DNA from: Rhodococcus sp. KRD197
Lineage (GTDB): Bacteria; Actinomycetota; Actinomycetes; Mycobacteriales; Mycobacteriaceae
Assembly (NCBI RefSeq): GCF_017168235.1
Contig: NZ_JABFAO010000072.1
Location: 1 to 64,000, forward strand
Length of the DNA: 64,000 nt
Direction: 5' to 3'
The notes under the pieces were generated by a model. It saw only the letters and a list, made by a program, of their open reading frames with translations. It had not been told where the DNA came from and searched no databases. Positions 1 through 64,000 of this stretch are shown here, one piece after another. Within the stretch, counting starts at the first letter, position 1. Each line of letters begins with the position of its first letter. A program made the position numbers and the translations under genes.

Positions 1-551
1 GGGCGGGGGTTCTCGCGGCTGTCAGCGGCTTTGCGGCGTTGTTGTTCTTCGTGGCGTTGTCGTTCGGTTTCGTGGCGGGCTTTGGCGGCGTGGTGGGCGA
101 GTTCTTGGCCGCGGTCGTGGACGTCTTTGGGGAGGGAGCGGGTGGCGACGTCGAGTAGTACCGCGGTGATGTCGGTCTGTTTTGGCTCGGTGAGGGTGGG
201 GTCGGCGGTGAGGACGGTGGCGGTGGCGTCGGCGATGGCTTTGACGTGGAGGTAGTGGATGGTGCCGTCGGTGAGGGCTTCGGCGACGGTGGGGTTGTGT
301 GTGAGCCATTTTCCGAGGGTTATCTGGTGGGCGATGTTTCCTTCGGGGAGGCGTACGGCTTTGGCGTACCAGCGTTTGATGGAGGAGTGGCCGAGTTGCA
401 GTGCGAGTCCTCGTCGGTCTGCTTCGGTGAGCATTGCCAGTCGTGCTGCGGCGAGCTGTGTCTCGGTGGTGTGGATGTGCGCGAGTCCGGTCACGATGTC
501 CTGGTCGGACAGCGTGTGTGCTGTGGTGAAGTCCCCCAACTTCTTCTGCAT
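1..551 (-). CDS. DUF222 (13E12 repeat family) protein, N-terminal part
   Basis: Only the N-terminal ~183 codons lie in the window; the gene runs off the left edge. The reading frame is open from the ATG at 551. The product has the DUF222 pattern: a helical stretch with TETQLAAARLAMLTEADRRG near residues 30-48, then a conserved HSSIKRWYAKAVRLP segment and the EALTDGTIHYLHVKAIAD helix. Family members usually carry a C-terminal HNH nuclease domain, which would lie outside the window. These genes occur in many diverged copies in rhodococci and mycobacteria and their role is not established. The end of the visible part is very rich in Arg, Glu and Gln. I see no strong ribosome binding site before the ATG, so the start is moderately certain. 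Confidence 0.72.
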   Translation of the reverse strand, partial: MQKKLGDFTTAHTLSDQDIVTGLAHIHTTETQLAAARLAMLTEADRRGLALQLGHSSIKRWYAKAVRLPEGNIAHQITLGKWLTHNPTVAEALTDGTIHYLHVKAIADATATVLTADPTLTEPKQTDITAVLLDVATRSLPKDVHDRGQELAHHAAKARHETERQRHEEQQRRKAADSRENPR

Positions 552-685
552 GCCAGGGAAGGTACAACCGCCCACCGACAAGAACGGTCGAGCCTGTTCC
601 GATCGTCGCCGTCGATGCCAGGAAACACCCAACGACGCCATAACCACAGCTCAGAGTGCCCGCAGTTCCAATTGCTACTGCGGTA

Positions 686-1441
686 CTAGGCCGGGGTATC
701 GGGCGAGGTACGGGTGAGCACTCGGCCGAGCGCGAGCGCAGCCGTGCGCACGGCGGGCGCGAGCAGTTCGGGTTTGAACTGAGCCTTGGGTACCGAAACC
801 GAAAGAGCAGCAATGGGTTTCTTGTTCACCATGACGGGAGATGCCAGGCAACAGCCACCGAGTGCAGCTTCTTCGCGCTCGAGAGCGACTCCGGTTCGGC
901 GAATGGAGTCGAGTTCGAGACTCAGAACTTTCGGATCGGTGATGGAGTGTGGTGTGAAGCGCCGCAGCGGCCGAGCCAGGATGTCCTGCTGAACGGACTT
1001 GCTCTCGGGCGCGAGCAGTGCCTTGCCGACGGCCGTGCAGGTGAGGGGAAGCCGTCCGCCGATCTGCGAGGGTAGCGGGAACGAGAGATGGCCGTGGATC
1101 TTCTCGACGTAGACCGCGTCGTGACCATCGCGTACGGCGAGGTGGACTGTCTGTTCGGTTACCGAGAACAGATCCTGCATGAACGGTAGCGCCGCGGTGC
1201 GCAGTCGGTGCTTGAGGCCGACCCGTTCGCCGAGCTCGAACAGAGCCATGCCCAGCTCGAATTTGGTCCCGCTGCGCGCCAACCACCCCACATCGGCCAG
1301 TTCGACCAGCAATCGATGAGTGGTCGATCGGGGGAGCGCGGTCCGCGTGGTGACCTCGGCGAGACTCAACGCCGTGCCGCCGGGAAATACGCCCAGGATT
1401 AGGGCGTATCGCTCGAGCAGCGACATCGTGTCCCGTTTCAT
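686..1441 (-). CDS. IclR-family transcriptional regulator
   Basis: This is a DNA-binding regulator, probably for the adjacent 2-hydroxypentadienoate operon that diverges from it. The N-terminus is a winged helix (SLLERYALILGVF, then SLAEVTTRTALPRSTTHRLL, residues ~6-45). The C-terminal effector domain shows AVRDGHDAVYVEKI and LPLTCTAVGKALLA, typical of IclR proteins that sense aromatic acids. The ATG at 1441 is preferred because AGGA lies 8 bases upstream; GTG at 1459 and ATG at 1450 or 1426 are in frame. Length is about 251 residues, usual for the family. A perfect 7+7 bp inverted repeat overlaps the start and could mediate autorepression. The effector cannot be deduced. Confidence 0.88.
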   Translation of the reverse strand: MKRDTMSLLERYALILGVFPGGTALSLAEVTTRTALPRSTTHRLLVELADVGWLARSGTKFELGMALFELGERVGLKHRLRTAALPFMQDLFSVTEQTVHLAVRDGHDAVYVEKIHGHLSFPLPSQIGGRLPLTCTAVGKALLAPESKSVQQDILARPLRRFTPHSITDPKVLSLELDSIRRTGVALEREEAALGGCCLASPVMVNKKPIAALSVSVPKAQFKPELLAPAVRTAALALGRVLTRTSPDTPA

Positions 1442-1448
1442 GGGACAC
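1428..1448. promoter_or_regulatory. Inverted repeat, candidate IclR operator
   Basis: GTGTCCC and GGGACAC form perfect 7-bp arms around a 7-base spacer. The site overlaps the first codons of the IclR gene and lies about 40 bases before the divergent hydratase gene, so one protein bound here could control both. Binding is inferred from symmetry and place only. Confidence 0.45.
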
Positions 1449-1488
1449 ATCCTATCCACTGCGCCGGGTCGGGCATAGCGTGCTTTTC

Positions 1489-2280
1489 ATGACCAAGGTG
1501 GACGAACACGCGATCGACGAAGCAGCGCAGCGCCTGGCCGCTGCCTCCCACACGAGCACCCCGTGCGCTCCGGTGCGCGACCTGATCGACCGAGCGGACA
1601 TCGATGCCGCGTATCGAATCCAGACGCGCAACATCGACTCGCTCATCGCGGGCGGGCGGCGCGTGATCGGACGCAAGATCGGCCTGACATCGGCGTCGGT
1701 GCAGCAGCAGGTCGGAGTAGACCAACCGGATTTCGGCGTACTTCTCGACGATTTCGATGTCTCGGACGATCCCGCCGTGGACTCGTCGCGGTTGCTACAA
1801 CCGAAGATCGAGGCCGAGATCGCCTTCACCCTCTCGGCCGACATCGACGAACTGATTACCGCCGATCAGGCGCCGAACTACGTCGATCGCGTTTTCGCCT
1901 CCTTCGAGATCGTCGACAGTCGCATCGCCGGATGGGACATCAGTCTGGCCGATACGGTCGCCGACAATGCCTCCTCCGGTCTGTTCGTGCTCGGAGATTC
2001 CGTTGCGAAGGACGACGCACCGGATCTGGCCGGCATCGAGATGACCATGACGGCCGACGGCGATCACGTTTCCGCAGGCACGGGTTCCGACTGCCTCGGT
2101 AGCCCGTGGAAAGCGCTTGTGTGGCTGGCGAATACCAGCCTCTCCTACGGATCGCCGCTGCGTGCCGGCGAGGTGATCCTGTCCGGGGCGTTGGGTCCGA
2201 TGGTGCCGGTGAAGCCTGGCGCGACCTACACCGCGTCCATCACCGGTATCGGTGGCGTCAGCGCGACGTTCACCGCCTGA
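1489..2280 (+). CDS. 2-keto-4-pentenoate hydratase (2-hydroxypenta-2,4-dienoate hydratase)
   Basis: Adds water to 2-hydroxypenta-2,4-dienoate to give 4-hydroxy-2-oxovalerate, a late step in meta-cleavage of aromatics (MhpD/HsaE/TesE type). The FAH-fold signature is clear: [12 protein letters not shown] near residue 60, then [12 protein letters not shown] carrying the Glu-x-Glu metal ligands near residue 107, and [15 protein letters not shown]. The product is 263 residues from ATG 1489; a GTG at 1480 is possible but I see no Shine-Dalgarno for either. It is followed by acetaldehyde dehydrogenase and aldolase genes, the standard three-gene lower pathway, and faces an IclR regulator. The substrate side chain is unknown. 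Confidence 0.9.
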
Positions 2281-2308
2281 ACCTTCCTCGAAACGAAAGC
2301 GAGAAATC

Positions 2309-3256
2309 ATGAGCATCACCAAAGTTGCGGTGATCGGGTCCGGCAATATCGGTACCGATCTCGTCATCAAGCTGAAGAGAGTTGCCAAGAACGTCGAGAT
2401 CGCTGTTCTCGTCGGCATCGACCCCGATTCCGACGGACTTGCCCGCGCGCGCCGGATGGGGATCAGCACCGTCGATACCGGTGTGCAGGGTCTGATCGAG
2501 CATCCCGATTTCGCCGATATCTCGATCGTCTTCGACTCCACCTCCGCCAAAGCGCATGTTGCCAACGCAGAAGCGCTGCTGCCGTACGGAAAGCAGCTCA
2601 TCGATCTGACGCCCGCGGCGATCGGCCCCTTCGTCGTACCCGCTGTCAACCTCGAGGAACACCTCGAGGCGCCGGACGTCAACATGGTGACCTGTGGTGG
2701 TCAGGCCACCATCCCGATCGTTGCCGCGATCTCGGCGATCACCCCCGTTCACTACGCGGAGATCGTGGCCTCGATCGCATCGAAGTCGGCCGGACCGGGC
2801 ACGCGAGCGAACATCGACGAGTTCACCGAAACCACTTCCGAGGCCATCGAGAAGGTCGGGGGAGCAGCACACGGCAAGGCCATCATCGTGCTCAACCCGG
2901 CAGAACCACCGCTGATCATGCGTGACACCGTCCTCGCGCTGGTGAGTACCCCGGACCAGGACGCGGTCCGTCGATCCATCCTCGACATGATCGAGAAAGT
3001 ATCGGCGTACGTGCCGGGATACCGGCTCAAGCAGGAGGTGCAGTTCACCCAGCTCGACGACGCCGAATCCGTCGCCACCCTGACGGGCGGCGTCGAGAAG
3101 GGGCCGGGGCTGTGGAAGGTGTCGGTGTTCCTCGAAATCGAAGGCGCCGCGCATTACCTGCCCGCATACGCGGGCAACCTCGACATCATGACCTCCGCAG
3201 CGCTGCAGGTCGCCGAGAAGATCGCCGAGAACACGATGCTGGAGGCAGCACGATGA
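2309..3256 (+). CDS. Acetaldehyde dehydrogenase (acylating)
   Basis: Oxidises acetaldehyde or propanal to the acyl-CoA with NAD+, taking the aldehyde from the aldolase encoded next. The Rossmann start [19 protein letters not shown] is at residues ~6-24, the catalytic cysteine is in [12 protein letters not shown] near residue 130, and [19 protein letters not shown] follows. It is 315 residues, the normal size for MhpF/HsaG/BphJ. The gene begins 28 bases after the hydratase with a purine-rich GAAAGCGAG before the ATG. Its TGA overlaps the ATG of the aldolase gene (ATGA), which fits the known physical complex between the two enzymes with aldehyde channelling. Confidence 0.93.
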
Positions 3257-4347
3257 ACGACACGACCCATACTGCACCGACCGGTGCGACACGCCGCGCT
3301 GCCGCCGATGGTGCGACACGCCCCAATGCCGCTGACGGCGCTGCCCTGTACATCCAGGATGTGACGCTGCGCGACGGTATGCACGCGATGCGGCACCGCA
3401 TCACACCAGAGAACGTCGCCCGCGTCGCGAGTGCCCTCGACAGCGCCGGAGTCGATGCCATCGAGGTCACTCACGGCGACGGCCTCGCGGGCCACAGCCT
3501 CACCTACGGTCCCGGTAGCAACACCGACTGGGAGTGGATCGAGGCCGCCGCAGCGGTGGTGCATCGGGCGAAGTTGACGACGTTGCTCCTACCCGGTGTC
3601 GGTACCGTCAAGGAACTCCAGCGCGCGTTCGACCTGGGTGTCACCTCGGTTCGAGTGGCAACGCACTGCACCGAAGCCGATGTGTCGGCGCAGCACATCG
3701 GATTCGCTCGCGAACTGGGAATGGACGTCTCGGGCTTTTTGATGATGTCGCACCTCGCCGAGCCTGCCCAGCTCGCCGAACAGGCGAAGCTGATGGAATC
3801 GTATGGCGCACACTGCGTGTACGTGACCGACTCGGGTGGCAGGCTGACGATGAACGGAGTGCGAGATCGGGTGCGGGCCTACCGGGACGTGTTGGACGCG
3901 GAGACTCAGATCGGCATTCACGCCCATCAGAATCTGTCGCTGTCCGTGGCCAACTCCGTCGTGGCGGTGGAGGAAGGCGTCATGCGAGTCGACGCCTCCC
4001 TCGCCGGCCACGGTGCGGGAGCAGGCAACTGCCCGATCGAGCCGTTCGTCGCCGTCGCCGACCTGCACGGGTGGAAGCACAACTGCGACCTGTTCGGGTT
4101 GCAGGACGCAGCCGACGACATCGTGCGGCCGCTACAGGATCGGCCGGTTCAGGTGGACCGCGAAACCCTGACTCTGGGATACGCGGGTGTCTATTCCAGC
4201 TTCCTTCGCCATGCCGAGACCGCCGCACGCCAGTACGGACTCGACACCCGCGCAATCCTGCTCGCGGTCGGCGAACGGGGCCTCGTCGGTGGCCAGGAGG
4301 ACCTCATCACCGACATCGCCTTGGATCTGGTCGCAGCCAAAGGATGA
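3253..4347 (+). CDS. 4-hydroxy-2-oxovalerate aldolase
   Basis: Cleaves 4-hydroxy-2-oxovalerate to pyruvate and acetaldehyde (MhpE/HsaF/BphI type, class II, divalent-metal dependent). The HMGL-like barrel starts at [15 protein letters not shown] near residue 34 with the metal-binding Asp and catalytic Arg. [15 protein letters not shown] holds the His-x-His metal pair, and [15 protein letters not shown] follows. The product is 364 residues because of an Ala/Thr-rich N-terminal extension of about 30 residues relative to the family. Overlap with the dehydrogenase gene implies translational coupling. The stop lies 3 bases from the stop of the convergent transporter gene. Confidence 0.93.
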
Positions 4348-4350
4348 CGC

Positions 4351-5727
4351 TCAGCGCCCGGCGGTGTCGGCGGACATGTCGACATGCCGGGTTTCGACGA
4401 GTGCCTTGGTGCACACCAGGCTCAGGACGGACAGGGCGGCGAGCATGACTCCCACTGCGATACTGCCGAATTGGGCGGTCAGCGGAGCGGCGAGCAGGGG
4501 CGGGATCGCCCCGCCCAGCACTCCTGCGAGGTTGTAGCCCAACCCGGCGCCGGTGTACCGGAACCTGGTCTGGAACAGCTCCGGCAGGAGTGCGCCGGTC
4601 GGTCCGTAGGCGATTCCGAAGATGGCGAGGGTGACGCACATTGCCAGGATGTACACCGCTTGATTGCCGGTGTCGAGTAGCGGGAACAGTGCGATCGCCC
4701 AGGGAATGGCAAGGGCGCACGATGTCATGATGACGCGGCGACGTCCCACTCGGTCGGAGTACATCGCCGAGAGGGCGATGGCAAGACCGAACACGACTGC
4801 TCCGACAAGTCCTGTCCACAGCACGAACGGACGGTCGTAACCGAGGGTTTTGGTGCCGTAGCTCGTCAGATACGCGGTCCCCATGTAGAAGAGCGAAAAC
4901 AGTGAGGCCAGCGCTCCTGCCGAGAGCAGGATCTCCTTCCGCTGTACGTGCCATGCTTCGAGAATCGGGAGTCGTACTGGCTTTTCGGTGGTCTTCTCGG
5001 CTTCCTTCTCGGCTGCCTGATTGGCACGGAAGACCGGTGTCTCCTCGATCGCCAAGCGCATGTACAGGCCGATCAGAACCAGTACGGCGCTGAGCAGGAA
5101 CGGGATTCGCCAACCGTAGTTCAGGAAGACCTCGTTGGTGTCCCCGAAAACAGCTCCGGTGATGAGGAAGGTGCCGCTGGAGAGAATGAATGCCGCAGAC
5201 GGGCCGAGTTGCGGGAACATCGCGTAGAACCCGCGCTTCTTTGCGGGCGCGTACTCGGCGGTCAACAGCGTCGCGCCGGCCCATTCTCCTCCCACCGCGA
5301 AACCTTGCCCGAATCGCAACAGCACGAGGATGATCGGCGCGGCGACGCCGATCGTCGCGGCCCCCGGCAGTAGTCCGATGGCGAAGGTGGAAATCCCCAT
5401 CAGCAGCAGCGTCGAGATCAGTGTCTTCTTGCGCCCGATACGGTCGCCGAAGTGACCGAACAGCACCGCTCCGACCGGCCTGGCGATGAATGCGACCGCG
5501 AAGGTGGCGAACGACGCGACTGTGCCCGCGGTCGCCCCGAGGGCAGGGAAGAAGACCGTCGGAAAGACAAGGGCAGCAGCGGTTCCGTAGATGAAGAAGT
5601 CGTAGAACTCGATAGTGGTTCCGATGCCGCTTGCGATGGCAACTTTTCGCACGCTGGTCTTCGGCGGCGCGGTAGGTGGTGGTGACGAGTGGCGGGTAAC
5701 CGCATCGTCGGGTGTCAGTGAGGTCAT
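4351..5727 (-). CDS. MFS transporter, metabolite:H+ symporter (MHS) type
   Basis: A 12-helix proton-coupled permease, probably importing an organic or aromatic acid used by the neighbouring pathway. The MHS hallmark is present: IASGIGTTIEFYDFFIYGT near residues 31-49, followed by GHFGDRIGRKKTL (motif A) near residue 91 and LRFGQGFAVGGEWAGA. The ATG at 5727 is chosen because GGAGA stands 5-6 bases upstream; this gives 458 residues. It lies downstream of the AceE-like gene on the same strand, 107 bases away, with a long inverted repeat between. The substrate cannot be read from the sequence; close relatives carry dicarboxylates, shikimate, betaines or aromatic acids. Confidence 0.88.
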   Translation of the reverse strand: MTSLTPDDAVTRHSSPPPTAPPKTSVRKVAIASGIGTTIEFYDFFIYGTAAALVFPTVFFPALGATAGTVASFATFAVAFIARPVGAVLFGHFGDRIGRKKTLISTLLLMGISTFAIGLLPGAATIGVAAPIILVLLRFGQGFAVGGEWAGATLLTAEYAPAKKRGFYAMFPQLGPSAAFILSSGTFLITGAVFGDTNEVFLNYGWRIPFLLSAVLVLIGLYMRLAIEETPVFRANQAAEKEAEKTTEKPVRLPILEAWHVQRKEILLSAGALASLFSLFYMGTAYLTSYGTKTLGYDRPFVLWTGLVGAVVFGLAIALSAMYSDRVGRRRVIMTSCALAIPWAIALFPLLDTGNQAVYILAMCVTLAIFGIAYGPTGALLPELFQTRFRYTGAGLGYNLAGVLGGAIPPLLAAPLTAQFGSIAVGVMLAALSVLSLVCTKALVETRHVDMSADTAGR

Positions 5728-5740
5728 GTCTCTCCAGGGG

Positions 5741-5787
5741 CGGGTCACAGTACGTGCTCTTCTCAGAAACAGAACGTATGTGACCCG
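5741..5787. repeat. Long imperfect inverted repeat before the MHS transporter gene
   Basis: CGGGTCACAGTACGT at 5741-5755 pairs with ACGTATGTGACCCG at 5774-5787; the arms are complementary except for one bulged base, and 18 bases separate them. It lies between the AceE-like gene and the transporter gene read from the same strand. It could be an operator, an attenuator or a terminator; no T-tract follows on the minus strand. Confidence 0.5.
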
Positions 5788-5834
5788 CAGCACACCCCAC
5801 TACCCCCGAACAGGGGTGGGTGCGCGAGGAGTAG

Positions 5835-8198
5835 CTACTTCCCGGTGACGTCGAGTGCGGCGCCGACTATGGAATCGGCGTCGATGCGGTGGTACTTGTA
5901 CACCTCGTCGAGCGAGCCGACCTGCCCGAAGTTGCTCACGCCCAACGACGTCGAGGCAACGCGGTTCACCGTGGCGAGGAAGGCGAGGGTGTGCGGGTGG
6001 CCATCGAGCACGGTCACCATCGGAGTAGCTCGGTCGGCAGGCAGGAGCTGGTCGAGGATCCAGGTGTCGTCGCTGGCGTGACCTTGGCGCGCACGCAGGG
6101 CACGGTAGAGCTGTCCGGGGCTGGTGATGCACAGGACGTCGGCCGCGACACCGATGTGTTCGAGCCGTTCGGCGGCAGCGAGCGCCTCGGTGACGAGGGC
6201 ACCCATCGCGACGATGGTGACGACCGCGCTTTCGCGTCGAACGAGGGGATATCCACCGGCCACCACCTGGCGTCGTCGACGTTCTCGCGCGGCCCGATCG
6301 GTGGGGACGTCGGCGAGCGACTGATCCACCGGTCTTGTCGACAGGCGCAGGTACGCCGAGGTGCCGTCGGGTCGACCGAGTCGCCCGATGCTGGCGAGCA
6401 AAGTCCATTCGACGTCGATTGCGAATGCCGGCTCGTAGGTGATGCACCCAGGCTGTTCCAGCCCGATCGAGGGGGTTTTGATCGACTGATGTGCACCGCC
6501 CTCCGCTGCCAACGTCACCCCGGACGGCGTGCCGACGAGGATGGATTGCCCGCCGGCGTAGATGCCGTAGGACCAGGGCTCGAGCGCGCGCTCGACGAAT
6601 GGGTCGTACATGACGCCGATCGGAAACAGCGGTTGACCCCAGCGACTCCAGGTGGCACCGAGTTCACCCATGAGACCGACGAGGTTGGTCTCGGCGATGC
6701 CGAGTTCCATGTGCTGGCCCGTCGGATCCTCGCGCCAATGCATGATGGTTTCGGCGTCGTCCTCGAACCAGTCCCTGCGCTCGGTGGCGGACCACACGCC
6801 CACCTTGTTCACCCAGCCGCCGAGGTTGGTGGTGGAACTGACGTCGGGGCTGACGGTGACCACGCGTGCGGCGGCGTCCGGTGCCTCGCGGGTGAGATCG
6901 AGCAGAACCCGGCCCAGCGCGGCCTGCGTCGTCGCGGTTCCCTTCGGTGTGCGCCCGATGTCCGCGGGAACCGGTGGCGGGTTCGAATCCGGAACTCTCG
7001 CTCTGCGCAACCGATCCGCGGTCTCGATGCACTGTCGACCGGGGCCGCTCTCGGCGGAGAAATGCGTCCAAGGATTGTTGGGATCGGTGCCGAGCGACTG
7101 CGCGAGTGTGTTGTATTCCTCGACGGTCAACAGCGATGAATGGTTCTGTGGATGCCCCTGGGTGGGGAGTCCGAATCCCTTGACCGTGTAGGCGATGATG
7201 ACGGTCGGTCGGGTGTCGTCGATCTGGGCGTAGGCCTGCCGGAGTGCGGACAGATCGTGTCCACCGAGGTTGCGGATCGATTCGGTCAACACGGTGTCGT
7301 CCAGGTCGACGATGAGCTCGGCAATCGCTGCGGCTTCTGGCCCCTCTCCTGGCAGTCTGTCGCGCACCTGAGCAGCCGTGCACCGCAACAGCCGCTGGTA
7401 CTCGGGGTTGGGCATGTCGAGAATTCGGCGGCGCAACGCGTCCCCGCCGGGACGAGCGAACAGGTCTTCGAGCAGGCGACCGAATCTGACGGTGATGACC
7501 TGCCAGCCTGCTGCGTCGAACATCTTCTCGAGGCGGCGGGCAGCGATGTTGGGGACGACGCGATCGAGCGATTGGCGATTGAGGTCGACGATCCACACGA
7601 TCTCACCCAGCTCGGTGATTCCAGGATCGATGACGGCTTCCCACACGGCGCCCTCATCGAGTTCGGCATCGCCGACGAGCGAATACTGCCGTCCGCTGAA
7701 GCCGCCGCCCCGCTCCCGAGCCGAACTGCTCTCGGTGGCACCGAAACTCGCCTCGACGTAGCGGCGTGACATCGCACCCCAGATCGGTGCGGTGGCACCG
7801 ATTCCGACCGAGCCGGTCGAGTAGTCGACGGGGTCGGGGTCCTTGGATCGTGAAGGGTAGGACTGCAGTCCACCGAAGGAGCGGAGCGTGGTCAGGGAAT
7901 GCTCGTCGAGTTCACCGAGCAGGTAGTTGATGGCGTGGAGAACCGGGGACGCGTGCGGTTTCACCGACACGCGGTCCGCCGATTCGAGTTGTTCGAACCA
8001 CAATGACGTCATGATCGTGACCATCGAGGCGCAGGAGGCCTGGTGGCCTCCGACCTTGAGTCCGCTGGGATTGGGGCGTACTCGGTTCGCGTGGTGGATG
8101 ATCGAGGTCGACAGCCAGAGCACCTTCTCCGCGATCTCTTGGAGGTGGTCGGGAACGACCCGGGACGAGTCGCGATCGGCCGGAACAATGCTGTTCAT
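5835..8198 (-). CDS. AceE-like thiamine-diphosphate enzyme (pyruvate dehydrogenase E1 / transketolase family)
   Basis: A homodimeric-type 2-oxoacid dehydrogenase E1-like enzyme. The thiamine-binding motif is GDAELDEG near residue 177 with LNRQSLD about 26 residues on, which matches AceE (GDxExDE ... N) rather than transketolase. Further AceE-like parts are GLKVGGHQASCASM near residue 47, GHPQNHSS near residue 358, and the C-terminal pyrimidine-binding domain GIAETNLVGLMGELGATWS. At 787 residues it is about 100 shorter than actinobacterial AceE. It stands alone, without E2 or E3 beside it, next to a pathway that makes pyruvate. It may oxidise pyruvate or 2-oxobutyrate; a transketolase-like role is the alternative. 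Confidence 0.75.
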   Translation of the reverse strand: MNSIVPADRDSSRVVPDHLQEIAEKVLWLSTSIIHHANRVRPNPSGLKVGGHQASCASMVTIMTSLWFEQLESADRVSVKPHASPVLHAINYLLGELDEHSLTTLRSFGGLQSYPSRSKDPDPVDYSTGSVGIGATAPIWGAMSRRYVEASFGATESSSARERGGGFSGRQYSLVGDAELDEGAVWEAVIDPGITELGEIVWIVDLNRQSLDRVVPNIAARRLEKMFDAAGWQVITVRFGRLLEDLFARPGGDALRRRILDMPNPEYQRLLRCTAAQVRDRLPGEGPEAAAIAELIVDLDDTVLTESIRNLGGHDLSALRQAYAQIDDTRPTVIIAYTVKGFGLPTQGHPQNHSSLLTVEEYNTLAQSLGTDPNNPWTHFSAESGPGRQCIETADRLRRARVPDSNPPPVPADIGRTPKGTATTQAALGRVLLDLTREAPDAAARVVTVSPDVSSTTNLGGWVNKVGVWSATERRDWFEDDAETIMHWREDPTGQHMELGIAETNLVGLMGELGATWSRWGQPLFPIGVMYDPFVERALEPWSYGIYAGGQSILVGTPSGVTLAAEGGAHQSIKTPSIGLEQPGCITYEPAFAIDVEWTLLASIGRLGRPDGTSAYLRLSTRPVDQSLADVPTDRAARERRRRQVVAGGYPLVRRESAVVTIVAMGALVTEALAAAERLEHIGVAADVLCITSPGQLYRALRARQGHASDDTWILDQLLPADRATPMVTVLDGHPHTLAFLATVNRVASTSLGVSNFGQVGSLDEVYKYHRIDADSIVGAALDVTGK

Positions 8199-8431
8199 GT
8201 CGGAAAGCTCCTGGAGTCGACGGCATGTGGTCGAGCGACGGCGTCCGGGTTGCGAAGCGCTTGGTGAAGTTGCGAGGTGTCAGCAACGCACACGAGTCGA
8301 CCAGATATCGGCGAGCTGCGCAATTGCCTTGTTCGAAGGAGCGCACGATGCACGGTTCTGGCTCAGTGGCCGGGCCCGAACTGGTTCAGGTGATCAATCC
8401 GATGTCGGTCGCGTCGTCTCGTGCCGCATCC

Positions 8432-8460
8432 TTGACCGCCCGAATAGATATGGATACGGT
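8432..8460 (+). promoter_or_regulatory. Candidate sigma-70 promoter of the MFS gene
   Basis: TTGACC at 8432-8437 and TACGGT at 8455-8460 are separated by 17 bases, good matches to -35 and -10 boxes, and stand about 35 bases before the MFS start. The rest of the 285-base gap between the AceE-like gene and this gene shows no other feature that I can defend. Confidence 0.45.
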
Positions 8461-8495
8461 GTAGCCAAAATACTGGCCGACTGTTGGAGAAGGCA

Positions 8496-9776
8496 TTGAC
8501 AACGTCCGAATCGGGCCCTCCGCGCGAGACTGCACCGCGCGAGAGTGCGCACAGCCCAGCAGGCGTCGCGCAGGCGCGCGGACTGCTGATCTCCGTCGCG
8601 AGTTCTCAGTTCGGGATCTCGGTGGTCTATGGCGCGGTGCCGGGGGTGCTCCTCGCGCTGCAGATCGCAGACATGGCCGGAGACCAGAACAAGGCCGGAG
8701 TCCTGAGTCTGTTCACCATCTTCGGTGCCATTGCAGCACTGGTGGCACAGCCGCTTGCCGGACGGTTGTCCGATCGGACCAGAACGAGAGTCGGAAGTCG
8801 TACACCATGGGTGGTCGGCGCATCCGTGATCGCGGCACCGATGTTGTGGGCCATGGGTTTCAGCCAGTCGCTACTCGTACTTGCAGTGCTGTACGTGGGA
8901 TCGGAGTTCGTTCTCAGTGCCGCCCAGGGGCCTCTCGCGGCAGTGTTGCCCGATCGAGTTCCTGTCGGTCGGCGTGGCACGTACAGTGCCGGTCTCGGTA
9001 TGGGCATCATGCTCGGATCGGTCGTCGGCACCGTCCTTGCCTCGGTTCTGTCGGACAACACCGTGGTGGCCTACCTCGTGATCGGCAGCATTCCGGTGAT
9101 CATGGCGCTCGCGCGTCTGTTGGTTGCTGGAGACGCTGACAACCGGAGCGCACCTGTCGTGCTGGACAAGGTCGATCGAGGATGGAGGTCCTTTGTCGTA
9201 TCGCCCTCGGAACATCCAGATTTCTGGTGGGCTATCGGTAGTCGTTCGCTGACCTACGCCGGATTCTTCACCGTCCAGGGTTATGCGCTGTACCTGTTGC
9301 AGGACTACATCGGGCTCGGGGACGATGCAGTTGACCTTGTTGCCGTGTCATCCGGAATCGCCGCACTGTGCATCGTTCTCGCCGCCGTGCCGTCGGGCAT
9401 CCTGTCCGACCGTGTGGGTCGACGAAAGCCGTTCGTAGTGGCTGCATCCGGCACGATGGCCGCCGGTTTCATCATCCCGCTGATCTTTCCGACTGTTGCC
9501 GGCTATCTCGCGATGATCGTCGTGATGGCGCTGTCCTTCGGCTGTTTCGAATCGACAGACAATGCGCTCGTCACTCAGGTGCTGCCGCGAGAGAGTGCGT
9601 ACGCGCAGGACTTGGGCGTGGTGAACGTTGCGGCCGTGGCGCCCCAGATTCTGGCGCCCGCGCTGGCGGGCTCCGTCGTCGTCTTGACCTCCGAGTACGT
9701 GTTGATCTTTCCGCTCGCCGCACTCTTCGCCTTGCTCGGCGCCTATTCGGTGACTCGGGTTCGTGGAGTGCGCTGA
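8496..9776 (+). CDS. MFS transporter
   Basis: A 12-helix permease of the major facilitator superfamily. The first helix is LLISVASSQFGISVVYGAVP, followed by a GRLSDRTRTRVGSRTPW loop (motif A region, near residue 85) of the kind seen in the GPH/SLC45-like branch. The second half repeats it with GILSDRVGRRKPF. TTG at 8496 with GGAG 6 bases before it gives 426 residues; TTG at 8484 is also in frame. The stop is 2 bases from the stop of the convergent TetR gene. It probably imports the substrate of the extradiol-dioxygenase operon that follows, an inference from position only. Confidence 0.8.
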   Translation: MTTSESGPPRETAPRESAHSPAGVAQARGLLISVASSQFGISVVYGAVPGVLLALQIADMAGDQNKAGVLSLFTIFGAIAALVAQPLAGRLSDRTRTRVGSRTPWVVGASVIAAPMLWAMGFSQSLLVLAVLYVGSEFVLSAAQGPLAAVLPDRVPVGRRGTYSAGLGMGIMLGSVVGTVLASVLSDNTVVAYLVIGSIPVIMALARLLVAGDADNRSAPVVLDKVDRGWRSFVVSPSEHPDFWWAIGSRSLTYAGFFTVQGYALYLLQDYIGLGDDAVDLVAVSSGIAALCIVLAAVPSGILSDRVGRRKPFVVAASGTMAAGFIIPLIFPTVAGYLAMIVVMALSFGCFESTDNALVTQVLPRESAYAQDLGVVNVAAVAPQILAPALAGSVVVLTSEYVLIFPLAALFALLGAYSVTRVRGVR

Positions 9777-9778
9777 TT

Positions 9779-10450
9779 CTATGTTGCCCGTGGTTGGTTC
9801 GCGGTGTCCTCGATGTCGGCCAGAACCTCGGCTATCGACGGAAGCGGTCTACTGCACAGTGCGTGTGCCTCGTCCGTGGGCAATCCGAGCGCGATGAGGA
9901 TGCCGGTGGTCATGGCGTCCGCGGCGGCCGCGTCGTCGCGGTCCGGTTGTTGGAGTAGCAGTTGGCCGAGTCCGAGGAGGGATCCGGCGACGAGGGCGAG
10001 CGCGAGGTCGGGATCCTCGACGCGGAATCTGCCGGCCTTCGAGGCGGCGGCGATGTCTCGTGCGGCGCGGGGCGCCAAGCCCTTCCCCGAGCCGATCAGT
10101 GAGGAACCGGAGTTGACGAGCACGCGACTGAGTTCGGGCTGCAGCCGAAACAGGCGGCCGGCTATGCGGAAGGACTGAGCGAAGACCTCTGCGGGATCGC
10201 CGACGTCATCGCCGAGGGCGTCGAGAAAATCGCCGAGGGAATCGAGCGCACTCTCCACGGCGGCGGCGAAGAGTTCTTCCTTGCTCTCGAAGTGGTTGTA
10301 GAACGATCCCATCCCCACGTCGGCGGCCTGGGTGATCTCCAGAATGGGCGCGGTGAGCTTGCCGTCGGCGATGAACCGCTGTCCAGCAGCGATCAAGGCC
10401 GCGCGTGTACGTGCTTTGCGGCGTTCGAGCCGGCTCGCTCCTGCGGTCAT
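9779..10450 (-). CDS. TetR-family transcriptional regulator
   Basis: One-component repressor of 223 residues. The N-terminal helix-turn-helix is ARTRAALIAAGQRFIADG, then EITQAADVGMGSFYNHFESKEEL (split here at residues ~38-60), typical TetR. The C-terminal ligand domain is hydrophobic and unclassified. The gene diverges from the ring-hydroxylation/ring-cleavage operon. The 132-base gap between them holds two perfect palindromes built from the same TCGTCA/TGACGA half-site, the expected layout for a repressor that controls itself and the catabolic operon. The inducer is probably an aromatic substrate or its CoA ester. Confidence 0.88.
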   Translation of the reverse strand: MTAGASRLERRKARTRAALIAAGQRFIADGKLTAPILEITQAADVGMGSFYNHFESKEELFAAAVESALDSLGDFLDALGDDVGDPAEVFAQSFRIAGRLFRLQPELSRVLVNSGSSLIGSGKGLAPRAARDIAAASKAGRFRVEDPDLALALVAGSLLGLGQLLLQQPDRDDAAAADAMTTGILIALGLPTDEAHALCSRPLPSIAEVLADIEDTANQPRAT

Positions 10451-10498
10451 ATGGGGTGCACCTTCGCCATCGGGTATCGACCGATCGATCCTAGCCTA

Positions 10499-10514
10499 TC
10501 GTCAATATTGACGA
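10499..10514. promoter_or_regulatory. Palindromic operator candidate 1 for the TetR gene
   Basis: TCGTCAATATTGACGA is a perfect 16-bp palindrome about 50 bases upstream of the TetR start. Its half-site recurs in a second palindrome 38 bases away. Assignment to this TetR is inferred from position. Confidence 0.55.
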
Positions 10515-10551
10515 ATTCTTCAAAAGCCTTGACTGAGAGTCTGGTCATAGG

Positions 10552-10565
10552 TGACGATATCGTCA
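10552..10565. promoter_or_regulatory. Palindromic operator candidate 2 before the extradiol dioxygenase gene
   Basis: TGACGATATCGTCA is a perfect 14-bp palindrome 17 bases before the dioxygenase ATG. TTGACT at 10529-10534 lies 17-18 bases upstream and may be the -35 box, so a bound repressor would cover the -10 region. TATCGTCA is identical in both palindromes. Confidence 0.55.
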
Positions 10566-10582
10566 GACAGTGAGGAGTCGAG

Positions 10583-11725
10583 ATGGTGGAAGTACACACC
10601 GGCGTCGATGCACACAGCGGCATGCACGTCGACCAAGGTGCGCTACCCGGCGAACATCCAGGTCGAGCATCGAACCCGATCATCAAGGTCCACGACATCG
10701 CATGGCTGGAGTTCGAAAAACCCGATCTGGTGAAGGCCGAGGCATTTGCGACGGCATTCGGATTCACGGTTCCGCACCGCACGCCGGAGGAAGTTCATCT
10801 CCGGGGTACGGAGACCGGCGCCCCGTGCGTCATCATCCGCAAAGGGAATCGAACCCGGTTCGTGGGCGCGGCGTTCCTCGCCGCCGACGAGTCCGATGTG
10901 TTGGTGTTGGGAAAGCTCACCGGCAACCGAGTTTCGCGCCTACCCGAGAGCATCGGCGGCATCGGGGTCACCCTGCACGATCCGGGTGGTCAGCCCGTTC
11001 GGGTGGTGGCGGGCATGAATCAACTGCCTTCCCTCCCGGGGCAGCGCGCGCACACCTTCAACTTCGACGAACCGCTGACGCGCGTGAACGCGACGCAACG
11101 TCCGCCGCGCGAGCCTGCGCGGGTGCAACGCCTGGGCCACGTGGTCATCTCGCGTACGCGTTACCTCGAGAACCTCAATTGGTACCTCGAACACCTCGGA
11201 CTCATCGTCAGTGACTTCCTCTACTACGACGGCCAGCGTGAACGTGGCCCGGTGATGAGCTTCATCCGCTGCGATCGCGGCGAAACGCCGACGGATCACC
11301 ACACGCTCGCGATGACGCTCGGTCCGTCCGACCGCTACGTGCACTCGGCGTATCAGGTCTGTGATCTCGACGCCCTCGCCGCCGGTGGCGAGTACCTGAC
11401 CGAACGCGGGTATCGGCACTCGTGGGGGATCGGGCGCCACATTCAGGGCAGCCAGATCTTCGACTACTGGCGCGACCCGGATGGCTTCCTCGTCGAGCAC
11501 TTCAGCGACGGTGACATGTTCGACACCTCGCTCGAGCCCGGGTGGGCGCCGATGACGGCCTCCGGCCTCGCTCAGTGGGGCCCGCCGGCTACCAAGGACT
11601 TTCTGGGCATCACGCCGAACCGTCAGGGTCTGCAGGAATTCCGGTCGATCCTTTCCTCGCTCCGCCAAGACAACGAATTCGATACCGAACGCCTCCGTGG
11701 CCTGTTGAAAGTAGCGTCCTCATGA
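10583..11725 (+). CDS. Extradiol ring-cleavage dioxygenase (type I, VOC fold)
   Basis: Opens a catechol ring next to the hydroxyls with O2 and Fe(II). The two-domain glyoxalase/VOC fold carries the iron ligands His186 (RLGHVVIS), His254 (RYVHSAYQV) and Glu305 (FLVEHFSDG). His286 (GRHIQGS) and Tyr295 (FDYWRDPDG) are the usual second-shell residues. The 380-residue product has an N-terminal extension of about 30 residues rich in His and Gly. GAGGAG precedes ATG 10583 by about 7 bases. It is the first gene of an operon with an FAH-fold hydrolase and a flavin hydroxylase. The substrate is probably a substituted catechol or dihydroxyphenyl-alkanoate; the exact one is not visible. Confidence 0.9.
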   Translation: MVEVHTGVDAHSGMHVDQGALPGEHPGRASNPIIKVHDIAWLEFEKPDLVKAEAFATAFGFTVPHRTPEEVHLRGTETGAPCVIIRKGNRTRFVGAAFLAADESDVLVLGKLTGNRVSRLPESIGGIGVTLHDPGGQPVRVVAGMNQLPSLPGQRAHTFNFDEPLTRVNATQRPPREPARVQRLGHVVISRTRYLENLNWYLEHLGLIVSDFLYYDGQRERGPVMSFIRCDRGETPTDHHTLAMTLGPSDRYVHSAYQVCDLDALAAGGEYLTERGYRHSWGIGRHIQGSQIFDYWRDPDGFLVEHFSDGDMFDTSLEPGWAPMTASGLAQWGPPATKDFLGITPNRQGLQEFRSILSSLRQDNEFDTERLRGLLKVASS

Positions 11726-12657
11726 GCATTTCCGTTCTCCGTACCGATGACGCGTGGTGGGTCCAGACCCCCGAAGGTGCCGTCAAGGTCGATACCGACG
11801 CGGTCACCACCGCCGAACTTCTCGCCGACCGGTCCTCGGTCGAGGCGGCACGGGAGGGCACGGACACCGTGCCGGTGGAGACTCTGCAAATGATCTCCCC
11901 TGTCACCGCGCCCTGCCGGGTCGTCGCGCAGATGACGAACTTCGTATCGCACGTCAAGGACTCGGGGATGAACCCGGAGACCGTCCCGTTGACGTTCTTT
12001 CGCAAGTCCTCCGGATCGATCAGCGGCCCCACCGACGACATCGTCAAGCCTGCGCATGTGAAGCTGCTGGACTACGAGATCGAGATCGGGCTCGTCTTCG
12101 GCAAGACGCTCGCGGTGGGCACGGAGATCAACAGCTCCGATATCGCGGACTACATTGCCGGGCTCGTCATCACCAACGATGTCTCGGCTCGCGACGTGCA
12201 GCTCCCCAAGACTCAGTTCTACGAGGGGAAGTCGTACCCCACCTTCACCCCGGTCGGACCGGTGCTGCTGCTGCTCGAGGCCGGGGAATTCGCCCGGTTC
12301 AGCGATCTGGGCCTGACTCTGCGCGTCAACGGGGAGGTGCGCCAGGACAGCACTGTCGCGGACATGATCTACCGGCCGCTGGAAACGTTGCGAACTCTCG
12401 TCGGATTCCAGCGCATGGATGCGGGCGACCTGCTGCTCACCGGCACGCCGGGCGGAACCGCGCTCAAGGCCCCGGCGAAGCCGGTCGAAATGATCGGCGC
12501 TCTGGTGCCACCGGCAGTCAAGTGGAAGGTCTTCTTCAAGAAGCAGGCATCGAATCCCTTGTATCTGAAGGACGGCGACGTGGTGGAGCTTTCGGTGTCC
12601 ACGCCCGATGGCGCACTCGATCTCGGGATTCAGCGGACGACAGTGCGGTATGCCTGA
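11722..12657 (+). CDS. Fumarylacetoacetate hydrolase (FAH) family protein
   Basis: Acts on a 2-oxo-enol ring-fission product, by C-C hydrolysis, decarboxylation or isomerisation. FAH-fold features: the LLDYEIEIGLVFGKTL segment with Glu metal ligands near residue 115, VITNDVSARDVQ near residue 151, and LLTGTPGGTALKAP near residue 240. The 311-residue product starts at an ATG that overlaps the dioxygenase stop (ATGA), so the two are coupled. The operon has no alpha/beta-hydrolase of the MhpC/HsaD type, so this protein may do the next step after ring cleavage, as HpcE-type enzymes do. A maleylpyruvate or acylpyruvate hydrolase role is possible. Confidence 0.82.
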   Translation: MSISVLRTDDAWWVQTPEGAVKVDTDAVTTAELLADRSSVEAAREGTDTVPVETLQMISPVTAPCRVVAQMTNFVSHVKDSGMNPETVPLTFFRKSSGSISGPTDDIVKPAHVKLLDYEIEIGLVFGKTLAVGTEINSSDIADYIAGLVITNDVSARDVQLPKTQFYEGKSYPTFTPVGPVLLLLEAGEFARFSDLGLTLRVNGEVRQDSTVADMIYRPLETLRTLVGFQRMDAGDLLLTGTPGGTALKAPAKPVEMIGALVPPAVKWKVFFKKQASNPLYLKDGDVVELSVSTPDGALDLGIQRTTVRYA

Positions 12658-12691
12658 TGTGCAGCGATGACCGACGATCTGGGAGGACGAG

Positions 12692-14266
12692 GTGACTGTC
12701 GAGCACTACCCGGTGGTTGTCGTCGGCTCCGGCCCGGCGGGAATGACCTCCGCATTACTGTTGGCACAGTACGGAATCGAGTGTCTCGTCCTCGATCGCT
12801 GGGACGATGTCTACCCGCAGCCGCGAGCGGTGCATCTCGATGACGAGGTCTATCGCATCCTCGGAGACCTAGGGCTCGCCGAGGAATTCGCGCAGCAGTC
12901 GAGGCCTACCCGAGGCTTGCGGCTGGTGGACCGCAACATCGGTGTCATCGCCGAGTTCGAGCGTGACCCCGACCAGATGCCGCATGGGTTTCCACAGGCC
13001 AACATGTTCGACCAACCCGACCTCGAACGTCTGATGAGAACCAGATTGTCGACGTCCGCGACCGTGCACGAGCGCGGTGGTTGCGAGGTCGTCGATGTCG
13101 CGAACATGCGCGATCAGGCTGTCGTTACGTACATCGATGTCGACAGCGGCGAGCGCCGCGCCGTTACAGCGGACTACGTGCTCGGGTGCGACGGGGCAAA
13201 CAGCGTCGTCCGTTCGTCCATCGGTTCGAAAATGAAGGATCTGGGGTTCGAGCAGCGGTGGCTGGTGGTGGACGTCGCCACCGACGCCGAACTGGGGCAG
13301 TGGGAAGGCGTTCATCAGGTCTGCGATATCGACCGAGCCGCCACGTACATGCGGATCGGGCCCTCTCGCTATCGGTGGGAATTTCGTTTGCGCGAGGACG
13401 AAACCGCGGAAATGTTCACCGAGCTCGAAGCGATCAAGCCGCTCGTCGCACCATGGTTGCGCGAGGTGCCCGACCCGGATCTGAAGCTGATCCGAAATGC
13501 TGAGTACACCTTCCGCGCCCAGGTTGTGGATCGGTGGCGGGACCGACGAATCTTCTTGCTCGGCGATGCCGCGCACCTCACCCCACCGTTCATCGGCCAG
13601 GGCTTGGGCGCCGGACTGCGCGATGCAAGGAACCTCGTCTGGAAGCTAGCGGTCACTCTCGGCGGTGCAGCGTCCGACGAGGCCCTCGATACCTACGAGT
13701 CGGAGCGAAAGCCGCACGTCACGACCATGATCCAACTGGCAATAGCGATCGGTTGGGCCATGACCGGCGGCGGCGCGATCAGTGATGTGATTCGCAAGCA
13801 GGTTGCACCGCTGCTCGGATACGTGCCCGTCCTGGGGGCGCGAGTCACCAACAGTGCCACGCCACGTCTGTCGCGCTCCGCGTTCGTGCAACGCAATTAC
13901 CTCTCGCGCCACGATCTCGCGGGTCAACAGTGTCCGAATTGCGTGATCGGCGGCGCCCAGCGTCTCGACGAACTCGCCCCTGGCCGTTTCCTGTTCGTCT
14001 CGAACACTCCGCTCACGCCCGAACAGCGTACCGAGGTTCATCGACGCGGCGCTGTGGTATTGGAAGTGCCGGCGTCCTCGGATCTCGGGCAATGGCTGCA
14101 CCGCGGCCGCGTCTGCGCCGCAATTGTCCGGCCGGATCGCACCGTGATGGCGACGAGTCGCTCGGTGCCGGCACTGCACACGAAAGTGCCCAGCTGCGAG
14201 GCCTTGTCCGGCCCGAAGCTACCGAGGCCGGCTCCACCGATTCTCCGCAGCGTCCATGTTCATTGA
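12692..14266 (+). CDS. FAD-dependent aromatic hydroxylase (MhpA-like)
   Basis: Class A flavoprotein monooxygenase that would ortho-hydroxylate a phenolic acid with NAD(P)H and O2 to supply a catechol to the extradiol dioxygenase. The FAD motif VVVGSGPAGMTSALLLAQYG is at residues ~9-28, the DG motif is LGCDGANSVVR, and the second FAD motif is FLLGDAAHLTPPFIGQG. At 524 residues it resembles 3-(3-hydroxyphenyl)propionate hydroxylase. The GTG start at 12692 has GGGAGG 5 bases upstream. It is 34 bases after the FAH gene in the same operon. Substrate assignment among hydroxyphenyl-alkanoates is inference. Confidence 0.87.
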   Translation: MTVEHYPVVVVGSGPAGMTSALLLAQYGIECLVLDRWDDVYPQPRAVHLDDEVYRILGDLGLAEEFAQQSRPTRGLRLVDRNIGVIAEFERDPDQMPHGFPQANMFDQPDLERLMRTRLSTSATVHERGGCEVVDVANMRDQAVVTYIDVDSGERRAVTADYVLGCDGANSVVRSSIGSKMKDLGFEQRWLVVDVATDAELGQWEGVHQVCDIDRAATYMRIGPSRYRWEFRLREDETAEMFTELEAIKPLVAPWLREVPDPDLKLIRNAEYTFRAQVVDRWRDRRIFLLGDAAHLTPPFIGQGLGAGLRDARNLVWKLAVTLGGAASDEALDTYESERKPHVTTMIQLAIAIGWAMTGGGAISDVIRKQVAPLLGYVPVLGARVTNSATPRLSRSAFVQRNYLSRHDLAGQQCPNCVIGGAQRLDELAPGRFLFVSNTPLTPEQRTEVHRRGAVVLEVPASSDLGQWLHRGRVCAAIVRPDRTVMATSRSVPALHTKVPSCEALSGPKLPRPAPPILRSVHVH

Positions 14267-14323
14267 CGTGTGCAGAGTACGAAGCTGGACCGAAGTTTTC
14301 GGCAAGACTAGGAGACAAGAGAT

Positions 14324-15127
14324 ATGAAGACAGCAATCGTCACCGGAGCGTCATCGGGCATCGGCCATGCTGTGGCAGCAGCTTTGGTCAAGCGCGGCTA
14401 CCGGGTGATCGGAACCAGCCGAAACAGTTCCACGGTGACCGACCCGGTGAAGGGCGTCGACTACCGTGATCTGGATCTGACAGATCGGGACTCGATCAAG
14501 CGCTTCGTGGACGGCCTCGGTGGCAAGGACGTGGACGTGCTGATCAACAACGCGGGTGAATCGCAGTGTGGACCACTCGAAGAGCTGCCCATCGACGCTG
14601 TGCAGCGGTTGTTTCAACTCCATGTCTTCGGCGCAATCGAACTGACCCAGCTGGTGCTGCCGGGTATGCGCGAGCAGCGTAGCGGCAAGATCGTCAATGT
14701 CGGGTCCATGCTCGCGAGCTTCCCGCTCGCCTACCGGTCTTCGTACGTGGCGACCAAGGCCGCCATCAAAGGCTTCTCCACCGCCGCGCGATACGAACTG
14801 GCCCAGTTCGGCGTCGACATCACCACCGTCGAACCGGGTTCGATCGCCACCGGGCTGTCCGGCCGTCGTACCAAGTACATCAATGACAACTCGCCGTACC
14901 AGCAGGAGTTCACCTCTGCGATAGCCGCTCTCGACACCAAGGAGTCCCAGGGGATTTCGGCGGCCAAGGTTGCCGAGACGGTGGTCGAGGCTGTCGAGTC
15001 CAAGAAGACCCGTTCGCTCTACGCTGTCGGCAGCAACGCGCCGGTCGTGTTCCTCGCTCGACGGCTGCTGCCGCGCAACGTGATCGAATCCGTCATGGCC
15101 AAGGCCTACGGTATCGGCGCCAAGTAG
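14324..15127 (+). CDS. Short-chain dehydrogenase/reductase (SDR)
   Basis: NAD(P)-dependent oxidoreductase of the classical SDR family, 267 residues. It has the cofactor motif TGASSGIG at residues 7-14, NNAG near residue 75, the catalytic serine in NVGSMLASF and the YVATK active-site pair. GGAGACAAGAG precedes the ATG. It is the fourth same-strand gene after the dioxygenase, 57 bases beyond the hydroxylase, so it may oxidise or reduce a side-chain alcohol or ketone of the aromatic substrate. The following TetR gene begins 11 bases on. The substrate is unknown. Confidence 0.88.
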   Translation: MKTAIVTGASSGIGHAVAAALVKRGYRVIGTSRNSSTVTDPVKGVDYRDLDLTDRDSIKRFVDGLGGKDVDVLINNAGESQCGPLEELPIDAVQRLFQLHVFGAIELTQLVLPGMREQRSGKIVNVGSMLASFPLAYRSSYVATKAAIKGFSTAARYELAQFGVDITTVEPGSIATGLSGRRTKYINDNSPYQQEFTSAIAALDTKESQGISAAKVAETVVEAVESKKTRSLYAVGSNAPVVFLARRLLPRNVIESVMAKAYGIGAK

Positions 15128-15138
15128 CGAACCAGTCG

Positions 15139-15855
15139 ATGAAAGACCGAAATGCCAAGGCGGGGTGGTCTATCGTGTCTGCGATGCCGACGAACGAGGA
15201 ACCTGTGTCCGGGCCGTCGAGGCCGCCCGGCATTCGGTCGCGCCGTGCCTCGCGCCCACGTCGAGACGCGGGCCCCCGTAGCGATCGCAGGCAAGCGCTC
15301 ATCGACGCCGCCATCGAGATGTTCACCGAAGATGGTTCCGCCGATATCAGCGCAGCGGCGATTGCTCGACGGGCCGATGTGGCCCACGGCCTGCTGTTCT
15401 ACTACTTCACCGACAAGAAGGGCCTCGTGGCGGCGGCGTTGGTGGACATGCTGGACGAGCTGGCCGCATACCAGAGTCCGCGGCCTGAGGAGAAGACAGA
15501 GCGTGAACGGCTCGAAGGGTTCGTGCGGCGCCACGTCGAGTTCCTGGACCGCTACCGAATCGCGTACCTCAGGGTGATTCGCGAGGGTGTGTTCGCCACC
15601 CCCGAGATCAATCGCGCTGTACAGCAGGCCCGTTCGAACGCCGCGGATCAGGTCACTGAACTCACCGGCTTGGCCAAGCCCGGATCTGCTCGCGTCAGAG
15701 TCGCTGTCAGTGGCTGGATAGGCTTTCTGGACCGACTTGCCGACGAGTACATCGATGATCCTGAGCTCGATCTCGACAGCGTGGTCGTGTTGGCCGCTGA
15801 TGCCTTCGACGCCGTCGTCAATGCGGCGCGCATCTCCGGGTGTGCGGATTTGTGA
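15139..15855 (+). CDS. TetR-family transcriptional regulator
   Basis: Repressor-like protein of up to 238 residues. The helix-turn-helix region is RRQALIDAAIEMFTEDG and ISAAAIARRADVAHGLLFYY with the usual FYYFTDKKGLV, typical TetR. The N-terminal 45 residues from ATG 15139 are basic and poorly conserved-looking; GTG 15175 or ATG 15184 are equally likely starts. It follows the SDR gene closely and precedes an exported amidohydrolase, so its target may be either. No clear palindrome is seen around it. Confidence 0.82.
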   Translation: MKDRNAKAGWSIVSAMPTNEEPVSGPSRPPGIRSRRASRPRRDAGPRSDRRQALIDAAIEMFTEDGSADISAAAIARRADVAHGLLFYYFTDKKGLVAAALVDMLDELAAYQSPRPEEKTERERLEGFVRRHVEFLDRYRIAYLRVIREGVFATPEINRAVQQARSNAADQVTELTGLAKPGSARVRVAVSGWIGFLDRLADEYIDDPELDLDSVVVLAADAFDAVVNAARISGCADL

Positions 15856-15940
15856 ACGCTCACACTGTGCCGCAAGGGTTTCATAGGCAATCATGATCAG
15901 GCGGAACTACATTCTTCACAAAACTGCATTGGGGTGATCG

Positions 15941-17023
15941 GTGTCGAACGAGGTGTCTCGGAGATCAGCGCTGAGGGCGTTGGTGGCAGGTGGTGTGGTG
16001 GCCGGTGCGGTGGCGCACAGTCTGTCATCGCCGCCCGCAGCTGCTGCGTTGCCGAACAGTAGATTTCGGGTAGACCTTCATGCGCACTACTTGCCTCCGC
16101 AGTATCGCGACGCACTGAACGCGACCGGGTATACGGCAAAATCGTTCGTACCACTGCCGTCCTGGTCGGTCGGTGAGGCGATCGAGTTCATGGACGCTCA
16201 TGCGATTGCAGCGCAGGTTATCTCGATCTCGGATCCGGGAGTCACCTTTCTCTCCGGAGCAGACGCTGCAGCCATGGCCAGGCATTGCAACGATTTTGCG
16301 GCCGATCTCGTCGAATCGGAGCCGACTCGCTTCGGCGCCTTCGGGGTGCTCCCGCTGCCCGATGTCGTCGCCTCGATAGCGGAGCTGCGGTACGCCCTGG
16401 ACGATCGGGCGATGGACGGAATTGTTCTTCTCAGTAGTTACGCCGGCATCTACCTGGGTGATCCGAGATTCGAACCGGTGATGGCCGAGTTGAATGAGCG
16501 CTCGGCGTTCGTGTTCGTTCATCCTGCCGAGGTCGCTCCGGACAATCGGCCGGAGCTGCCATTCCCGGCGTTCTACCAGGAGTATCCGTTCGAGACGACG
16601 AGGGCAGCTACGGTTCTCATGGCCTCGGGCACCCTGGACCGGTACCCGAACATCCGATTCTCGCTGGCCCATGCTGGTGGCTGCCTGCCGTTCCTCTCCG
16701 GGCGGCTGCGGGCGCCGCGAGCGGCGATCCCCGCGGCCCCGGACGTATCCGTCTTCGCCTCCGACACCGCTCTGGCGTCGTTCCACTACGACACATCACT
16801 TTCCGACAGCCCCGCCGCGATGCGAAGCGTGGTCGAGGTGGCGCCCGTGGAGAAAATGCTGTTCGGCACGGACTGGCCGTTCAGTTCGCTGGTTTATCGA
16901 GCGGCTACGACAGACGACCCGGCGCCCGGCCTCGGCGAGGTATTCGATACCGAGCAGCGTTATCGGATCGAACGACTCAACGCCCTCGAACAGCTACCGC
17001 GTCTGGCACGCGCCCTCGGCTGA
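15941..17023 (+). CDS. Tat-exported amidohydrolase (amidohydrolase_2 / ACMSD-like)
   Basis: A metal-dependent hydrolase or decarboxylase with an export signal. The N-terminus has the twin-arginine motif SRRSALRAL at residues 6-14, a hydrophobic stretch and an AAAALPN cleavage region near residue 36. The TIM-barrel metal ligands are visible: DLHAHY (His-x-His), FVHPAE, SLAHAGG and FGTDWPF with the Asp. ACMSD-like enzymes normally act in the cytoplasm on decarboxylation of aromatic or 2-oxo acids, so secretion is unusual. The GTG start is the only one that includes the signal. It stands alone between a TetR gene and the ECF operon. Confidence 0.82.
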   Translation: MSNEVSRRSALRALVAGGVVAGAVAHSLSSPPAAAALPNSRFRVDLHAHYLPPQYRDALNATGYTAKSFVPLPSWSVGEAIEFMDAHAIAAQVISISDPGVTFLSGADAAAMARHCNDFAADLVESEPTRFGAFGVLPLPDVVASIAELRYALDDRAMDGIVLLSSYAGIYLGDPRFEPVMAELNERSAFVFVHPAEVAPDNRPELPFPAFYQEYPFETTRAATVLMASGTLDRYPNIRFSLAHAGGCLPFLSGRLRAPRAAIPAAPDVSVFASDTALASFHYDTSLSDSPAAMRSVVEVAPVEKMLFGTDWPFSSLVYRAATTDDPAPGLGEVFDTEQRYRIERLNALEQLPRLARALG

Positions 17024-17060
17024 GGACCCGTGCCAGGCGCGTCGGGCTGCGCTTTGGGCG

Positions 17061-17090
17061 TTGTGTCGCATTGTGTCGCATTGTGTTGCG
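17061..17090 (+). repeat. Three 10-bp direct repeats upstream of the YCII/ECF operon
   Basis: TTGTGTCGCA occurs twice exactly at 17061-17080 and a third time as TTGTGTTGCG at 17081-17090. They lie 30-60 bases before the ECF42-type promoter. The spacing of one helical turn suits cooperative protein binding; the function is unknown. Confidence 0.6.
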
Positions 17091-17119
17091 GAATCGACTC
17101 GGAAACAATGATCCAGGAA

Positions 17120-17146
17120 TGTCGAGAACGCGAGTAGGGCTTCGTC
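17120..17146 (+). promoter_or_regulatory. ECF42-type promoter of the YCII/ECF operon
   Basis: TGTCGA at 17120-17125 and CGTC at 17143-17146 are 17 bases apart. This equals the signature known for ECF42 sigma factors (TGTCGA at -35, CG[A/T]C at -10). It lies 50 bases before the YCII gene, so the ECF factor probably transcribes its own operon. Confidence 0.65.
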
Positions 17147-17196
17147 CCAGGGCTGGATGCGGCCATACCGGCTGCACGAAGCGAAGGAGAATCACC

Positions 17197-17604
17197 ATGG
17201 CGAAGTACCTACTTCTCAAGCACTACCGCGGCGCTCCGGCAGCGGTGAACAACATCCCCATGGATCAGTGGACCCCTCAGGAAGTCGACGCTCACATGAA
17301 GTTCATGAGCGATTTCGCCACCGAGCTGGTGGGGTCGGGCGAGTTCGTCGACGGCCAGGCACTTTCGCCGGAGGGGACGTTCGTGCGGTACGACGGCCCA
17401 GGTCGACCGCCCGTCACCGACGGCCCGTTCGCGGAGACCAAGGATCTGATCGCGGGCTGGATGGTCATCGACGTGGACAGCTACGACCGCGCACTCGAAC
17501 TGGCGGCCGAGCTGTCTTCGGCACCGGGGGCAGGCGGAGAGCCGATCCATGAATGGCTCGAGATCCGCCCGTTTCTGAGCGCACCGGCGACGGTCACGGA
17601 GTAG
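17197..17604 (+). CDS. YCII-related (DGPF-type) domain protein
   Basis: A small (135-residue) dimeric alpha/beta-barrel protein of the YCII/DGPF family. It starts KYLLLKHYRG and contains the VTDGPFAETKDLIAGW motif (residues ~78-93) that names the DGPF group. AAGGAG lies 7 bases before the ATG. The sigma factor gene follows 18 bases downstream; this gene pair is the defining context of ECF42 sigma factors, for which DGPF proteins are the typical partner and target. Its biochemical activity is not established; roles in signalling or oxidative stress have been suggested for the group. Confidence 0.9.
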   Translation: MAKYLLLKHYRGAPAAVNNIPMDQWTPQEVDAHMKFMSDFATELVGSGEFVDGQALSPEGTFVRYDGPGRPPVTDGPFAETKDLIAGWMVIDVDSYDRALELAAELSSAPGAGGEPIHEWLEIRPFLSAPATVTE

Positions 17605-17622
17605 GCGGGGAGGGCGCCGTTC

Positions 17623-18828
17623 ATGGACGCGCTGCGACTGAGGGAGCTGACTCCGGCGGTGATCGGCGTCCTTGTCCGCCGGGGGGTCGACTTCGTGAGC
17701 GCCGAGGATGCCGTGCAGGAAGCACTGATACAGGCCTCCCTCACCTGGTCGGTCGGTATGCCCGACGATCCGAAGAGCTGGATGGTCACGGTGGCATGGC
17801 GCAAGTTTCTCGACGCGCACCGCGCGGAATCCTCGCGTCGCGATCGTGAGGAACGAGTGCACGCCGAGCCACCGCCCGGGCCCACCGAGACGGCCGACGA
17901 CACTCTGCAGTTGTTGTTTCTGTGCGCCCACCCCTCATTGACTCCGACCTCCGCTGTCGCTCTGACACTCCGGGCAGTAGGCGGATTGACAACCCGGCAG
18001 ATCGCCCAGGCATACCTCGTGCCGGAAGCAACGATGGCGCAGCGCATCAGCCGCGCCAAACGCACTGTCAGCGGTGTGCGTTTCGAGGAACCAGGCGATC
18101 TGCCTACTGTGCGGCGAGTGCTGTACCTGATCTTCAACGAGGGCTACACCGGCGACGTCGATCTGGCGGCAGAGGCGATACGCCTCTGCCGCCAGATGGT
18201 TCGGGTCGCGTCGCAGCGCACACATGACACTGAGCCGCGCACACATGACACTGAATCGGACGGGTTGCTGGCATTGATGCTGCTGCACCATGCTCGTCGG
18301 CCCGCGCGAATCGGCTCCGACGGCAGCCTCGTTCCGTTGGCGCTCCAGGACCGCTCGCTGTGGGATACCTCGCTCATCACCGAGGGCGTCGATATCCTGC
18401 AGCGGGCGCTCGCCCGTGATCGGCTCGGGGAGTTCCAAGCACAGGCTGCCATCGCTGCGCTGCATGCGGACGCCCAACGCGTCGAGGACACCGATTGGGT
18501 GCAGATCGTCGGTTGGTACGACGAGTTGCTCGCACTCACCTCGAGCCCGGTGGTGGAACTCAACCGGGCGGTTGCGGTCGGCGAAGCCGACGGGCCCGCA
18601 GCGGGACTGGCTGCTCTGGCCTTCGTCGACGCAGACATACCACGTCGCGCTGCGGTATCGGCCTACCTGCATAAGAAGGCGGGCGACCTCGATGTTGCGG
18701 CACGCCTGTACGCGGAGGCGGCGCGATCCGCCACGAACCTCGACGAACGGAACCATCTGATCAAACAAGCAGCCAGGACGAGAAGGCTTCGTCAGGATGG
18801 AAACGACACGTCGACGATCAACCCGTGA
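17623..18828 (+). CDS. ECF sigma factor, ECF42 group, with C-terminal extension
   Basis: Extracytoplasmic-function RNA polymerase sigma factor of 401 residues. Region 2 covers residues ~10-80 (VDFVSAEDAVQEALIQA, SWMVTVAWRKFLDAHR) and region 4 covers ~105-150 (GGLTTRQIAQAYLVPEATMA). A C-terminal domain of about 220 residues contains the conserved QIVGWYDELLAL and ELNRAVAVGEADGPAAGL. This SigJ/ECF42-like extension replaces an anti-sigma factor in control of activity. Residues ~199-212 contain a 7-residue tandem duplication (RTHDTEP, RTHDTES). The 3-prime end overlaps the convergent EEP gene by 37 bases. Confidence 0.9.
   Translation: MDALRLRELTPAVIGVLVRRGVDFVSAEDAVQEALIQASLTWSVGMPDDPKSWMVTVAWRKFLDAHRAESSRRDREERVHAEPPPGPTETADDTLQLLFLCAHPSLTPTSAVALTLRAVGGLTTRQIAQAYLVPEATMAQRISRAKRTVSGVRFEEPGDLPTVRRVLYLIFNEGYTGDVDLAAEAIRLCRQMVRVASQRTHDTEPRTHDTESDGLLALMLLHHARRPARIGSDGSLVPLALQDRSLWDTSLITEGVDILQRALARDRLGEFQAQAAIAALHADAQRVEDTDWVQIVGWYDELLALTSSPVVELNRAVAVGEADGPAAGLAALAFVDADIPRRAAVSAYLHKKAGDLDVAARLYAEAARSATNLDERNHLIKQAARTRRLRQDGNDTSTINP
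18216..18257 (+). repeat. In-frame 21-bp tandem duplication inside the ECF gene
   Basis: The 18 bases GCGCACACATGACACTGA start at 18216 and again at 18237, giving two 7-codon units. The unit is recent-looking because it is almost exact at DNA level. Confidence 0.85.
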
Positions 18829-19775
18829 TGATCGGAGCCTTCGACGGTGATCCGCTGCAGCGACTGCGCGTGCGCACCCCGCGTCAGCACGTGATCGATA
18901 CCGATGACCGCAGGAAAACCCTTGTCGGTCGGGTAGGTCGGGATGATGCCGGTGCCCAGTTGGTCTGCGGCGTCGGAGTACCCGGCGTCGAGTAGATCCC
19001 TGAACTGTCGGTGCAGGTAGGTGGTGTTGAAGTCGCCGCTCACCACGACCGGGCTTCCGGTTGCGGCCAGATCTTCGAGGGCGACTCGCAGTGTGTCCAA
19101 CTCGGCAGTCCACACGTCGGGAGGAGTGATGTAGGCGGGCCCCGGATGGACGGCGACGAGGTCGAACGATGTCGGAAAGTCGACGCGTGCTGCGAGATTG
19201 GTGGGCCCGAATCCGTTCAGCTCGCGCATCTCGGCCAGTGGATAGCGGCTGTAGATTCCCGCTCCGGCGCCGCCTGCGTCATCGGGAACGAGGTATTGGT
19301 ACGGCAGCAGATCGTCGAGGCCGAGATCGTTCATCGCCTGTGCGAGCGGGTGGGTCAGCTCCTGAACCGTCAGGGCATCGACGTCATTTTCGCGCACGGT
19401 GGCCACCACACTGCCGGGGTCGGCTTGCCCGAACAGCAGATTTGCCTGCATGATCCGCAGCGTCTGTCCGCGAGGGATCTCATCGTCGGCCACATGTCCG
19501 TCTGCCACATAGAGCGGTCCGACGACCGCCGAGACGACGGCGAGGAGCACGGCTGAGGCGGTGACGAGCATCCACCGTCGGAACACCAGGGAGACCACCA
19601 ACCCGGCCGCGGTCACGGCAATGAGCAGCGGGACGAACGATGCAGCTGCAATCAAGAGATTGATCGGGCGCGATTGAAACATGGAGACGACGGCAACGAT
19701 CCCGACCGCGATACCGCCGAGCCCGACCGCTTGGGCAACGCGTCGCGCGGGCACGTTGTCCCTGGTGAAGCTCAT
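18792..19775 (-). CDS. Membrane-anchored endonuclease/exonuclease/phosphatase (EEP) family protein
   Basis: Three predicted membrane helices occupy residues ~15-90 (for example LLIAAASFVPLLIAVTAAGL). A C-terminal EEP hydrolase domain faces the outside by the usual topology. Catalytic-site pieces are MQANLLFG with Asn, VQELTHP with Glu, VVVSGDFNTT, IDHVLT, and GSDHHGLIVDV at the end. Related actinobacterial proteins are annotated as secreted nucleases or phospholipid phosphodiesterases; the substrate cannot be told. ATG 19775 gives 327 residues and excludes a non-hydrophobic extension. Its end overlaps the convergent sigma-factor gene by 37 bases. Confidence 0.82.
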   Translation of the reverse strand: MSFTRDNVPARRVAQAVGLGGIAVGIVAVVSMFQSRPINLLIAAASFVPLLIAVTAAGLVVSLVFRRWMLVTASAVLLAVVSAVVGPLYVADGHVADDEIPRGQTLRIMQANLLFGQADPGSVVATVRENDVDALTVQELTHPLAQAMNDLGLDDLLPYQYLVPDDAGGAGAGIYSRYPLAEMRELNGFGPTNLAARVDFPTSFDLVAVHPGPAYITPPDVWTAELDTLRVALEDLAATGSPVVVSGDFNTTYLHRQFRDLLDAGYSDAADQLGTGIIPTYPTDKGFPAVIGIDHVLTRGAHAQSLQRITVEGSDHHGLIVDVSFPS

Positions 19776-19837
19776 GACAGACGGTAGCAAACGATGGGCC
19801 GTGGATCCTTCGGCGAGCCCGGGCGGACACGCCGTAT

Positions 19838-19852
19838 TGAAAACGATTATCA
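19838..19852. promoter_or_regulatory. Zur/Fur-like box
   Basis: TGAAAACGATTATCA resembles actinobacterial Zur boxes of the form TGAAAATNATTTTCA. It is an AT-rich interrupted palindrome in a GC-rich gap. It ends 7 bases before the COG0523 ATG, so bound Zur would block transcription or initiation. This fits zinc-repressed expression. Confidence 0.6.
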
Positions 19853-19859
19853 TTAAGGT

Positions 19860-21017
19860 ATGTCCATTGCTGAAACCCGCCCGCTACCGGTCACTGTGCT
19901 GTCCGGTTTCCTCGGAGCGGGAAAAACCACGGTGCTCAATCACATCCTGTCCAACCGCGACGGCTTGCGAGTTGCTGTCATCGTCAACGACATGAGCGAG
20001 ATCAACATCGATGCCCGGCTCATCGACGGATCGATTGCCGGGGACGCCCAGCTGAGTCGAACCGAAGAGAAGCTCGTCGAACTGACCAACGGGTGTATCT
20101 GCTGCACCCTGCGCGAGGACCTCATCGAGACGGTCGGCAGACTCGCCGCTGAGAAACGATTCGACTACCTCGTCATCGAATCGACCGGGATTTCCGAGCC
20201 GATGCCCGTGGCGGCGACGTTCGAGTGGGAATTCGAGGACGGCTTCACGCTGGGTAGCGTCGCGTCGATCGACACGATGGTCACTGTCGTCGACGCCTCC
20301 ACATTTCTCGGCGAAATCGCCAAGGGGGAATCGTTGGCCGACCGCGAGCTCGAAGCAGGAGAGGGTGATTCGCGGTCGATCTCGGATCTGTTGGTCGACC
20401 AGGTCGAGTTCGCGGACGTCATCCTGCTGAGCAAGACCGACCTGGTCAGCTCCACTGCAGCCGGGGCCACCGAGGCGACGTTGCGCCGCCTCAACCCCAG
20501 GGCCGAGATCGTTCGCGTCGATCGCGGATCGGTCGACATCAAGCGCATACTCGACACCGGCCTCTACGACCCCGATGCCGCGGCGCGTGTGTCGGGATGG
20601 GAAGAGGAGCTGACGAGCACCCATACGCCCGAAACCGAGGAGTACGGGATCCGCAGCATGGTCTATCGGTCCGACCGACCGTTCCATCCGCTGCGGTTGT
20701 CCGAAGCGCTGGGGAGACTGCGCGGAGTGTTGCGCAGCAAGGGATTCTGCTGGATCGCCAGCAGGCCCATCCAAGCTGCAGTCTGGTCGCAGGCCGGCCC
20801 GACTCTGATGATCGAGGGTGCTCAGAACTGGGCCGATACCGACATCACTCCGGGGCAGGAGATCGTGTTCATCGGAGTCCGCCTCAGCGAGGACGCCGCA
20901 CGCACCCTGCTGGACCCAGCACTGCTCACCAATGACGAACTGCTGGCCGGACCATCGGCCTGGATCACCTACCCCGACCCCCTCCCGAGGTGGACCGACC
21001 ACCCCGTCCACGCATGA
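19860..21017 (+). CDS. COG0523 GTPase metallochaperone (CobW/YciC/ZagA type)
   Basis: G3E-family GTPase that delivers or handles a metal, probably zinc when zinc is scarce. Walker A is GFLGAGKTT at residues ~16-24, the metal-binding GCICC at residues 78-82 sits inside a longer conserved run, and the G4 motif SKTD is near residue 197. The C-terminal CobW domain follows from about residue 265. The product is 385 residues. The Zur-like box directly before the start supports the low-zinc role over cobalamin synthesis, and no cob genes are nearby. AAGG overlaps the start region, so the message may be nearly leaderless. Confidence 0.88.
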
Positions 21018-21082
21018 GTTTCGGTCATTGCGGCCGGATCGGCAGCCCTGTGACCGTCGGCAGTCTTGTGGCGAGGGGTGAC

Positions 21083-22285
21083 TTACGAGTTGTCGGTCTT
21101 CGCGGGCTCCTCGGCCCCGAGATCCTCGCGCAGCTTCTCGGCGATGTCGTCGTCGATACCGGAGTCCTCGTCCGATCGCAGTGCCATTTGCTCGTTCAGG
21201 TAGCGGAATAGTACGGCGGCCACTGCTGCGGCCGGAACGGCGAGAAACGCTCCGATGATGCCGAAGATCGAGGCGCCGGCGGTGACGGACAGCAACACCA
21301 CGGCCGCGTGCAGGTTCATGGATTTGCTCTGCAGCACCGGCTGCAACACGTTTCCTTCGATCTGCTGTACGACGATGATGATGGCGAGCACGATCAGGGC
21401 GGTGGTGAAGCCGTTTGCCACCAGCGCGACGAGAACTGCGAGTGCTCCGGCGACGAATGCACCGACGATCGGGATGAAGCCACCGAGGAATGTCAGGGTC
21501 ATCAACACCGGGGCCAGCGGCACACCCAGAATCACCAGGCCGATGCCGATGAAGATGGCATCTATGGCGCTGACGATGGCTTGGGTGCGAATGAACCCGC
21601 CGAGTGTGTCCCACATCCGACTGAATACTTCGGCGATGTGTCCGCCCGCTTTGCCGCCGGCGAGGCCGCGCATCCATGGCAGGAAGCGGGGGCCGTCCTT
21701 GACGAAGAAGAACGTCAGTACCAGCACCAGGCCGAGAGTGACCAGCAACGATCCCGCGGTAGCGACACCCGAGAACACTCCGGTCGCGATCACCGCGCCG
21801 CTGTCCTGAAGTTGATCGGCGAGCGCCTGCACCGCATTGTCGATCTGTGCGTCATCGAGGTTGACCGGGGGGCCTTCGAACCACTCCTGCACCTGCGTGA
21901 TGCCTTCGGAGGCGCTGTCCGCCAGCTCAGGCGCCTGGTTCATCACCGACGGCACGATGAAGGCGATGACGCCGGCGAGTACGCCGAGGAAGCCCAACAA
22001 GCTCGTCGCTGCGGCCAGTGCGGGTGGAAATCCGATGCGGCGCAACAGTCGAGTGAATGGCCACAGCACCGTGCACACGATGAGCGCGAGCAGAACGGGG
22101 AGGATGATGACCCACAGTTCGCCGACGATCCATCCGATGACCCACAGGGCTCCGGCTGCAACGAGGATCACGGTCGACCATTTGGCGATCCAGAGACCAC
22201 CTGCTCCGAACAAGGTGTCGCGGCCGCGACGGGTGGAGGCGTTCTCTGTCACGAGGGTCCTTTCGTCTTCATGCTCGTGCGGCAT
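21083..22285 (-). CDS. AI-2E family transporter (UPF0118 permease)
   Basis: Integral membrane protein of about 400 residues with around eight helices. The first pair is WSTVILVAAGALWVIGWIVG, followed by LWVIILPVLLALIVCTVLW. The family core is VLTFFFVKDGPRF, then LTFLGGFIPIVGAFVAGALA, then QQIEGNVLQPVLQSKSMNLH, which identifies the AI-2E exporter superfamily. The C-terminal tail is acidic. ATG 22285 is chosen because the upstream extension is unlike the family. Family members export autoinducer-2 or act as Na+/H+ antiporters; the role here is unknown. It converges with the COG0523 gene. Confidence 0.86.
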   Translation of the reverse strand: MPHEHEDERTLVTENASTRRGRDTLFGAGGLWIAKWSTVILVAAGALWVIGWIVGELWVIILPVLLALIVCTVLWPFTRLLRRIGFPPALAAATSLLGFLGVLAGVIAFIVPSVMNQAPELADSASEGITQVQEWFEGPPVNLDDAQIDNAVQALADQLQDSGAVIATGVFSGVATAGSLLVTLGLVLVLTFFFVKDGPRFLPWMRGLAGGKAGGHIAEVFSRMWDTLGGFIRTQAIVSAIDAIFIGIGLVILGVPLAPVLMTLTFLGGFIPIVGAFVAGALAVLVALVANGFTTALIVLAIIIVVQQIEGNVLQPVLQSKSMNLHAAVVLLSVTAGASIFGIIGAFLAVPAAAVAAVLFRYLNEQMALRSDEDSGIDDDIAEKLREDLGAEEPAKTDNS

Positions 22286-22440
22286 ACCGCAATAATGCCT
22301 GCCCTGACGCCGCGGAGTTCGCGCAGCGGGTCGTTGCACCCCGTCACTCGCTGACAGCGAACACACAGCCACCGTCCAGGCTGGCGGAAGTTTGGGTTGT
22401 TCAGATGGTGTCATCAGCAACAGACGCCCTGGAGGTCAAG

Positions 22441-23364
22441 ATGACGCGCAACACCGACCATGAAGTTCACGAGCACGATCGCGGGCTCGGATACGACTTG
22501 AAGACGCTGGTTTCGCGGCGCAAAGCACTGATGTTCTTCGGTGCGGCCGCGGGGACCTCTGCGCTGGCAGCATGTGCCACCGGCACATCGACGAGCACTT
22601 CTGCAGCGGAGACGACGGCGTCCGCCGCCGAGGCCACGACGGACGCGGCCTCGTGTGTGGCGGCTGCGCCGCAGGAGACAGCGGGGCCGTACCCCGGCGA
22701 CGGCAGCAACGGTCCGAACGTGCTGATCGAATCGGGCATCGTCCGTCAGGACATCACGAGCAGTTTCGGGTCGTACACCGGAACAGCGGAGGGTGTGCCG
22801 ACCACGATCGAGCTGACTCTGCAGGATCTCGCCGCCGAATGCTCGCCCGGCGTGGGCATGGCGGTCTATCTGTGGCATTGCGACCGGGACGGCGAATACT
22901 CGCTCTACAGCGAGTCGGTTGCTGATCAGAACTATCTACGCGGAGTCCAGGTCGCGGACGCAACGGGCACGGTGTCCTTCACCTCGATCTTTCCGGCTTG
23001 CTACGCGGGCCGCTGGCCGCACATTCACTTCGAGGTCTTCGACTCGCTCGAAGCAGCAGTCGCAGGTGAGAACGCTCGTTTGACCTCGCAGATAGCCATT
23101 CCGCAGGACGCGTGCACGACGGTATTCGACTACGACTCCGGGTATTCCCGCAGCATCTCGAACCTGGCCCAGGTGTCCCTCGAATCGGACAACGTGTTCG
23201 GGGACGGCTGGGACGCCGAACTGGCCACGGTGAGCGGGACCCCAGACACCGCGATGGCGCTCTCCATCACGATCGGCGTGGCCGAGAAGTCGGCGAACAC
23301 TGCCGCCGCCCCACCGTCGGGCGGACCAGGCGGCGGCCAACCACCGGAGGGTGGACAGCGCTGA
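22441..23364 (+). CDS. Exported lipoprotein with intradiol ring-cleavage dioxygenase fold
   Basis: Predicted Tat-dependent lipoprotein of 307 residues. The signal has SRRKALMFFG near residue 25 and a lipobox ALAAC near residue 40, followed by a Ser/Thr/Ala-rich linker. The mature domain matches the dioxygenase_C (protocatechuate 3,4-dioxygenase-like) fold. AVYLWHCDRDGEYSLYS carries candidate Tyr/His ligands and CYAGRWPHIHFEVF has the His-x-His pair. The C-terminus is a flexible Gly/Pro tail. GGAGG stands 4 bases before ATG 22441. Secreted members of this family are common in actinobacteria and fungi but have few known substrates. Confidence 0.82.
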   Translation: MTRNTDHEVHEHDRGLGYDLKTLVSRRKALMFFGAAAGTSALAACATGTSTSTSAAETTASAAEATTDAASCVAAAPQETAGPYPGDGSNGPNVLIESGIVRQDITSSFGSYTGTAEGVPTTIELTLQDLAAECSPGVGMAVYLWHCDRDGEYSLYSESVADQNYLRGVQVADATGTVSFTSIFPACYAGRWPHIHFEVFDSLEAAVAGENARLTSQIAIPQDACTTVFDYDSGYSRSISNLAQVSLESDNVFGDGWDAELATVSGTPDTAMALSITIGVAEKSANTAAAPPSGGPGGGQPPEGGQR

Positions 23365-23458
23365 TTTCCGGTCAGCGTGCTGGTTTTCGGTCGACTTCGC
23401 GTTACTGTGACTTGAAGACTCGTGTACTCGAGTCTGTCAACAGGGGGTGCGTGGGTAC

Positions 23459-24760
23459 ATGAGCGTCGACAGAGACACGGGCAGTGCAGCGTGGCGAGCC
23501 GAACTGTGGCCCAGGCCAGATCGCGCAGTCCTCCCAGCTCAGGACCCGTTCTTCGCGGCACCCGAAGGCTTCGAGTCGGCCGAGCCCGGCACCGTGCTCC
23601 GTCACCGCGAGGTCGAGGTTGCACTGTTCGGCACCATCGCCCAGCAGGTCGATGCCTGGCAGTTGCTCTACCGAACCACCGATCTCGACGACCAGCCGCA
23701 GGTGACCGTCACCACGATCCTGCGGCAGCAGGGGGCAGTCGACCCCGATCAGCCACTGCTGTCCTATCAGTGCGCGATCGACGCGGTATCGGAGCGCTGT
23801 TTCCCCTCGTATGCGCTGCAGCGAGGCGCGAAAGCCTGGGGCGCGGTGCCTCAGTTCGAGTTCGCGATCGTTCTGCACGCCCTGCGTCGTGGATGGGTGG
23901 TGTCCCTGCCCGACCACGAGGGCCCCGACGGCCGCTGGGGCGCCCCGCGCGAGCCGGGCTTCTTCACACTGGACGCGGTCAGGGCCGCGCTGGACTTCGC
24001 ACCCCTCGACTTGAGAATCGACACGTCCGTCGGACTGTGGGGGTACTCCGGTGGTGGGCTGGCTACCTCGTGGGCGGCCGAGATGGCGCCCGAGTACGCG
24101 CCCGAACTCCGCATCGTCGGAGCGGCCCTGGGATCGCCCGTCGGGGATCCGGCATCGGCGTTCATACGACTAAACGCCACGCTGCATGCCGGGCTCCCCA
24201 CGCTCGTCGTCGGGGGGCTGCGCCGCGCATATCCCGAACTCGACCGAATCGTGCGGGAGCACGTCAATGCCGAGGGTCTGGCATTGCTCGACTCGGTGGA
24301 CGATCTCACCACGGTCGCTGCGGTGAAGAAGCTCGCCTATCACGACCTGGACAAGTACATCGACCTTCCCTTGGCCGACTTGCTGGCCAAGCCCGAAATC
24401 CTGGAAGTGTTCGAGGCCATCCAGCCGGGCCGCACCTCGCCGTCGGTGCCGATGCTCGTCGTGCAAGCCGTGCACGATCAGATCATCGCGGTGGACGACG
24501 TCGACGGTCAGGTCGATCGGTACCTCGACCACGGTGTGCACGTGACCTACCTGCGGGACCGGCTCAGTGAACACCTGACGTTGCATCCACTGGCGATGCC
24601 GCTCACCCTGGACTGGCTCCAGGACCGGTTCGACGGACATGCGCTCCCGGCGTCGGGAATCACGACGGTGTGGTCGACGGCTGCTTCGCTCGGAGCGGTG
24701 CGAGACCTTCTTTCTTTGGCTTGGTCGACGGCTACTGCGGTGTTCGGCCGCCGTCTCTGA
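23459..24760 (+). CDS. LIP-family (secretory lipase) alpha/beta hydrolase
   Basis: Ester hydrolase of the LIP family (433 residues from ATG 23459; GTG 23447 is an alternative). The nucleophile elbow is GLWGYSGGG with Ser197. The likely acid is Asp340 in QAVHDQ and the base is His372 in LSEHLTLH. Family members are normally secreted lipases of fungi and mycolata that act on triacylglycerols or mycolate esters. Here no signal peptide is visible: the N-terminus is polar (SVDRDTGSAAWRAEL). It may be cytoplasmic or leave by another path. It is a single gene between two unrelated ones. Confidence 0.83.
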   Translation: MSVDRDTGSAAWRAELWPRPDRAVLPAQDPFFAAPEGFESAEPGTVLRHREVEVALFGTIAQQVDAWQLLYRTTDLDDQPQVTVTTILRQQGAVDPDQPLLSYQCAIDAVSERCFPSYALQRGAKAWGAVPQFEFAIVLHALRRGWVVSLPDHEGPDGRWGAPREPGFFTLDAVRAALDFAPLDLRIDTSVGLWGYSGGGLATSWAAEMAPEYAPELRIVGAALGSPVGDPASAFIRLNATLHAGLPTLVVGGLRRAYPELDRIVREHVNAEGLALLDSVDDLTTVAAVKKLAYHDLDKYIDLPLADLLAKPEILEVFEAIQPGRTSPSVPMLVVQAVHDQIIAVDDVDGQVDRYLDHGVHVTYLRDRLSEHLTLHPLAMPLTLDWLQDRFDGHALPASGITTVWSTAASLGAVRDLLSLAWSTATAVFGRRL

Positions 24761-24790
24761 CTTCAGGCATGTCCTACTAGCATTCGTGCA

Positions 24791-25462
24791 ATGGCAGCGC
24801 ACTTACGGTCTCGATCGATGTTGCTGTTTCTGTCGTTCGGCGCGGGTGCAACCGATGCGTTCGCGTTCCTGGCGTTGGGTGGCATTTTCACCGCCAACAT
24901 GACGGGCAATCTTGTGCTCGTCGGGCTTGTGGGTCGCGAGGATTATGTTCATACGCTCATCGGGGCGTCGGTGGCGATCGCAGTGTTCTTCGCGGTGCTG
25001 TTCGCCGGATTCCGGAGTGCGTACCGCGACGGTGCTTCTGCGGCGCGCACGACCATGTGGATGCTCGGGGTGGCTGCGTCGATGCAGTGCGCGGCGGTGG
25101 CAGGGTGGTGGACTCTGGGCGGCCCGACCGACACTGTCCTGGTCGGGGGGCTCATTTCGCTGTCCGCCGCTGCGATGGCGCTGCAGACGGTGGTTGCGCG
25201 CACCTCGACGGTGGGTGGTGGGTTGTCGACGACCTTCGTGACGGGAACGCTCGTCAACATCGTCGACGATCTCGCTCGCGGTGATCACCGCTACCTGGTG
25301 CTGCGGATGGGTGCGATCGTGGCCCTGGTGATCGGGGCGTTCGTCGGTGCTCTCGCGATTCTGGTCGCGCCCGCACTGGGACCGGTGGTGCCGGCAGTGA
25401 CGGGGTGCGCTGCGTTCGCGATCAGCGTTGGCGCCGTGCGTCGTCTCCGGCACCCGCAGTAG
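24791..25462 (+). CDS. DUF1275 (YoaK-like) membrane protein
   Basis: A 223-residue integral membrane protein with about six helices. The family signature is near the start: AGATDAFAFLALGGIFTANM, then TGNLVLVG, residues ~17-44. A matching pattern GLSTTFVTGTLVN occurs in the second half. DUF1275 proteins have no settled function; a transporter role is assumed. Its stop lies immediately before a strong hairpin shared with the convergent gene. Confidence 0.86.
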   Translation: MAAHLRSRSMLLFLSFGAGATDAFAFLALGGIFTANMTGNLVLVGLVGREDYVHTLIGASVAIAVFFAVLFAGFRSAYRDGASAARTTMWMLGVAASMQCAAVAGWWTLGGPTDTVLVGGLISLSAAAMALQTVVARTSTVGGGLSTTFVTGTLVNIVDDLARGDHRYLVLRMGAIVALVIGAFVGALAILVAPALGPVVPAVTGCAAFAISVGAVRRLRHPQ

Positions 25463-25497
25463 CGCGGCCGGGTGCCCGTTCGCCACACCCGGCCGCG
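25463..25497. terminator. Bidirectional terminator hairpin
   Basis: CGCGGCCGGGTG (25463-25474) and CACCCGGCCGCG (25486-25497) form a perfect 12-bp GC-rich stem with an 11-base loop between two convergent genes. No T-tract is visible, as is usual in actinobacteria. Confidence 0.75.
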
Positions 25498-25507
25498 TCG
25501 GCCTGCG

Positions 25508-27574
25508 TCAGTTGCTGGTTTGGGCGGTCCCGTCGGGCAAGCGCCCAGTGCCCCAGCTGCGTTCGATGTACCCGATGACGCTGTCGACCGCGGCGGTCGG
25601 CACCTTCTCCGGTTCGCCGTTCTCGAGCGGATCGGTGTGGAAAATGTAGAGACGAGAAGCAAACTGTTCGAACGGCAGTGAACCTTCGCCGGCCTTTTCG
25701 CCGTTTCCTGCGGTTCCGACGACGACTCCGTCGCCCCAGTCCTGACCGCTGTCGTTGTTGGGGTTGAAGAAGAACACTCGCATGACGCCGTCCGGGTCCG
25801 GGGCGACACGCAGGATGGTGATGGCATGCCAACCGATGTAGCGGGCTGCGCTGTCGGTGACGGCGATGCCGGCCGGCTGCGGGTGGATCAGTGGCTGGCC
25901 ACCGTTGTACGCGGGGTGGTACGACGAGTGGAATTGCCGGATGAAGTCGTCGAGGTCGATCAGGTTTCCGGTCGCTACATCGACGTTGATGTGGAATCCG
26001 CGCGCCGACCACCACCCGTGAAACTCGGGATTGACCCAGCGGTGCGGATCCCCGGGACGATCCGCGCAACGGCGACCCATCTCGGCATAGATCCGGTCGA
26101 GGTGGGGAACGAGCAGCTGCGAGACGGGGTCGAGGTCGATCGGCGAGGCTGTCGCGACGCCGCTTGCACTGTCCTTGGATGAGATCGGCTGACCTTCGAA
26201 GTGCATCACGATCTCGTCGTCTCGGGCCGCCCAGACGACCATCTGCAGCAGGTAGTCCGGGTCGTTGTACGACCACATGGACAGCGCTCGCGCCGACTGG
26301 CAGGTGGGATTGTCGCCCTGTCCGACGCCGAGCGGCTGGCCCAGCATCGAGATCAACCCGCCGAGCAGCCGAGCTTCCGGCTGGGGCGTCGGCCCGAACA
26401 GATCGATGAGCCGCTGCCGCACTCCGGGTTCGAGTTTCAGGTGCATCTGACGCCACAGCGACGGGACGATGGGCGGCTGATGCAGAACTCCGCGATCGAG
26501 CAGAAGTGCGATGCCGTACAGGCACTGCGCTGCTTCCGGGTGCACGGCCGCGGTGACGAGACTGTGCACCAGCTCCGGATAGCGCTGTAGGCAGGTCCGA
26601 CCGGTTTCCGATACGCCGAGCGCTTCGCCGAGCAGGTACGGATTGTTGTCGATGAGGAAGCGCGCCAACGTCGCGTGGTACGGCGAGACCAGGCCGGTGT
26701 CGTGCATCGCGCGGGCGAATCCGCGGGCCTCGAACTCGAGGTCCTCGGCATCCATGACCTCGAGTCTGGAGCGGTAGACCTCGACGCCGGGGTCCTCCCG
26801 GCAGGCCTCGGTGGGGCCGAACAGGGCGGAGATCAGTCGATCGAGGCCCTGCCCGGATGCGCCGAGGTCGACATTCGGATCACCGCGGTACACGGCGATC
26901 CGAGTGACGATGGCCTTGACGTGGTCGACCTGGATGGGACGCTGACGCAGTACGCGCCAGATCTCTTCGCCGAGCTCGTCGAGCACGCTGTCGTACCCGA
27001 TCTCCTCGGCGATATAGCTGAAGAGATCGCGAACGAGATGTGCCATTCGACCGAGCCGAACGCGTTCGGCCTCGGACGGCGGCGAGAACAGAACCTCGAG
27101 GTTCATCGCCAGTACCTGCGACAGGAATCGCCTCGCGTCCTCGGCGCTCAGGGCCGGATGCTCGTACTCACCGGCGATGATCGCGAGCATCCTGAGCTCG
27201 CTGGTTGCCTCGAGAACAACGGTGTCGACGTTGCCGCTGCGCAGACTCGTCCCGACGAACGAGGGGACGAGAATGTCCGGATGCGCCCAGTCCGAACCCA
27301 GGAACAACCCGGCGGCCTCCAGTGCTGCGGCGCGTTTGCGCACCGCAGCGAACCCTCCTGGCTGCATCAGCACTCGCTGCAGCGAGTCGATGACGCGTCG
27401 CAACTTCGTGTTCTTGGAGAAGTCCGGCGCAGCCGCCATCGACTCGGCTGCATTGTCGAGCTGGGCCAGTCGTGTCTGCAGCGCAGGGTCGATCTCTTGC
27501 CCGCGCTCGGCGGGTTCGTCGGAGTTCATCGTCTGCGACACCTCACTGAGTCCGTTCCCGAGGTTTTGCCTCAC
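25508..27574 (-). CDS. Unrecognised 688-residue protein with papain-like Cys-His-Asn pattern
   Basis: I do not recognise a named family. The first ~400 residues are alpha-helical and rich in Leu, Arg and Glu, without membrane segments or signal. The C-terminal third has a papain-like order. GVGQGDNPTCQSARALSMW puts Gln419 six residues before Cys425, the papain Gln19/Cys25 spacing. GWHAITILRV then gives His583, and FFFNPNNDSGQDWG gives Asn604/Asn606. Aromatic-rich WVNPEFHGWW and FHINVDVATGNLIDL lie between. The gene starts at GTG 27574 overlapping the stop of the ATP-grasp gene, or at ATG 27529 (673 residues). Tight coupling suggests that one protein processes the product or substrate of the other. 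The protease assignment is inference. Confidence 0.7.
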   Translation of the reverse strand: MRQNLGNGLSEVSQTMNSDEPAERGQEIDPALQTRLAQLDNAAESMAAAPDFSKNTKLRRVIDSLQRVLMQPGGFAAVRKRAAALEAAGLFLGSDWAHPDILVPSFVGTSLRSGNVDTVVLEATSELRMLAIIAGEYEHPALSAEDARRFLSQVLAMNLEVLFSPPSEAERVRLGRMAHLVRDLFSYIAEEIGYDSVLDELGEEIWRVLRQRPIQVDHVKAIVTRIAVYRGDPNVDLGASGQGLDRLISALFGPTEACREDPGVEVYRSRLEVMDAEDLEFEARGFARAMHDTGLVSPYHATLARFLIDNNPYLLGEALGVSETGRTCLQRYPELVHSLVTAAVHPEAAQCLYGIALLLDRGVLHQPPIVPSLWRQMHLKLEPGVRQRLIDLFGPTPQPEARLLGGLISMLGQPLGVGQGDNPTCQSARALSMWSYNDPDYLLQMVVWAARDDEIVMHFEGQPISSKDSASGVATASPIDLDPVSQLLVPHLDRIYAEMGRRCADRPGDPHRWVNPEFHGWWSARGFHINVDVATGNLIDLDDFIRQFHSSYHPAYNGGQPLIHPQPAGIAVTDSAARYIGWHAITILRVAPDPDGVMRVFFFNPNNDSGQDWGDGVVVGTAGNGEKAGEGSLPFEQFASRLYIFHTDPLENGEPEKVPTAAVDSVIGYIERSWGTGRLPDGTAQTSN

Positions 27575-28812
27575 ACGTAGAAGTCCAGTTCTTCCTGACG
27601 CTTGAGCAGGTCACGCATGACGTAAGGGTCCTCGCCGAAGAAGTACAGCAGACCCCAGTGCGTACCGAATGCGGTGCGCTTGGTGACGGTCTCCTCCAAC
27701 GGCGCTGCGAGGTCGTTGGTCTCGTAGTAGTCGTGGTCGGCGGTTTCCTCGGGGATCTCGAGGTTGCTCACCACGCGTCGGCGGGGGTAGACGCCGAAGC
27801 ATCCGGCGGTGCCGTGGGCGTCGACGACCTCGCGGGGGAAGAACGCGTCGATCTCTTCCTCGGTGGTCTTCGGGTCGAACGCCAGCACGAGCCCCTGGTA
27901 GGCGTTGAAGCCGTAGGCGCGCTCGAGCAGCTCGAAGACCTTGAAGCCCGGTGGCCGGTACGCCACCTCGCCGAAGTACATTTCGCCGTCGCTCGTGACG
28001 AAGTACTCCGGGTGGATGAACCCGAACTCGATGTCGAAGGCCTTGATGAGCTTCTCGATCTGCGCGGTGATCGCCGGACGGTATTTCTCGAGTTCCGGTG
28101 TCGCGGGCACGAACACCGAGTATCCGAGCGTGACGTACTCCGAGATGTTGAGGAACTTGATCTTGCCCTTGTGAATCCACGCCTCGACAGCGAATTCCCA
28201 ACCGTCGAGGTGCGATTCCATCAGCACCGGGAACTCGTCGTCGGGGATGGAGTCGACCTCGTCCGGCGTGCGAATGACGCGGTGCCCGAGGCATCCGGCC
28301 TTGTCGAAGGCCTTGAGGTGGATGGGGTCGTTGGGGTCGCCGTCGAGCTTGAGCAGCGTTTGATTGACGCGCCGCAGGAACCGGATGACGTCCTCGCGGT
28401 CGTGGGCTTCTTCGAAGATGCCGACACGGATACCGCCGAGCTGCGCGCGTCGCTTCATCAGCGCCTTGTCGCGCAGGAGCATGGCTTGACCGAACAACCG
28501 CGGGTTACCGAGCAGCACCGAGTTGATTGCGCCGGCCCACTCCACCGTCTCCTCGTACAGCGGGATCGCGACGTCGACGCCCTTGTCCTGCAGCGTCTCG
28601 GCGATCTCGAGGGACCGGTCGTTGAGTCGTTCGAAGTTCCATGGCAGGAACGGGATGTTGTTTTCGGTGCAGTACTGCTCGGCCCACTCCGGAGCGACGA
28701 CCAGGTACCGACGGTCGAACTTGTCCAAAGCTTCCACCGCTGCCAGGCTCCAGCCCAACAGTGCTACGTAGCCCTTTTCCGGATTCTTCTCCAGGCGTGC
28801 GGGCTGCGGCAT
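27571..28812 (-). CDS. ATP-grasp ligase
   Basis: A carboxylate-amine (or thiol) ligase fold of 413 residues. The N-terminal pre-ATP-grasp part is YVALLGWSLAAVEALDKFDR. The ATP-binding half includes LRDKALMKRRA (~113-123), LKAFDKAGCLGHRV (~167-179), PVLMESHLDGWEFAVE (~195-210) with the Glu pair, and GFIHPEYFVTSDGEMYFGEV (~264-283). The R in AYRPPG (residue 286) replaces the usual Arg loop. A C-terminal region of about 110 residues ends LKRQEELDFYV. AAAGGA lies 5-6 bases before ATG 28812. It overlaps and is upstream of the papain-like gene, and diverges from a NUDIX gene. The substrates are unknown; the D-Ala-D-Ala ligase/biotin carboxylase fold predicts amide formation through an acyl phosphate. 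Confidence 0.84.
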   Translation of the reverse strand: MPQPARLEKNPEKGYVALLGWSLAAVEALDKFDRRYLVVAPEWAEQYCTENNIPFLPWNFERLNDRSLEIAETLQDKGVDVAIPLYEETVEWAGAINSVLLGNPRLFGQAMLLRDKALMKRRAQLGGIRVGIFEEAHDREDVIRFLRRVNQTLLKLDGDPNDPIHLKAFDKAGCLGHRVIRTPDEVDSIPDDEFPVLMESHLDGWEFAVEAWIHKGKIKFLNISEYVTLGYSVFVPATPELEKYRPAITAQIEKLIKAFDIEFGFIHPEYFVTSDGEMYFGEVAYRPPGFKVFELLERAYGFNAYQGLVLAFDPKTTEEEIDAFFPREVVDAHGTAGCFGVYPRRRVVSNLEIPEETADHDYYETNDLAAPLEETVTKRTAFGTHWGLLYFFGEDPYVMRDLLKRQEELDFYV

Positions 28813-28926
28813 ACAGGTCCTTTCCATCGATTTTTTCAGGTCAGGTCGTCTTACACCGTACATAGGTCGCCGATTCGCCTGCGCGGCGTCGGGTGCGACC
28901 CGGCCCGGCAGTGGTGCAATCGAACA

Positions 28927-29382
28927 ATGCCGAAACACAGCGCCGGCCTGCTGCCGTACCGATTTCGCGACGGGGTGGTGGAGGTGTTGATCGGGCACCC
29001 CGGCGGGCCGTTCTGGGCGCGCAAGGACGACGGGGTGTGGTCGGTGATCAAAGGCGAGTACACCGACGAGGATCCCCTGGTCGCGGCGCGGCGAGAGTTC
29101 CGGGAGGAAACCGGACTCGAGCTACCCGACGGCGAGGCCGTGGCCCTGCCCGTGATTCGCCAGCGCGGCGGCAAAGTGGTGACGGTGTTCGCGGTCGAGG
29201 CAGATATCGAGGTCGACGGCGCAGTGAGCAATACCTTCGAGATGGAGTGGCCACCGCGGTCTGGGAAGAAGCAATCGTTCCCGGAGCTCGATCGGATCGA
29301 GTGGTGCAGCGTGGAGCGTGCGCGCATCAAGCTGTTGGCGGCGCAGGCTGCACTGCTCGACGCGCTGCCGCCGAGTAGTTGA
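28927..29382 (+). CDS. NUDIX hydrolase
   Basis: Cleaves a nucleoside diphosphate linked to another group. The NUDIX box spans residues ~43-65 as GEYTDEDPLVAAR plus REFREETGLEL, with every key Gly, Arg and Glu. It begins SAGLLPYRFRDG and HPGGPFWARKDDGVWS, the subgroup found widely in actinobacteria. It is 151 residues. The gene diverges from the ATP-grasp gene across a 114-base gap; shared regulation is possible but not shown. The substrate cannot be deduced; a dinucleotide polyphosphate or oxidised nucleotide is plausible. Confidence 0.92.
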   Translation: MPKHSAGLLPYRFRDGVVEVLIGHPGGPFWARKDDGVWSVIKGEYTDEDPLVAARREFREETGLELPDGEAVALPVIRQRGGKVVTVFAVEADIEVDGAVSNTFEMEWPPRSGKKQSFPELDRIEWCSVERARIKLLAAQAALLDALPPSS

Positions 29383-29425
29383 CTCTTGACTGAGCGAGCA
29401 CGAACGTGTCAGTCTTCTCACCACC

Positions 29426-29445
29426 GACCGATCGATCGCTCGGTC
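29426..29445. promoter_or_regulatory. 20-bp near-perfect palindrome, TetR-type operator candidate
   Basis: GACCGATCGATCGCTCGGTC is a palindrome with a single mismatched pair, 24 bases before the acyl-CoA dehydrogenase GTG. The outer half-sites ACCGA/TCGGT equal those of the PaaR boxes at the right of the window but with an 8-base spacer instead of 4, so a different TetR repressor is likely. Confidence 0.55.
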
Positions 29446-29469
29446 CCGAGAAGTCCAAGGAGCGCTCCT

Positions 29470-30669
29470 GTGCCGATTGATCTGACCTATTCGCCCGAAG
29501 TCGAGGCGCTGATCGAGAAGACGCGGACGTTCGTGCGCACCGAGATTCTCCCGATCGAGGACGAGTTCCACGGCAACGTCGAGGACGCCGGCGGCGACGA
29601 GCTGCGCGTTCGGATGCAGCGGGCCGCCAAGGATGCGGGCGTATTCGCCCCGCACGCACCAATCGAATACGGCGGCGCGGGCCTGAACATGTGCGACCGT
29701 GCCCCGCTCTTCGAGGAGGGCGGCTACTCGCTGTTCGGTCCGCCGGCGCTCAACATCGGCGCCCCCGACGAGGGCAATGTGCACATGCTCGCCCACATCG
29801 CCTCCGATGCGCAGAAGCAGCAGTTTCTCGCCCCGCTCGCCGCGGGCGATGTTCGATCCGCGTTCGCGATGACCGAGCCCGCGCCGGGTGCCGGGTCCGA
29901 TCCGTCCGCACTGACCACCGCGGCGGTCAAGGTCGACGGTGGCTGGAAGATCGACGGGCACAAATGGTTCATCACCGGCGCCGACGGTGCAGGCTTCTTC
30001 ATCATCATGGCCCGCACCTCCGGCAAGCCGGGAATGCGCGGCGGGGCGACGATGTTCCTCGCCCCGGCCGACACCAAGGGCATCAAGGTCGGCCGACACA
30101 TCGGCACACTCGACAAAGCGATGATCGGTGGACACTGCGAAGTGTTTTTCGACAACGTCTTCGTTCCGGACGAGAACGTGCTCGGAGCCGTCGACGAGGG
30201 CTTCGCCTACGCGCAGGTTCGCCTCGGCCCCGCCAGGATGACCCACGTCATGCGGTGGCTCGGGGCTGCGCGGCGCGGGCACGACATCGCCGTCGCACAG
30301 GTCGCGCAGCGTGAGGGTTTCGGCTCCAAGCTCGGCGATCTCGGAATGGTCCAGAAGATGGTCGCCGACAACGAGATCGACATCGCGGCAACCCGCGCCC
30401 TGCTGATTCAAGCGTGCTTCGCACTCGATCAGGGCTCGCACGCGAGCAATGAGACCTCCATCGCCAAGACCTACGCGGCCGAGGCCGTGTTCCGCATCGT
30501 AGATCGCAGCATCCAGATGTGCGGTGGTCTCGGCGTCTCCGACGACCTCCCGCTGGCGCGCCTGTCCCGCGAAGTGCGTCCGTTCCGGGTGTACGACGGC
30601 CCCTCCGAGGTGCACCGGTGGGCCATCGCCAAACGTGTTGTCGGCGCGGCGAAGAAGGCGGCACAGTGA
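29470..30669 (+). CDS. Acyl-CoA dehydrogenase (FadE, ACAD10/11-like)
   Basis: FAD-dependent alpha,beta-dehydrogenation of an acyl-CoA. Characteristic stretches are FAMTEPAPGAGSDPSALTT near residue 137 (flavin binding), GWKIDGHKWFITGADGAGF, and the C-terminal QMCGGLGVSDDLPLARLSRE with VRPFRVYDGPSEVHRWAIAK. The 399-residue protein starts at GTG 29470 with AAGGAG 7 bases upstream. The next gene, an APH-like kinase, overlaps it. This pairing mirrors the fused human ACAD11, where a kinase domain phosphorylates 4-hydroxyacyl-CoA before dehydratase-like action by the dehydrogenase. The chain length is unknown. Confidence 0.92.
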   Translation: MPIDLTYSPEVEALIEKTRTFVRTEILPIEDEFHGNVEDAGGDELRVRMQRAAKDAGVFAPHAPIEYGGAGLNMCDRAPLFEEGGYSLFGPPALNIGAPDEGNVHMLAHIASDAQKQQFLAPLAAGDVRSAFAMTEPAPGAGSDPSALTTAAVKVDGGWKIDGHKWFITGADGAGFFIIMARTSGKPGMRGGATMFLAPADTKGIKVGRHIGTLDKAMIGGHCEVFFDNVFVPDENVLGAVDEGFAYAQVRLGPARMTHVMRWLGAARRGHDIAVAQVAQREGFGSKLGDLGMVQKMVADNEIDIAATRALLIQACFALDQGSHASNETSIAKTYAAEAVFRIVDRSIQMCGGLGVSDDLPLARLSREVRPFRVYDGPSEVHRWAIAKRVVGAAKKAAQ

Positions 30670-31688
30670 AGAATCTACCGGGAATGAACACCCCGGCGCT
30701 GGCGCAGTTCCTGCGCGAGAGCGGCATCGAACTCGTCGGAGACCTGCGCGTCGAACTCATCAGCGGCGGTCGTTCCAATCTGACGTTCAAGGCCTACGAC
30801 GACAAGTCCGCGTGGGTCGTTCGACGGCCCCCGACCAGCGGGCTGACGCCGTCGGCGCACGACATGGCCCGCGAGTGGGCGGTGACGAGTGCACTGCAGT
30901 CGACGGCGGTCCCGGTTGCCGAGACCGTCGCCTTCGATGCCGAGGGGACTGTGCTGGGCGCACCGATGACGGTTGTCGGATTCGATCCCGGCCGAGTGAT
31001 TCGGACCAGAACCGACCTCGAAAGCCTGTCCGACGAGCAGATCACCGCCAACACCGCTGAGCTCATCCGAGTCCTCGCGGCACTGCACGATGTCGACTAC
31101 GAGGCCGTCGGGCTCGGATCATTCGGCAAGCCCGACGGATTCGTCGGCCGTCAGGTCAAGACCTGGTCGCGGCAATGGGAACGGGTGAAGACGCGTGAGT
31201 TGCCAGATGTGGAGAAGTTGCGCGAGAAGCTCGCCGCGAACATCCCGTCGCGGTCCGCGTCCTCGATCGTGCACGGTGATTATCGCGTCGACAACGTGAT
31301 CCTGAGGGCCGACGATCCCGGTTCGATTGCGGCCGTAGTTGACTGGGAGATGTCCACCCTCGGCGATCCGCTCACGGACGTGGCGCTCATGTGCGTGTAC
31401 CGGCAACCGATCTTCGACGACGTGTTGGGCGTCAGTGCGGCATGGACGAGCAGTCGATACCCCTCGGCCGACGATCTGGCCGAGCAGTACAGTCGTCGAT
31501 CCGGAACTGCGTTGTCGGACTGGAACTTCTACATCGCGTTGGCGAACTTCAAACTCGGAGTCATCGGCGAGGGCATCACCTACCGCGCCCTCGCCGGGTC
31601 CGATACCGGCTCGGGAGCCTCGACCGCTGCCGAGGCCACACACGAGTTCATGGCAGCTGGTCTGCGCGCACTGGAAGGCAAGCAATGA
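30666..31688 (+). CDS. APH-family phosphotransferase (ACAD10/11 kinase-domain-like)
   Basis: A 340-residue aminoglycoside-phosphotransferase-like kinase. The catalytic loop is IVHGDYRVDNVI near residue 200, followed by AAVVDWEMSTLGDPLTDVAL with the metal-binding Asp. The N-terminal lobe has LISGGRSNLTFKAY. Mycobacterial homologues carry the misleading name FadE36. Its gene is coupled through GTGA to the acyl-CoA dehydrogenase before it. This supports a role in 4-hydroxyacyl-CoA catabolism rather than antibiotic resistance. ATG 30684 is an alternative start. Confidence 0.9.
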   Translation: MKNLPGMNTPALAQFLRESGIELVGDLRVELISGGRSNLTFKAYDDKSAWVVRRPPTSGLTPSAHDMAREWAVTSALQSTAVPVAETVAFDAEGTVLGAPMTVVGFDPGRVIRTRTDLESLSDEQITANTAELIRVLAALHDVDYEAVGLGSFGKPDGFVGRQVKTWSRQWERVKTRELPDVEKLREKLAANIPSRSASSIVHGDYRVDNVILRADDPGSIAAVVDWEMSTLGDPLTDVALMCVYRQPIFDDVLGVSAAWTSSRYPSADDLAEQYSRRSGTALSDWNFYIALANFKLGVIGEGITYRALAGSDTGSGASTAAEATHEFMAAGLRALEGKQ

Positions 31689-32425
31689 CAACCTCGAAGT
31701 CTGCACTGGTGACCGGCGGCTCCCGCGGCATCGGTCTCGGAATCGCCACCCGCCTAGCGGAATTGGGCTATGCGTTGACCGTCACCGCGCGCGATGCGGC
31801 GACATTGGATGCCGTTGCTCCGACGCTGAAAGCCGCCGGAGCACCCGAGGTGGTCACCGTCGCTGCCGATCTTGCGGACCGAGCCGCGGCCGACCGCATC
31901 ATCGATGCGCACAAGTCGAGATACGGGTCGATGGACGCACTGGTGCTCAACGCCGGCGTCGGGACCGCAGGTTCGATCGCCGACTATCCGATGCGCCGCT
32001 TCGACAAGACGCTGGACGTCAACTTCCGCGCCCCGTTTGCGCTGCTACAGGGCTCGATACCGCTGTTGCGCACAGCGGTGGAGAACAATCCGGAGGGCGG
32101 GGCCAAGGTTATCGCGCTCGCGTCGATGGCCGGGGTCTATTCCGAGGCCGGACTCGCCGTCTATGGAGCAACGAAGGCTGCGATGCTGTCGCTGATCGAC
32201 ACCCTCAATGCAGAGGAGAGCGGCAACGGTATCTGCGGCACGTCCATCGCTCCCGGCTACGTGGACACCGATATGAGCGACTGGACGAAGGACACGATCC
32301 CGGCCGAAACGATGATCCGGGTCGCCGACATCGTCGAGCTCGCGTCGAGCATCCTTGCGCTGTCCTCGCGTGCTGTGGTCCCGCGCATCGTGGTGAATCG
32401 GGCGGGAGCCGGGCTGGGAGCGTAG
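31685..32425 (+). CDS. Short-chain dehydrogenase/reductase (SDR)
   Basis: NAD(P)-dependent oxidoreductase of 246 residues. It has the cofactor motif TGGSRGIG at residues 10-17, LNAGVG near residue 90, the catalytic serine in ALASMAGVYS, and YGATK. The ATG overlaps the kinase stop (ATGA), making it the third gene of a coupled operon with the acyl-CoA dehydrogenase and kinase. It may handle the hydroxyacyl or ketoacyl intermediate. Directly at its stop codon begins a 14-bp tandem repeat. Confidence 0.9.
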   Translation: MTTSKSALVTGGSRGIGLGIATRLAELGYALTVTARDAATLDAVAPTLKAAGAPEVVTVAADLADRAAADRIIDAHKSRYGSMDALVLNAGVGTAGSIADYPMRRFDKTLDVNFRAPFALLQGSIPLLRTAVENNPEGGAKVIALASMAGVYSEAGLAVYGATKAAMLSLIDTLNAEESGNGICGTSIAPGYVDTDMSDWTKDTIPAETMIRVADIVELASSILALSSRAVVPRIVVNRAGAGLGA

Positions 32426-32480
32426 GCCCGGTCCCGTTGGCCCGGTCGCGTTGGCCCGGTCGCGTTGGCCCGGTCGCGTT
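32425..32480 (+). repeat. Four tandem copies of a 14-bp unit
   Basis: The unit GGCCCGGTCGCGTT occurs four times head to tail; the first copy has one change (C for G at base 10). It starts at the last base of the SDR stop codon and marks the left border of the lower-GC cassette. Such arrays often arise by slippage. Confidence 0.9.
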
Positions 32481-32481
32481 G

Positions 32482-32537
32482 GCATGAATGGCGCATTCAA
32501 GCCGTCTAGCCGTTGTGGTGGCCCATTCATGCGGCTT
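32482..32537. repeat. Nested inverted repeats after the tandem array
   Basis: GCATGAATGG at 32482-32491 pairs with CCATTCATGC at 32523-32532, AAGCCG at 32499-32504 with CGGCTT at 32532-32537, and a small hairpin GAATG/CATTC lies inside. It may be a terminator for the SDR operon or a palindromic intergenic repeat. The rest of the 251-base gap (to 32676) shows no gene. Confidence 0.55.
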
Positions 32538-32676
32538 GCGGGACGTACCTAACGGCGAACACTGCTGACGGGGTCAAACTGGGGAGACGCTGTCGGCGCC
32601 GCGGGGACGCCGAGGCAAAGCTCGACGTGCATCTGAAACGACGGTTTTTGACGGTGCCGATGACTACGGTGGGTTC

Positions 32677-34146
32677 GTGAATGCGCCTGACGATCCAGTT
32701 GGTTTCCGTAGTCTCGTCGATCTCCTCGAATACTTCCGAGACACCGACGTCGATGAGCGCACGTGGTTGGCGTTGGTTCAGAGTCTTCTCCGCTGGGCTG
32801 TCGGACACAGTCCCAGCGCAGAAGTATGGAAACTATTGGCGGCGGAGCCGCAGTTCGAGGACTTTCGACTGGCCGTACAGGCCGATGTCTATGCGTTGTT
32901 GTCCGGTCCTGACTGTGACCGGAACAGTACTTTTATCGATGCTGCAACTATTGTTCGGCTGAGTGCTGGGCTACCGCGACACCTCGATGTTTGGTCGAAT
33001 AGCTCGTACGAGAATGCAGTCGAGGCAATCGCCGCTCACGCGATCGCGTGCACGGTCGACGCAGAGTTTTCGAACACGTTCGAGGAATGGTTTCGTGCCG
33101 AAATCCATGTAGACGTTGCACGTGACCGCGTATACCCCGTTGCGCGGTACAACCCCAAGCGATTCATCGGCGGGCATTCGGCCAACACCAAACCGTCCAA
33201 ATTGCCATCGCGAGCACTGGATTGCACCGAACATCTTGGGCTGGGGGACAGGCGGACAACGGCCTACGGGCTAGTCATCGACTACGAACACTGGCACCAT
33301 CTCGCTCCCCTGAGTGAGACTGAGCAGCTTAAAATCGCAGCGGCTCAGCCGAACATGAGCTTGTCCGAGTACGACATCCAGGAAGGTCCGAATGGGAAAG
33401 TTCGGAACTGCGGCCCTTCTGATCCGGATCGGCAACACCGGCGGTTGGTGGAGATCGTTCGCCACTCGGCCGACTCGGGAGTCGATGTGCTGGTGTTGCC
33501 CGAGTACTCCTTGCACAGCAAACACCGCAATGAGTTACAGCGATCAGTTGACGACTTGGCTGTCGCGCCGCCGAGCTTGATCGTCGCCGGTACAAGCGAA
33601 GTCCATGATGGACACGGGAGCGACCGCATCGAGAACCATGCGTGGCTGATGGTGGCAGGTGGTTACGGGTCCAGTCAGGGCAAAGTGTTCGCTGCAGAGA
33701 TGTCCGGACACATGGAAGGAATCGAGCCTGTCGGTTCGGTTCGAATCATCCGGTCAGAGGAGTGGACGATTGCGGTCCTGATCTGTAGGGACGCTATGTC
33801 CCCGGACTTGGTTGATCTGCTCAGCCGCTGCGGTGTCAACCTGCTCCTCGTGCCGGCATTTTCGGAAAGAACGGCGACTATCATCGGCCAAGCCACTTCG
33901 TTGAGTATTCGCAGCCAGGCGTTTGTCGCCGTTGCGGTCGGACCGGCTGTGTGGACCAACGACGCTGTTGAGGACAGGCCGCAGGACCCGACACGAGTGG
34001 AAGCTGCATTCAGTGGGCCGTACGAAGTGCCTCCGTCCGTCGTCTCTCTCCCGCCAGAGGGATTCAACAGGACTTCGGGTCGGGGACTGTGGGTCTTCGA
34101 CGCAGTCTCGCGCACTACAGAATGGTTGGAAGTCCGCTCTGAATAA
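32677..34146 (+). CDS. Nitrilase-superfamily (carbon-nitrogen hydrolase) protein with unknown N-terminal domain
   Basis: A 489-residue protein. Residues ~1-210 match nothing I recognise; they are helical, with several Trp and His residues. Residues ~217-425 have the nitrilase fold with a complete triad: Glu276 in VLVLPEYSL, Lys336 in SSQGKVFAAE, Cys370 in VLICRDAMS. The start is GTG 32677; no membrane segment or signal is seen. Codon use is clearly less GC-rich than the flanking operons, and it sits between a fatty-acid operon and the BCKDH operon with a coiled-coil winged-helix gene 47 bases on. Defence-type reverse transcriptases can carry nitrilase domains, but no reverse transcriptase is present here. 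The substrate and role are unknown. Confidence 0.78.
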   Translation: MNAPDDPVGFRSLVDLLEYFRDTDVDERTWLALVQSLLRWAVGHSPSAEVWKLLAAEPQFEDFRLAVQADVYALLSGPDCDRNSTFIDAATIVRLSAGLPRHLDVWSNSSYENAVEAIAAHAIACTVDAEFSNTFEEWFRAEIHVDVARDRVYPVARYNPKRFIGGHSANTKPSKLPSRALDCTEHLGLGDRRTTAYGLVIDYEHWHHLAPLSETEQLKIAAAQPNMSLSEYDIQEGPNGKVRNCGPSDPDRQHRRLVEIVRHSADSGVDVLVLPEYSLHSKHRNELQRSVDDLAVAPPSLIVAGTSEVHDGHGSDRIENHAWLMVAGGYGSSQGKVFAAEMSGHMEGIEPVGSVRIIRSEEWTIAVLICRDAMSPDLVDLLSRCGVNLLLVPAFSERTATIIGQATSLSIRSQAFVAVAVGPAVWTNDAVEDRPQDPTRVEAAFSGPYEVPPSVVSLPPEGFNRTSGRGLWVFDAVSRTTEWLEVRSE

Positions 34147-34193
34147 TATTGCCAATAGTTGCGTCACAGCTCAGGATCTGGAAGGCTGTCCGG

Positions 34194-34748
34194 ATGGCGA
34201 CCAAGGCAACGGTGGGTGTTCTGCGCTCTCTCGGTAGGAAGATCGCAGGAGAAAAACCTGATCTCCGTCCGGCGACCGGTGTGGTCAACGATGTGGGTAG
34301 GTCGTTGGCTGCTTCGTCGTCCGCTGAATTGCGGACACTGCAAGCGGAAGTTGCATCGCTTCGAGAACAGTTGGAGACGTGCAAAGACGTCGATGAACTT
34401 AAGCCTGCCGAGATACTGCGCGGACAACACGGGCGGATCTTTCTTGCCGGAGCAATGTGGGGCGCGGACGAGATTATTTCGTCGTACTTGACCGGTATCG
34501 GCCATGCATCCGGCGAACGTGGGTCGAAGACGATCCTTGCAACGGTGTCGGACCTGACCTTGCACCTACTTCGTCGCGGCGCGAACACGCCATCGGCCAT
34601 AAGAGAATTCGTCGAAGGTGAGGGGTTCGAGGTCAGGCCCGATCATGTATCCAAGGCGCTCGGTGACCTAATGGCACGCGGGTTGGTATCGGCGGCGGAC
34701 GCGCCTGCGGGATCCGACCGACGTGCCAGGTTCTATCAACTCAGCTGA
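34194..34748 (+). CDS. Coiled-coil plus winged-helix protein, partner of the nitrilase-like gene
   Basis: No named family recognised. From ATG 34194 (GAAGG 8 bases upstream; TTG 34149 is possible) the product has 184 residues. A basic N-terminus is followed by a predicted coiled coil around residues 40-66 (ELRTLQAEVASLREQLETCK). The C-terminal ~85 residues look like a winged helix: a hydrophobic helix ILATVSDLTLHLLRRG, then an SAIREFVEGEGFEVRPDHVS region and KALGDLMARGLVSAAD. It shares the lower GC of the preceding gene and probably its transcript. It may regulate the pair or act as a DNA-binding subunit. The 182 bases that follow hold no gene and presumably the BCKDH promoter. Confidence 0.68.
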   Translation: MATKATVGVLRSLGRKIAGEKPDLRPATGVVNDVGRSLAASSSAELRTLQAEVASLREQLETCKDVDELKPAEILRGQHGRIFLAGAMWGADEIISSYLTGIGHASGERGSKTILATVSDLTLHLLRRGANTPSAIREFVEGEGFEVRPDHVSKALGDLMARGLVSAADAPAGSDRRARFYQLS

Positions 34749-34930
34749 TGCCACGCGCTCCCTTCGAGTTGGCGCTGCTGAGCTGATGCGGAGCACTCAA
34801 TGCGCACAACTCGAGCATCATTTCGTAACCGCGAACCGTGCATATTGCTCACTTCTGAACCCTTCTATTGCGCCTCCTGACGATTATTGGTTGTGTTCTA
34901 GGTAACAGTGCAACCGTCACGGAGGCCGCC

Positions 34931-36031
34931 ATGAACACCGCCTACTTCACCACCGGCGACGAACTCATTCAGATCGTCGCTCCTGACGGCGCGCGCAGCG
35001 AACCGTCCGAGTTCAGCGAGTCCGTCGCCGACATCAGCACCGACAAGCTGTGCGATCTGTACGAGGACCTCGTCGTCGTGCGGCGTATCGACGCGGAGGC
35101 CACCGCGCTGCAGCGGCAGGGTGAACTGGGACTGTGGGCGCCGCTGCTCGGGCAGGAGGCAGCTCAGGTCGGATCCGCGCGAGCGCTGCGCAGTGACGAT
35201 TTCGTCTTCGGCAGCTATCGCGAACACGGCGTCGCGTACTGCCGCGGCGTGGATCCGACGCAGATGCTTCGGTTCTGGCGCGGATCGACGCAATCCGGCT
35301 GGGACCCGTACCGATACAACATGACGACACCGGCGATCATCGTCGGCTCCCAGGCCCTGCACGCCACCGGGTACGGCCTCGGGATGAAGTTCGACGGCGT
35401 GGAAGGTGCGGTCATCACCTACTTCGGTGATGGCGCGACCAGCCAGGGCGATATCTCCGAAGCATTCGGCTTCGCAGCGAGTTTCGAAGCCCCCGTGGTG
35501 TTCTTCTGCCAGAACAATCAGTGGGCCATCTCCGAACCGGTCACGCTGCAGACGCATACGTCCATCGCCGAGCGCGGGCGCGGATTCGGCGTCCCGGCGC
35601 TGCGGGTGGACGGCAATGATGTGCTCGCGGTGCTGGCGGCGACCAGGACCGCCCTGGCGCGAGCGCGGGAGGGCAGCGGACCGACGCTGATCGAGGCGGT
35701 CACCTACCGAATGGGCCCACACACCACCTCGGACGATCCGACGCGGTACCGGCCCGCCGGACTCGACGACGAGTGGCGAGCGAAAGACCCCATCGACCGC
35801 ATCGAGCGACTGCTCGAACGCGAGGGCGTTATGGACGAGACCCTGCGGCGCCGTGTGGCCGAGCGCGCCGATGACACTGCCGCCGACCTGCGCCGCGGCT
35901 GCCTCGGGACGGTAGAGCCGGCCCCGATGTCGCTGTTCGACAACGTCTACGCGGACCCGCATCCGCTGATCGACGAGGAGCGCGAGGCGTACGCCGCGTA
36001 TCGCGCCGGATTCGAAGGAGTTCAGTCATGA
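34931..36031 (+). CDS. bkdA: Branched-chain 2-oxoacid dehydrogenase E1 alpha subunit
   Basis: Thiamine-diphosphate-dependent decarboxylase subunit of the BCKDH complex, used in Val, Leu and Ile breakdown and in supplying branched primers. The 366-residue protein shows SYREHGVAYCRG, the thiamine motif GDGATSQGDISEAFGFAAS with QNNQWAISEP about 27 residues on, and the phosphorylation-loop-like GPHTTSDDPTRYR. GGAGG is 5 bases before ATG 34931. It is the first gene of a four-gene coupled operon. An acetoin or pyruvate dehydrogenase is the alternative, but the sequence features fit BCKDH best. Confidence 0.9.
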   Translation: MNTAYFTTGDELIQIVAPDGARSEPSEFSESVADISTDKLCDLYEDLVVVRRIDAEATALQRQGELGLWAPLLGQEAAQVGSARALRSDDFVFGSYREHGVAYCRGVDPTQMLRFWRGSTQSGWDPYRYNMTTPAIIVGSQALHATGYGLGMKFDGVEGAVITYFGDGATSQGDISEAFGFAASFEAPVVFFCQNNQWAISEPVTLQTHTSIAERGRGFGVPALRVDGNDVLAVLAATRTALARAREGSGPTLIEAVTYRMGPHTTSDDPTRYRPAGLDDEWRAKDPIDRIERLLEREGVMDETLRRRVAERADDTAADLRRGCLGTVEPAPMSLFDNVYADPHPLIDEEREAYAAYRAGFEGVQS

Positions 36032-37038
36032 CCGCGACGCTTGCTGCACCCGCTGCCCTTCCTATGGGCAAGGCGCTCAACGCCGGACTGCGCCGCGCGA
36101 TGGAGGACGACGCGAAGGTCGTGCTTCTCGGCGAGGACATCGGCAAGCTCGGCGGAGTCTTTCGCATCACCGACGGATTGCAGAAGGACTTCGGCCCGAA
36201 CCGAGTCATCGACACTCCGCTGGCCGAGTCCGGAATCGTCGGTACGGCAGTCGGACTCGCGATGCGCGGCTACCGGCCCGTGGTAGAGATCCAGTTCGAC
36301 GGTTTCATCTACCCGGCGTTCGACCAGATCGTCTCGCAGGTAGCCAAGCTGCACTACCGTACGGGCGGCAACGTGAAGATGCCCATCACCATCCGCGTGC
36401 CCTACGGCGGCGGAATCGGTGCCGTCGAACATCATTCGGAATCACCCGAGGGCTACTTCGCTCAGACGGCCGGTTTGCGCGTGGTCAGCTGCAGCAATGC
36501 CGCTGACGCCAACATGATGTTGCGTCAGGCAATCGCCTCGGACGACCCGGTGCTGTTCTTCGAGCCGAAGCGCCGCTACTGGCAGAAGGGCGATGTCGAC
36601 GTCACCGCCTCGATCGAGGACGCCTACCCGCTGCATCGCGCGCGCGTCCTCCGCGAGGGAGTCGACGCGACCGTCCTCGCCTACGGGCCCTTGGTGGCGA
36701 CGGCGCTGCAGGCCGCGGATATCGCAGCGGGGGAGGGGCGCTCGCTCGAGGTGATCGATCTGCGCTCGCTCTCGCCGCTGGACATGGACACCATCGCAGC
36801 GTCGGTGCGCAAGACGGGCCGGCTCGTCATCACCCACGAGGCCGCCACCTTCATGGGCATCGGTGCGGAAATCGCTGCACGTGTGCAGGATCAGTGCTTC
36901 TACAGCTTGGAGGCACCGGTTCAGCGGGTCGGTGGGTTCACCGTTCCCTATCCGCCCGCCAAACTCGAGGAGTACTTCCTCCCCGACGCCGACCGGATTC
37001 TCGACGCAGTCGACCGCACCCTGATTGGACCTGCCTGA
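36028..37038 (+). CDS. bkdB: Branched-chain 2-oxoacid dehydrogenase E1 beta subunit
   Basis: Forms the E1 heterotetramer with the alpha subunit and contributes the pyrimidine-binding half of the thiamine site. Typical pieces: LLGEDIGKLGGVFRITDGL near residue 31, DTPLAESGIVGTAVGLAMRG, HHSESPEGYFAQTAGLRVV, and the transketolase C-terminal domain with EVIDLRSLSPLDMDTI. It is 336 residues, as expected. The ATG overlaps the E1 alpha stop (ATGA), consistent with 1:1 synthesis. Confidence 0.93.
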   Translation: MTATLAAPAALPMGKALNAGLRRAMEDDAKVVLLGEDIGKLGGVFRITDGLQKDFGPNRVIDTPLAESGIVGTAVGLAMRGYRPVVEIQFDGFIYPAFDQIVSQVAKLHYRTGGNVKMPITIRVPYGGGIGAVEHHSESPEGYFAQTAGLRVVSCSNAADANMMLRQAIASDDPVLFFEPKRRYWQKGDVDVTASIEDAYPLHRARVLREGVDATVLAYGPLVATALQAADIAAGEGRSLEVIDLRSLSPLDMDTIAASVRKTGRLVITHEAATFMGIGAEIAARVQDQCFYSLEAPVQRVGGFTVPYPPAKLEEYFLPDADRILDAVDRTLIGPA

Positions 37039-37039
37039 C

Positions 37040-38281
37040 ATGACACAGAGCTTCCGGCTGCCCGATCTCGGTGAGGGACTCACCGAGGCCGAACTGGTCA
37101 CGTGGCTCGTCGAGGTCGGCGATACCGTCGAACTCAACCAGGTGATCGCCGAGGTCGAAACAGCCAAGGCCTCCGTCGAGCTGCCCTCGCCCTACGCCGG
37201 GACAGTCACCGCGCTGCGCGCCGAAGCGGGCACCACCGTCGAGGTCGGAACGCCCATCATCGATATCTCCGACGGCGACGGCAGCGGTCCGGTTGCCGAG
37301 GAACCTGCACAGGAGGAGGAGCGGGTACCTGTCCTCGTCGGCTACGGCGTCGCCGGGGAGGGGCGCAGCCGGCGCGGGAACAGGAAGGTGTCCGAGCCGG
37401 AGCACACCCGTGTCGAGAGTTCGAAACCACTGGCCTCCCCGCCGGTGCGGTATATCGCACGGCAGGAAGGTATCGATCTGGCCGATGTGCCGGCCACGGG
37501 GCCCCGCGGCGAGGTGACCCGCGAGGACATCGCGGCGTACCTGTCCGATCGCCATGAACCCGTCCTGGTCGAAACCGCTCGAGACGAAACCCGCACACCG
37601 ATCAAGGGCGTCCGGAAGCACACAGCCGCGGCGGTGGTGTCGAGTGCGTTCACAGCCCCGCACGTCACCGAGTTCATCACCGTCGACGTGACGCCGACCG
37701 TCGAACTGCTCGACAGGCTGCGCGGCACGAAGCACTTCCGCGATATCAAGCTGACGCCGTTGGCGCTCGTCGCGAAGGCCCTCGTTGTTGCGCTGCGGTC
37801 CAATCCGAGCCTGAACTCGGAATGGGACGAGGAGAATCAAGAGATCGTGACCAAGGGGTACGTCAATCTCGGTATCGCTGCCGCGACGCCGCGGGGCCTG
37901 ATGGTGCCCAATATCAAGGATGCGCACACGCTCGGTCTGCGGGATCTCGCGCGGGCTCTCGGCGAACTGACCGAGACGGCCAAGGAAGGAAAGACCGGAC
38001 AGGCCGATCTCGTCGACGGAACCATCACCATCACCAATGTCGGTGTCTTCGGGGTGGATTCGGGGACCCCGATTCTCAACCCGGGGGAGGCGGCGATCCT
38101 GTGCTTCGGCGCGATCCGTCGTCAACCCTGGGAGTTCGAGGGTGAGATTGCGCTGCGATCGCTGACGACGCTGAGCCTGTCGTTCGATCATCGCCTCGTC
38201 GACGGTGAACAGGGCTCGCGCTTCCTCGCAGATATCGCCTCGATCCTCTCGGATCCGCTCAATCTGATCGCACTGGCATGA
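37040..38281 (+). CDS. bkdC: Dihydrolipoamide acyltransferase (E2) of the BCKDH complex
   Basis: Core of the complex; passes the acyl group from lipoate to CoA. Domains in order: one lipoyl domain (FRLPDLGEGLTEAELVTWLV at the start, lipoyl Lys in EVETAKASVELPSP near residue 45), a linker, a peripheral-subunit-binding domain (PPVRYIARQEGIDLADVPAT near residue 140), and the catalytic domain ending in SLSFDHRLVDGEQGSRFL with the HxxxDG active site. The length is 413 residues from ATG 37040, one base after the E1 beta stop. Confidence 0.93.
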   Translation: MTQSFRLPDLGEGLTEAELVTWLVEVGDTVELNQVIAEVETAKASVELPSPYAGTVTALRAEAGTTVEVGTPIIDISDGDGSGPVAEEPAQEEERVPVLVGYGVAGEGRSRRGNRKVSEPEHTRVESSKPLASPPVRYIARQEGIDLADVPATGPRGEVTREDIAAYLSDRHEPVLVETARDETRTPIKGVRKHTAAAVVSSAFTAPHVTEFITVDVTPTVELLDRLRGTKHFRDIKLTPLALVAKALVVALRSNPSLNSEWDEENQEIVTKGYVNLGIAAATPRGLMVPNIKDAHTLGLRDLARALGELTETAKEGKTGQADLVDGTITITNVGVFGVDSGTPILNPGEAAILCFGAIRRQPWEFEGEIALRSLTTLSLSFDHRLVDGEQGSRFLADIASILSDPLNLIALA

Positions 38282-39627
38282 GCGCAATACCCGACGTCGT
38301 CATCCTGGGCGGCGGATCGGGCGGCTACGCGTGCGCCTTCCGTGCGTCGCAACTCGGCATGTCGGTGACGCTGATCGAGAAGGACAAGGTCGGCGGCACC
38401 TGCCTGCATCGCGGTTGCATCCCGACGAAGGCACTGCTGTATTGCGCCGAGGTCGCCGACACCGCGCGCGACAGCGAGGAGGTGGGGGTGCGAAGCAGCT
38501 TCGACGGTATCGACATGGCCGGCGTGCACTCCTACAAGGATGGCGTCGTCGCCAAGTTGTACAAGGGTCTGCAAGGGCTCGTTGCCGCGCACAAGATCGA
38601 ATTGATCAGCGGCACCGGTACGTACACCGGCGACAGGACCGTGGAGGTGGATGGACGCCGCATCACCGGCAGATCCGTGGTATTCGCAACCGGTTCGTCT
38701 GCGAAGGTGCTGCCGGGGATCGAGCTGGGCCCGCGCGTGTTCACCAGCGACCGGGCGTTGACGCTCGACACTGTGCCCACGCGGGCGATCGTGCTCGGTG
38801 GCGGTGTGATCGGCGTCGAATTCGCCAGTGTGTGGGCCTCGTTCGGCGTCGACGTGACGATCGTCGAGGCACTGCCGAGGCTCGTGGCCGGCGAGGACGA
38901 ATGGTCCTCGAGGCAGCTGACCCGCGGTTTCCGCAAGCGCGGTATCACCGCCAAGACATCGTCACCGTTCACCGGTGTGAAGGAAGCACGCGATGGGGTG
39001 AGCGTGACGCTCGCATCCGGTGAGACGCTCGACGCGGATGTGCTGCTCGTGGCGGTGGGCCGAGGTCCCAACGTCGAGAACCTCGGAGGCGTTGTCCTGG
39101 ATGAAGGTTTCGTCGAGGTCGATTCGGTACTGCAGACCAGCGAGCCCGGCGTGTACGCCGTCGGCGACATTGTGCGCGGACCCCAACTGGCGCACAGAGG
39201 ATTTCAGCAGGGCATTTTCGTCGCCGAGCAGATTGCGGGGCTGGCCCCGAAATCGGTACCCGATTCCGCAGTCCCCCGCGTGACGTACAGCAATCCGGAA
39301 GTAGCATCCGTCGGTCTCACCGAGGCGCAGGCCGTCGAGCAGTACGGCGATGTGGACACCACCGTCTACGACCTGGCGGGCAACGGCAAGAGCCAGATCC
39401 TCGGGACATCCGGTGGCGTCAAGCTGGTACGTGCGGGCGGCGCTGTTGTCGGCATCCACATGGTGGGGGCCCGTGTGGGCGAACTCATCGGCGAGGCCCA
39501 ACTGGTGGTGAACTGGGGCGCGTACCCGGAGGAGGTCGCGCATCTGATCCACGCTCACCCCACCCAGTCCGAGGCATTCGGTGAAGCCCACCTCGCGCTC
39601 GCGGGCAAGCCGCTGCACTCGCACTAG
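38278..39627 (+). CDS. lpdA: Dihydrolipoamide dehydrogenase (E3)
   Basis: FAD/NAD flavoprotein of 449 residues that reoxidises lipoate. It has GGGSGGYACAFRASQLG at the FAD site, the redox-active disulfide GGTCLHRGCIPTKALL near residue 39, the NAD motif VLGGGVIGVEFASVW, and the C-terminal base in HAHPTQSEAFGEAHLAL. Its ATG overlaps the E2 stop, so this complex has a dedicated E3. The mycobacterial BCKDH operon, as I recall it, lacks one and shares the PDH lipoamide dehydrogenase. Confidence 0.93.
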   Translation: MSAIPDVVILGGGSGGYACAFRASQLGMSVTLIEKDKVGGTCLHRGCIPTKALLYCAEVADTARDSEEVGVRSSFDGIDMAGVHSYKDGVVAKLYKGLQGLVAAHKIELISGTGTYTGDRTVEVDGRRITGRSVVFATGSSAKVLPGIELGPRVFTSDRALTLDTVPTRAIVLGGGVIGVEFASVWASFGVDVTIVEALPRLVAGEDEWSSRQLTRGFRKRGITAKTSSPFTGVKEARDGVSVTLASGETLDADVLLVAVGRGPNVENLGGVVLDEGFVEVDSVLQTSEPGVYAVGDIVRGPQLAHRGFQQGIFVAEQIAGLAPKSVPDSAVPRVTYSNPEVASVGLTEAQAVEQYGDVDTTVYDLAGNGKSQILGTSGGVKLVRAGGAVVGIHMVGARVGELIGEAQLVVNWGAYPEEVAHLIHAHPTQSEAFGEAHLALAGKPLHSH

Positions 39628-39706
39628 ATGCGCGGGTCACCGATCCGACGCGGCCGAAAGGGAGCATTCCTGCACTGCTCCCGGTCGAGTTCGTAGACTG
39701 GCGGAC

Positions 39707-40381
39707 ATGACCTCACCGACGAACAAGGCTGCGCTGCCGCTGAGTCTCGTCGAGATGGCCACTCGCCAGGTCCGCTCCGAGGTGCTCAGCGGTGCGCTCG
39801 AGCCGGGGTCTCGCGTAGTGGAGGAAACGCTGTGCGCCCGGCTCGGTATCAGCAGGGCGCCGGTGCGGGAGGCGTTGAGGCTGCTCGCGCAGCAGGGCCT
39901 GGTCGAGCATCTGCCGCGTCGAGGGTTCCGGGTGACAGTGTGGTCCTCGGCCGACATTCTGCAGTTGTTCGAGCTCCGCCAGGTCCTCGAGCAGCATGCG
40001 ATCAGGCGCGCTCTTCCGCTGGATACGACACACGGGGATCCGTTCAGCGCTGCCCGTTCGGCCCTCGACGACATGCGCGAGGCCGATGCACGCGGCGAGT
40101 CGCTCGAGAAGGACGACGCCCATCGGCGATTCCACGAGGCCATCGTCGGGCTGGCAGGCAGCCACCAACTGGACCTCGCATACGCGCCGATCCTGCTCAA
40201 ACTGCAGTTGCCGATGGCCCGCAACCTGCGGGAAGAGGCGCGTATCGCGAAGCCGGTCGACGGTATCCGTCGTCATGCCGTCCTGCTCGAGGCAGTGGAG
40301 TCCAACGACGCGGCCACAGCGTCGGCAGCACTGAAGGAGCACGGCGAGCTCACGTACCTCCACCTCGAGAGCATTTGCTAA
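39707..40381 (+). CDS. GntR-family regulator (FCD domain)
   Basis: A 224-residue regulator of the FadR subfamily. The winged helix is VRSEVLSGALEPGSRVVEET, then LGISRAPVREALRLLAQQGL (residues ~22-65). The helical FCD effector domain follows, with RRFHEAIVGLAGSHQL (metal-ligand region) and a terminal His (EHGELTYLHLESIC). It lies between the BCKDH operon and the biuret/allophanate operon, which starts 57 bases after it. A short palindrome of the GntR/FadR kind lies directly before that operon, so it likely controls nitrogen scavenging. Confidence 0.88.
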   Translation: MTSPTNKAALPLSLVEMATRQVRSEVLSGALEPGSRVVEETLCARLGISRAPVREALRLLAQQGLVEHLPRRGFRVTVWSSADILQLFELRQVLEQHAIRRALPLDTTHGDPFSAARSALDDMREADARGESLEKDDAHRRFHEAIVGLAGSHQLDLAYAPILLKLQLPMARNLREEARIAKPVDGIRRHAVLLEAVESNDAATASAALKEHGELTYLHLESIC

Positions 40382-40420
40382 CAGACTAGAAACACGCCGT
40401 CCACCTGCAGTAACGTTAAA

Positions 40421-40430
40421 CTGTCGACAA
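40421..40430. promoter_or_regulatory. Candidate GntR operator before the allophanate hydrolase gene
   Basis: CTGTCGACAA contains the palindrome TGTCGACA and resembles the short GntR/FadR-type half-palindromes of the form TNGTNNNACNA. It ends 8 bases before the ATG 40439, where binding would block initiation. Confidence 0.45.
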
Positions 40431-40438
40431 TCGACGGT

Positions 40439-42223
40439 ATGAATGGTCCAGTAGCAGGCCCGAGCGTCACCGAGCTCCTCACCTCGTATCGAACAGGGTC
40501 GAGCTCACCGACGAGCACCGTCGACAAGCTCGCCGATGCCCTCGAACTACGCGGTGACGACGGCACCTGGATAACCGTGCTCGGGCGAGACGAACTCCGC
40601 CGCGCGGCCGCCGAACTCGAATCGCGCGAAGGAGCCTCGGAGCTGCCGCTCTACGGCATCCCGTTCGGCGTCAAGGACAGCATCGACGTGGCCGGCTTCC
40701 CGACCACGCTCGCCTGCCCCGAATACGGATACATCGCCGACTCGACCGCGCCTGCGGTACAGGCTCTGATCGACGCCGGTGCGCTGTTCGTCGGCAAGAC
40801 GAGCCTCGACCAGTTCGCGACCGGTCTCAACGGGACCCGCACGCCGCACACAATTCCGCGCAGCGTGTACGGCAACGACATGATCTCCGGCGGATCGAGT
40901 TCCGGATCCGCCTTGGCAGTGGCGCTGGGACAGGTCCCGTTCTGCGTGGCCACCGATACCGCCGGATCCGGTCGAGTGCCTGCTGCACTCAACGGGATCA
41001 TCGGGTGGAAGCCCTCGCGCGGGCTCATCAGCGCCGTCGGCCTTGTGCCCGCGTGCAAGTCCCTCGACTGCATCACCCTGATGGCAACCTGCGTGGCAGA
41101 CCTCGATCTGATCTTCGACATCATCAGCGGCATCGATCCACGTGACGGTTGGTCCCGAGGACGGGGGCCGAAATACGACGGCCGCGACATCCGTATCGGG
41201 CTGCCCGACGAGAGTGAGCTCGACTTCTTCGGTGACGACGTCATGGCGGATGCGCATCTCGCCGTCCGCACATCGCTTGCCGATCGGGGCTTCACCACCA
41301 CGGCAGTGACACTCACACCATTTCTCGACGCCGGATCTCTGCTCTACCAGGGCCCGTGGGTCGCGGAGCGACTCGTCGAGTTCGACGAGTTCCTCACCGA
41401 GCACCCGGACTCCATCGTCCCCGTGGTTCGCGAGATCCTGCTCGGAGGCCGCAAGTACACAGCCATCGATGCGTTCCGCGCACTACAGCGGTTGCAGCAA
41501 TTGCGCAGTGAGGTTTCAGGGTTGTGGAACTCGATGGATGTGATGATCGTCCCCACGATCGGAACCACTTTCACGGTGCCCGAGGTTCTTCAGGACCCAA
41601 TCGGGTGCAACACCAAGCTGGGGCATTACACCCACTTCGGAAATCTGTTGGACCTCAACGCCGTTGCGGTCCCCGCCGGCGTCACTGCCGACGGACGCCC
41701 TTTCAGTCTGATGGTGATCGGACCTGCGCTGACCGACGACACCGTCCTGGCGGTCGCAGCTCGATTGCTGGGAGAACCGCGTGCCGCATCTGACGGGGAC
41801 ACCGTCGATATCGTGGTCGCCGGCCATCACCTGGCCGGCGAACGCGCCAACGGTCAACTCACCGAGTTGGGCGGATCTCTGGTGAAGGCCACCTCCACTG
41901 CGCCGAGCTATCGACTGCTGCGCATCGGAGCGCAGGACCCGACGCCTGGACTGCTTCGCGTCCCCGACGGTGGACGCGCAATAGACGTGGAGCGGTGGCG
42001 CCTGCCCGCCGCCGCTCTGGCAGTACTCGCGGGCAGGACGCCGGCTGTGCTCGCTCTGGGACGGGTGCATCTGGCCGACGGATCGACGGCTCTCGGTTAT
42101 GTCTGCGACGCGGCAGTGCAGACCGGGGCGTCGTCATCTCCCGTCGAGGACATCAGCGAGTTCGGCGGCTGGCGCGCGTACTCCCAGTCGATCAGTACAC
42201 CGACAGCACAGGAGGTCTCATGA
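40439..42223 (+). CDS. atzF: Allophanate hydrolase (AtzF type)
   Basis: Hydrolyses allophanate to CO2 and two ammonia. The amidase-signature domain spans residues ~10-440 with the Ser-Ser-Lys triad: Lys79 in IPFGVKDSIDVAG, Ser153 in ISGGSSSGSA, Ser177 in ATDTAGSGRVPA. The spacings of 98 and 24 residues equal those of AtzF. A separate C-terminal domain (~450-594, with EDISEFGGWRAYSQ near the end) is the allophanate hydrolase C-domain. At 594 residues the length is standard. It is not fused to urea carboxylase. The next gene overlaps it and encodes the enzyme that would make its substrate from biuret. Confidence 0.9.
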   Translation: MNGPVAGPSVTELLTSYRTGSSSPTSTVDKLADALELRGDDGTWITVLGRDELRRAAAELESREGASELPLYGIPFGVKDSIDVAGFPTTLACPEYGYIADSTAPAVQALIDAGALFVGKTSLDQFATGLNGTRTPHTIPRSVYGNDMISGGSSSGSALAVALGQVPFCVATDTAGSGRVPAALNGIIGWKPSRGLISAVGLVPACKSLDCITLMATCVADLDLIFDIISGIDPRDGWSRGRGPKYDGRDIRIGLPDESELDFFGDDVMADAHLAVRTSLADRGFTTTAVTLTPFLDAGSLLYQGPWVAERLVEFDEFLTEHPDSIVPVVREILLGGRKYTAIDAFRALQRLQQLRSEVSGLWNSMDVMIVPTIGTTFTVPEVLQDPIGCNTKLGHYTHFGNLLDLNAVAVPAGVTADGRPFSLMVIGPALTDDTVLAVAARLLGEPRAASDGDTVDIVVAGHHLAGERANGQLTELGGSLVKATSTAPSYRLLRIGAQDPTPGLLRVPDGGRAIDVERWRLPAAALAVLAGRTPAVLALGRVHLADGSTALGYVCDAAVQTGASSSPVEDISEFGGWRAYSQSISTPTAQEVS

Positions 42224-42930
42224 ACGAATCGTATGTATCGGGTGCGTCGCCCACCCCGTTCACCATCCCCGCCGGGAAGACGGCGCTACTCGTCATCGAC
42301 ATGCAGCGCGACTTCCTGCTGCCGGGTGGATTCGGGGAAAGCCTCGGAAACGATGTCGACATGCTCCGCAACGTCATCGAGCCACTGGCAGCGCTCATTG
42401 CTGCAGCGCGTGAGCACGGGGTACCGGTGATCCACACCAGGGAAGGGCATCTGCCCGACCTTTCGGACTGTCCACCCGCCAAGCTCAACAGAGGTATGCC
42501 CTCGCAGCGCATCGGAGATCCAGGTGCGTTCGGGCGCATCCTTGTTCGAGGAGAGTACGGACACGACATCGTCGACGAACTCGCGCCGATCGACGGTGAG
42601 ACCGTCATCGACAAGCCAGGAAAGGGTGCCTTCTACGCCACGGATCTCGCCGAGATTCTCGAGATGGCCGGCATTACGACGCTCCTCGTCACCGGCGTCA
42701 CCACCGAGGTGTGTGTGCACACCACTGTCCGCGAAGCCAACGACCGGGGATACGAGTGCCTCGTCGTATCGGATTGTGTGGGTTCCTATTTCCCCGAGTT
42801 CCAGCGCGTCGGCCTCGACATGATCGCAGCGCAGGGCGGGATCTTCGGCTGGACATCGCCGTCCGACGAGGTCATTGCTGCAATCGGTGAGCTCGCTCCA
42901 TCACCTGCACTCCACACGAACAGGATTTGA
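42220..42930 (+). CDS. biuH: Isochorismatase-family cysteine hydrolase, probable biuret amidohydrolase
   Basis: Amidohydrolase of 236 residues. The catalytic triad is visible: Asp in LLVIDMQRDFLLPGGFG, Lys in VIDKPGKGAFYATDL, Cys in GVTTEVCVHTTVREANDRG. The long segment with TREGHLPDLSDCPPAKLNRG resembles biuret hydrolases of rhizobia rather than RutB or nicotinamidase. The ATG overlaps the allophanate hydrolase stop (ATGA) and has GGAGG before it. Together they would convert biuret to three ammonia and CO2. Ureidoacrylate or another carbamoyl compound remains possible. Confidence 0.78.
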   Translation: MNESYVSGASPTPFTIPAGKTALLVIDMQRDFLLPGGFGESLGNDVDMLRNVIEPLAALIAAAREHGVPVIHTREGHLPDLSDCPPAKLNRGMPSQRIGDPGAFGRILVRGEYGHDIVDELAPIDGETVIDKPGKGAFYATDLAEILEMAGITTLLVTGVTTEVCVHTTVREANDRGYECLVVSDCVGSYFPEFQRVGLDMIAAQGGIFGWTSPSDEVIAAIGELAPSPALHTNRI

Positions 42931-42931
42931 C

Positions 42932-44515
42932 ATGAGCACCGAAGTCAAAGATTCGACCGCGCCGAGCTCCTTTGTCCTACCGTGGTGGACGAGAGGCGAT
43001 ACCAACGCCTTCTTCGGCCTCGGCTTCAATATCCTCGTCAACGTTCTGACCCTGACGACGCTCAGTATTGCCGTGGTCGGTATTTCCTCCAACGATGTGC
43101 TGGGAACGGTGTTGCCGGCGCTCGGCGTTGCCCTGATTCTGGGCAACCTCTACTACATGATTCTCGCGCGACGACTGGCCAAGCGAGAGAGACGAACCGA
43201 CGTCACTGCGCTGCCCTACGGCCCGAGTGTGCCGCACATGTTCATCGTCGTGTTCGTGGTGATGCTGCCGGTGTACCTCGCTACCGGAGATGCTGTGCAG
43301 GCCTGGGCTGCAGGCTTGGCTTGGGCGTTCATGATCGGCATCATCGTGATGATCGGTGCGTTCGTCGGCCCGTACATTCGCAGGATCACCCCGCGGGCGG
43401 CGATGCTCGGCACCCTCGCCGGAATCTCTATCACCTTCATCGCGATGCGCCCTGCTGCGCAGATGTGGGAGGCGGCGTGGATCGGATTGCCGGTCCTGGC
43501 AATCATTCTCATCGGCTTCTTCACCGATGTGAAGCTGCCCGGCAACATTCCAGTAGGTCTCGCGGCACTTCTGGTAGGTACAGCGATCGGATGGATCGGC
43601 GGATACATGTCGGTGCCCGACGTCACCGAGGCGGCGAGCAACATCGCACTCGGCTTGCCGGACCTGCGCCTGGATCTCCTGCTCGACGGGCTCGGCAATC
43701 TGGCGCCACTGCTGGCGACCGCGATTCCTCTCGGCGTCTACAACTTCACCGAGGCGATGAGCAATGTTGAAAGTGCCTCTGCCGCAGGGGACAACTACAA
43801 CCTCCGCAGTGTGCTGCTCGCCGACGGAATGGGTGCGGTCATCGGTTCGGCATTCGGATCGCCGTTCCCGCCTGCGGTGTACATCGGCCATCCAGGATGG
43901 AAGGACGCCGGTGGCCGTACGGGGTACTCGCTGGCAGCGGGTGTCGCGATCGGGCTCATGTGTTTCCTGGGTCTCTTCGGTCTACTCGCCACCCTCCTGC
44001 CGATCCCTGCGATCGTGCCGATTCTGCTGTACATCGGATTGCTGATCGGTGCGCAGGCATTCCAAGCGGTTCCGCGACTGCACGCGATCGCCGTGGTGGT
44101 CGCATTGCTGCCGAACCTCGCGGAATGGGCCGTCGGACTGATCGACAACGCGCTCAGTGCGGCAGGAACTTCGGCGTCGGAAGTGGGGAGTGAGGCCCTC
44201 GGCCAGGCAGGCGTCGTCTACGACGGGTTGAAGACGTTGGGCGCCGGAGCGGTGCTCGCGGGGTTGGTCCTCGGAACGATCGTCACCTTCATACTGGACA
44301 AACGCTTCCTTGCCGCAGCGGCGGCCGCAGGTGTCGGGGCGGTGCTCTGCTGGATCGGCCTCATCCACTCCCACGAGGTCGGGTGGGCGGCGAATCCGCA
44401 GGTCGCGCTCGGGTATCTGTTCTTCGGCCTGGTGTGCTTGGCGTACTCGCAGCTGCCGTCGGCCAAGACCCGGCCCGAAGTCGTCGAGGACGACGAGCCG
44501 GCGATAGTCGAGTAG
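42932..44515 (+). CDS. NCS2-type (xanthine/uracil/AzgA-like) permease
   Basis: Membrane protein of 527 residues with about 13 helices. Typical parts: LGFNILVNVLTLTTLSIAVV near residue 30, RRTDVTALPYGPSVPHMF near residue 90 and the conserved loop PLGVYNFTEAMSNVESASAA near residue 270, which is the substrate-binding helix region of nucleobase permeases. It starts 1 base after the biuret-hydrolase stop and is followed by a terminator, so it is the last gene of the operon. It may import biuret, a triazine or another ring or ureide nitrogen source; the substrate is inferred. Confidence 0.82.
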   Translation: MSTEVKDSTAPSSFVLPWWTRGDTNAFFGLGFNILVNVLTLTTLSIAVVGISSNDVLGTVLPALGVALILGNLYYMILARRLAKRERRTDVTALPYGPSVPHMFIVVFVVMLPVYLATGDAVQAWAAGLAWAFMIGIIVMIGAFVGPYIRRITPRAAMLGTLAGISITFIAMRPAAQMWEAAWIGLPVLAIILIGFFTDVKLPGNIPVGLAALLVGTAIGWIGGYMSVPDVTEAASNIALGLPDLRLDLLLDGLGNLAPLLATAIPLGVYNFTEAMSNVESASAAGDNYNLRSVLLADGMGAVIGSAFGSPFPPAVYIGHPGWKDAGGRTGYSLAAGVAIGLMCFLGLFGLLATLLPIPAIVPILLYIGLLIGAQAFQAVPRLHAIAVVVALLPNLAEWAVGLIDNALSAAGTSASEVGSEALGQAGVVYDGLKTLGAGAVLAGLVLGTIVTFILDKRFLAAAAAAGVGAVLCWIGLIHSHEVGWAANPQVALGYLFFGLVCLAYSQLPSAKTRPEVVEDDEPAIVE

Positions 44516-44528
44516 TCCTTTCACCACG

Positions 44529-44563
44529 AGCCGGCCTGCCCGTCAACGGGGAGGCCGGCTTTC
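44529..44563 (+). terminator. Terminator of the biuret/allophanate operon
   Basis: AGCCGGCCT and AGGCCGGCT form perfect 9-bp arms (44529-44537 and 44552-44560) with a further CCC/GGG pairing inside, followed by TTTCT. It lies 14 bases after the permease stop. Confidence 0.8.
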
Positions 44564-44635
44564 TGGTCGATATCGCCGTGTGCGCATACGGACAACTACT
44601 GTGCGCTCAGCGACAAGTCTTTCGAGGACGTCACG

Positions 44636-44650
44636 GGTCAAGCTATGACC
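44636..44650. promoter_or_regulatory. Short inverted repeat before the alcohol dehydrogenase gene
   Basis: GGTCA and TGACC flank a 5-base spacer, 27 bases before the GTG start at 44678. It may be an operator or part of the promoter; the evidence is symmetry only. Confidence 0.3.
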
Positions 44651-44677
44651 TAGGACACACTCGAAAGAAGGTCAGAC

Positions 44678-45790
44678 GTGACATTGCAAGCAGCAGTTCT
44701 GTGGGAAGCCGGCCAGCCCTGGGAAATCGAGGACCTCGTTCTCGACGCCCCGAAGTACGGTGAGGTGAAGGTCGAGTTGGCAGCGTCAGGGCTGTGTCAC
44801 TCGGACGAGCATGTGCGCGACGGCAGCGTTCCGGTCGGCCTGCTCCCGTTCATCGGGGGTCACGAGGGCGCCGGTGTCGTCACCGAGATCGGTCCAGGCG
44901 TCAACTCGGTCGCAGTCGGTGACCATGTGGCTCTCGGGTTCATTCCTGCTTGCGGACGCTGCCGGGCCTGTGCGAACGGCCAATCCAGTATTTGTGATCT
45001 CGGCGCGCACCTGCTCGAGGGCTACCAGGTTTCCGACGGCACCGCCCGTCATCACGTGCGTGGCCAGGACGCCGGAATCCAATGCCTACTCGGCACATTC
45101 GCGCCGCAAACCGTCGTCAACGAGGCCTCGTGCGTCAAGATCACCGACGACATCCCTCTTGACAAGGCCGCGTTGGTCGGCTGCGGTGTCACCACCGGAT
45201 GGGGCTCCGCCGTGTACGCCGCGGGAGTGTCCGCAGGGGAAACCGTCGTGATCCTCGGCATGGGCGGCGTTGGATGTGGCGCTGTTCAGGGCGCGGCGCT
45301 CGCCGGTGCCCGCCACGTCGTGGTGGTGGATCCGTCACCGTTCAAACGCGAGCAGGCCAAGATCTTCGGGGCAACGCACACCGCGGCCTCGATCGACGAG
45401 GCGCTACCGCTGGTCAACGATCTGACATGGGGCGCACTCGCCGACAAGGTGCTCATCACGATCGACGTGGCGAGCGGCGCCATCATCGCACCGGCAATGA
45501 GCCTGGTCGCGAAGGGTGGGACCTGCGTCAATGTCTCCGTCGGCGACATCACCGCGACCGATGTGTCGCTGTCCCTGTTCGATCTCACGGCTATGCGCAA
45601 GACCCTCAAGGGCGCCTGGTTCGGCAACGCCAACATCCGCTTCGACATCCCGCACCTGCTGCGCCTGTACATGGAGGGCCAGCTGAAGCTCGACGAGATG
45701 ATCACACGCACATACACACTCGATCAGGTGAACGACGGCTACGAGGCGATGCGCAACGCCGAGAACGTCCGCGGCTTGATCCTGTACTAG
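44678..45790 (+). CDS. Zinc-dependent alcohol dehydrogenase, NDMA-dependent type
   Basis: Medium-chain dehydrogenase of 370 residues. The catalytic zinc site is SGLCHSDEH near residue 38 and GGHEGAGVV near residue 60. The structural zinc Cys cluster is PACGRCRACANGQSSICDLG (near residues 90-107). The cofactor motif is LGMGGVGCGAVQGAALAGA. It belongs to the actinobacterial group with tightly bound NADH that is assayed with NDMA. The GTG start has GAAAGAAGG before it. An aldehyde dehydrogenase gene follows after 12 bases, so the pair would oxidise an alcohol through its aldehyde to an acid. Confidence 0.88.
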   Translation: MTLQAAVLWEAGQPWEIEDLVLDAPKYGEVKVELAASGLCHSDEHVRDGSVPVGLLPFIGGHEGAGVVTEIGPGVNSVAVGDHVALGFIPACGRCRACANGQSSICDLGAHLLEGYQVSDGTARHHVRGQDAGIQCLLGTFAPQTVVNEASCVKITDDIPLDKAALVGCGVTTGWGSAVYAAGVSAGETVVILGMGGVGCGAVQGAALAGARHVVVVDPSPFKREQAKIFGATHTAASIDEALPLVNDLTWGALADKVLITIDVASGAIIAPAMSLVAKGGTCVNVSVGDITATDVSLSLFDLTAMRKTLKGAWFGNANIRFDIPHLLRLYMEGQLKLDEMITRTYTLDQVNDGYEAMRNAENVRGLILY

Positions 45791-45802
45791 GAAGCCCGAG
45801 AA

Positions 45803-47284
45803 ATGACTGCAGTACACGAGGCTACGACGTCTCTGCCCCAGAACACCGCAACGCAGCTCTTCGTCGCCGGCCAGTGGCGTGGCGCATCGGACGGCGGTAC
45901 GTTCACCGATCTGAACCCTACGACCGGACAGCCGCTCGTCGACATCGCCTCGGCAACGGCGCAGGACGTCGATGCTGCGGTTCGCGCGGCACGCGCTCAG
46001 CTCGGTGGCGAATGGGGATCGACGCCCGGCGTCACCCGCGGAAAGCTTCTCAATCGCGTGGCCGACCTCATCGAACGCGACGGTGACCTGCTTGCCCGTC
46101 TGGAGGCCCACGACGTCGGCAAGCCCGTGGGTCAGCCCGCGATGCTCGATATCCCCAATGCGGCAGCAACTTTCCGGCACTTTGCGGGTTGGGCCGACAA
46201 GATCCAGGGCGCGACCATTCCGACGGCCGGGTATTTCGGACAGCCGACGCACTCGTACACCGTTCGCGAGCCGGTCGGTGTCATCGGCGCCATCATCCCG
46301 TGGAATACCCCGCTGATGATCGCGGCATGGAAGTTGGCTCCCGCGTTGGCAGCGGGGAACACCCTGGTGGTGAAGCCGCCGGAGGACGCGCCGCTGTCGA
46401 TACTGCACCTCGCACGCCTGATCGAGGAGGCAGGTGTTCCCGCAGGCGTCGTCAATGTCGTTCCGGGACTGGGTGAGGTCACCGGCGACGCCCTCGTCGG
46501 ACATCCGGACGTGGACAAGATCAGCTTCACCGGAAGCCCGCGCGTCGGTCGATTGATCGCCAAGAAGGCAGCCGATACGTTCAAGCGCACCACTCTCGAG
46601 CTCGGCGGCAAGTCGCCGCAGATCATCCTCGAGGACGCCGACCTGGAGGCGGCGATCAACGGCACCGCGATGGGCCTGTTCTTCAACCAGGGACAGGTGT
46701 GCGCGGCGGGAACTCGTGTGCTGGTCCATCGTTCGCTGTACTCGAAGGTGGTCGACGGGCTGTCGGCTGCAGCGTCGGCGCAGGTGCTCGGCGATCCGTT
46801 CGACCCGGCGACGACGATGGGTGCTCTGGTCAACGCCAAGCAGCGCGATTCGGTTCTCGGATACATCCAGGCCGGGCGCGACGGTGGCGCACGCGTCGCG
46901 GCCGGTGGCGGACGTCCCGATCGTGACGGCTTCTTCGTCGAGCCGACGATCTTCGCCGACGCGCACAACGACATGAAGATCGCCCAGGAGGAGATTTTCG
47001 GTCCCGTCGGTACTGTCATCCCGTTCGACACTCCCGAAGAGGCGATCACCATCGCCAACGCGACCGATTACGGACTGGCAGCGAGTATCTGGACACGTGA
47101 CGTCTCACGCGCGCACCTACTGGCCGCGCAGGTCCGCTCCGGGGCCGTGTGGGTCAACGGATGGGCTGCCATCGATCCCGCACTCCCGTGGGGCGGCATG
47201 AAGACCAGCGGCACCGGCCGCGAACTCGGCTGGGCAGGCATCGAGGCCAACACCGAGGAAAAGGTCGTCACGATCGTGTTGTGA
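45803..47284 (+). CDS. Aldehyde dehydrogenase
   Basis: NAD(P)-dependent oxidation of an aldehyde to an acid; 493 residues. It shows IIPWNTPLMIAAWKLAPALA near residue 167, the Glu base in TLELGGKSPQIIL and the Cys nucleophile in NQGQVCAAGTRV, with EEIFGPVGTVIPF at the C-terminal side. It sits between the alcohol dehydrogenase and the amine-regulon genes and could serve the amine oxidase product (for example phenylacetaldehyde to phenylacetate, as FeaB/PadA does). A strong hairpin directly follows. Confidence 0.92.
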   Translation: MTAVHEATTSLPQNTATQLFVAGQWRGASDGGTFTDLNPTTGQPLVDIASATAQDVDAAVRAARAQLGGEWGSTPGVTRGKLLNRVADLIERDGDLLARLEAHDVGKPVGQPAMLDIPNAAATFRHFAGWADKIQGATIPTAGYFGQPTHSYTVREPVGVIGAIIPWNTPLMIAAWKLAPALAAGNTLVVKPPEDAPLSILHLARLIEEAGVPAGVVNVVPGLGEVTGDALVGHPDVDKISFTGSPRVGRLIAKKAADTFKRTTLELGGKSPQIILEDADLEAAINGTAMGLFFNQGQVCAAGTRVLVHRSLYSKVVDGLSAAASAQVLGDPFDPATTMGALVNAKQRDSVLGYIQAGRDGGARVAAGGGRPDRDGFFVEPTIFADAHNDMKIAQEEIFGPVGTVIPFDTPEEAITIANATDYGLAASIWTRDVSRAHLLAAQVRSGAVWVNGWAAIDPALPWGGMKTSGTGRELGWAGIEANTEEKVVTIVL

Positions 47285-47286
47285 GA

Positions 47287-47336
47287 CCCCTGTGCGTGCG
47301 TAGCGACCATAGGCGCGTCATTGCGCACGCACGGGG
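47287..47336 (+). terminator. Hairpin after the aldehyde dehydrogenase gene
   Basis: CCCCTGTGCGTGCG at 47287-47300 pairs with CGCACGCACGGGG at 47324-47336 (one bulged T), starting 3 bases after the stop codon. It probably terminates the ADH/ALDH transcript. Confidence 0.65.
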
Positions 47337-47403
47337 ATTGGGGCCCGTAACACAAAGTTCACCAGGCGCGCCATCTCCAGAAACTAGACGTGCGCATTCT
47401 TTA

Positions 47404-47419
47404 TTCAACATCCGTAGAA
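47404..47419. promoter_or_regulatory. Amine-regulon operator 1 (TetR type)
   Basis: TTCAACATCCGTAGAA lies 25 bases before the HDAC-like gene. Together with the copy at 49232 it defines TTCnACGnnCGTnGAA; this copy has one arm mismatch. The preceding CTTTATTCAAC is identical in both sites. Confidence 0.65.
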
Positions 47420-47444
47420 CCAAAGAGCGACGAGGAGAACGGCG

Positions 47445-48551
47445 ATGAGCACCGGATACATATGGCACGAGTTGTACGGGTGGAGCGACACCGGAAGCGG
47501 CGGATTGTTCCCCGCCGATCCCGGTGTCGGACTCCAGCCGATTTCGCATCACGTCGCGCACCCCGATACCAAGCGGCGAATTCACGAACTCATCGTCGTG
47601 ACGGGTCTGATCGACGACCTGGAGCGCCTGGCGCCTCGGCACGCCACCGAGGAGGAGGTCCTCAGGGTGCACACCCGAGACCACGTCGATCGAATAAGGC
47701 ACGAGAGCGCCCTTCCCAAAGGCGGCGATGCAGGGGACGGCATCTCACCGTTCGGCAAGGGCGGCTACGAGATCGCGACGTTGGCCGCAGGTGGTGTCAT
47801 CGAGATGGTCGAAGCGGTTGTCGTCGGCAAGGTCGACAACGGCTACGCGCTGGTACACCCGTGCGGTCATCATGCGCCCTCCTACACCGGCATGGGGTTC
47901 TGCATGTTCAACAACGGTGCGGTCGCGGTCGCGCACGCCCGTGAAGTACTCGGGGTAGAGAAGGTCGCCATCATCGACTGGGATGTGCACCACGGCAACG
48001 GCGCACAGGCGATCTTCGGCGATGACCCCTCGGTGCTGACCGTGTCGGTCCACCAGGATCGTTGCTTCCCGCCGAACTCGGGCTTCGTGACCGAGCGAGG
48101 GGAGGGTAAGGGCTTCGGATACAACATCAATGCGCCCCTCCCTCCTGGAACCGGTGATGATGGCTATCTCTATGCCATCGAGCAGGTCGTGGTGCCGGCT
48201 TTGCGCGCGTTCGATCCTGATCTGATCGTGGTCGCTTCCGGAATGGATCCAAACGCGATGGACCCCCTTGCCCGAATGCTGGTTACCTCCAAAGGCTTTC
48301 GTGCCATGACCGAGCGTGTCATGTCGGTGGCCGACGAGGTGTGCGACGGCAAGGTCGTGCTCGTGCAGGAGGGAGGTTACAGCCCTCACTACGTCCCGTT
48401 CTGTGCCTTCGCCTGCGTAGAGGCGCTGGCCGGCGTCGACCGACTCGAGGATCCGTACTATCCCGTGGTCGGTGGATTCGGCGGGAAGGAACTGCAGGCA
48501 CACCAGAAGGAGGCGATCGACGAGGCGGCGGCTCTCGTGGCGGACCTCTGA
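47445..48551 (+). CDS. Histone-deacetylase-like amidohydrolase (acetylpolyamine amidohydrolase group)
   Basis: Zinc-dependent deacetylase of 368 residues in the class II HDAC/HDAH fold. The active-site pair is His142-His143 in HPCGHHAPSY. The zinc ligands are Asp180 and His182 in IIDWDVHHGNG, plus Asp268 in VASGMDPNAMDP. Bacterial members remove acetyl groups from acetylated polyamines or diamines. Genomic context agrees: a TetR gene follows 42 bases on and a copper amine oxidase lies beyond, and both structural genes share one operator motif. A free amine released here would be the substrate of the oxidase. Confidence 0.88.
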   Translation: MSTGYIWHELYGWSDTGSGGLFPADPGVGLQPISHHVAHPDTKRRIHELIVVTGLIDDLERLAPRHATEEEVLRVHTRDHVDRIRHESALPKGGDAGDGISPFGKGGYEIATLAAGGVIEMVEAVVVGKVDNGYALVHPCGHHAPSYTGMGFCMFNNGAVAVAHAREVLGVEKVAIIDWDVHHGNGAQAIFGDDPSVLTVSVHQDRCFPPNSGFVTERGEGKGFGYNINAPLPPGTGDDGYLYAIEQVVVPALRAFDPDLIVVASGMDPNAMDPLARMLVTSKGFRAMTERVMSVADEVCDGKVVLVQEGGYSPHYVPFCAFACVEALAGVDRLEDPYYPVVGGFGGKELQAHQKEAIDEAAALVADL

Positions 48552-48593
48552 CCGGGTTGTCCGACTCGGTGGGCAGCGCGCTAGGTTTGGGTC

Positions 48594-49181
48594 ATGCCCA
48601 AGCTGGTCGACCACGAGGAACGCAGACGCGCCATAGCGGCCGCAACGTGGCGACTCATCGCGGCAAAAGGCATCGATGCGGCCAACATGCGCGACATCGC
48701 TGCCGAGGCCGGCTACACGAACGGCGCACTCAGTCACTATTTCTCAGGCAAAGACGCCATCCTGCAGACGTCGTTCGAGCTGGTGTTCGAGGCAACCAAC
48801 ACGCGCGTCGCCTCGGTCATCGGCGATGCGAAGGGACTGGCCGCGCTACGCATCTTCTGCCGTGAAGTCATGCCCACCACGCCGGAGACGGTTCTCGAGG
48901 CTCGAATTGCCGTATCGCTGTGGCAGCGCGCAATGTACGACGGCCACATGGAGGCCACCAACACGCGTGCAATGGGGCTGTGGCGCGACCGGATGGCCGA
49001 GTTCTTCGAAGACGCTCGAGAGATGGGCGAGATCGGCGACATCGACGTCGCGCTGGCTGTCGAGCAACTGCTCAACATGATGATGGGCATGCAAATTCTC
49101 GGCGTGTTGACCCCGTCCGAGACATCGTCGAACCGTCAGTTCGACATGGTCGACGGCTTCATCGAGCACCTCCGTCCGTAG
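48594..49181 (+). CDS. TetR-family regulator of the amine regulon
   Basis: A 195-residue repressor. The helix-turn-helix covers [20 protein letters not shown] and [19 protein letters not shown], similar in layout to BetI-like TetR proteins. It lies between the HDAC-like gene and the copper amine oxidase gene, each of which carries the TTCnACGnnCGTnGAA operator, so it probably represses both and responds to an amine or aldehyde. It has no such site directly before it and may be co-transcribed with the HDAC-like gene, hence autoregulated. Confidence 0.9.
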
Positions 49182-49231
49182 TAACTCCGTCGCAGTTGGA
49201 AATTGCCGACATCGCTGCGCAACTCCCTTTA

Positions 49232-49247
49232 TTCAACGAACGTAGAA
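49232..49247. promoter_or_regulatory. Amine-regulon operator 2 (TetR type)
   Basis: TTCAACGAACGTAGAA is an interrupted palindrome with perfect TTC, ACG, CGT and GAA elements, 20 bases before the amine oxidase ATG. It shares the preceding CTTTATTCAAC and the following CAAA with the site at 47404. Confidence 0.7.
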
Positions 49248-49267
49248 TCAAACATTCGAGGACCCTC

Positions 49268-51214
49268 ATGTCGACTCTCACCCCGAACACCATCGATCAC
49301 CCACTCGCGCTGCCGACGGCGGACGAGATCGTCGAAGTCCGCGCAATCCTGGACACAGAAGGAATGCTCAACGAGAACACCCGCTTCGTGTACACCGGGC
49401 TGGAGGAGCCGTCGAAGGCAGACCTCTACGCCGACTCACCAACTGTCGATCGACGCTTTCGAGTGCTGCTCCACGATGTCTCCTCACCGGATGCACGCGA
49501 TGTCGTAGTCTCGGTCGCTACGCGTACCGTGCTGTCCTCGGTGTCGCTCGACGCGCTACGCGACGGCCAGATGCCGGTCCTCGACGAGGAATTCGAGCTC
49601 GTCGAGAACGTGCTGTCGACCGATCCACAGTGGTTGGCCGCGCTCGAGCGTCGAGGGCTCGATGTGGTCGACGTCCGCGTCGCGCCGCTGTCGGCCGGTG
49701 TCTTCGACTATCCAGGCGAGGAAGGCCGTCGCATACTGCGCGGCCTCGCGTTCCGCCAGGACCACCCGAAGGATCATGCGTGGGCACATCCCATCGACGG
49801 TCTCGTGGCCTTCGTGGACGTCATGAACAAAACCGTGGACAAGGTCGTCGACCTCGGCGTCGTGCCGATTCCGGCGGAGTCAGGCAATTTCGACGACCCC
49901 GCGGTCACCGGGCCGATGCGCACCACCCAGAAGCCCATCGAAATCACGCAGCCGGAGGGGCCCAGCTTCACCGTCGACGGCAACCTGGTCGACTGGGAGA
50001 AGTGGTCGTTCCGAGTTGGCTTCGACGCCCGTGAGGGACTGGTCTTGCATCAGATCGGATTCGCGGACAACGGCACCGTCCGGCCGATAGTCCACCGCGC
50101 ATCGATCGCGGAAATGGTTGTTCCATACGGTGATCCGTCGCCGGTGCGATCCTGGCAGAACTACTTCGACACAGGCGAGTACCTGGTCGGCCGGTACGCG
50201 AATTCGTTGGAACTGGGCTGCGACTGCGTCGGCGACATCACCTACTTCGACGCCGTCATCGCCGACGAGTTGGGCAACCCCAAGACCTTGACGAATGCCG
50301 TCTGCATGCATGAGGAAGACTTCGGTGTGCTGTGGAAGCACACCGACATCTGGACCGGGTCGCAGGAAACCCGGCGTCAGCGGCGGCTGGTGATCTCGTT
50401 CTTCACCACCATCGGGAATTATGACTACGGGTTCTTCTGGTACCTCTACCTCGACGGCACCATCGAATTCGAGGTCAAGGCGACCGGCATCGTGTTCACC
50501 TCCGGTCATCCCGGTGGCGAATACCCTTATGCCACGGAGATCGCGCCTGGGCTGGGAGCGCCTTGCCATCAGCATCTCTTCAGCGCACGGCTCGACATGA
50601 TGCTCGACGGTGCCGCGAACTCGATCGAGGAGATCGAGACAACTCGCGTACCCATGGGCCCGGACAATCTGCACGGCAATGCCTTTGCATTGCAGCGCAC
50701 GCCATTGGTCCGCGAATCCGAAGCCCAGCGCGTGGCGGACAATTCGGTGGGACGCATCTGGCATATCAGCAACCCTGGCTCCCTCAACCGTTTCGGCAGG
50801 CCTGTCGGCTACTCACTGCATCCGGAAGGCCAGCCACTACTGCTCGCCGACGAGAATTCGTCGATCGCAGCACGTGCAGCCTTCGCGACCAAACATCTGT
50901 GGGTCACCCAGTTCGACGCCGCCGAGCGATACGCTGCAGGCGATTTCGTAAACCAGCATCACGGCGGCGGCGGACTCCCGGCGTTCGTAGCGGGCGACCG
51001 TAGCATCGAAAACGAAGACATCGTGTTATGGCACACTTTCGGCCTGACGCACTTTCCGCGTCCCGAGGACTGGCCGATCATGCCCGTCGACTACACGGGA
51101 TTCAAGCTGAAGCCGGTTGGATTCTTCGATCGGAACCCCACACTCGACGTACCGCGGTCGCCTGAGCGGTGCACAACCGCCTCGTGCCTTGAGGGAGGAG
51201 GCTCGGATGTTTGA
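49268..51214 (+). CDS. Copper-containing primary amine oxidase
   Basis: Oxidises a primary amine to the aldehyde with release of ammonia and H2O2. It is 648 residues from ATG 49268. The TPQ cofactor precursor is Tyr385 in [11 protein letters not shown]. The catalytic base is Asp301 in [11 protein letters not shown]. The copper ligands are His434 and His436 in [10 protein letters not shown] and His595 in [11 protein letters not shown]. No signal peptide is present, so it is cytoplasmic like other actinobacterial enzymes (AGAO, histamine oxidase). Phenylethylamine or tyramine is the likely substrate because the phenylacetate genes follow; polyamines are the alternative given the HDAC-like gene. 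Confidence 0.93.
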
Positions 51215-51277
51215 CTCGGCGGCGGGCAAGCTCGCTCGCTCCGCTGTCGACACGCGGTGGTGGCACACCAGGGCCCG

Positions 51278-51302
51278 AGCTATCGGGATGATTCCGATAG
51301 CT
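51278..51302. terminator. Hairpin between convergent amine oxidase and AraC genes
   Basis: AGCTATCGG and CCGATAGCT are perfect 9-bp arms with a 7-base loop. The hairpin includes the stop codon of the AraC gene and lies 63 bases after the amine oxidase stop, so it may serve both. Confidence 0.6.
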
Positions 51303-52206
51303 GGGTGAGTCGGTCGGCGCGATAGGCGCGCGGCGACATACCGTACGTATCCTTGAACTGTTTGGAGAACGACGAGGAATCCACTAGACCGTGACGGGCT
51401 GCGATCGCACCGATGCTCTCCGAGAGCAACCGCGAATCCCCGAGGTCGCGGTGGCATCGGTCGAGGCGCCTGGATCTGATCCATCCGGCCACGGTCCGCC
51501 CGTCCGATTCGAACAGCCGCTGCAGGTACCTCGTGGAGACATGGAGGCGTCCGGCGAGGGAAGCCGTGGACAGCGTCGGATCACCCAGATGAGCCTCGAT
51601 GAGCGACTCCGCCTCGATGAGCAACGTCGACCCCGCTGTTCGACGCGGCGCTTCCTCGTCCAGCGCTGCGCACAGCAGCTCGAGAACCGCGTCGGCGAAC
51701 ATCGGGGTGACGGGTAGGTCGTTCTCGACCAGGTTCTTTCGTAGCCCAGCGAGGAACGGGGACACGGACGCGCCGACGCCCTGGCTGCCGTGAAAGCGCC
51801 GGGCTGTCACAGTCGACAATTCCTGCGAGCCGATACGCAGCGTGTCGCGAGGAAGCATGACGACGAACATCGAGAACGCCTCACCGAAGTGGAGGTCGTA
51901 CGGTTCGCTGGTGTCGTAGACGGCGAAGTCACCCGGCGCGAGAACTGCCTGGCGGTCACGTTGGGTGACGACTCCGTGTCCGGTGACCTGAAGGCCGACC
52001 TTGACGAGACCAGGGTCGGCGCGCTTGATCGTCGCGCGCGTGCGTCGAACATCTACTTCGCACCCGGCCACCTCGCTCAATTGCAACGCGCCGAGCGTCG
52101 AGGAGCGCAGCCCGCCTTCGAACAACGACGACCCGGTGGAGACGGCGTCGAGCGGCACGAACGCCGTCGAAACGGATTCGCGCCAATGCTCGAAGTCCTC
52201 TGCCAC
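51280..52206 (-). CDS. AraC-family regulator (FeaR/NphR-like)
   Basis: Activator of 308 residues. The N-terminal cupin-like AraC-binding-like domain includes VLAPGDFAVYDTSEPYDLHF near residue 88, typical of FeaR and NphR. The C-terminal double helix-turn-helix is SLAGRLHVSTRYLQRLFES and the conserved end SSFSKQFKDTYGMSPRAYR. The GTG start at 52206 is 11 bases from the paaK stop, on the same strand, so it may be the last gene of the paa operon. FeaR-type proteins activate amine oxidase and phenylacetaldehyde dehydrogenase genes, which matches the neighbour at 49268. Confidence 0.87.
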   Translation of the reverse strand: MAEDFEHWRESVSTAFVPLDAVSTGSSLFEGGLRSSTLGALQLSEVAGCEVDVRRTRATIKRADPGLVKVGLQVTGHGVVTQRDRQAVLAPGDFAVYDTSEPYDLHFGEAFSMFVVMLPRDTLRIGSQELSTVTARRFHGSQGVGASVSPFLAGLRKNLVENDLPVTPMFADAVLELLCAALDEEAPRRTAGSTLLIEAESLIEAHLGDPTLSTASLAGRLHVSTRYLQRLFESDGRTVAGWIRSRRLDRCHRDLGDSRLLSESIGAIAARHGLVDSSSFSKQFKDTYGMSPRAYRADRLTQLSESSR

Positions 52207-52217
52207 CTCAGGTCACC

Positions 52218-53525
52218 TCACGTGTGCGGTCGATTGTCGATCAAGCGTCGCGCTTTGCCAATGGAACGTTCGAGTGCGGCAGGCGCCACGACGTCGACCT
52301 GCACGCTGACCCCGATTCGGTCCTTGACCAGCTTCTTCAAGGTTGCTGCAGCAACGGGATGGACCTCCGGTGAGGCGTCGGGACGAGCCTCGACGAGTAC
52401 CGTCAACGAATCCATCCGGCCTGCGCGGGCGAGCACGCACTGAAACTGGGGAGCCAGCGCGGGAACCGTCAGAATCAGCTCTTCGATCTGCGTCGGGAAC
52501 AGATTCACCCCACGCAGGATGATCATGTCGTCGGTGCGGCCAGTGACCTTTTGCATACGACGCATCGTGCGAGCGGTTCCCGGAAGCAGTCGCGTCAGGT
52601 CACGCGTTCGGTAGCGGATGATGGGCATCGCTTCTTTCGACAGCGAGGTGAAGACCAACTCACCCTCCTCACCGTCGGGAAGAACTTCGCCGGTCACCGG
52701 GTCGATGACCTCCGGGTAGAAATGATCCTCCCAGATGTGCAGTCCGTCCTTGGTTTCGACGCATTCCATTGCGACGCCGGGCCCCATGACCTCCGACAGG
52801 CCGTAGATGTCGACGGCATCCATGTCGAGGGTCTTCTCGATCTCTTTGCGCATCTCCTCGGTCCACGGCTCGGCACCGAACACCCCGGTCCTCAGCGACG
52901 TCTTCGACGGGTCGATGCCCTTGTTGATCATCGCGTCGACGATCGTGAGCATGTACGACGGTGTGACCATGATCGCGTCGGGCTCGAAGTCCTCGATGAG
53001 CTGGATCTGGCGTTCGGTCATGCCACCGGACATCGGGATGACCGTGCAGCCCAATCGCTCTGCACCGTAGTGCGCACCGAGCCCACCGGTGAACAACCCG
53101 TATCCGTAGGCGACATGCACCTTGTCGGAAGGCTTCACGCCGGCCGCGCGGAGGCTGCGGGCGATCAGATCGGCCCAGTTGCTGATGTCGTTCGCGGTGT
53201 AGCCGACGACGGTCGGCCTCCCCGTGGTGCCCGAGGACGCATGGATACGGGAGACCTTGTCCTGGGGCACCGCGAACATCCCGAACGGGTAGTTTTCGCG
53301 GAGATCCTTCTTCGCGGTGAACGGGAACTTGGCCAGATCCGAGAGATCTTTCAGGTCGGTTGGATGAACTCCGGCGTCGTCGAACGCTTTTCGGTAGTGC
53401 GGCACGTTGTCGTACGCGTGCTTCAGCGACCATTGGAGGCGTTCGAGCTGGAGTGCCGAAATGCGATCGCGCGACGCGAATTCGATGTCGGGTGTGTCGG
53501 TGGGGGTGGACAGCACACTGGTCAT
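52218..53525 (-). CDS. paaK: Phenylacetate-CoA ligase
   Basis: Activates phenylacetate to phenylacetyl-CoA with ATP, the entry step of the paa pathway. The 435-residue protein has RIHASSGTTGRPTVVGYTAN (P-loop-like AMP-binding motif, near residue 93), DIYGLSEVMGPGVAMEC, YRTRDLTRLLPG, and ILRGVNLFPTQIEELIL near the C-terminal domain. The length is usual for PaaK. It lies 18 bases downstream of paaE in the operon that begins with paaA. Confidence 0.95.
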   Translation of the reverse strand: MTSVLSTPTDTPDIEFASRDRISALQLERLQWSLKHAYDNVPHYRKAFDDAGVHPTDLKDLSDLAKFPFTAKKDLRENYPFGMFAVPQDKVSRIHASSGTTGRPTVVGYTANDISNWADLIARSLRAAGVKPSDKVHVAYGYGLFTGGLGAHYGAERLGCTVIPMSGGMTERQIQLIEDFEPDAIMVTPSYMLTIVDAMINKGIDPSKTSLRTGVFGAEPWTEEMRKEIEKTLDMDAVDIYGLSEVMGPGVAMECVETKDGLHIWEDHFYPEVIDPVTGEVLPDGEEGELVFTSLSKEAMPIIRYRTRDLTRLLPGTARTMRRMQKVTGRTDDMIILRGVNLFPTQIEELILTVPALAPQFQCVLARAGRMDSLTVLVEARPDASPEVHPVAAATLKKLVKDRIGVSVQVDVVAPAALERSIGKARRLIDNRPHT

Positions 53526-53543
53526 AGTTGCTCTCTTGTGGTC

Positions 53544-54638
53544 TCAGGCGTCGAAGTCGACGGTGACGGTGTCGCTGAGTGGGAATGTCTGACAGGTGAG
53601 GACGAAGCCTGCATCGACCTCGCTGTCCTCGAGCGCGTAGTTGCGACGCATGTCCACATCGCCGCTGGTCACCTTCGCGCGACAGGTGCCACAGACACCA
53701 CCCTTGCACGCGAAAGGAAGGTCGGAGCGAAGCATCTCGGCAGAGTCGAGAATCGACTCGTCCTGCGGGAGTGCGCCTGTGACGCTGCGACCGTCGAGAA
53801 CGATGGTGACCTCGCTGCTCAGGCCGATGACGCCCGGTTCGCGGTGCTTCTCCTGCGGCGGAGGGATGTCGTCGACATAGAACAATTCGTGGTGGATGCT
53901 GCTCTTGGCGACACCGAGGTCGCCGAGGACCTGCTGCGCATCGGTGACCATCCCGAACGGTCCGCACAGCCAGAAGTGGTCGATGTCGGGCGTCGGGATT
54001 ACGGTGTCGAGAATCTCGCGCAGGCGCGCTGCATCGAGTCTGCCGCTGAACAATTCGACCTCGCGAGGCTCACGAGAGAGAACGTGGATGATGTCGAACC
54101 TGCTGCCGTACTGGTCTTTGAGGTCTGCGATCTCCTCGGCGAACATCACCGAGCGCGTGCGCCGATTGCCGTACAGCAGCACGACTTCGGCGTCCGGATT
54201 GGCCAGCACCGACGCAGCGATGGACAGCATCGGAGTGATTCCGGATCCCGCGGCGATCAATACGTGCCTGCCGCCGGCGGCGGGGTCTGCATGGAAGGTG
54301 CCGCTCGGACCCTGGACGTCGATGCGGTCGCCGGCCTTGACCTCGTGGACGAGCCAGGAGGAGAAGAGTCCGTCACTGACTTCACGCACACCGACCCGCG
54401 GACGGGTACCTGCGGGTGCGCAGATGGAGTAGGAACGACGATGTTCGACGCCGTCGACCGTGCGGCTGAGCATCAGGGATTGACCTGGGAGGAAGTCGAA
54501 TTCGTCGTTCAGGTGCCCGGGTACGTCGAACGTGACGGCGACGGCGTCGTCGCACAGCGATTCGACGTCGGCGACGGTCAGCGTATGGAACGGCTTCTTT
54601 CGGTTCGCGGTGACGACAGCGTCGGCTGTGACAGTCAT
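53544..54638 (-). CDS. paaE: Phenylacetyl-CoA epoxidase reductase subunit
   Basis: Transfers electrons from NADPH through FAD and a [2Fe-2S] cluster to the PaaABC oxygenase. FAD binding: RRSYSICAPAG near residue 70. NAD(P) binding: LIAAGSGITPMLSIAASVL and LYGNRRTRSVMF. The C-terminal plant-type ferredoxin domain has CKGGVCGTCRAKV and a later Cys in FVLTCQTFPLS. Starting at ATG 54638 with AAGGAGAT upstream it has 364 residues. Its ATG overlaps the paaD stop (TGATG). Confidence 0.94.
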   Translation of the reverse strand: MTVTADAVVTANRKKPFHTLTVADVESLCDDAVAVTFDVPGHLNDEFDFLPGQSLMLSRTVDGVEHRRSYSICAPAGTRPRVGVREVSDGLFSSWLVHEVKAGDRIDVQGPSGTFHADPAAGGRHVLIAAGSGITPMLSIAASVLANPDAEVVLLYGNRRTRSVMFAEEIADLKDQYGSRFDIIHVLSREPREVELFSGRLDAARLREILDTVIPTPDIDHFWLCGPFGMVTDAQQVLGDLGVAKSSIHHELFYVDDIPPPQEKHREPGVIGLSSEVTIVLDGRSVTGALPQDESILDSAEMLRSDLPFACKGGVCGTCRAKVTSGDVDMRRNYALEDSEVDAGFVLTCQTFPLSDTVTVDFDA

Positions 54639-55144
54639 CAGATCTCCTTCACGTGGTCGAAGGGCTCGAGGCAGCTGTCGCACCGGTACTGGGCCTTGCA
54701 CAGCGTGGCGCCGAATTCCGAGGTCAACCGTGTGTTCGTCGAACCGCACTGCGGGCAGGTGAGCTGCCGCGGCTTGACGGTCAGGGTCAGGGGAACCGGG
54801 CCCGACGCCCGGGCGGGGGCAGGTCCCGGGACGGAGTATCCGGTCTCGCGGAGTTTGCGCAGGCCCTCCTCGGAGATCCAGTCGGTGCTCCACGCGGGGC
54901 TGAGGCTGGTAACGATCTCGACACTGGCGTAGCCGTTGTCGTGCAGCGTGTGTTCGATGTCGTCACGCATGGTGGCCATCGCCGGACATCCCGAGTACGT
55001 CGGAGTGATGGTGACGAGCACGCTGCCGTCCTTGCGGACCTCGACGTCACGCAGGACGCCGAGGTCGTCGAGCGTGAGCAGCGGCATCTCGGGATCCATG
55101 ACGGTGGCGGCGATCTCGCGCGCCGTTCGTTCCAGTGTGGTCAC
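54638..55144 (-). CDS. paaD: Phenylacetyl-CoA epoxidase assembly protein
   Basis: A 168-residue member of the DUF59/MIP18 group needed for maturation of the epoxidase system. DUF59 part: DPEMPLLTLDDLGVLRDVEV and ITPTYSGCPAMATMRDDI. The C-terminal zinc-ribbon is CPQCGSTNTRLTSEFG with a later CDSC. The GTG start overlaps the paaC stop (GTGA) and its own stop overlaps paaE, so translation is coupled throughout. Confidence 0.94.
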   Translation of the reverse strand: MTTLERTAREIAATVMDPEMPLLTLDDLGVLRDVEVRKDGSVLVTITPTYSGCPAMATMRDDIEHTLHDNGYASVEIVTSLSPAWSTDWISEEGLRKLRETGYSVPGPAPARASGPVPLTLTVKPRQLTCPQCGSTNTRLTSEFGATLCKAQYRCDSCLEPFDHVKEI

Positions 55145-56058
55145 CAGACTCCCTCCGGATGGGCCCTCGCCACGGCCTGCATTTCCGCGATCAGTGGCCC
55201 GAATGCTTCGGTGTGGATTCCGCGCCGACCACCGCGGCCGCCGATCGTCCCGACGGACGTGCCGTCCGGCGCTTCCAATTCTGCCGCGTGCAGAACCTGA
55301 GTGAGAACGGAATCGAACTCTTCACGCACATCGCGGGGGTCGACGGCAACGCCCACCTGCGCGAGCGCGATCTCCTCGTCGGTGGGGACGAACAGCTCCG
55401 ACACGTACGGCCAGATCCGTGCGATGGCGTCGTGAACCCGTCGCTTCGATTCCTCGGTTCCGCAGCCCAGCGTCACGACCCAGCGAGCCGCGTAGTCGCG
55501 GTGGTAAGTGAGCTCTTTGACACCCTTGTCCGCGACGGCGGCGAGGACCGGATCACGTGAGGCGCGGAGCCTGGTGAACACGGCCAAGCGCCACGTCGAG
55601 AACACCAACAGGCGAACCTGCGATTTGGCGAAGTCGCCGTTGTCGAGTTCGGTGAGCCGTACGTTGCGGAAGTTCGCCTCGTCGCGGAAGAACGCGAGGG
55701 CGTCCTCCGGCGGTGTGGGTGAGGTGTCGGAGATGCGCGGGACCACTGTGGAGTCTGCGGCCGCAGCGCGCGCCAGCAGCAACCTGGCCTGCCCGAGTAG
55801 GTCGAGTCCGACGTTCGCGAGCGCGACTTCCTCTTCGAGTTCCGGTGCGCGAGTGCTCCACTGGGCAAGACGCTGTGAGCTGATCAGCGCATCGTCGCCG
55901 AGCATGAGGCAGTATGCGGCAAGGGCTCGAAGGTCGACGTCGTCGGGGACGGTGGTGTCGATGCCGGCAAGTGGGTCGTCGAAGCTCGTCCCGAATGCCC
56001 ACTGCCCGTGTGTGTCTTCGTTGACGAGGCCGTCGTAGGCGTTGTCGTGATCAGTCAT
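55141..56058 (-). CDS. paaC: Phenylacetyl-CoA epoxidase structural subunit
   Basis: Non-catalytic ferritin-like partner of PaaA in the 1,2-epoxidase. The 305-residue protein has LAAYCLMLGDDALISSQRLA, ANVGLDLLGQARLLL, EANFRNVRLTELDNGDFAKS and ELTYHRDYAARWVVTLG, all family-typical, while the diiron ligands are incomplete as expected. It begins at ATG 56058, 12 bases after the paaB stop. Confidence 0.95.
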   Translation of the reverse strand: MTDHDNAYDGLVNEDTHGQWAFGTSFDDPLAGIDTTVPDDVDLRALAAYCLMLGDDALISSQRLAQWSTRAPELEEEVALANVGLDLLGQARLLLARAAAADSTVVPRISDTSPTPPEDALAFFRDEANFRNVRLTELDNGDFAKSQVRLLVFSTWRLAVFTRLRASRDPVLAAVADKGVKELTYHRDYAARWVVTLGCGTEESKRRVHDAIARIWPYVSELFVPTDEEIALAQVGVAVDPRDVREEFDSVLTQVLHAAELEAPDGTSVGTIGGRGGRRGIHTEAFGPLIAEMQAVARAHPEGVW

Positions 56059-56070
56059 GGGTGTCAGGCC

Positions 56071-56433
56071 CTACATGTGGGGAACGTTGTCGGGGATCTC
56101 GTAGAACGTCGGGTGTCGGTACACCTTGTCTCCGCTCGGGGCGAAGAACGGGTCCTTTTCCGAGGGCGAGGACGCGACGATCGAGTTGGCCTTCACTACC
56201 CAGATGCTGACGCCCTCGTTGCGACGGGTGTAGACGTCGCGTGCGTGACGCAGCGCCATGTGATCATCGGCTGCGTGCAGCGATCCGACGTGCACGTGAT
56301 TCAGTCCGCGCTTGCCGCGAAGAAAGACCTCGTAGAGTGGCCAATCTGCTTTGACGGACTCCCTTTTCGGCTCGACGGGGACGTTGTCGGTCGGAACCGC
56401 GCCGTGGCCGCCCTCGGCAGTGAACTGACTCAT
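56071..56433 (-). CDS. paaB: Phenylacetyl-CoA epoxidase subunit B
   Basis: Small bridging subunit (120 residues) of the epoxidase. The family core is [20 protein letters not shown] near residue 31, then [18 protein letters not shown] and [18 protein letters not shown] at the end. AAAGGAA precedes ATG 56433. The ATG overlaps the paaA stop (ATGA). Confidence 0.95.
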
Positions 56434-57368
56434 GAAGCATTCCTTTCGGCAAAAGCGGTCGCGGCCTCGCGGACCCATGCGCCGTCCTCGTGCGCTGCCC
56501 GCCGGTTGGCAAGACGTTCGACGTTGGATGCGCCGTTGCCCTTGATCACCTGCATGAACTCGGCCCAGTCGGGCTCGCCGAAATCGTACGACTTGCGCTC
56601 GTCGTTCCACTTCAGGTCCGGATCGGGGAACGTGACACCGAGTGCTTCGGCCTGCGGGATGGACATGTCGACGAAGCGCTGGCGCAGCTCGTCGTTGGTG
56701 TGACGCTTGATGCCCCACTTCATCGATTGCTCGGTGTTGGGGGACTCGTCGTCGGGCGGGCCGAACATCATCAATGCCGGCCACCACCAGCGGTTCACCG
56801 ATTCCTGCACCATCACGCGCTGCTCGTCGGTGCCGCGCATCATGGTCGCGAGCAGCTCGTAGCCCTGGCGTTGATGGAAGGACTCCTCCTTGCAGACGCG
56901 GATCATCGCGCGTGCGTACGGTCCGAAGCTGCTGCGGCACAGGGGCACCTGATTGCAGATCGCGGCGCCGTCGACGAGCCAACCGATGGTGCCGACGTCC
57001 GCGTAGGTCAGGGTCGGGTAGTTGAAGATCGATGAGTACTTCTGCTTGCCCTCGATGAGCTTGTCCGTCAGGTCCGCGCGATCCGCTCCCAGGGTCTCGG
57101 CGGCCGAGTACAGGTACAGACCGTGACCTGCTTCGTCCTGGACCTTGGCCATCAGGATCGCCTTGCGGCGCAGCGACGGCGCGCGAGTGAGCCAGTTGCC
57201 CTCCGGCTGCATACCGATGATCTCGGAGTGCGCGTGCTGGGCGATCTGACGGATGAGGGACTTGCGATAGCCGTCCGGCATCCAGTCCCTCGGCTCGACT
57301 CGTTGCTCGGAGGCGATGGTCGCGTCGAAAGTTTCCTGTAGCGGTTCCAGGGTGTTCGACATGGTCAT
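56430..57368 (-). CDS. paaA: Phenylacetyl-CoA epoxidase catalytic subunit
   Basis: Diiron oxygenase subunit that forms the ring-1,2-epoxide of phenylacetyl-CoA. Iron-ligand helices: [20 protein letters not shown] (Glu..His) and [20 protein letters not shown] (Glu-Glu..His). The length is 312 residues from ATG 57368; ATG 57362 and ATG 57383 are also in frame, with AGGA between them. The promoter region holds a PaaR box 17 bases upstream of 57368. It is the first gene of paaABCDEK. Confidence 0.95.
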
Positions 57369-57384
57369 ATGTCCTACTTTCATT

Positions 57385-57398
57385 ACCGAATGATCGGT
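57385..57398. promoter_or_regulatory. PaaR box of the paaABCDEK operon
   Basis: ACCGAATGATCGGT: perfect ACCGA/TCGGT arms with a 4-base spacer, just upstream of paaA. The same arms and spacing occur at 59881 between paaF and paaR. Confidence 0.78.
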
Positions 57399-57448
57399 TG
57401 GTAACCAGTATGCACGGAAGTGACTCGGGGCACAAGATAGAGGGCTGC

Positions 57449-58225
57449 CTAGCGCCCCGCGAACACCGGCTTTTCCTTTGCCAGGAACGCGTCGACCGCA
57501 GCCTTGTGATCGGCCGTCTGCCCTAAATGCTTCTGCGCCGCCGATTCCCGATCCAGCGCGTCGAGCAGCCCCGACGCCGATGCGCGGACCAGAGACTTGA
57601 CCTGGCGATACGCCTCGGTAGGCCCAGCGGCCAGCTTCCTGGCGAGCGACTCGGCGACGGCGAGAACCTCGTCGTCGGGCACGACCCGATGGACCAGGCC
57701 CCATTCCAGCGCCTGTTCCGCGGTCACCTTGTCTCCGAGCAGCATCAGGCCAATGGCTCGGCTGCTGCCCAGCGCCTCGACCAGCGCATAACTCAGGCCC
57801 GAGTCACTGGCCAGCCCGATGCCGGTGAATGCCGTCGCGAACGACGACGTGGTCCCCGCGACGCGAATGTCTCCGGCCAGTGCGATTCCGAGGCCCGCGC
57901 CGACGCACGCTCCCGGCACCGCAACGACGACCGGTACCGAAAGCTCCTGTATCGACCGGATCAGCGGGTTGTAGTGCACTGCCACGGTGTCCATCGCGGT
58001 GGCAGGATCCGCCTCGAGCGCACCGACGTGCTCGCCGAGATCCTGACCGACGCAGAAGTTCTTGCCCTCGGCGGTGATGAGAACGGCTCGTACGTCATCG
58101 TGGGCGGCTCCGTCGACGGCTTCCTGGAATGCCACCTTCGTCGCTGCGTCCAATGCGTTGTGCGCGGTAGCGCGGGCGAGAGTGATGGTCGCCAGTCCGT
58201 CGGCGATGTTCAGTCGTACGGTCAT
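57449..58225 (-). CDS. paaG: Enoyl-CoA hydratase/isomerase, probable epoxyphenylacetyl-CoA isomerase
   Basis: Crotonase-fold protein of 258 residues. The CoA/oxyanion segments are [13 protein letters not shown] near residue 57 and [20 protein letters not shown]; the Asp of [17 protein letters not shown] fits the isomerase PaaG group, which forms the oxepin from the ring epoxide. The ATG at 58225 overlaps the paaH stop (ATGA). It is the last gene of the paaF-paaH-paaG operon. Assignment of F and G between the two crotonases is by sequence style and is not certain. Confidence 0.85.
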
Positions 58226-59094
58226 GCGTTCGTCCAATCGTAGAATCCCATGCCGGACTTTCGTCCGATCTCGCCGCGCGCGACCTTGTCGCGGAGGAGT
58301 TGTGGTGGGGCGAAGCGATCGCCGAGCGTGGAGGCGAGGTGTTCGGCGATGGCCAGGCGTACGTCGAGCCCGACCAGGTCGGTCGAGCGAAGTGGTCCCA
58401 TCGGATGCTTGTAACCGAGTTCCATTGCCCGGTCGATGGATTCGGCGTCGGCGACGCCTTCCTCCAGCATGCGTATCGCTTCCAGTCCGAGACAGACGCC
58501 GAGCCGGCTCGTCGCGAAGCCGGGGGAGTCGTTGACGAGGACCTCGGTCTTGCCCATCAGCGAGACCCAGTTTCGAACCTGCTCGACGACGGCCGGTGAG
58601 GTCGCAGCTGCCCGCACGATCTCCACGAGAGTCGACACCGGTACGGGGTTGAAGAAGTGCATCCCGATGAAGCGCGACGGATCCTGCAGTGCCGCTCCGA
58701 GTTCGGCGATGGAGATGGAGCTCGTGTTCGAGGCGATCACGGTCGAATCGGACACGGCCTTGTCGATCAGCGCCAGCACCTCGACCTTGAGCGACGGAAT
58801 CTCCGGAACCGCCTCTACGACGAGGGCGAGATCGGCCGGGAGGTCGGCGGGCCCGGCGACGGTTGTCACCCGAGCCAGGATGTCTGCCGGGCTCTCGGTC
58901 AGCTTTCCGCGTTCGTGCGCGCGGTCCAATCCCGTCGACACCCGGCCGAGGGCAGCTTCCTGATCGGCGGCCTCGGCGATGACGACGGTCGAGCCGAGGG
59001 CTGCGAACACCTGGGCGATACCGGCACCCATTCGGCCTCCGCCGACGACACCGACTTTGGACGGAATGCCTGTCGATTCTTCTAGAAATGTCAC
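58222..59094 (-). CDS. paaH: 3-hydroxyacyl-CoA dehydrogenase
   Basis: Oxidises 3-hydroxyadipyl-CoA to 3-oxoadipyl-CoA with NAD+. The Rossmann start is VGVVGGGRMGAGIAQVFAAL near residue 15. The catalytic His is in IGMHFFNPVPVSTLVEIV and Asn in LVNDSPGFATSRL. The C-terminal domain has MELGYKHPMGPLRSTDLVGL. It is 290 residues from GTG 59094, which overlaps the stop of the upstream crotonase gene (GTGA). Confidence 0.93.
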   Translation of the reverse strand: MTFLEESTGIPSKVGVVGGGRMGAGIAQVFAALGSTVVIAEAADQEAALGRVSTGLDRAHERGKLTESPADILARVTTVAGPADLPADLALVVEAVPEIPSLKVEVLALIDKAVSDSTVIASNTSSISIAELGAALQDPSRFIGMHFFNPVPVSTLVEIVRAAATSPAVVEQVRNWVSLMGKTEVLVNDSPGFATSRLGVCLGLEAIRMLEEGVADAESIDRAMELGYKHPMGPLRSTDLVGLDVRLAIAEHLASTLGDRFAPPQLLRDKVARGEIGRKSGMGFYDWTNA

Positions 59095-59810
59095 GGTTTC
59101 TCCAGGAATGCCGTCATGCGGCGTTGTTTGTCCTCGGTCTCGAACAGCACTGCCTGGGCGATGTCGTCGGCCCAGGGATGTGAACCCGGTGCGTCGAGAA
59201 TGGTCTTGGTCAGTTTCAGCGCCAGCTGTGATTGCCTGACCATGCGGTCCGCCAGTGCGTGTGCCGAGCTCAGCGGGTCGTCGACGACGTCCATGACCAG
59301 GCCCGACCGGAGTGCGGCATCGGCGTCGAGCATGCGGCCGCCGAGTAGAACCTGCTTGGCGACGGACACGCCGACGAGTGTCGGGAGTCGGTAGCTTGCA
59401 CCTGCCGCTGCCATGATCCCGAGACCTGGTTCGGGGTTTCCGAACATCGCTGTGGACGAGGCGATTCTGATGTCGCACGCATAGGACAGTTCGGCTCCGC
59501 CGCCGAGCGCGTATCCGCGAATCGCTGCGATCGTCGGCAGGGGAAGAGAGGCGACTCGGTCGAACAGGTTGCGGTTGATGCCGCGTAGGGCGTCGTCGCG
59601 CGTGCGTGCCCGAAGCTCGTTGATGTCCGCGCCGCCTGCGAAATGCTCGCCCTGCCCGCTGATCACGAGAACTCGAGGATGCTGCTCGACGAGTCCGCAC
59701 ACCTCGTGTAGCTCGCCGATCATCTCCGCATCGATGGCATTGCGCTGTTTTTCTCGCGCGAGGGTGACGACCACGCGATCGGGGCGCTCCTCCACGACGA
59801 GGGTGTTCAC
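59091..59810 (-). CDS. paaF: Enoyl-CoA hydratase
   Basis: Crotonase-fold protein of 239 residues, the first gene of the paaF-paaH-paaG operon. It has HFAGGADINELRAR near residue 57 and LPTIAAIRGYALGGGAELSY, with the Glu of GNPEPGLGIMAAAGASYRL fitting hydratase rather than isomerase chemistry. It would hydrate the 2,3-dehydroadipyl-CoA intermediate. The GTG start is at 59810; a PaaR box lies 70 bases upstream. Confidence 0.86.
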   Translation of the reverse strand: MNTLVVEERPDRVVVTLAREKQRNAIDAEMIGELHEVCGLVEQHPRVLVISGQGEHFAGGADINELRARTRDDALRGINRNLFDRVASLPLPTIAAIRGYALGGGAELSYACDIRIASSTAMFGNPEPGLGIMAAAGASYRLPTLVGVSVAKQVLLGGRMLDADAALRSGLVMDVVDDPLSSAHALADRMVRQSQLALKLTKTILDAPGSHPWADDIAQAVLFETEDKQRRMTAFLEKP

Positions 59811-59880
59811 GGCGCCTCGCCTGTCACCGGGATTACTCCGCGCACTGTTCGCTCCTTCGTCGGGTCACTGTCCATTAATA

Positions 59881-59894
59881 ACCGAACATTCGGT
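59881..59894. promoter_or_regulatory. PaaR box between paaF and paaR
   Basis: ACCGAACATTCGGT has perfect ACCGA/TCGGT arms and a 4-base spacer, in the divergent gap of paaFHG and paaR. Binding here would control both directions, including the repressor gene itself. Confidence 0.8.
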
Positions 59895-59949
59895 AGTTGC
59901 GCAAGGGTGGGCAGTGTCGGTGCTGTGAAATCGTCCGACGCCTGCCAAG

Positions 59950-60570
59950 ATGATGTTCATGACAACGGCACGCGCCCCGCGCAGAACCGGGCTCCCAGGG
60001 CGTCCGGGGTACGACCTGGATTCGTTGCTCGCCGTCGCGGTGAAGGTCTTCAACGACAAGGGGTACGACGGCACGTCGATGGAGGTTCTCGCCGGTCGCC
60101 TCGGCATCACGAAGTCGTCGATCTATCACCACGTATCGGGGAAGGCAGAGCTTCTCGAACTTGCATTGTCGCGTGCATTGAACGCGCTGTTCGCGGTCAC
60201 CACCGAGGAACGGGCTACCGACGGGCGCTATATCGACCGCCTCGAGTACCTGGTCAGGCGCAGCGTCGAGATCCTGGTTGCCGAGCTGCCCTACGTCACG
60301 CTGTTGCTACGCGTACGCGGAAACACCGAGGTCGAACGGCGTGCACTGGCCAGAAGGCGGGAGTTCGACGCCTTCGTGTCCGCCCTCGTCGTCGCCGCAG
60401 CCGACGAGGGCGACCTGCGCGCCGACATCGATCCGGCGTTGGTCTCGAGGCTGCTGTTCGGCACCGTCAACTCACTCATCGAGTGGTACAAACCTCGAAC
60501 AGGCGGGTCGGTGGACGCGCTGGCCGACGCCGTCGTTGCCCTGACGTTCGACGGTCTGCGCAAGGCCTGA
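59950..60570 (+). CDS. paaR: TetR-family repressor of phenylacetate genes
   Basis: A 206-residue repressor. The helix-turn-helix is LLAVAVKVFNDKGYDGTSME and LAGRLGITKSSIYHHVSGKA. The C-terminal ligand domain ends SVDALADAVVALTFDGLRKA. The known actinobacterial PaaR is a TetR protein released by phenylacetyl-CoA. Three boxes with ACCGA/TCGGT-like arms at the paaA, paaF/paaR and paaZ promoters support this name. ATG 59953 and 59959 are alternative starts. Confidence 0.88.
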   Translation: MMFMTTARAPRRTGLPGRPGYDLDSLLAVAVKVFNDKGYDGTSMEVLAGRLGITKSSIYHHVSGKAELLELALSRALNALFAVTTEERATDGRYIDRLEYLVRRSVEILVAELPYVTLLLRVRGNTEVERRALARRREFDAFVSALVVAAADEGDLRADIDPALVSRLLFGTVNSLIEWYKPRTGGSVDALADAVVALTFDGLRKA

Positions 60571-60657
60571 GCCGAGATCGCCTAGCCGTGCAGGCGCGCC
60601 ACATCGACTGAATCCCTTCTTGACAATGCACCCCGGTCCGGGCGATGGTAATTACCG

Positions 60658-60671
60658 ACCGAACGTACGGT
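60658..60671. promoter_or_regulatory. PaaR box of the paaZ operon
   Basis: ACCGAACGTACGGT matches the other two boxes except for one arm base (ACGGT for TCGGT). It lies 14 bases before the paaZ GTG, where binding would block initiation. A further ACCG immediately upstream extends the site. Confidence 0.7.
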
Positions 60672-60685
60672 GAGATGGAGATGCT

Positions 60686-62713
60686 GTGAGCAGACTGCTG
60701 GAAAGCTACGCACAAGGACGATGGTTCACTGCGAGCGACGAGGGAACCCCGTTGCTCAGTGCGCTCGACGGCACGGAGGTCGCCCGAATCTCCTCCACCG
60801 GGCTCGATGTCGCCGGCATGATCGAGTACGCCCGCAGTGTCGGCGGCCCAGCCCTCGCTGCACTGACCTTCCATGAACGCGCGGCCCTGCTGAAGCAGCT
60901 TGGTCTGACGCTGATGGCGGGCAAGGACGAGTTCTACGAGGTCTCCACGCTGACCGGCGCGACGACGCGCGACTCGGGCGTCGACATCGACGGAGGGTTC
61001 GGCACCGTGCTGAGCTACGCCAGCAAAGCGCGTCGGGAACTGCCGAACGACACCGTGTACCTCGACGGCGACATCGAGCAGCTCGGAAAGAAGGGAACGT
61101 TCCTCGGCCAGCACATCTACACCTCACGGCAAGGTGTTGCGGTACAGATCAACGCATTCAACTTCCCAGTGTGGGGATTTCTGGAGAAGCTGGCGCCCGC
61201 GTTCATCGCCGGTGTGCCGTCCATCGTGAAGCCGGCGAGCCAGAGCGCCTACCTCACCGAGCTGGTGTTCCGACGCATCATCGAGAGTGGAATCCTGCCC
61301 GAAGGATCCGTCCAGCTGCTGTGCGGAAGTGCGAGGGGCATCATCGATCACCTCGGTGGCCAGGATTCCGTCGCGTTCACCGGATCCGCCGACACCGCAG
61401 CGGTTCTCCGTGCTCACCCGAACGTCGTCGGTGAGGGCGTCCACTTCACCGCCGAAGCGGACTCGCTCAATGCGTCGATCCTCGGTTCCGATGTTGCACG
61501 AAGTGATCCGGAATTCGACCTGTTCGTCAAGGGCGTGTTCACCGAGATGACCGTCAAGGCGGGCCAGAAGTGCACGGCGATCCGCCGCGTCCTGGTCCCG
61601 CACTCGATGGTCGACCCGGTTGTCGAGGCATTGTCGGCTCGTCTCGAGAAGGTTGTCGTCGGTGATCCCCGCACCGAGGGCGTAACGATGGGAGCGCTCG
61701 CCAGCATCGATCAGCGCGACGAGGTCCTGAAGTCCGTTCGCGGACTGACCAAGTCCGCCTCGGTGGTCTTCGGCGATCCGGAGACGGTCGACCCGCGCCC
61801 CGGTGCGTTCATGGCCCCTGTTCTGCTGAAAGCAGGAGACGCGTCGGCTCCCGAGCCGCACGAAATCGAAGCGTTCGGCCCGGTGTCGACGGTGATCGGC
61901 TACGAGAGCACGTCCGATCTGCTCGACCTCGTTGCGCGCGGCAAAGGTTCGCTCGTCGCGTCGCTGGTGACCAAGGATTCGGCGATCGCTCGCGAGGTGG
62001 TTCTGGGTTCGGCTCCCTACCATGGCCGAATTCTGGTGCTGAACAGCGAGGACGCGAAGGAATCGACCGGTCACGGGTCCCCGTTGCCGGTGCTCGTTCA
62101 CGGCGGACCCGGCCGTGCGGGTGGCGGTGAAGAGCTCGGCGGCATGCGCGGAGTGCTGCATCACATGCAGCGCACAGCAATTCAAGGCACGCCTGATGTG
62201 CTCACTGCAGTGGGCAACAAATGGGTATCCGGATCGGCACGCGTCACCGGCGACGTACATCCCTTCCGGAAGGACCTCGGCGAACTTGCGCTCGGGGACA
62301 CCATCGTCGGTGGACCCCGTCAGGTAACCCGTGCGGACATCGACCACTTCGCCGAGTTCACCGGTGACACGTTCTATGCACACACCGATCCCGAAGCGGC
62401 AGCGGCCAATCCGCTGTTCGGCGGCATCGTTGCTCACGGCTACCTCGTGGTGTCGCTTGCTGCCGGTCTGTTCGTCGATCCAGCGCCGGGCCCGGTTCTC
62501 GCGAACTTCGGCGTGGACAACCTGAGGTTCCTGACGCCGGTCAAAGCCGAGGATTCGCTCACGGTGACCTTGACGGCCAAGCTGATCACACCCCGTCAGA
62601 GCGCAGACTACGGCGAGGTGCGTTGGGACGCCGTGGTCGTCAACCAAGAGGGTGATCCGGTTGCCACGTACGACGTGCTGACCCTCGTCGCGAAGCCCGA
62701 GGCTGTGTCATGA
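60686..62713 (+). CDS. paaZ: Oxepin-CoA hydrolase / 3-oxo-5,6-dehydrosuberyl-CoA semialdehyde dehydrogenase
   Basis: Bifunctional ring-opening enzyme of 675 residues. The N-terminal aldehyde dehydrogenase (~1-510) has VQINAFNFPVWGFLEKLAPA, VAFTGSADTAAVL and the Cys nucleophile in VKAGQKCTAIRR. The C-terminal MaoC-type hydratase (~535-675) has FAEFTGDTFYAHTDPEAA with its Asp/His pair and GGIVAHGYLVVSLAAG. The GTG start at 60686 has GGAG upstream. It is the first gene of a coupled operon with an EthD-family gene and paaI. Confidence 0.95.
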   Translation: MSRLLESYAQGRWFTASDEGTPLLSALDGTEVARISSTGLDVAGMIEYARSVGGPALAALTFHERAALLKQLGLTLMAGKDEFYEVSTLTGATTRDSGVDIDGGFGTVLSYASKARRELPNDTVYLDGDIEQLGKKGTFLGQHIYTSRQGVAVQINAFNFPVWGFLEKLAPAFIAGVPSIVKPASQSAYLTELVFRRIIESGILPEGSVQLLCGSARGIIDHLGGQDSVAFTGSADTAAVLRAHPNVVGEGVHFTAEADSLNASILGSDVARSDPEFDLFVKGVFTEMTVKAGQKCTAIRRVLVPHSMVDPVVEALSARLEKVVVGDPRTEGVTMGALASIDQRDEVLKSVRGLTKSASVVFGDPETVDPRPGAFMAPVLLKAGDASAPEPHEIEAFGPVSTVIGYESTSDLLDLVARGKGSLVASLVTKDSAIAREVVLGSAPYHGRILVLNSEDAKESTGHGSPLPVLVHGGPGRAGGGEELGGMRGVLHHMQRTAIQGTPDVLTAVGNKWVSGSARVTGDVHPFRKDLGELALGDTIVGGPRQVTRADIDHFAEFTGDTFYAHTDPEAAAANPLFGGIVAHGYLVVSLAAGLFVDPAPGPVLANFGVDNLRFLTPVKAEDSLTVTLTAKLITPRQSADYGEVRWDAVVVNQEGDPVATYDVLTLVAKPEAVS

Positions 62714-63027
62714 GCATTCGAGTGGCCGTCTGTTACGGAGCGCCCGATGACCCGGTTGCATTCGATCGTCACTACGCCGATGTGCACGTGCCATTGGCTC
62801 GTGCAGTTCCCGGATTGATCGACTTCACCTGGGGCACGCTGGCCTCGCTCGACGATGCACCACCGCCGTACTACGCGATTGCCAGCCTGTTCTTCGCGGA
62901 CGAGGTATCGCTGAAGGCCGGATTGGCGTCGACTCAGATGAAGGCCGCAGGCAAAGACCTGCGTAACTTCGCGACCGGTGGCGCCGTCATGTTCACTCAG
63001 AACGAGCGATCGGTGTTGCAGCCATGA
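62710..63027 (+). CDS. EthD-family protein in the paaZ operon
   Basis: A 105-residue ferredoxin-like alpha/beta-barrel protein. The EthD pattern is visible as FDRHYADVHVPLARAVPG near residue 18 (His pair) and ending ATGGAVMFTQNERSVLQP. Its ATG overlaps the paaZ stop and its stop overlaps the paaI start, so it is made with them. EthD proteins are small dimers, some of them linked to degradation of ethers or to removal of reactive by-products; no paa role is established to my knowledge. It might deal with an intermediate released by PaaZ. Confidence 0.86.
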   Translation: MSIRVAVCYGAPDDPVAFDRHYADVHVPLARAVPGLIDFTWGTLASLDDAPPPYYAIASLFFADEVSLKAGLASTQMKAAGKDLRNFATGGAVMFTQNERSVLQP

Positions 63028-63419
63028 GCGATTCGACGATTGCCCGGGAGATGTTCGAGGTCGACGCCGCGTCACGCAAGCTCGGGATCGAATTGATCGA
63101 GCTGGCACCGGGTCACGCGAGAATGTCGATGGTCGTCACCGAGGACATGGTCAACGGCTATGCCATCACGCACGGCGGATATGTTTTCCTGTTGGCGGAC
63201 ACGACGTTCGCGATGGCGTGCAACTCTCACGACGACTCGGCCGTCGCGGCGCGGTGCGACATCCGCTATCTCCGTCCGACGAAGGCCGGTGACGTGCTGG
63301 TCGCCGACGCCGTCGAGCGTGCGAGGTTTGGCCGCAATGGCCTGTACGACGTGTCGGTGACATGCCGAGGCGAGCTGATCGCAGAATTTCGAGGCGACAG
63401 TCGCACCGTAGCCCGGTAG
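63024..63419 (+). CDS. paaI: Hydroxyphenylacetyl-CoA thioesterase
   Basis: Hotdog-fold thioesterase of 131 residues that hydrolyses ring-hydroxylated phenylacetyl-CoA and so rescues CoA from dead-end products. The family motif is DMVNGYAITHGGYVFLLADT (near residue 42) with the catalytic Gly/Asp; AARCDIRYLRPTKAGDVLVA follows. The ATG overlaps the preceding stop (ATGA), the third gene of the paaZ operon. Confidence 0.93.
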   Translation: MSDSTIAREMFEVDAASRKLGIELIELAPGHARMSMVVTEDMVNGYAITHGGYVFLLADTTFAMACNSHDDSAVAARCDIRYLRPTKAGDVLVADAVERARFGRNGLYDVSVTCRGELIAEFRGDSRTVAR

Positions 63420-63449
63420 CGACACCACGCGTGGAAGTACTGTGAATCG

Positions 63450-64000
63450 GTGAGCACTGCGGATCTCTCGGCGTTGGCGGACGCAACCGCCACCGCGGTG
63501 GGCGGTGCCGTGTCGGTGATGGATCCACAGGGCTTCGTCATCGCGTACTCGTCCGTTCCGGGCCAGCCGATCGACGACGTGCGCCGCGACGGGATTCTCG
63601 GCAAGCAGGTCCCGGCCGAGTACATGGTGCATCACCTCGACCCAGACTTTCGGCGTAGCTCGAAAGTGCACGTGGTCGACGTTCCCGGAGTGCTACCGCG
63701 ACTGGCGGTGGCCGTGTCGGCCGATACCGAGTATCTCGGATCCATTTGGAGTATCGCTACCGGTGTTTCCCTACGTCCACCTGATTCCGGCGCAGTGGCG
63801 GCAATGACCCGTGCCGCAGCCGCAGCGGTGCCGCTGCTGCTGGCCCGGCGTCATCCGGCCGGTGCCGACAATCAACGGGTGCGTGCGCTACTGACCGATC
63901 CCGATACCGTCACCCCGGCCGGCAGTCGTTATACCGTGCTGGCCGCGAGAATCGATTCTGTGCAACCGGAGGCCCTCCTGGTGCAGCTGGCCGATCTGTT
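63450..64000 (+). CDS. PucR/CdaR-type transcriptional regulator, N-terminal part
   Basis: Reading open from GTG 63450 to the right edge (183 codons visible). The sequence VGGAVSVMDPQGFVIAYSSV and PGQPIDDVRRDGILGKQVP is typical of the GAF-like N-terminus of actinobacterial PucR-family regulators, whose HTH lies at the C-terminus outside the window. It starts 30 bases after paaI on the same strand and may regulate an adjacent pathway. The family call rests on the N-terminus only. Confidence 0.65.
   Translation, partial: MSTADLSALADATATAVGGAVSVMDPQGFVIAYSSVPGQPIDDVRRDGILGKQVPAEYMVHHLDPDFRRSSKVHVVDVPGVLPRLAVAVSADTEYLGSIWSIATGVSLRPPDSGAVAAMTRAAAAAVPLLLARRHPAGADNQRVRALLTDPDTVTPAGSRYTVLAARIDSVQPEALLVQLADL

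Follow-up and report, generated by a model that had tools for sequence, protein, structure and literature searches.

What two adjoining genes of Rhodococcus sp. KRD197, one for a recognizable ligase and one for a protein of no named family, might do together is the question raised by this locus. Both lie on the minus strand of the window, the stretch of 64,000 nucleotides that was analysed, in a genome of 5.56 Mb (Table 1). The initial annotation had described them as an ATP-grasp ligase gene (gene 1) overlapping by GTGA with a gene for a protein with a papain-like order of residues (gene 2). Both frames were found where it had put them, as were Q419-(5)-C425, GWHAITI with H583, and FFFNPNNDSG with N604 and N606. 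The overlap held in part: its four letters are present in the DNA at 27571-27574, but it requires that gene 2 start at the GTG (688 residues), whereas the ATG at residue 16 (673 residues; start region 27529-27574) sets the genes 41 bases apart. M16 hardly varies in the alignment of relatives, and this ATG is an equal candidate for the start. In other genera the two genes overlap slightly or lie up to tens of bases apart, depending on the start chosen. The flanking Nudix and DUF1275 genes are on the plus strand, and the minus-strand pair is therefore a unit of two. Farther out on the plus strand, 32677-34146 encodes a 489-aa protein with no Pfam match at E 0.001, the C-terminal part of which resembles by eye a nitrilase-type hydrolase, and 22405-23364 an intradiol-dioxygenase-like protein (Pfam Dioxygenase_C) with, by eye, an apparent N-terminal export signal.

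Table 1 Features of the gene pair and its surroundings (positions in the window unless a locus is named)
Feature	Position	Strand	Remarks
Gene 1	27571..28812	-	413 aa, ATG start; ATP-grasp ligase, predicted fold nearest L-amino acid ligases
Gene 1, Glu269 codon	28006..28008	-	Counterpart, in the alignment, of a Glu in RizA and BL00235; putative first metal-site residue
Gene 1, Glu282 codon (E-V-A-Y-R motif)	27967..27969	-	Taken as second metal-site residue (putative)
GTACGGT	28855..28861	-	Conserved -10-like promoter element (putative), upstream of gene 1
Gene 2	25508..27574	-	688 aa from GTG (673 aa from ATG at residue 16); unclassified protein
Gene 2, residues 30-412	26339..27487	-	All-helical, repeat-like N-terminal arm (predicted)
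Gene 2, residues 413-650	25625..26338	-	Papain-like half (predicted): a helix follows the Cys, one strand carries the His and another precedes the Asn; profile comparison negative
Gln419 codon	26318..26320	-	Oxyanion-type Gln by analogy; invariant in 241/241 rows
Cys425 codon	26300..26302	-	Predicted nucleophile; 241/241 rows; directly before helix 426-437
His583 codon	25826..25828	-	241/241 rows; on strand 579-592
Asn604 codon	25763..25765	-	Third residue by analogy; 241/241 rows; directly after strand 598-603
Nudix gene	28927-29382	+	Flanks the pair on the gene 1 side
DUF1275 gene	24791-25462	+	Flanks the pair on the gene 2 side
Mechanosensitive-channel gene, Halomonas PA16-9	L100 12628-14112	minus	About 0.6 kb past gene 2, opposite strand

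Upstream of gene 1, GTACSGT was found in 53 of 88 regions from several genera, where shuffled sequences would give 1.8; these loci are related to one another. A SigB-like pattern, as of a stress-sigma promoter, was seen in 13 of the 88 regions of these related loci (0.7 expected from shuffles), but the conserved -10-like element would fit a housekeeping -10 box as well. An Rfam scan of positions 25000-29400, up to E 1, returned no riboswitch or structured RNA.

That gene 1 codes for an ATP-grasp ligase, as had been proposed, was borne out by a Pfam match, the fold in prediction and an invariant set of Lys and Glu residues. The window protein matches ATP-grasp_4 with an E-value of 3.6e-5 and 23.9 bits, just below the curated cut-off of 27 bits, and the same family is matched at E 0.1 or better by all 49 gene 1 rows (the window protein entered twice). 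A structure search with the AF2 model (pLDDT 79.6, with lid loops of low confidence) gave 282 PDB matches at E<=0.001, and the 50 matches listed are all ATP-grasp enzymes. The nearest folds are those of dipeptide ligases. To the L-amino acid ligases BacD/YwfE, BL00235 and RizA the identity is 13-16%, and the likeness to these enzymes, which join two unprotected L-amino acids, is one of fold only; RizA and BL00235 carry the motif R-I-G-G, whereas gene 1 has R-P-P-G. These three enzymes are not known to have an obligate papain-like partner. Over the 49 rows the mean column identity is 86%, and Lys155, Lys167, Glu269 and Glu282 are invariant; Lys167 aligns with a Lys of 4dim, and both Glu residues align with Glu of RizA and BL00235. 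The Lys residues are taken by us to bind ATP, and the two Glu residues to bind metal. The modelled structure supports a ligase of the amide-forming kind.

In gene 2, Gln, Cys, His and Asn occur in the order common to papain C1, calpain C2 and bleomycin hydrolase; in the prediction, the Cys opens a helix, and the His and Asn lie on or just past successive strands. The strand order of the C-terminal half of papain is the one predicted here. The four residues are kept in 241 of 241 rows (the window counted), down to 49% identity, and because of this invariance they are more than chance; Asn606 is as invariant as Asn604. Homologues devoid of the set were looked for, and none was present among the 241 rows. 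Structural matches to the C-terminal half were low-scoring and comprised, among those listed, only peptidases of these three groups. The N-terminal arm gave weak matches, mostly to helical-repeat proteins. The papain assignment leans on weak matches of a model, which is the weak point of the analysis. In contrast to the three peptidase groups, to which no sequence-profile match was obtained, gene 2 has a helical arm and no hydrophobic, export-like stretch. Profile comparison with papain was negative: the score of 16.1 compares with a mean of 16.1 and a maximum of 28.1 for shuffled columns, and with 13.6 for the N-terminal half and 20.4 for ATP-grasp, the query alignment amounting to 2.1 effective sequences only. 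Peptidase_C1 (PF00112) was matched neither by the window protein at E 1 nor by ten relatives at E 10, nor was it matched at E 0.001 in the window's own genome. A simple hydropathy test found no hydrophobic stretch of membrane strength in either protein of the pair, which makes a secreted protease unlikely.

The protein had been said to belong to no named family, and this agrees with searches of Pfam (window protein and ten relatives), PADLOC and PHROG, none of which gave a match. At least 2,591 relatives were found at E 0.001, unnamed in four libraries. A family called 'New_papain' is named in PMC2922099; gene 2 is termed unnamed here with respect to the four libraries. The best match of the gene 2 sequence in the PDB, to an aspartokinase (E 0.0055, residues 22-144), was judged to be due to chance; the alignment retrieved from the PDB helical designs and PDCD5 only, at E 0.14 or worse. 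A known anti-phage system was rejected on the basis of PADLOC, in which neither protein matched any family at E 1. Phage origin was rejected as well: tblastn of a distant gene 2 protein against 50,697 phage records yielded no match (gene 2 only), and PHROG none for either window protein.

The coupling of the genes is exceptionless in all loci examined. Gene 1 lies directly upstream of gene 2 on the same strand in 93 of 93 gene 2 loci, namely the 80 best-ranked of 550 stretches, to which genome searches added 13, with the window included and the same species possibly present twice; in loci L074 and L092 gene 1 is cut by the contig end. Separate searches found each gene in eight of 249 genomes of the order, the identical eight, and in three of 246 genomes from a single further genus within the class, again the identical three; the two genes adjoin in all 11. 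Homologues without a neighbouring ATP-grasp gene were sought, and there were none among the loci examined. The co-occurrence anticipated for Mycobacteriales was strict in the genomes examined, but the pair ranges far wider than that order. A search with the gene 2 protein alone gave hits in 34 of 101 relatives (30 of 37 within the genus) and in 4 of 396 genomes in a sample of the phylum.

Pairwise distances of the two proteins correlate (0.89 over 92 pairs), which shared ancestry alone would likewise yield, and gene 1 evolves at less than half the rate of gene 2 (0.113 versus 0.256). Strict coupling and correlated distances suit a physical complex equally with a shared substrate, and the partner might then be a protease or regulator controlling the ligase itself, or a maturation factor, instead of an enzyme of the ligase product; the invariant active-site set exceeds the needs of a pure scaffold, however, and we regard this as improbable.

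A larger operon or gene cluster was ruled out. In 80 loci with up to 7 kb per side, gene 1 was present in 80, gene 2 in 78 (as called by ORF) and the next family in 14; only the pair recurs widely, and no transporter, carrier protein or amino-acid enzyme does so beside it. At least one of the six flanking genes of the window recurs in ten of the 80 loci: in 6 of 18 Rhodococcus/Rhodococcoides loci, where the identity is 61-91%, and in four further loci, where the matches are weak. As the flanks rarely recur, the pair occupies more than one site, even inside Rhodococcus.

A midpoint-rooted tree of 31 gene 2 rows groups Acidimicrobiia with two alphaproteobacteria, Roseospira and Roseospirillum (100/100). 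L095 and L096, genomes from the same family as the window (100% complete, at most 1% contaminated), fall outside the actinobacterial group, with the gammaproteobacteria Methylohalobius and Competibacteraceae (100/100). The gene 1 tree (28 rows, Methylohalobius and Competibacteraceae left out) again joined Acidimicrobiia with alphaproteobacteria (98/94) and placed L095 and L096 outside the actinobacterial group with no supported partner. From the two trees we infer that both genes have passed together from one phylum to another on at least two occasions.

Our main reading, to which a probability of roughly 0.5 is given, is that of a self-contained two-gene cassette that moves horizontally and serves a single cytosolic amide chemistry, in which a papain-like thiol enzyme is the partner of the ligase. 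It draws on the pair and its coupling, the invariant residues, the predicted ATP-grasp fold and the trees, which indicate transfer of both genes. The ATP-grasp enzyme would activate a carboxylate as acyl-phosphate and couple it to an amine, like the L-amino acid ligases do. The Cys425-His583-Asn604 centre of the partner, with its presumed papain-like activity, would accept the acyl group via a thioester and then hydrolyse it or hand it on, and the helical arm may hold the substrate or the ligase. Both enzymes would have a product in common, and the substrate would be either a small molecule (a peptide or an amide) or a protein. The ligase would make an amide and the thiol enzyme would break or move an acyl group, while no gene for a carrier protein, a transporter or a precursor is tied to the two; this points to a closed cycle that acts on some constituent common in cells.

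Such a constituent might be a cellular protein to which the ligase adds an amino acid or a peptide, to be removed by the papain-like partner under guidance of the helical arm, much as tubulin tyrosine ligase and vasohibin act in eukaryotes. A long arm with matches mostly to helical-repeat proteins has a shape typical of protein binding, the high column identity of the ligase would be expected if it faced a conserved protein surface, and the lack of recurring transporter, carrier protein and amino-acid enzyme genes beside the pair in the 80 loci fits as well. However, the cassette is missing from most genomes in the phylum sample, which would leave a widespread target mostly unmodified, and the nearest ligase folds are of dipeptide ligases; protein modification is considered fairly unlikely.

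The distribution of the cassette provides a lead, not a test, towards salt. Among the rows listed, ranked by closeness to one query, Rhabdothermincola salaria, of which only a minority carry an organism name, 19 non-actinobacterial genera are named, and all 19 (e.g. Halomonas, Halorhodospira, Methylohalobius, Marinobacter and Alcanivorax) are known from marine, saline or soda habitats; several species names in these rows themselves tell of it (salinarum, salifodinae, lacisalsi, marina and halophila). In marine and halophilic bacteria the pair could both make and turn over a compatible solute, an amide or a dipeptide, and some soil actinomycetes could have acquired it. Amide solutes do exist in purple sulfur bacteria: N-carbamoyl-glutamine amide and N-acetyl-glutaminylglutamine amide are described in the accessible part of PMC7824335. 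The Halomonas PA16-9 copy, next to a DUF1820 gene and an rRNA-methyltransferase-like gene (S4 and FtsJ domains), also has a mechanosensitive-channel gene some 0.6 kb past gene 2; yet by tblastn such a channel was matched in only one of 87 loci, Halomonas PA16-9 itself. Moreover, the habitats are those of the closest relatives of R. salaria only, Rhodococcus is not halophilic, and genomes of Competibacteraceae and Polyangiaceae are no obvious fit; a solute role is considered quite unlikely. Unlikely, too, is a cross-phylum writer/eraser cassette, found mainly in bacteria adapted to salt, in which the ATP-grasp ligase and an apparently undescribed papain-like family with a helical arm would attach an amino acid or a peptide, in a reversible manner, to a protein or small solute.

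Amide-forming and papain-like enzymes, fused or paired, are already known. In glutathionylspermidine synthetase/amidase (GspSA), a ligase of ATP-grasp type and a CHAP amidase, which is papain-like, act on the same amide bond and are fused with other domains in a single chain; here there are two separate genes, and the CHAP amidase and GSP synthetase domains had no Pfam match. In butirosin biosynthesis, the ATP-grasp ligase BtrJ is paired with the papain-like acyltransferase BtrH, in a system that requires a carrier protein and an antibiotic cluster, whereas no carrier protein recurs widely beside the pair in the 80 loci; a BtrH_N domain was not matched by Pfam in gene 2 (window protein and ten relatives). 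Tubulin tyrosine ligase and vasohibin are an ATP-grasp writer and a papain-like eraser, which are eukaryotic, come from unlinked genes and belong to other families. The initial suggestion of a new example of a ligase with a papain-like partner was upheld as to pairing, residues and amide-forming ligase, but the idea of such a pair is not new. The pair is probably a new instance of a known idea, with proteins that by Pfam match neither GspSA nor BtrH domains. In the accessible part of PMC10318531, BtrH_N is related to C39 and C70, and vasohibin is papain-like with a CHS triad. No description of the gene pair was found in the literature searched, outside of which falls the 2009 amidoligase survey (PMC3268129), nor in the accessible parts of PMC10318531, PMC2922099, PMC7824335, PMC12419801 and PMC7824862.

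In conclusion, an unnamed family with at least 2,591 relatives adjoins the same ligase in every locus examined. The chemistry is thereby open to direct test, since the two proteins, once purified, may make up the entire system. Should one bond be both written and erased by the pair, the few couples of this type would gain a bacterial member; the distribution of the pair is a hint of a connection with saline environments. The writer/eraser reading, if true, would provide a bacterial counterpart of tubulin tyrosination, or a missing route to an amide solute.
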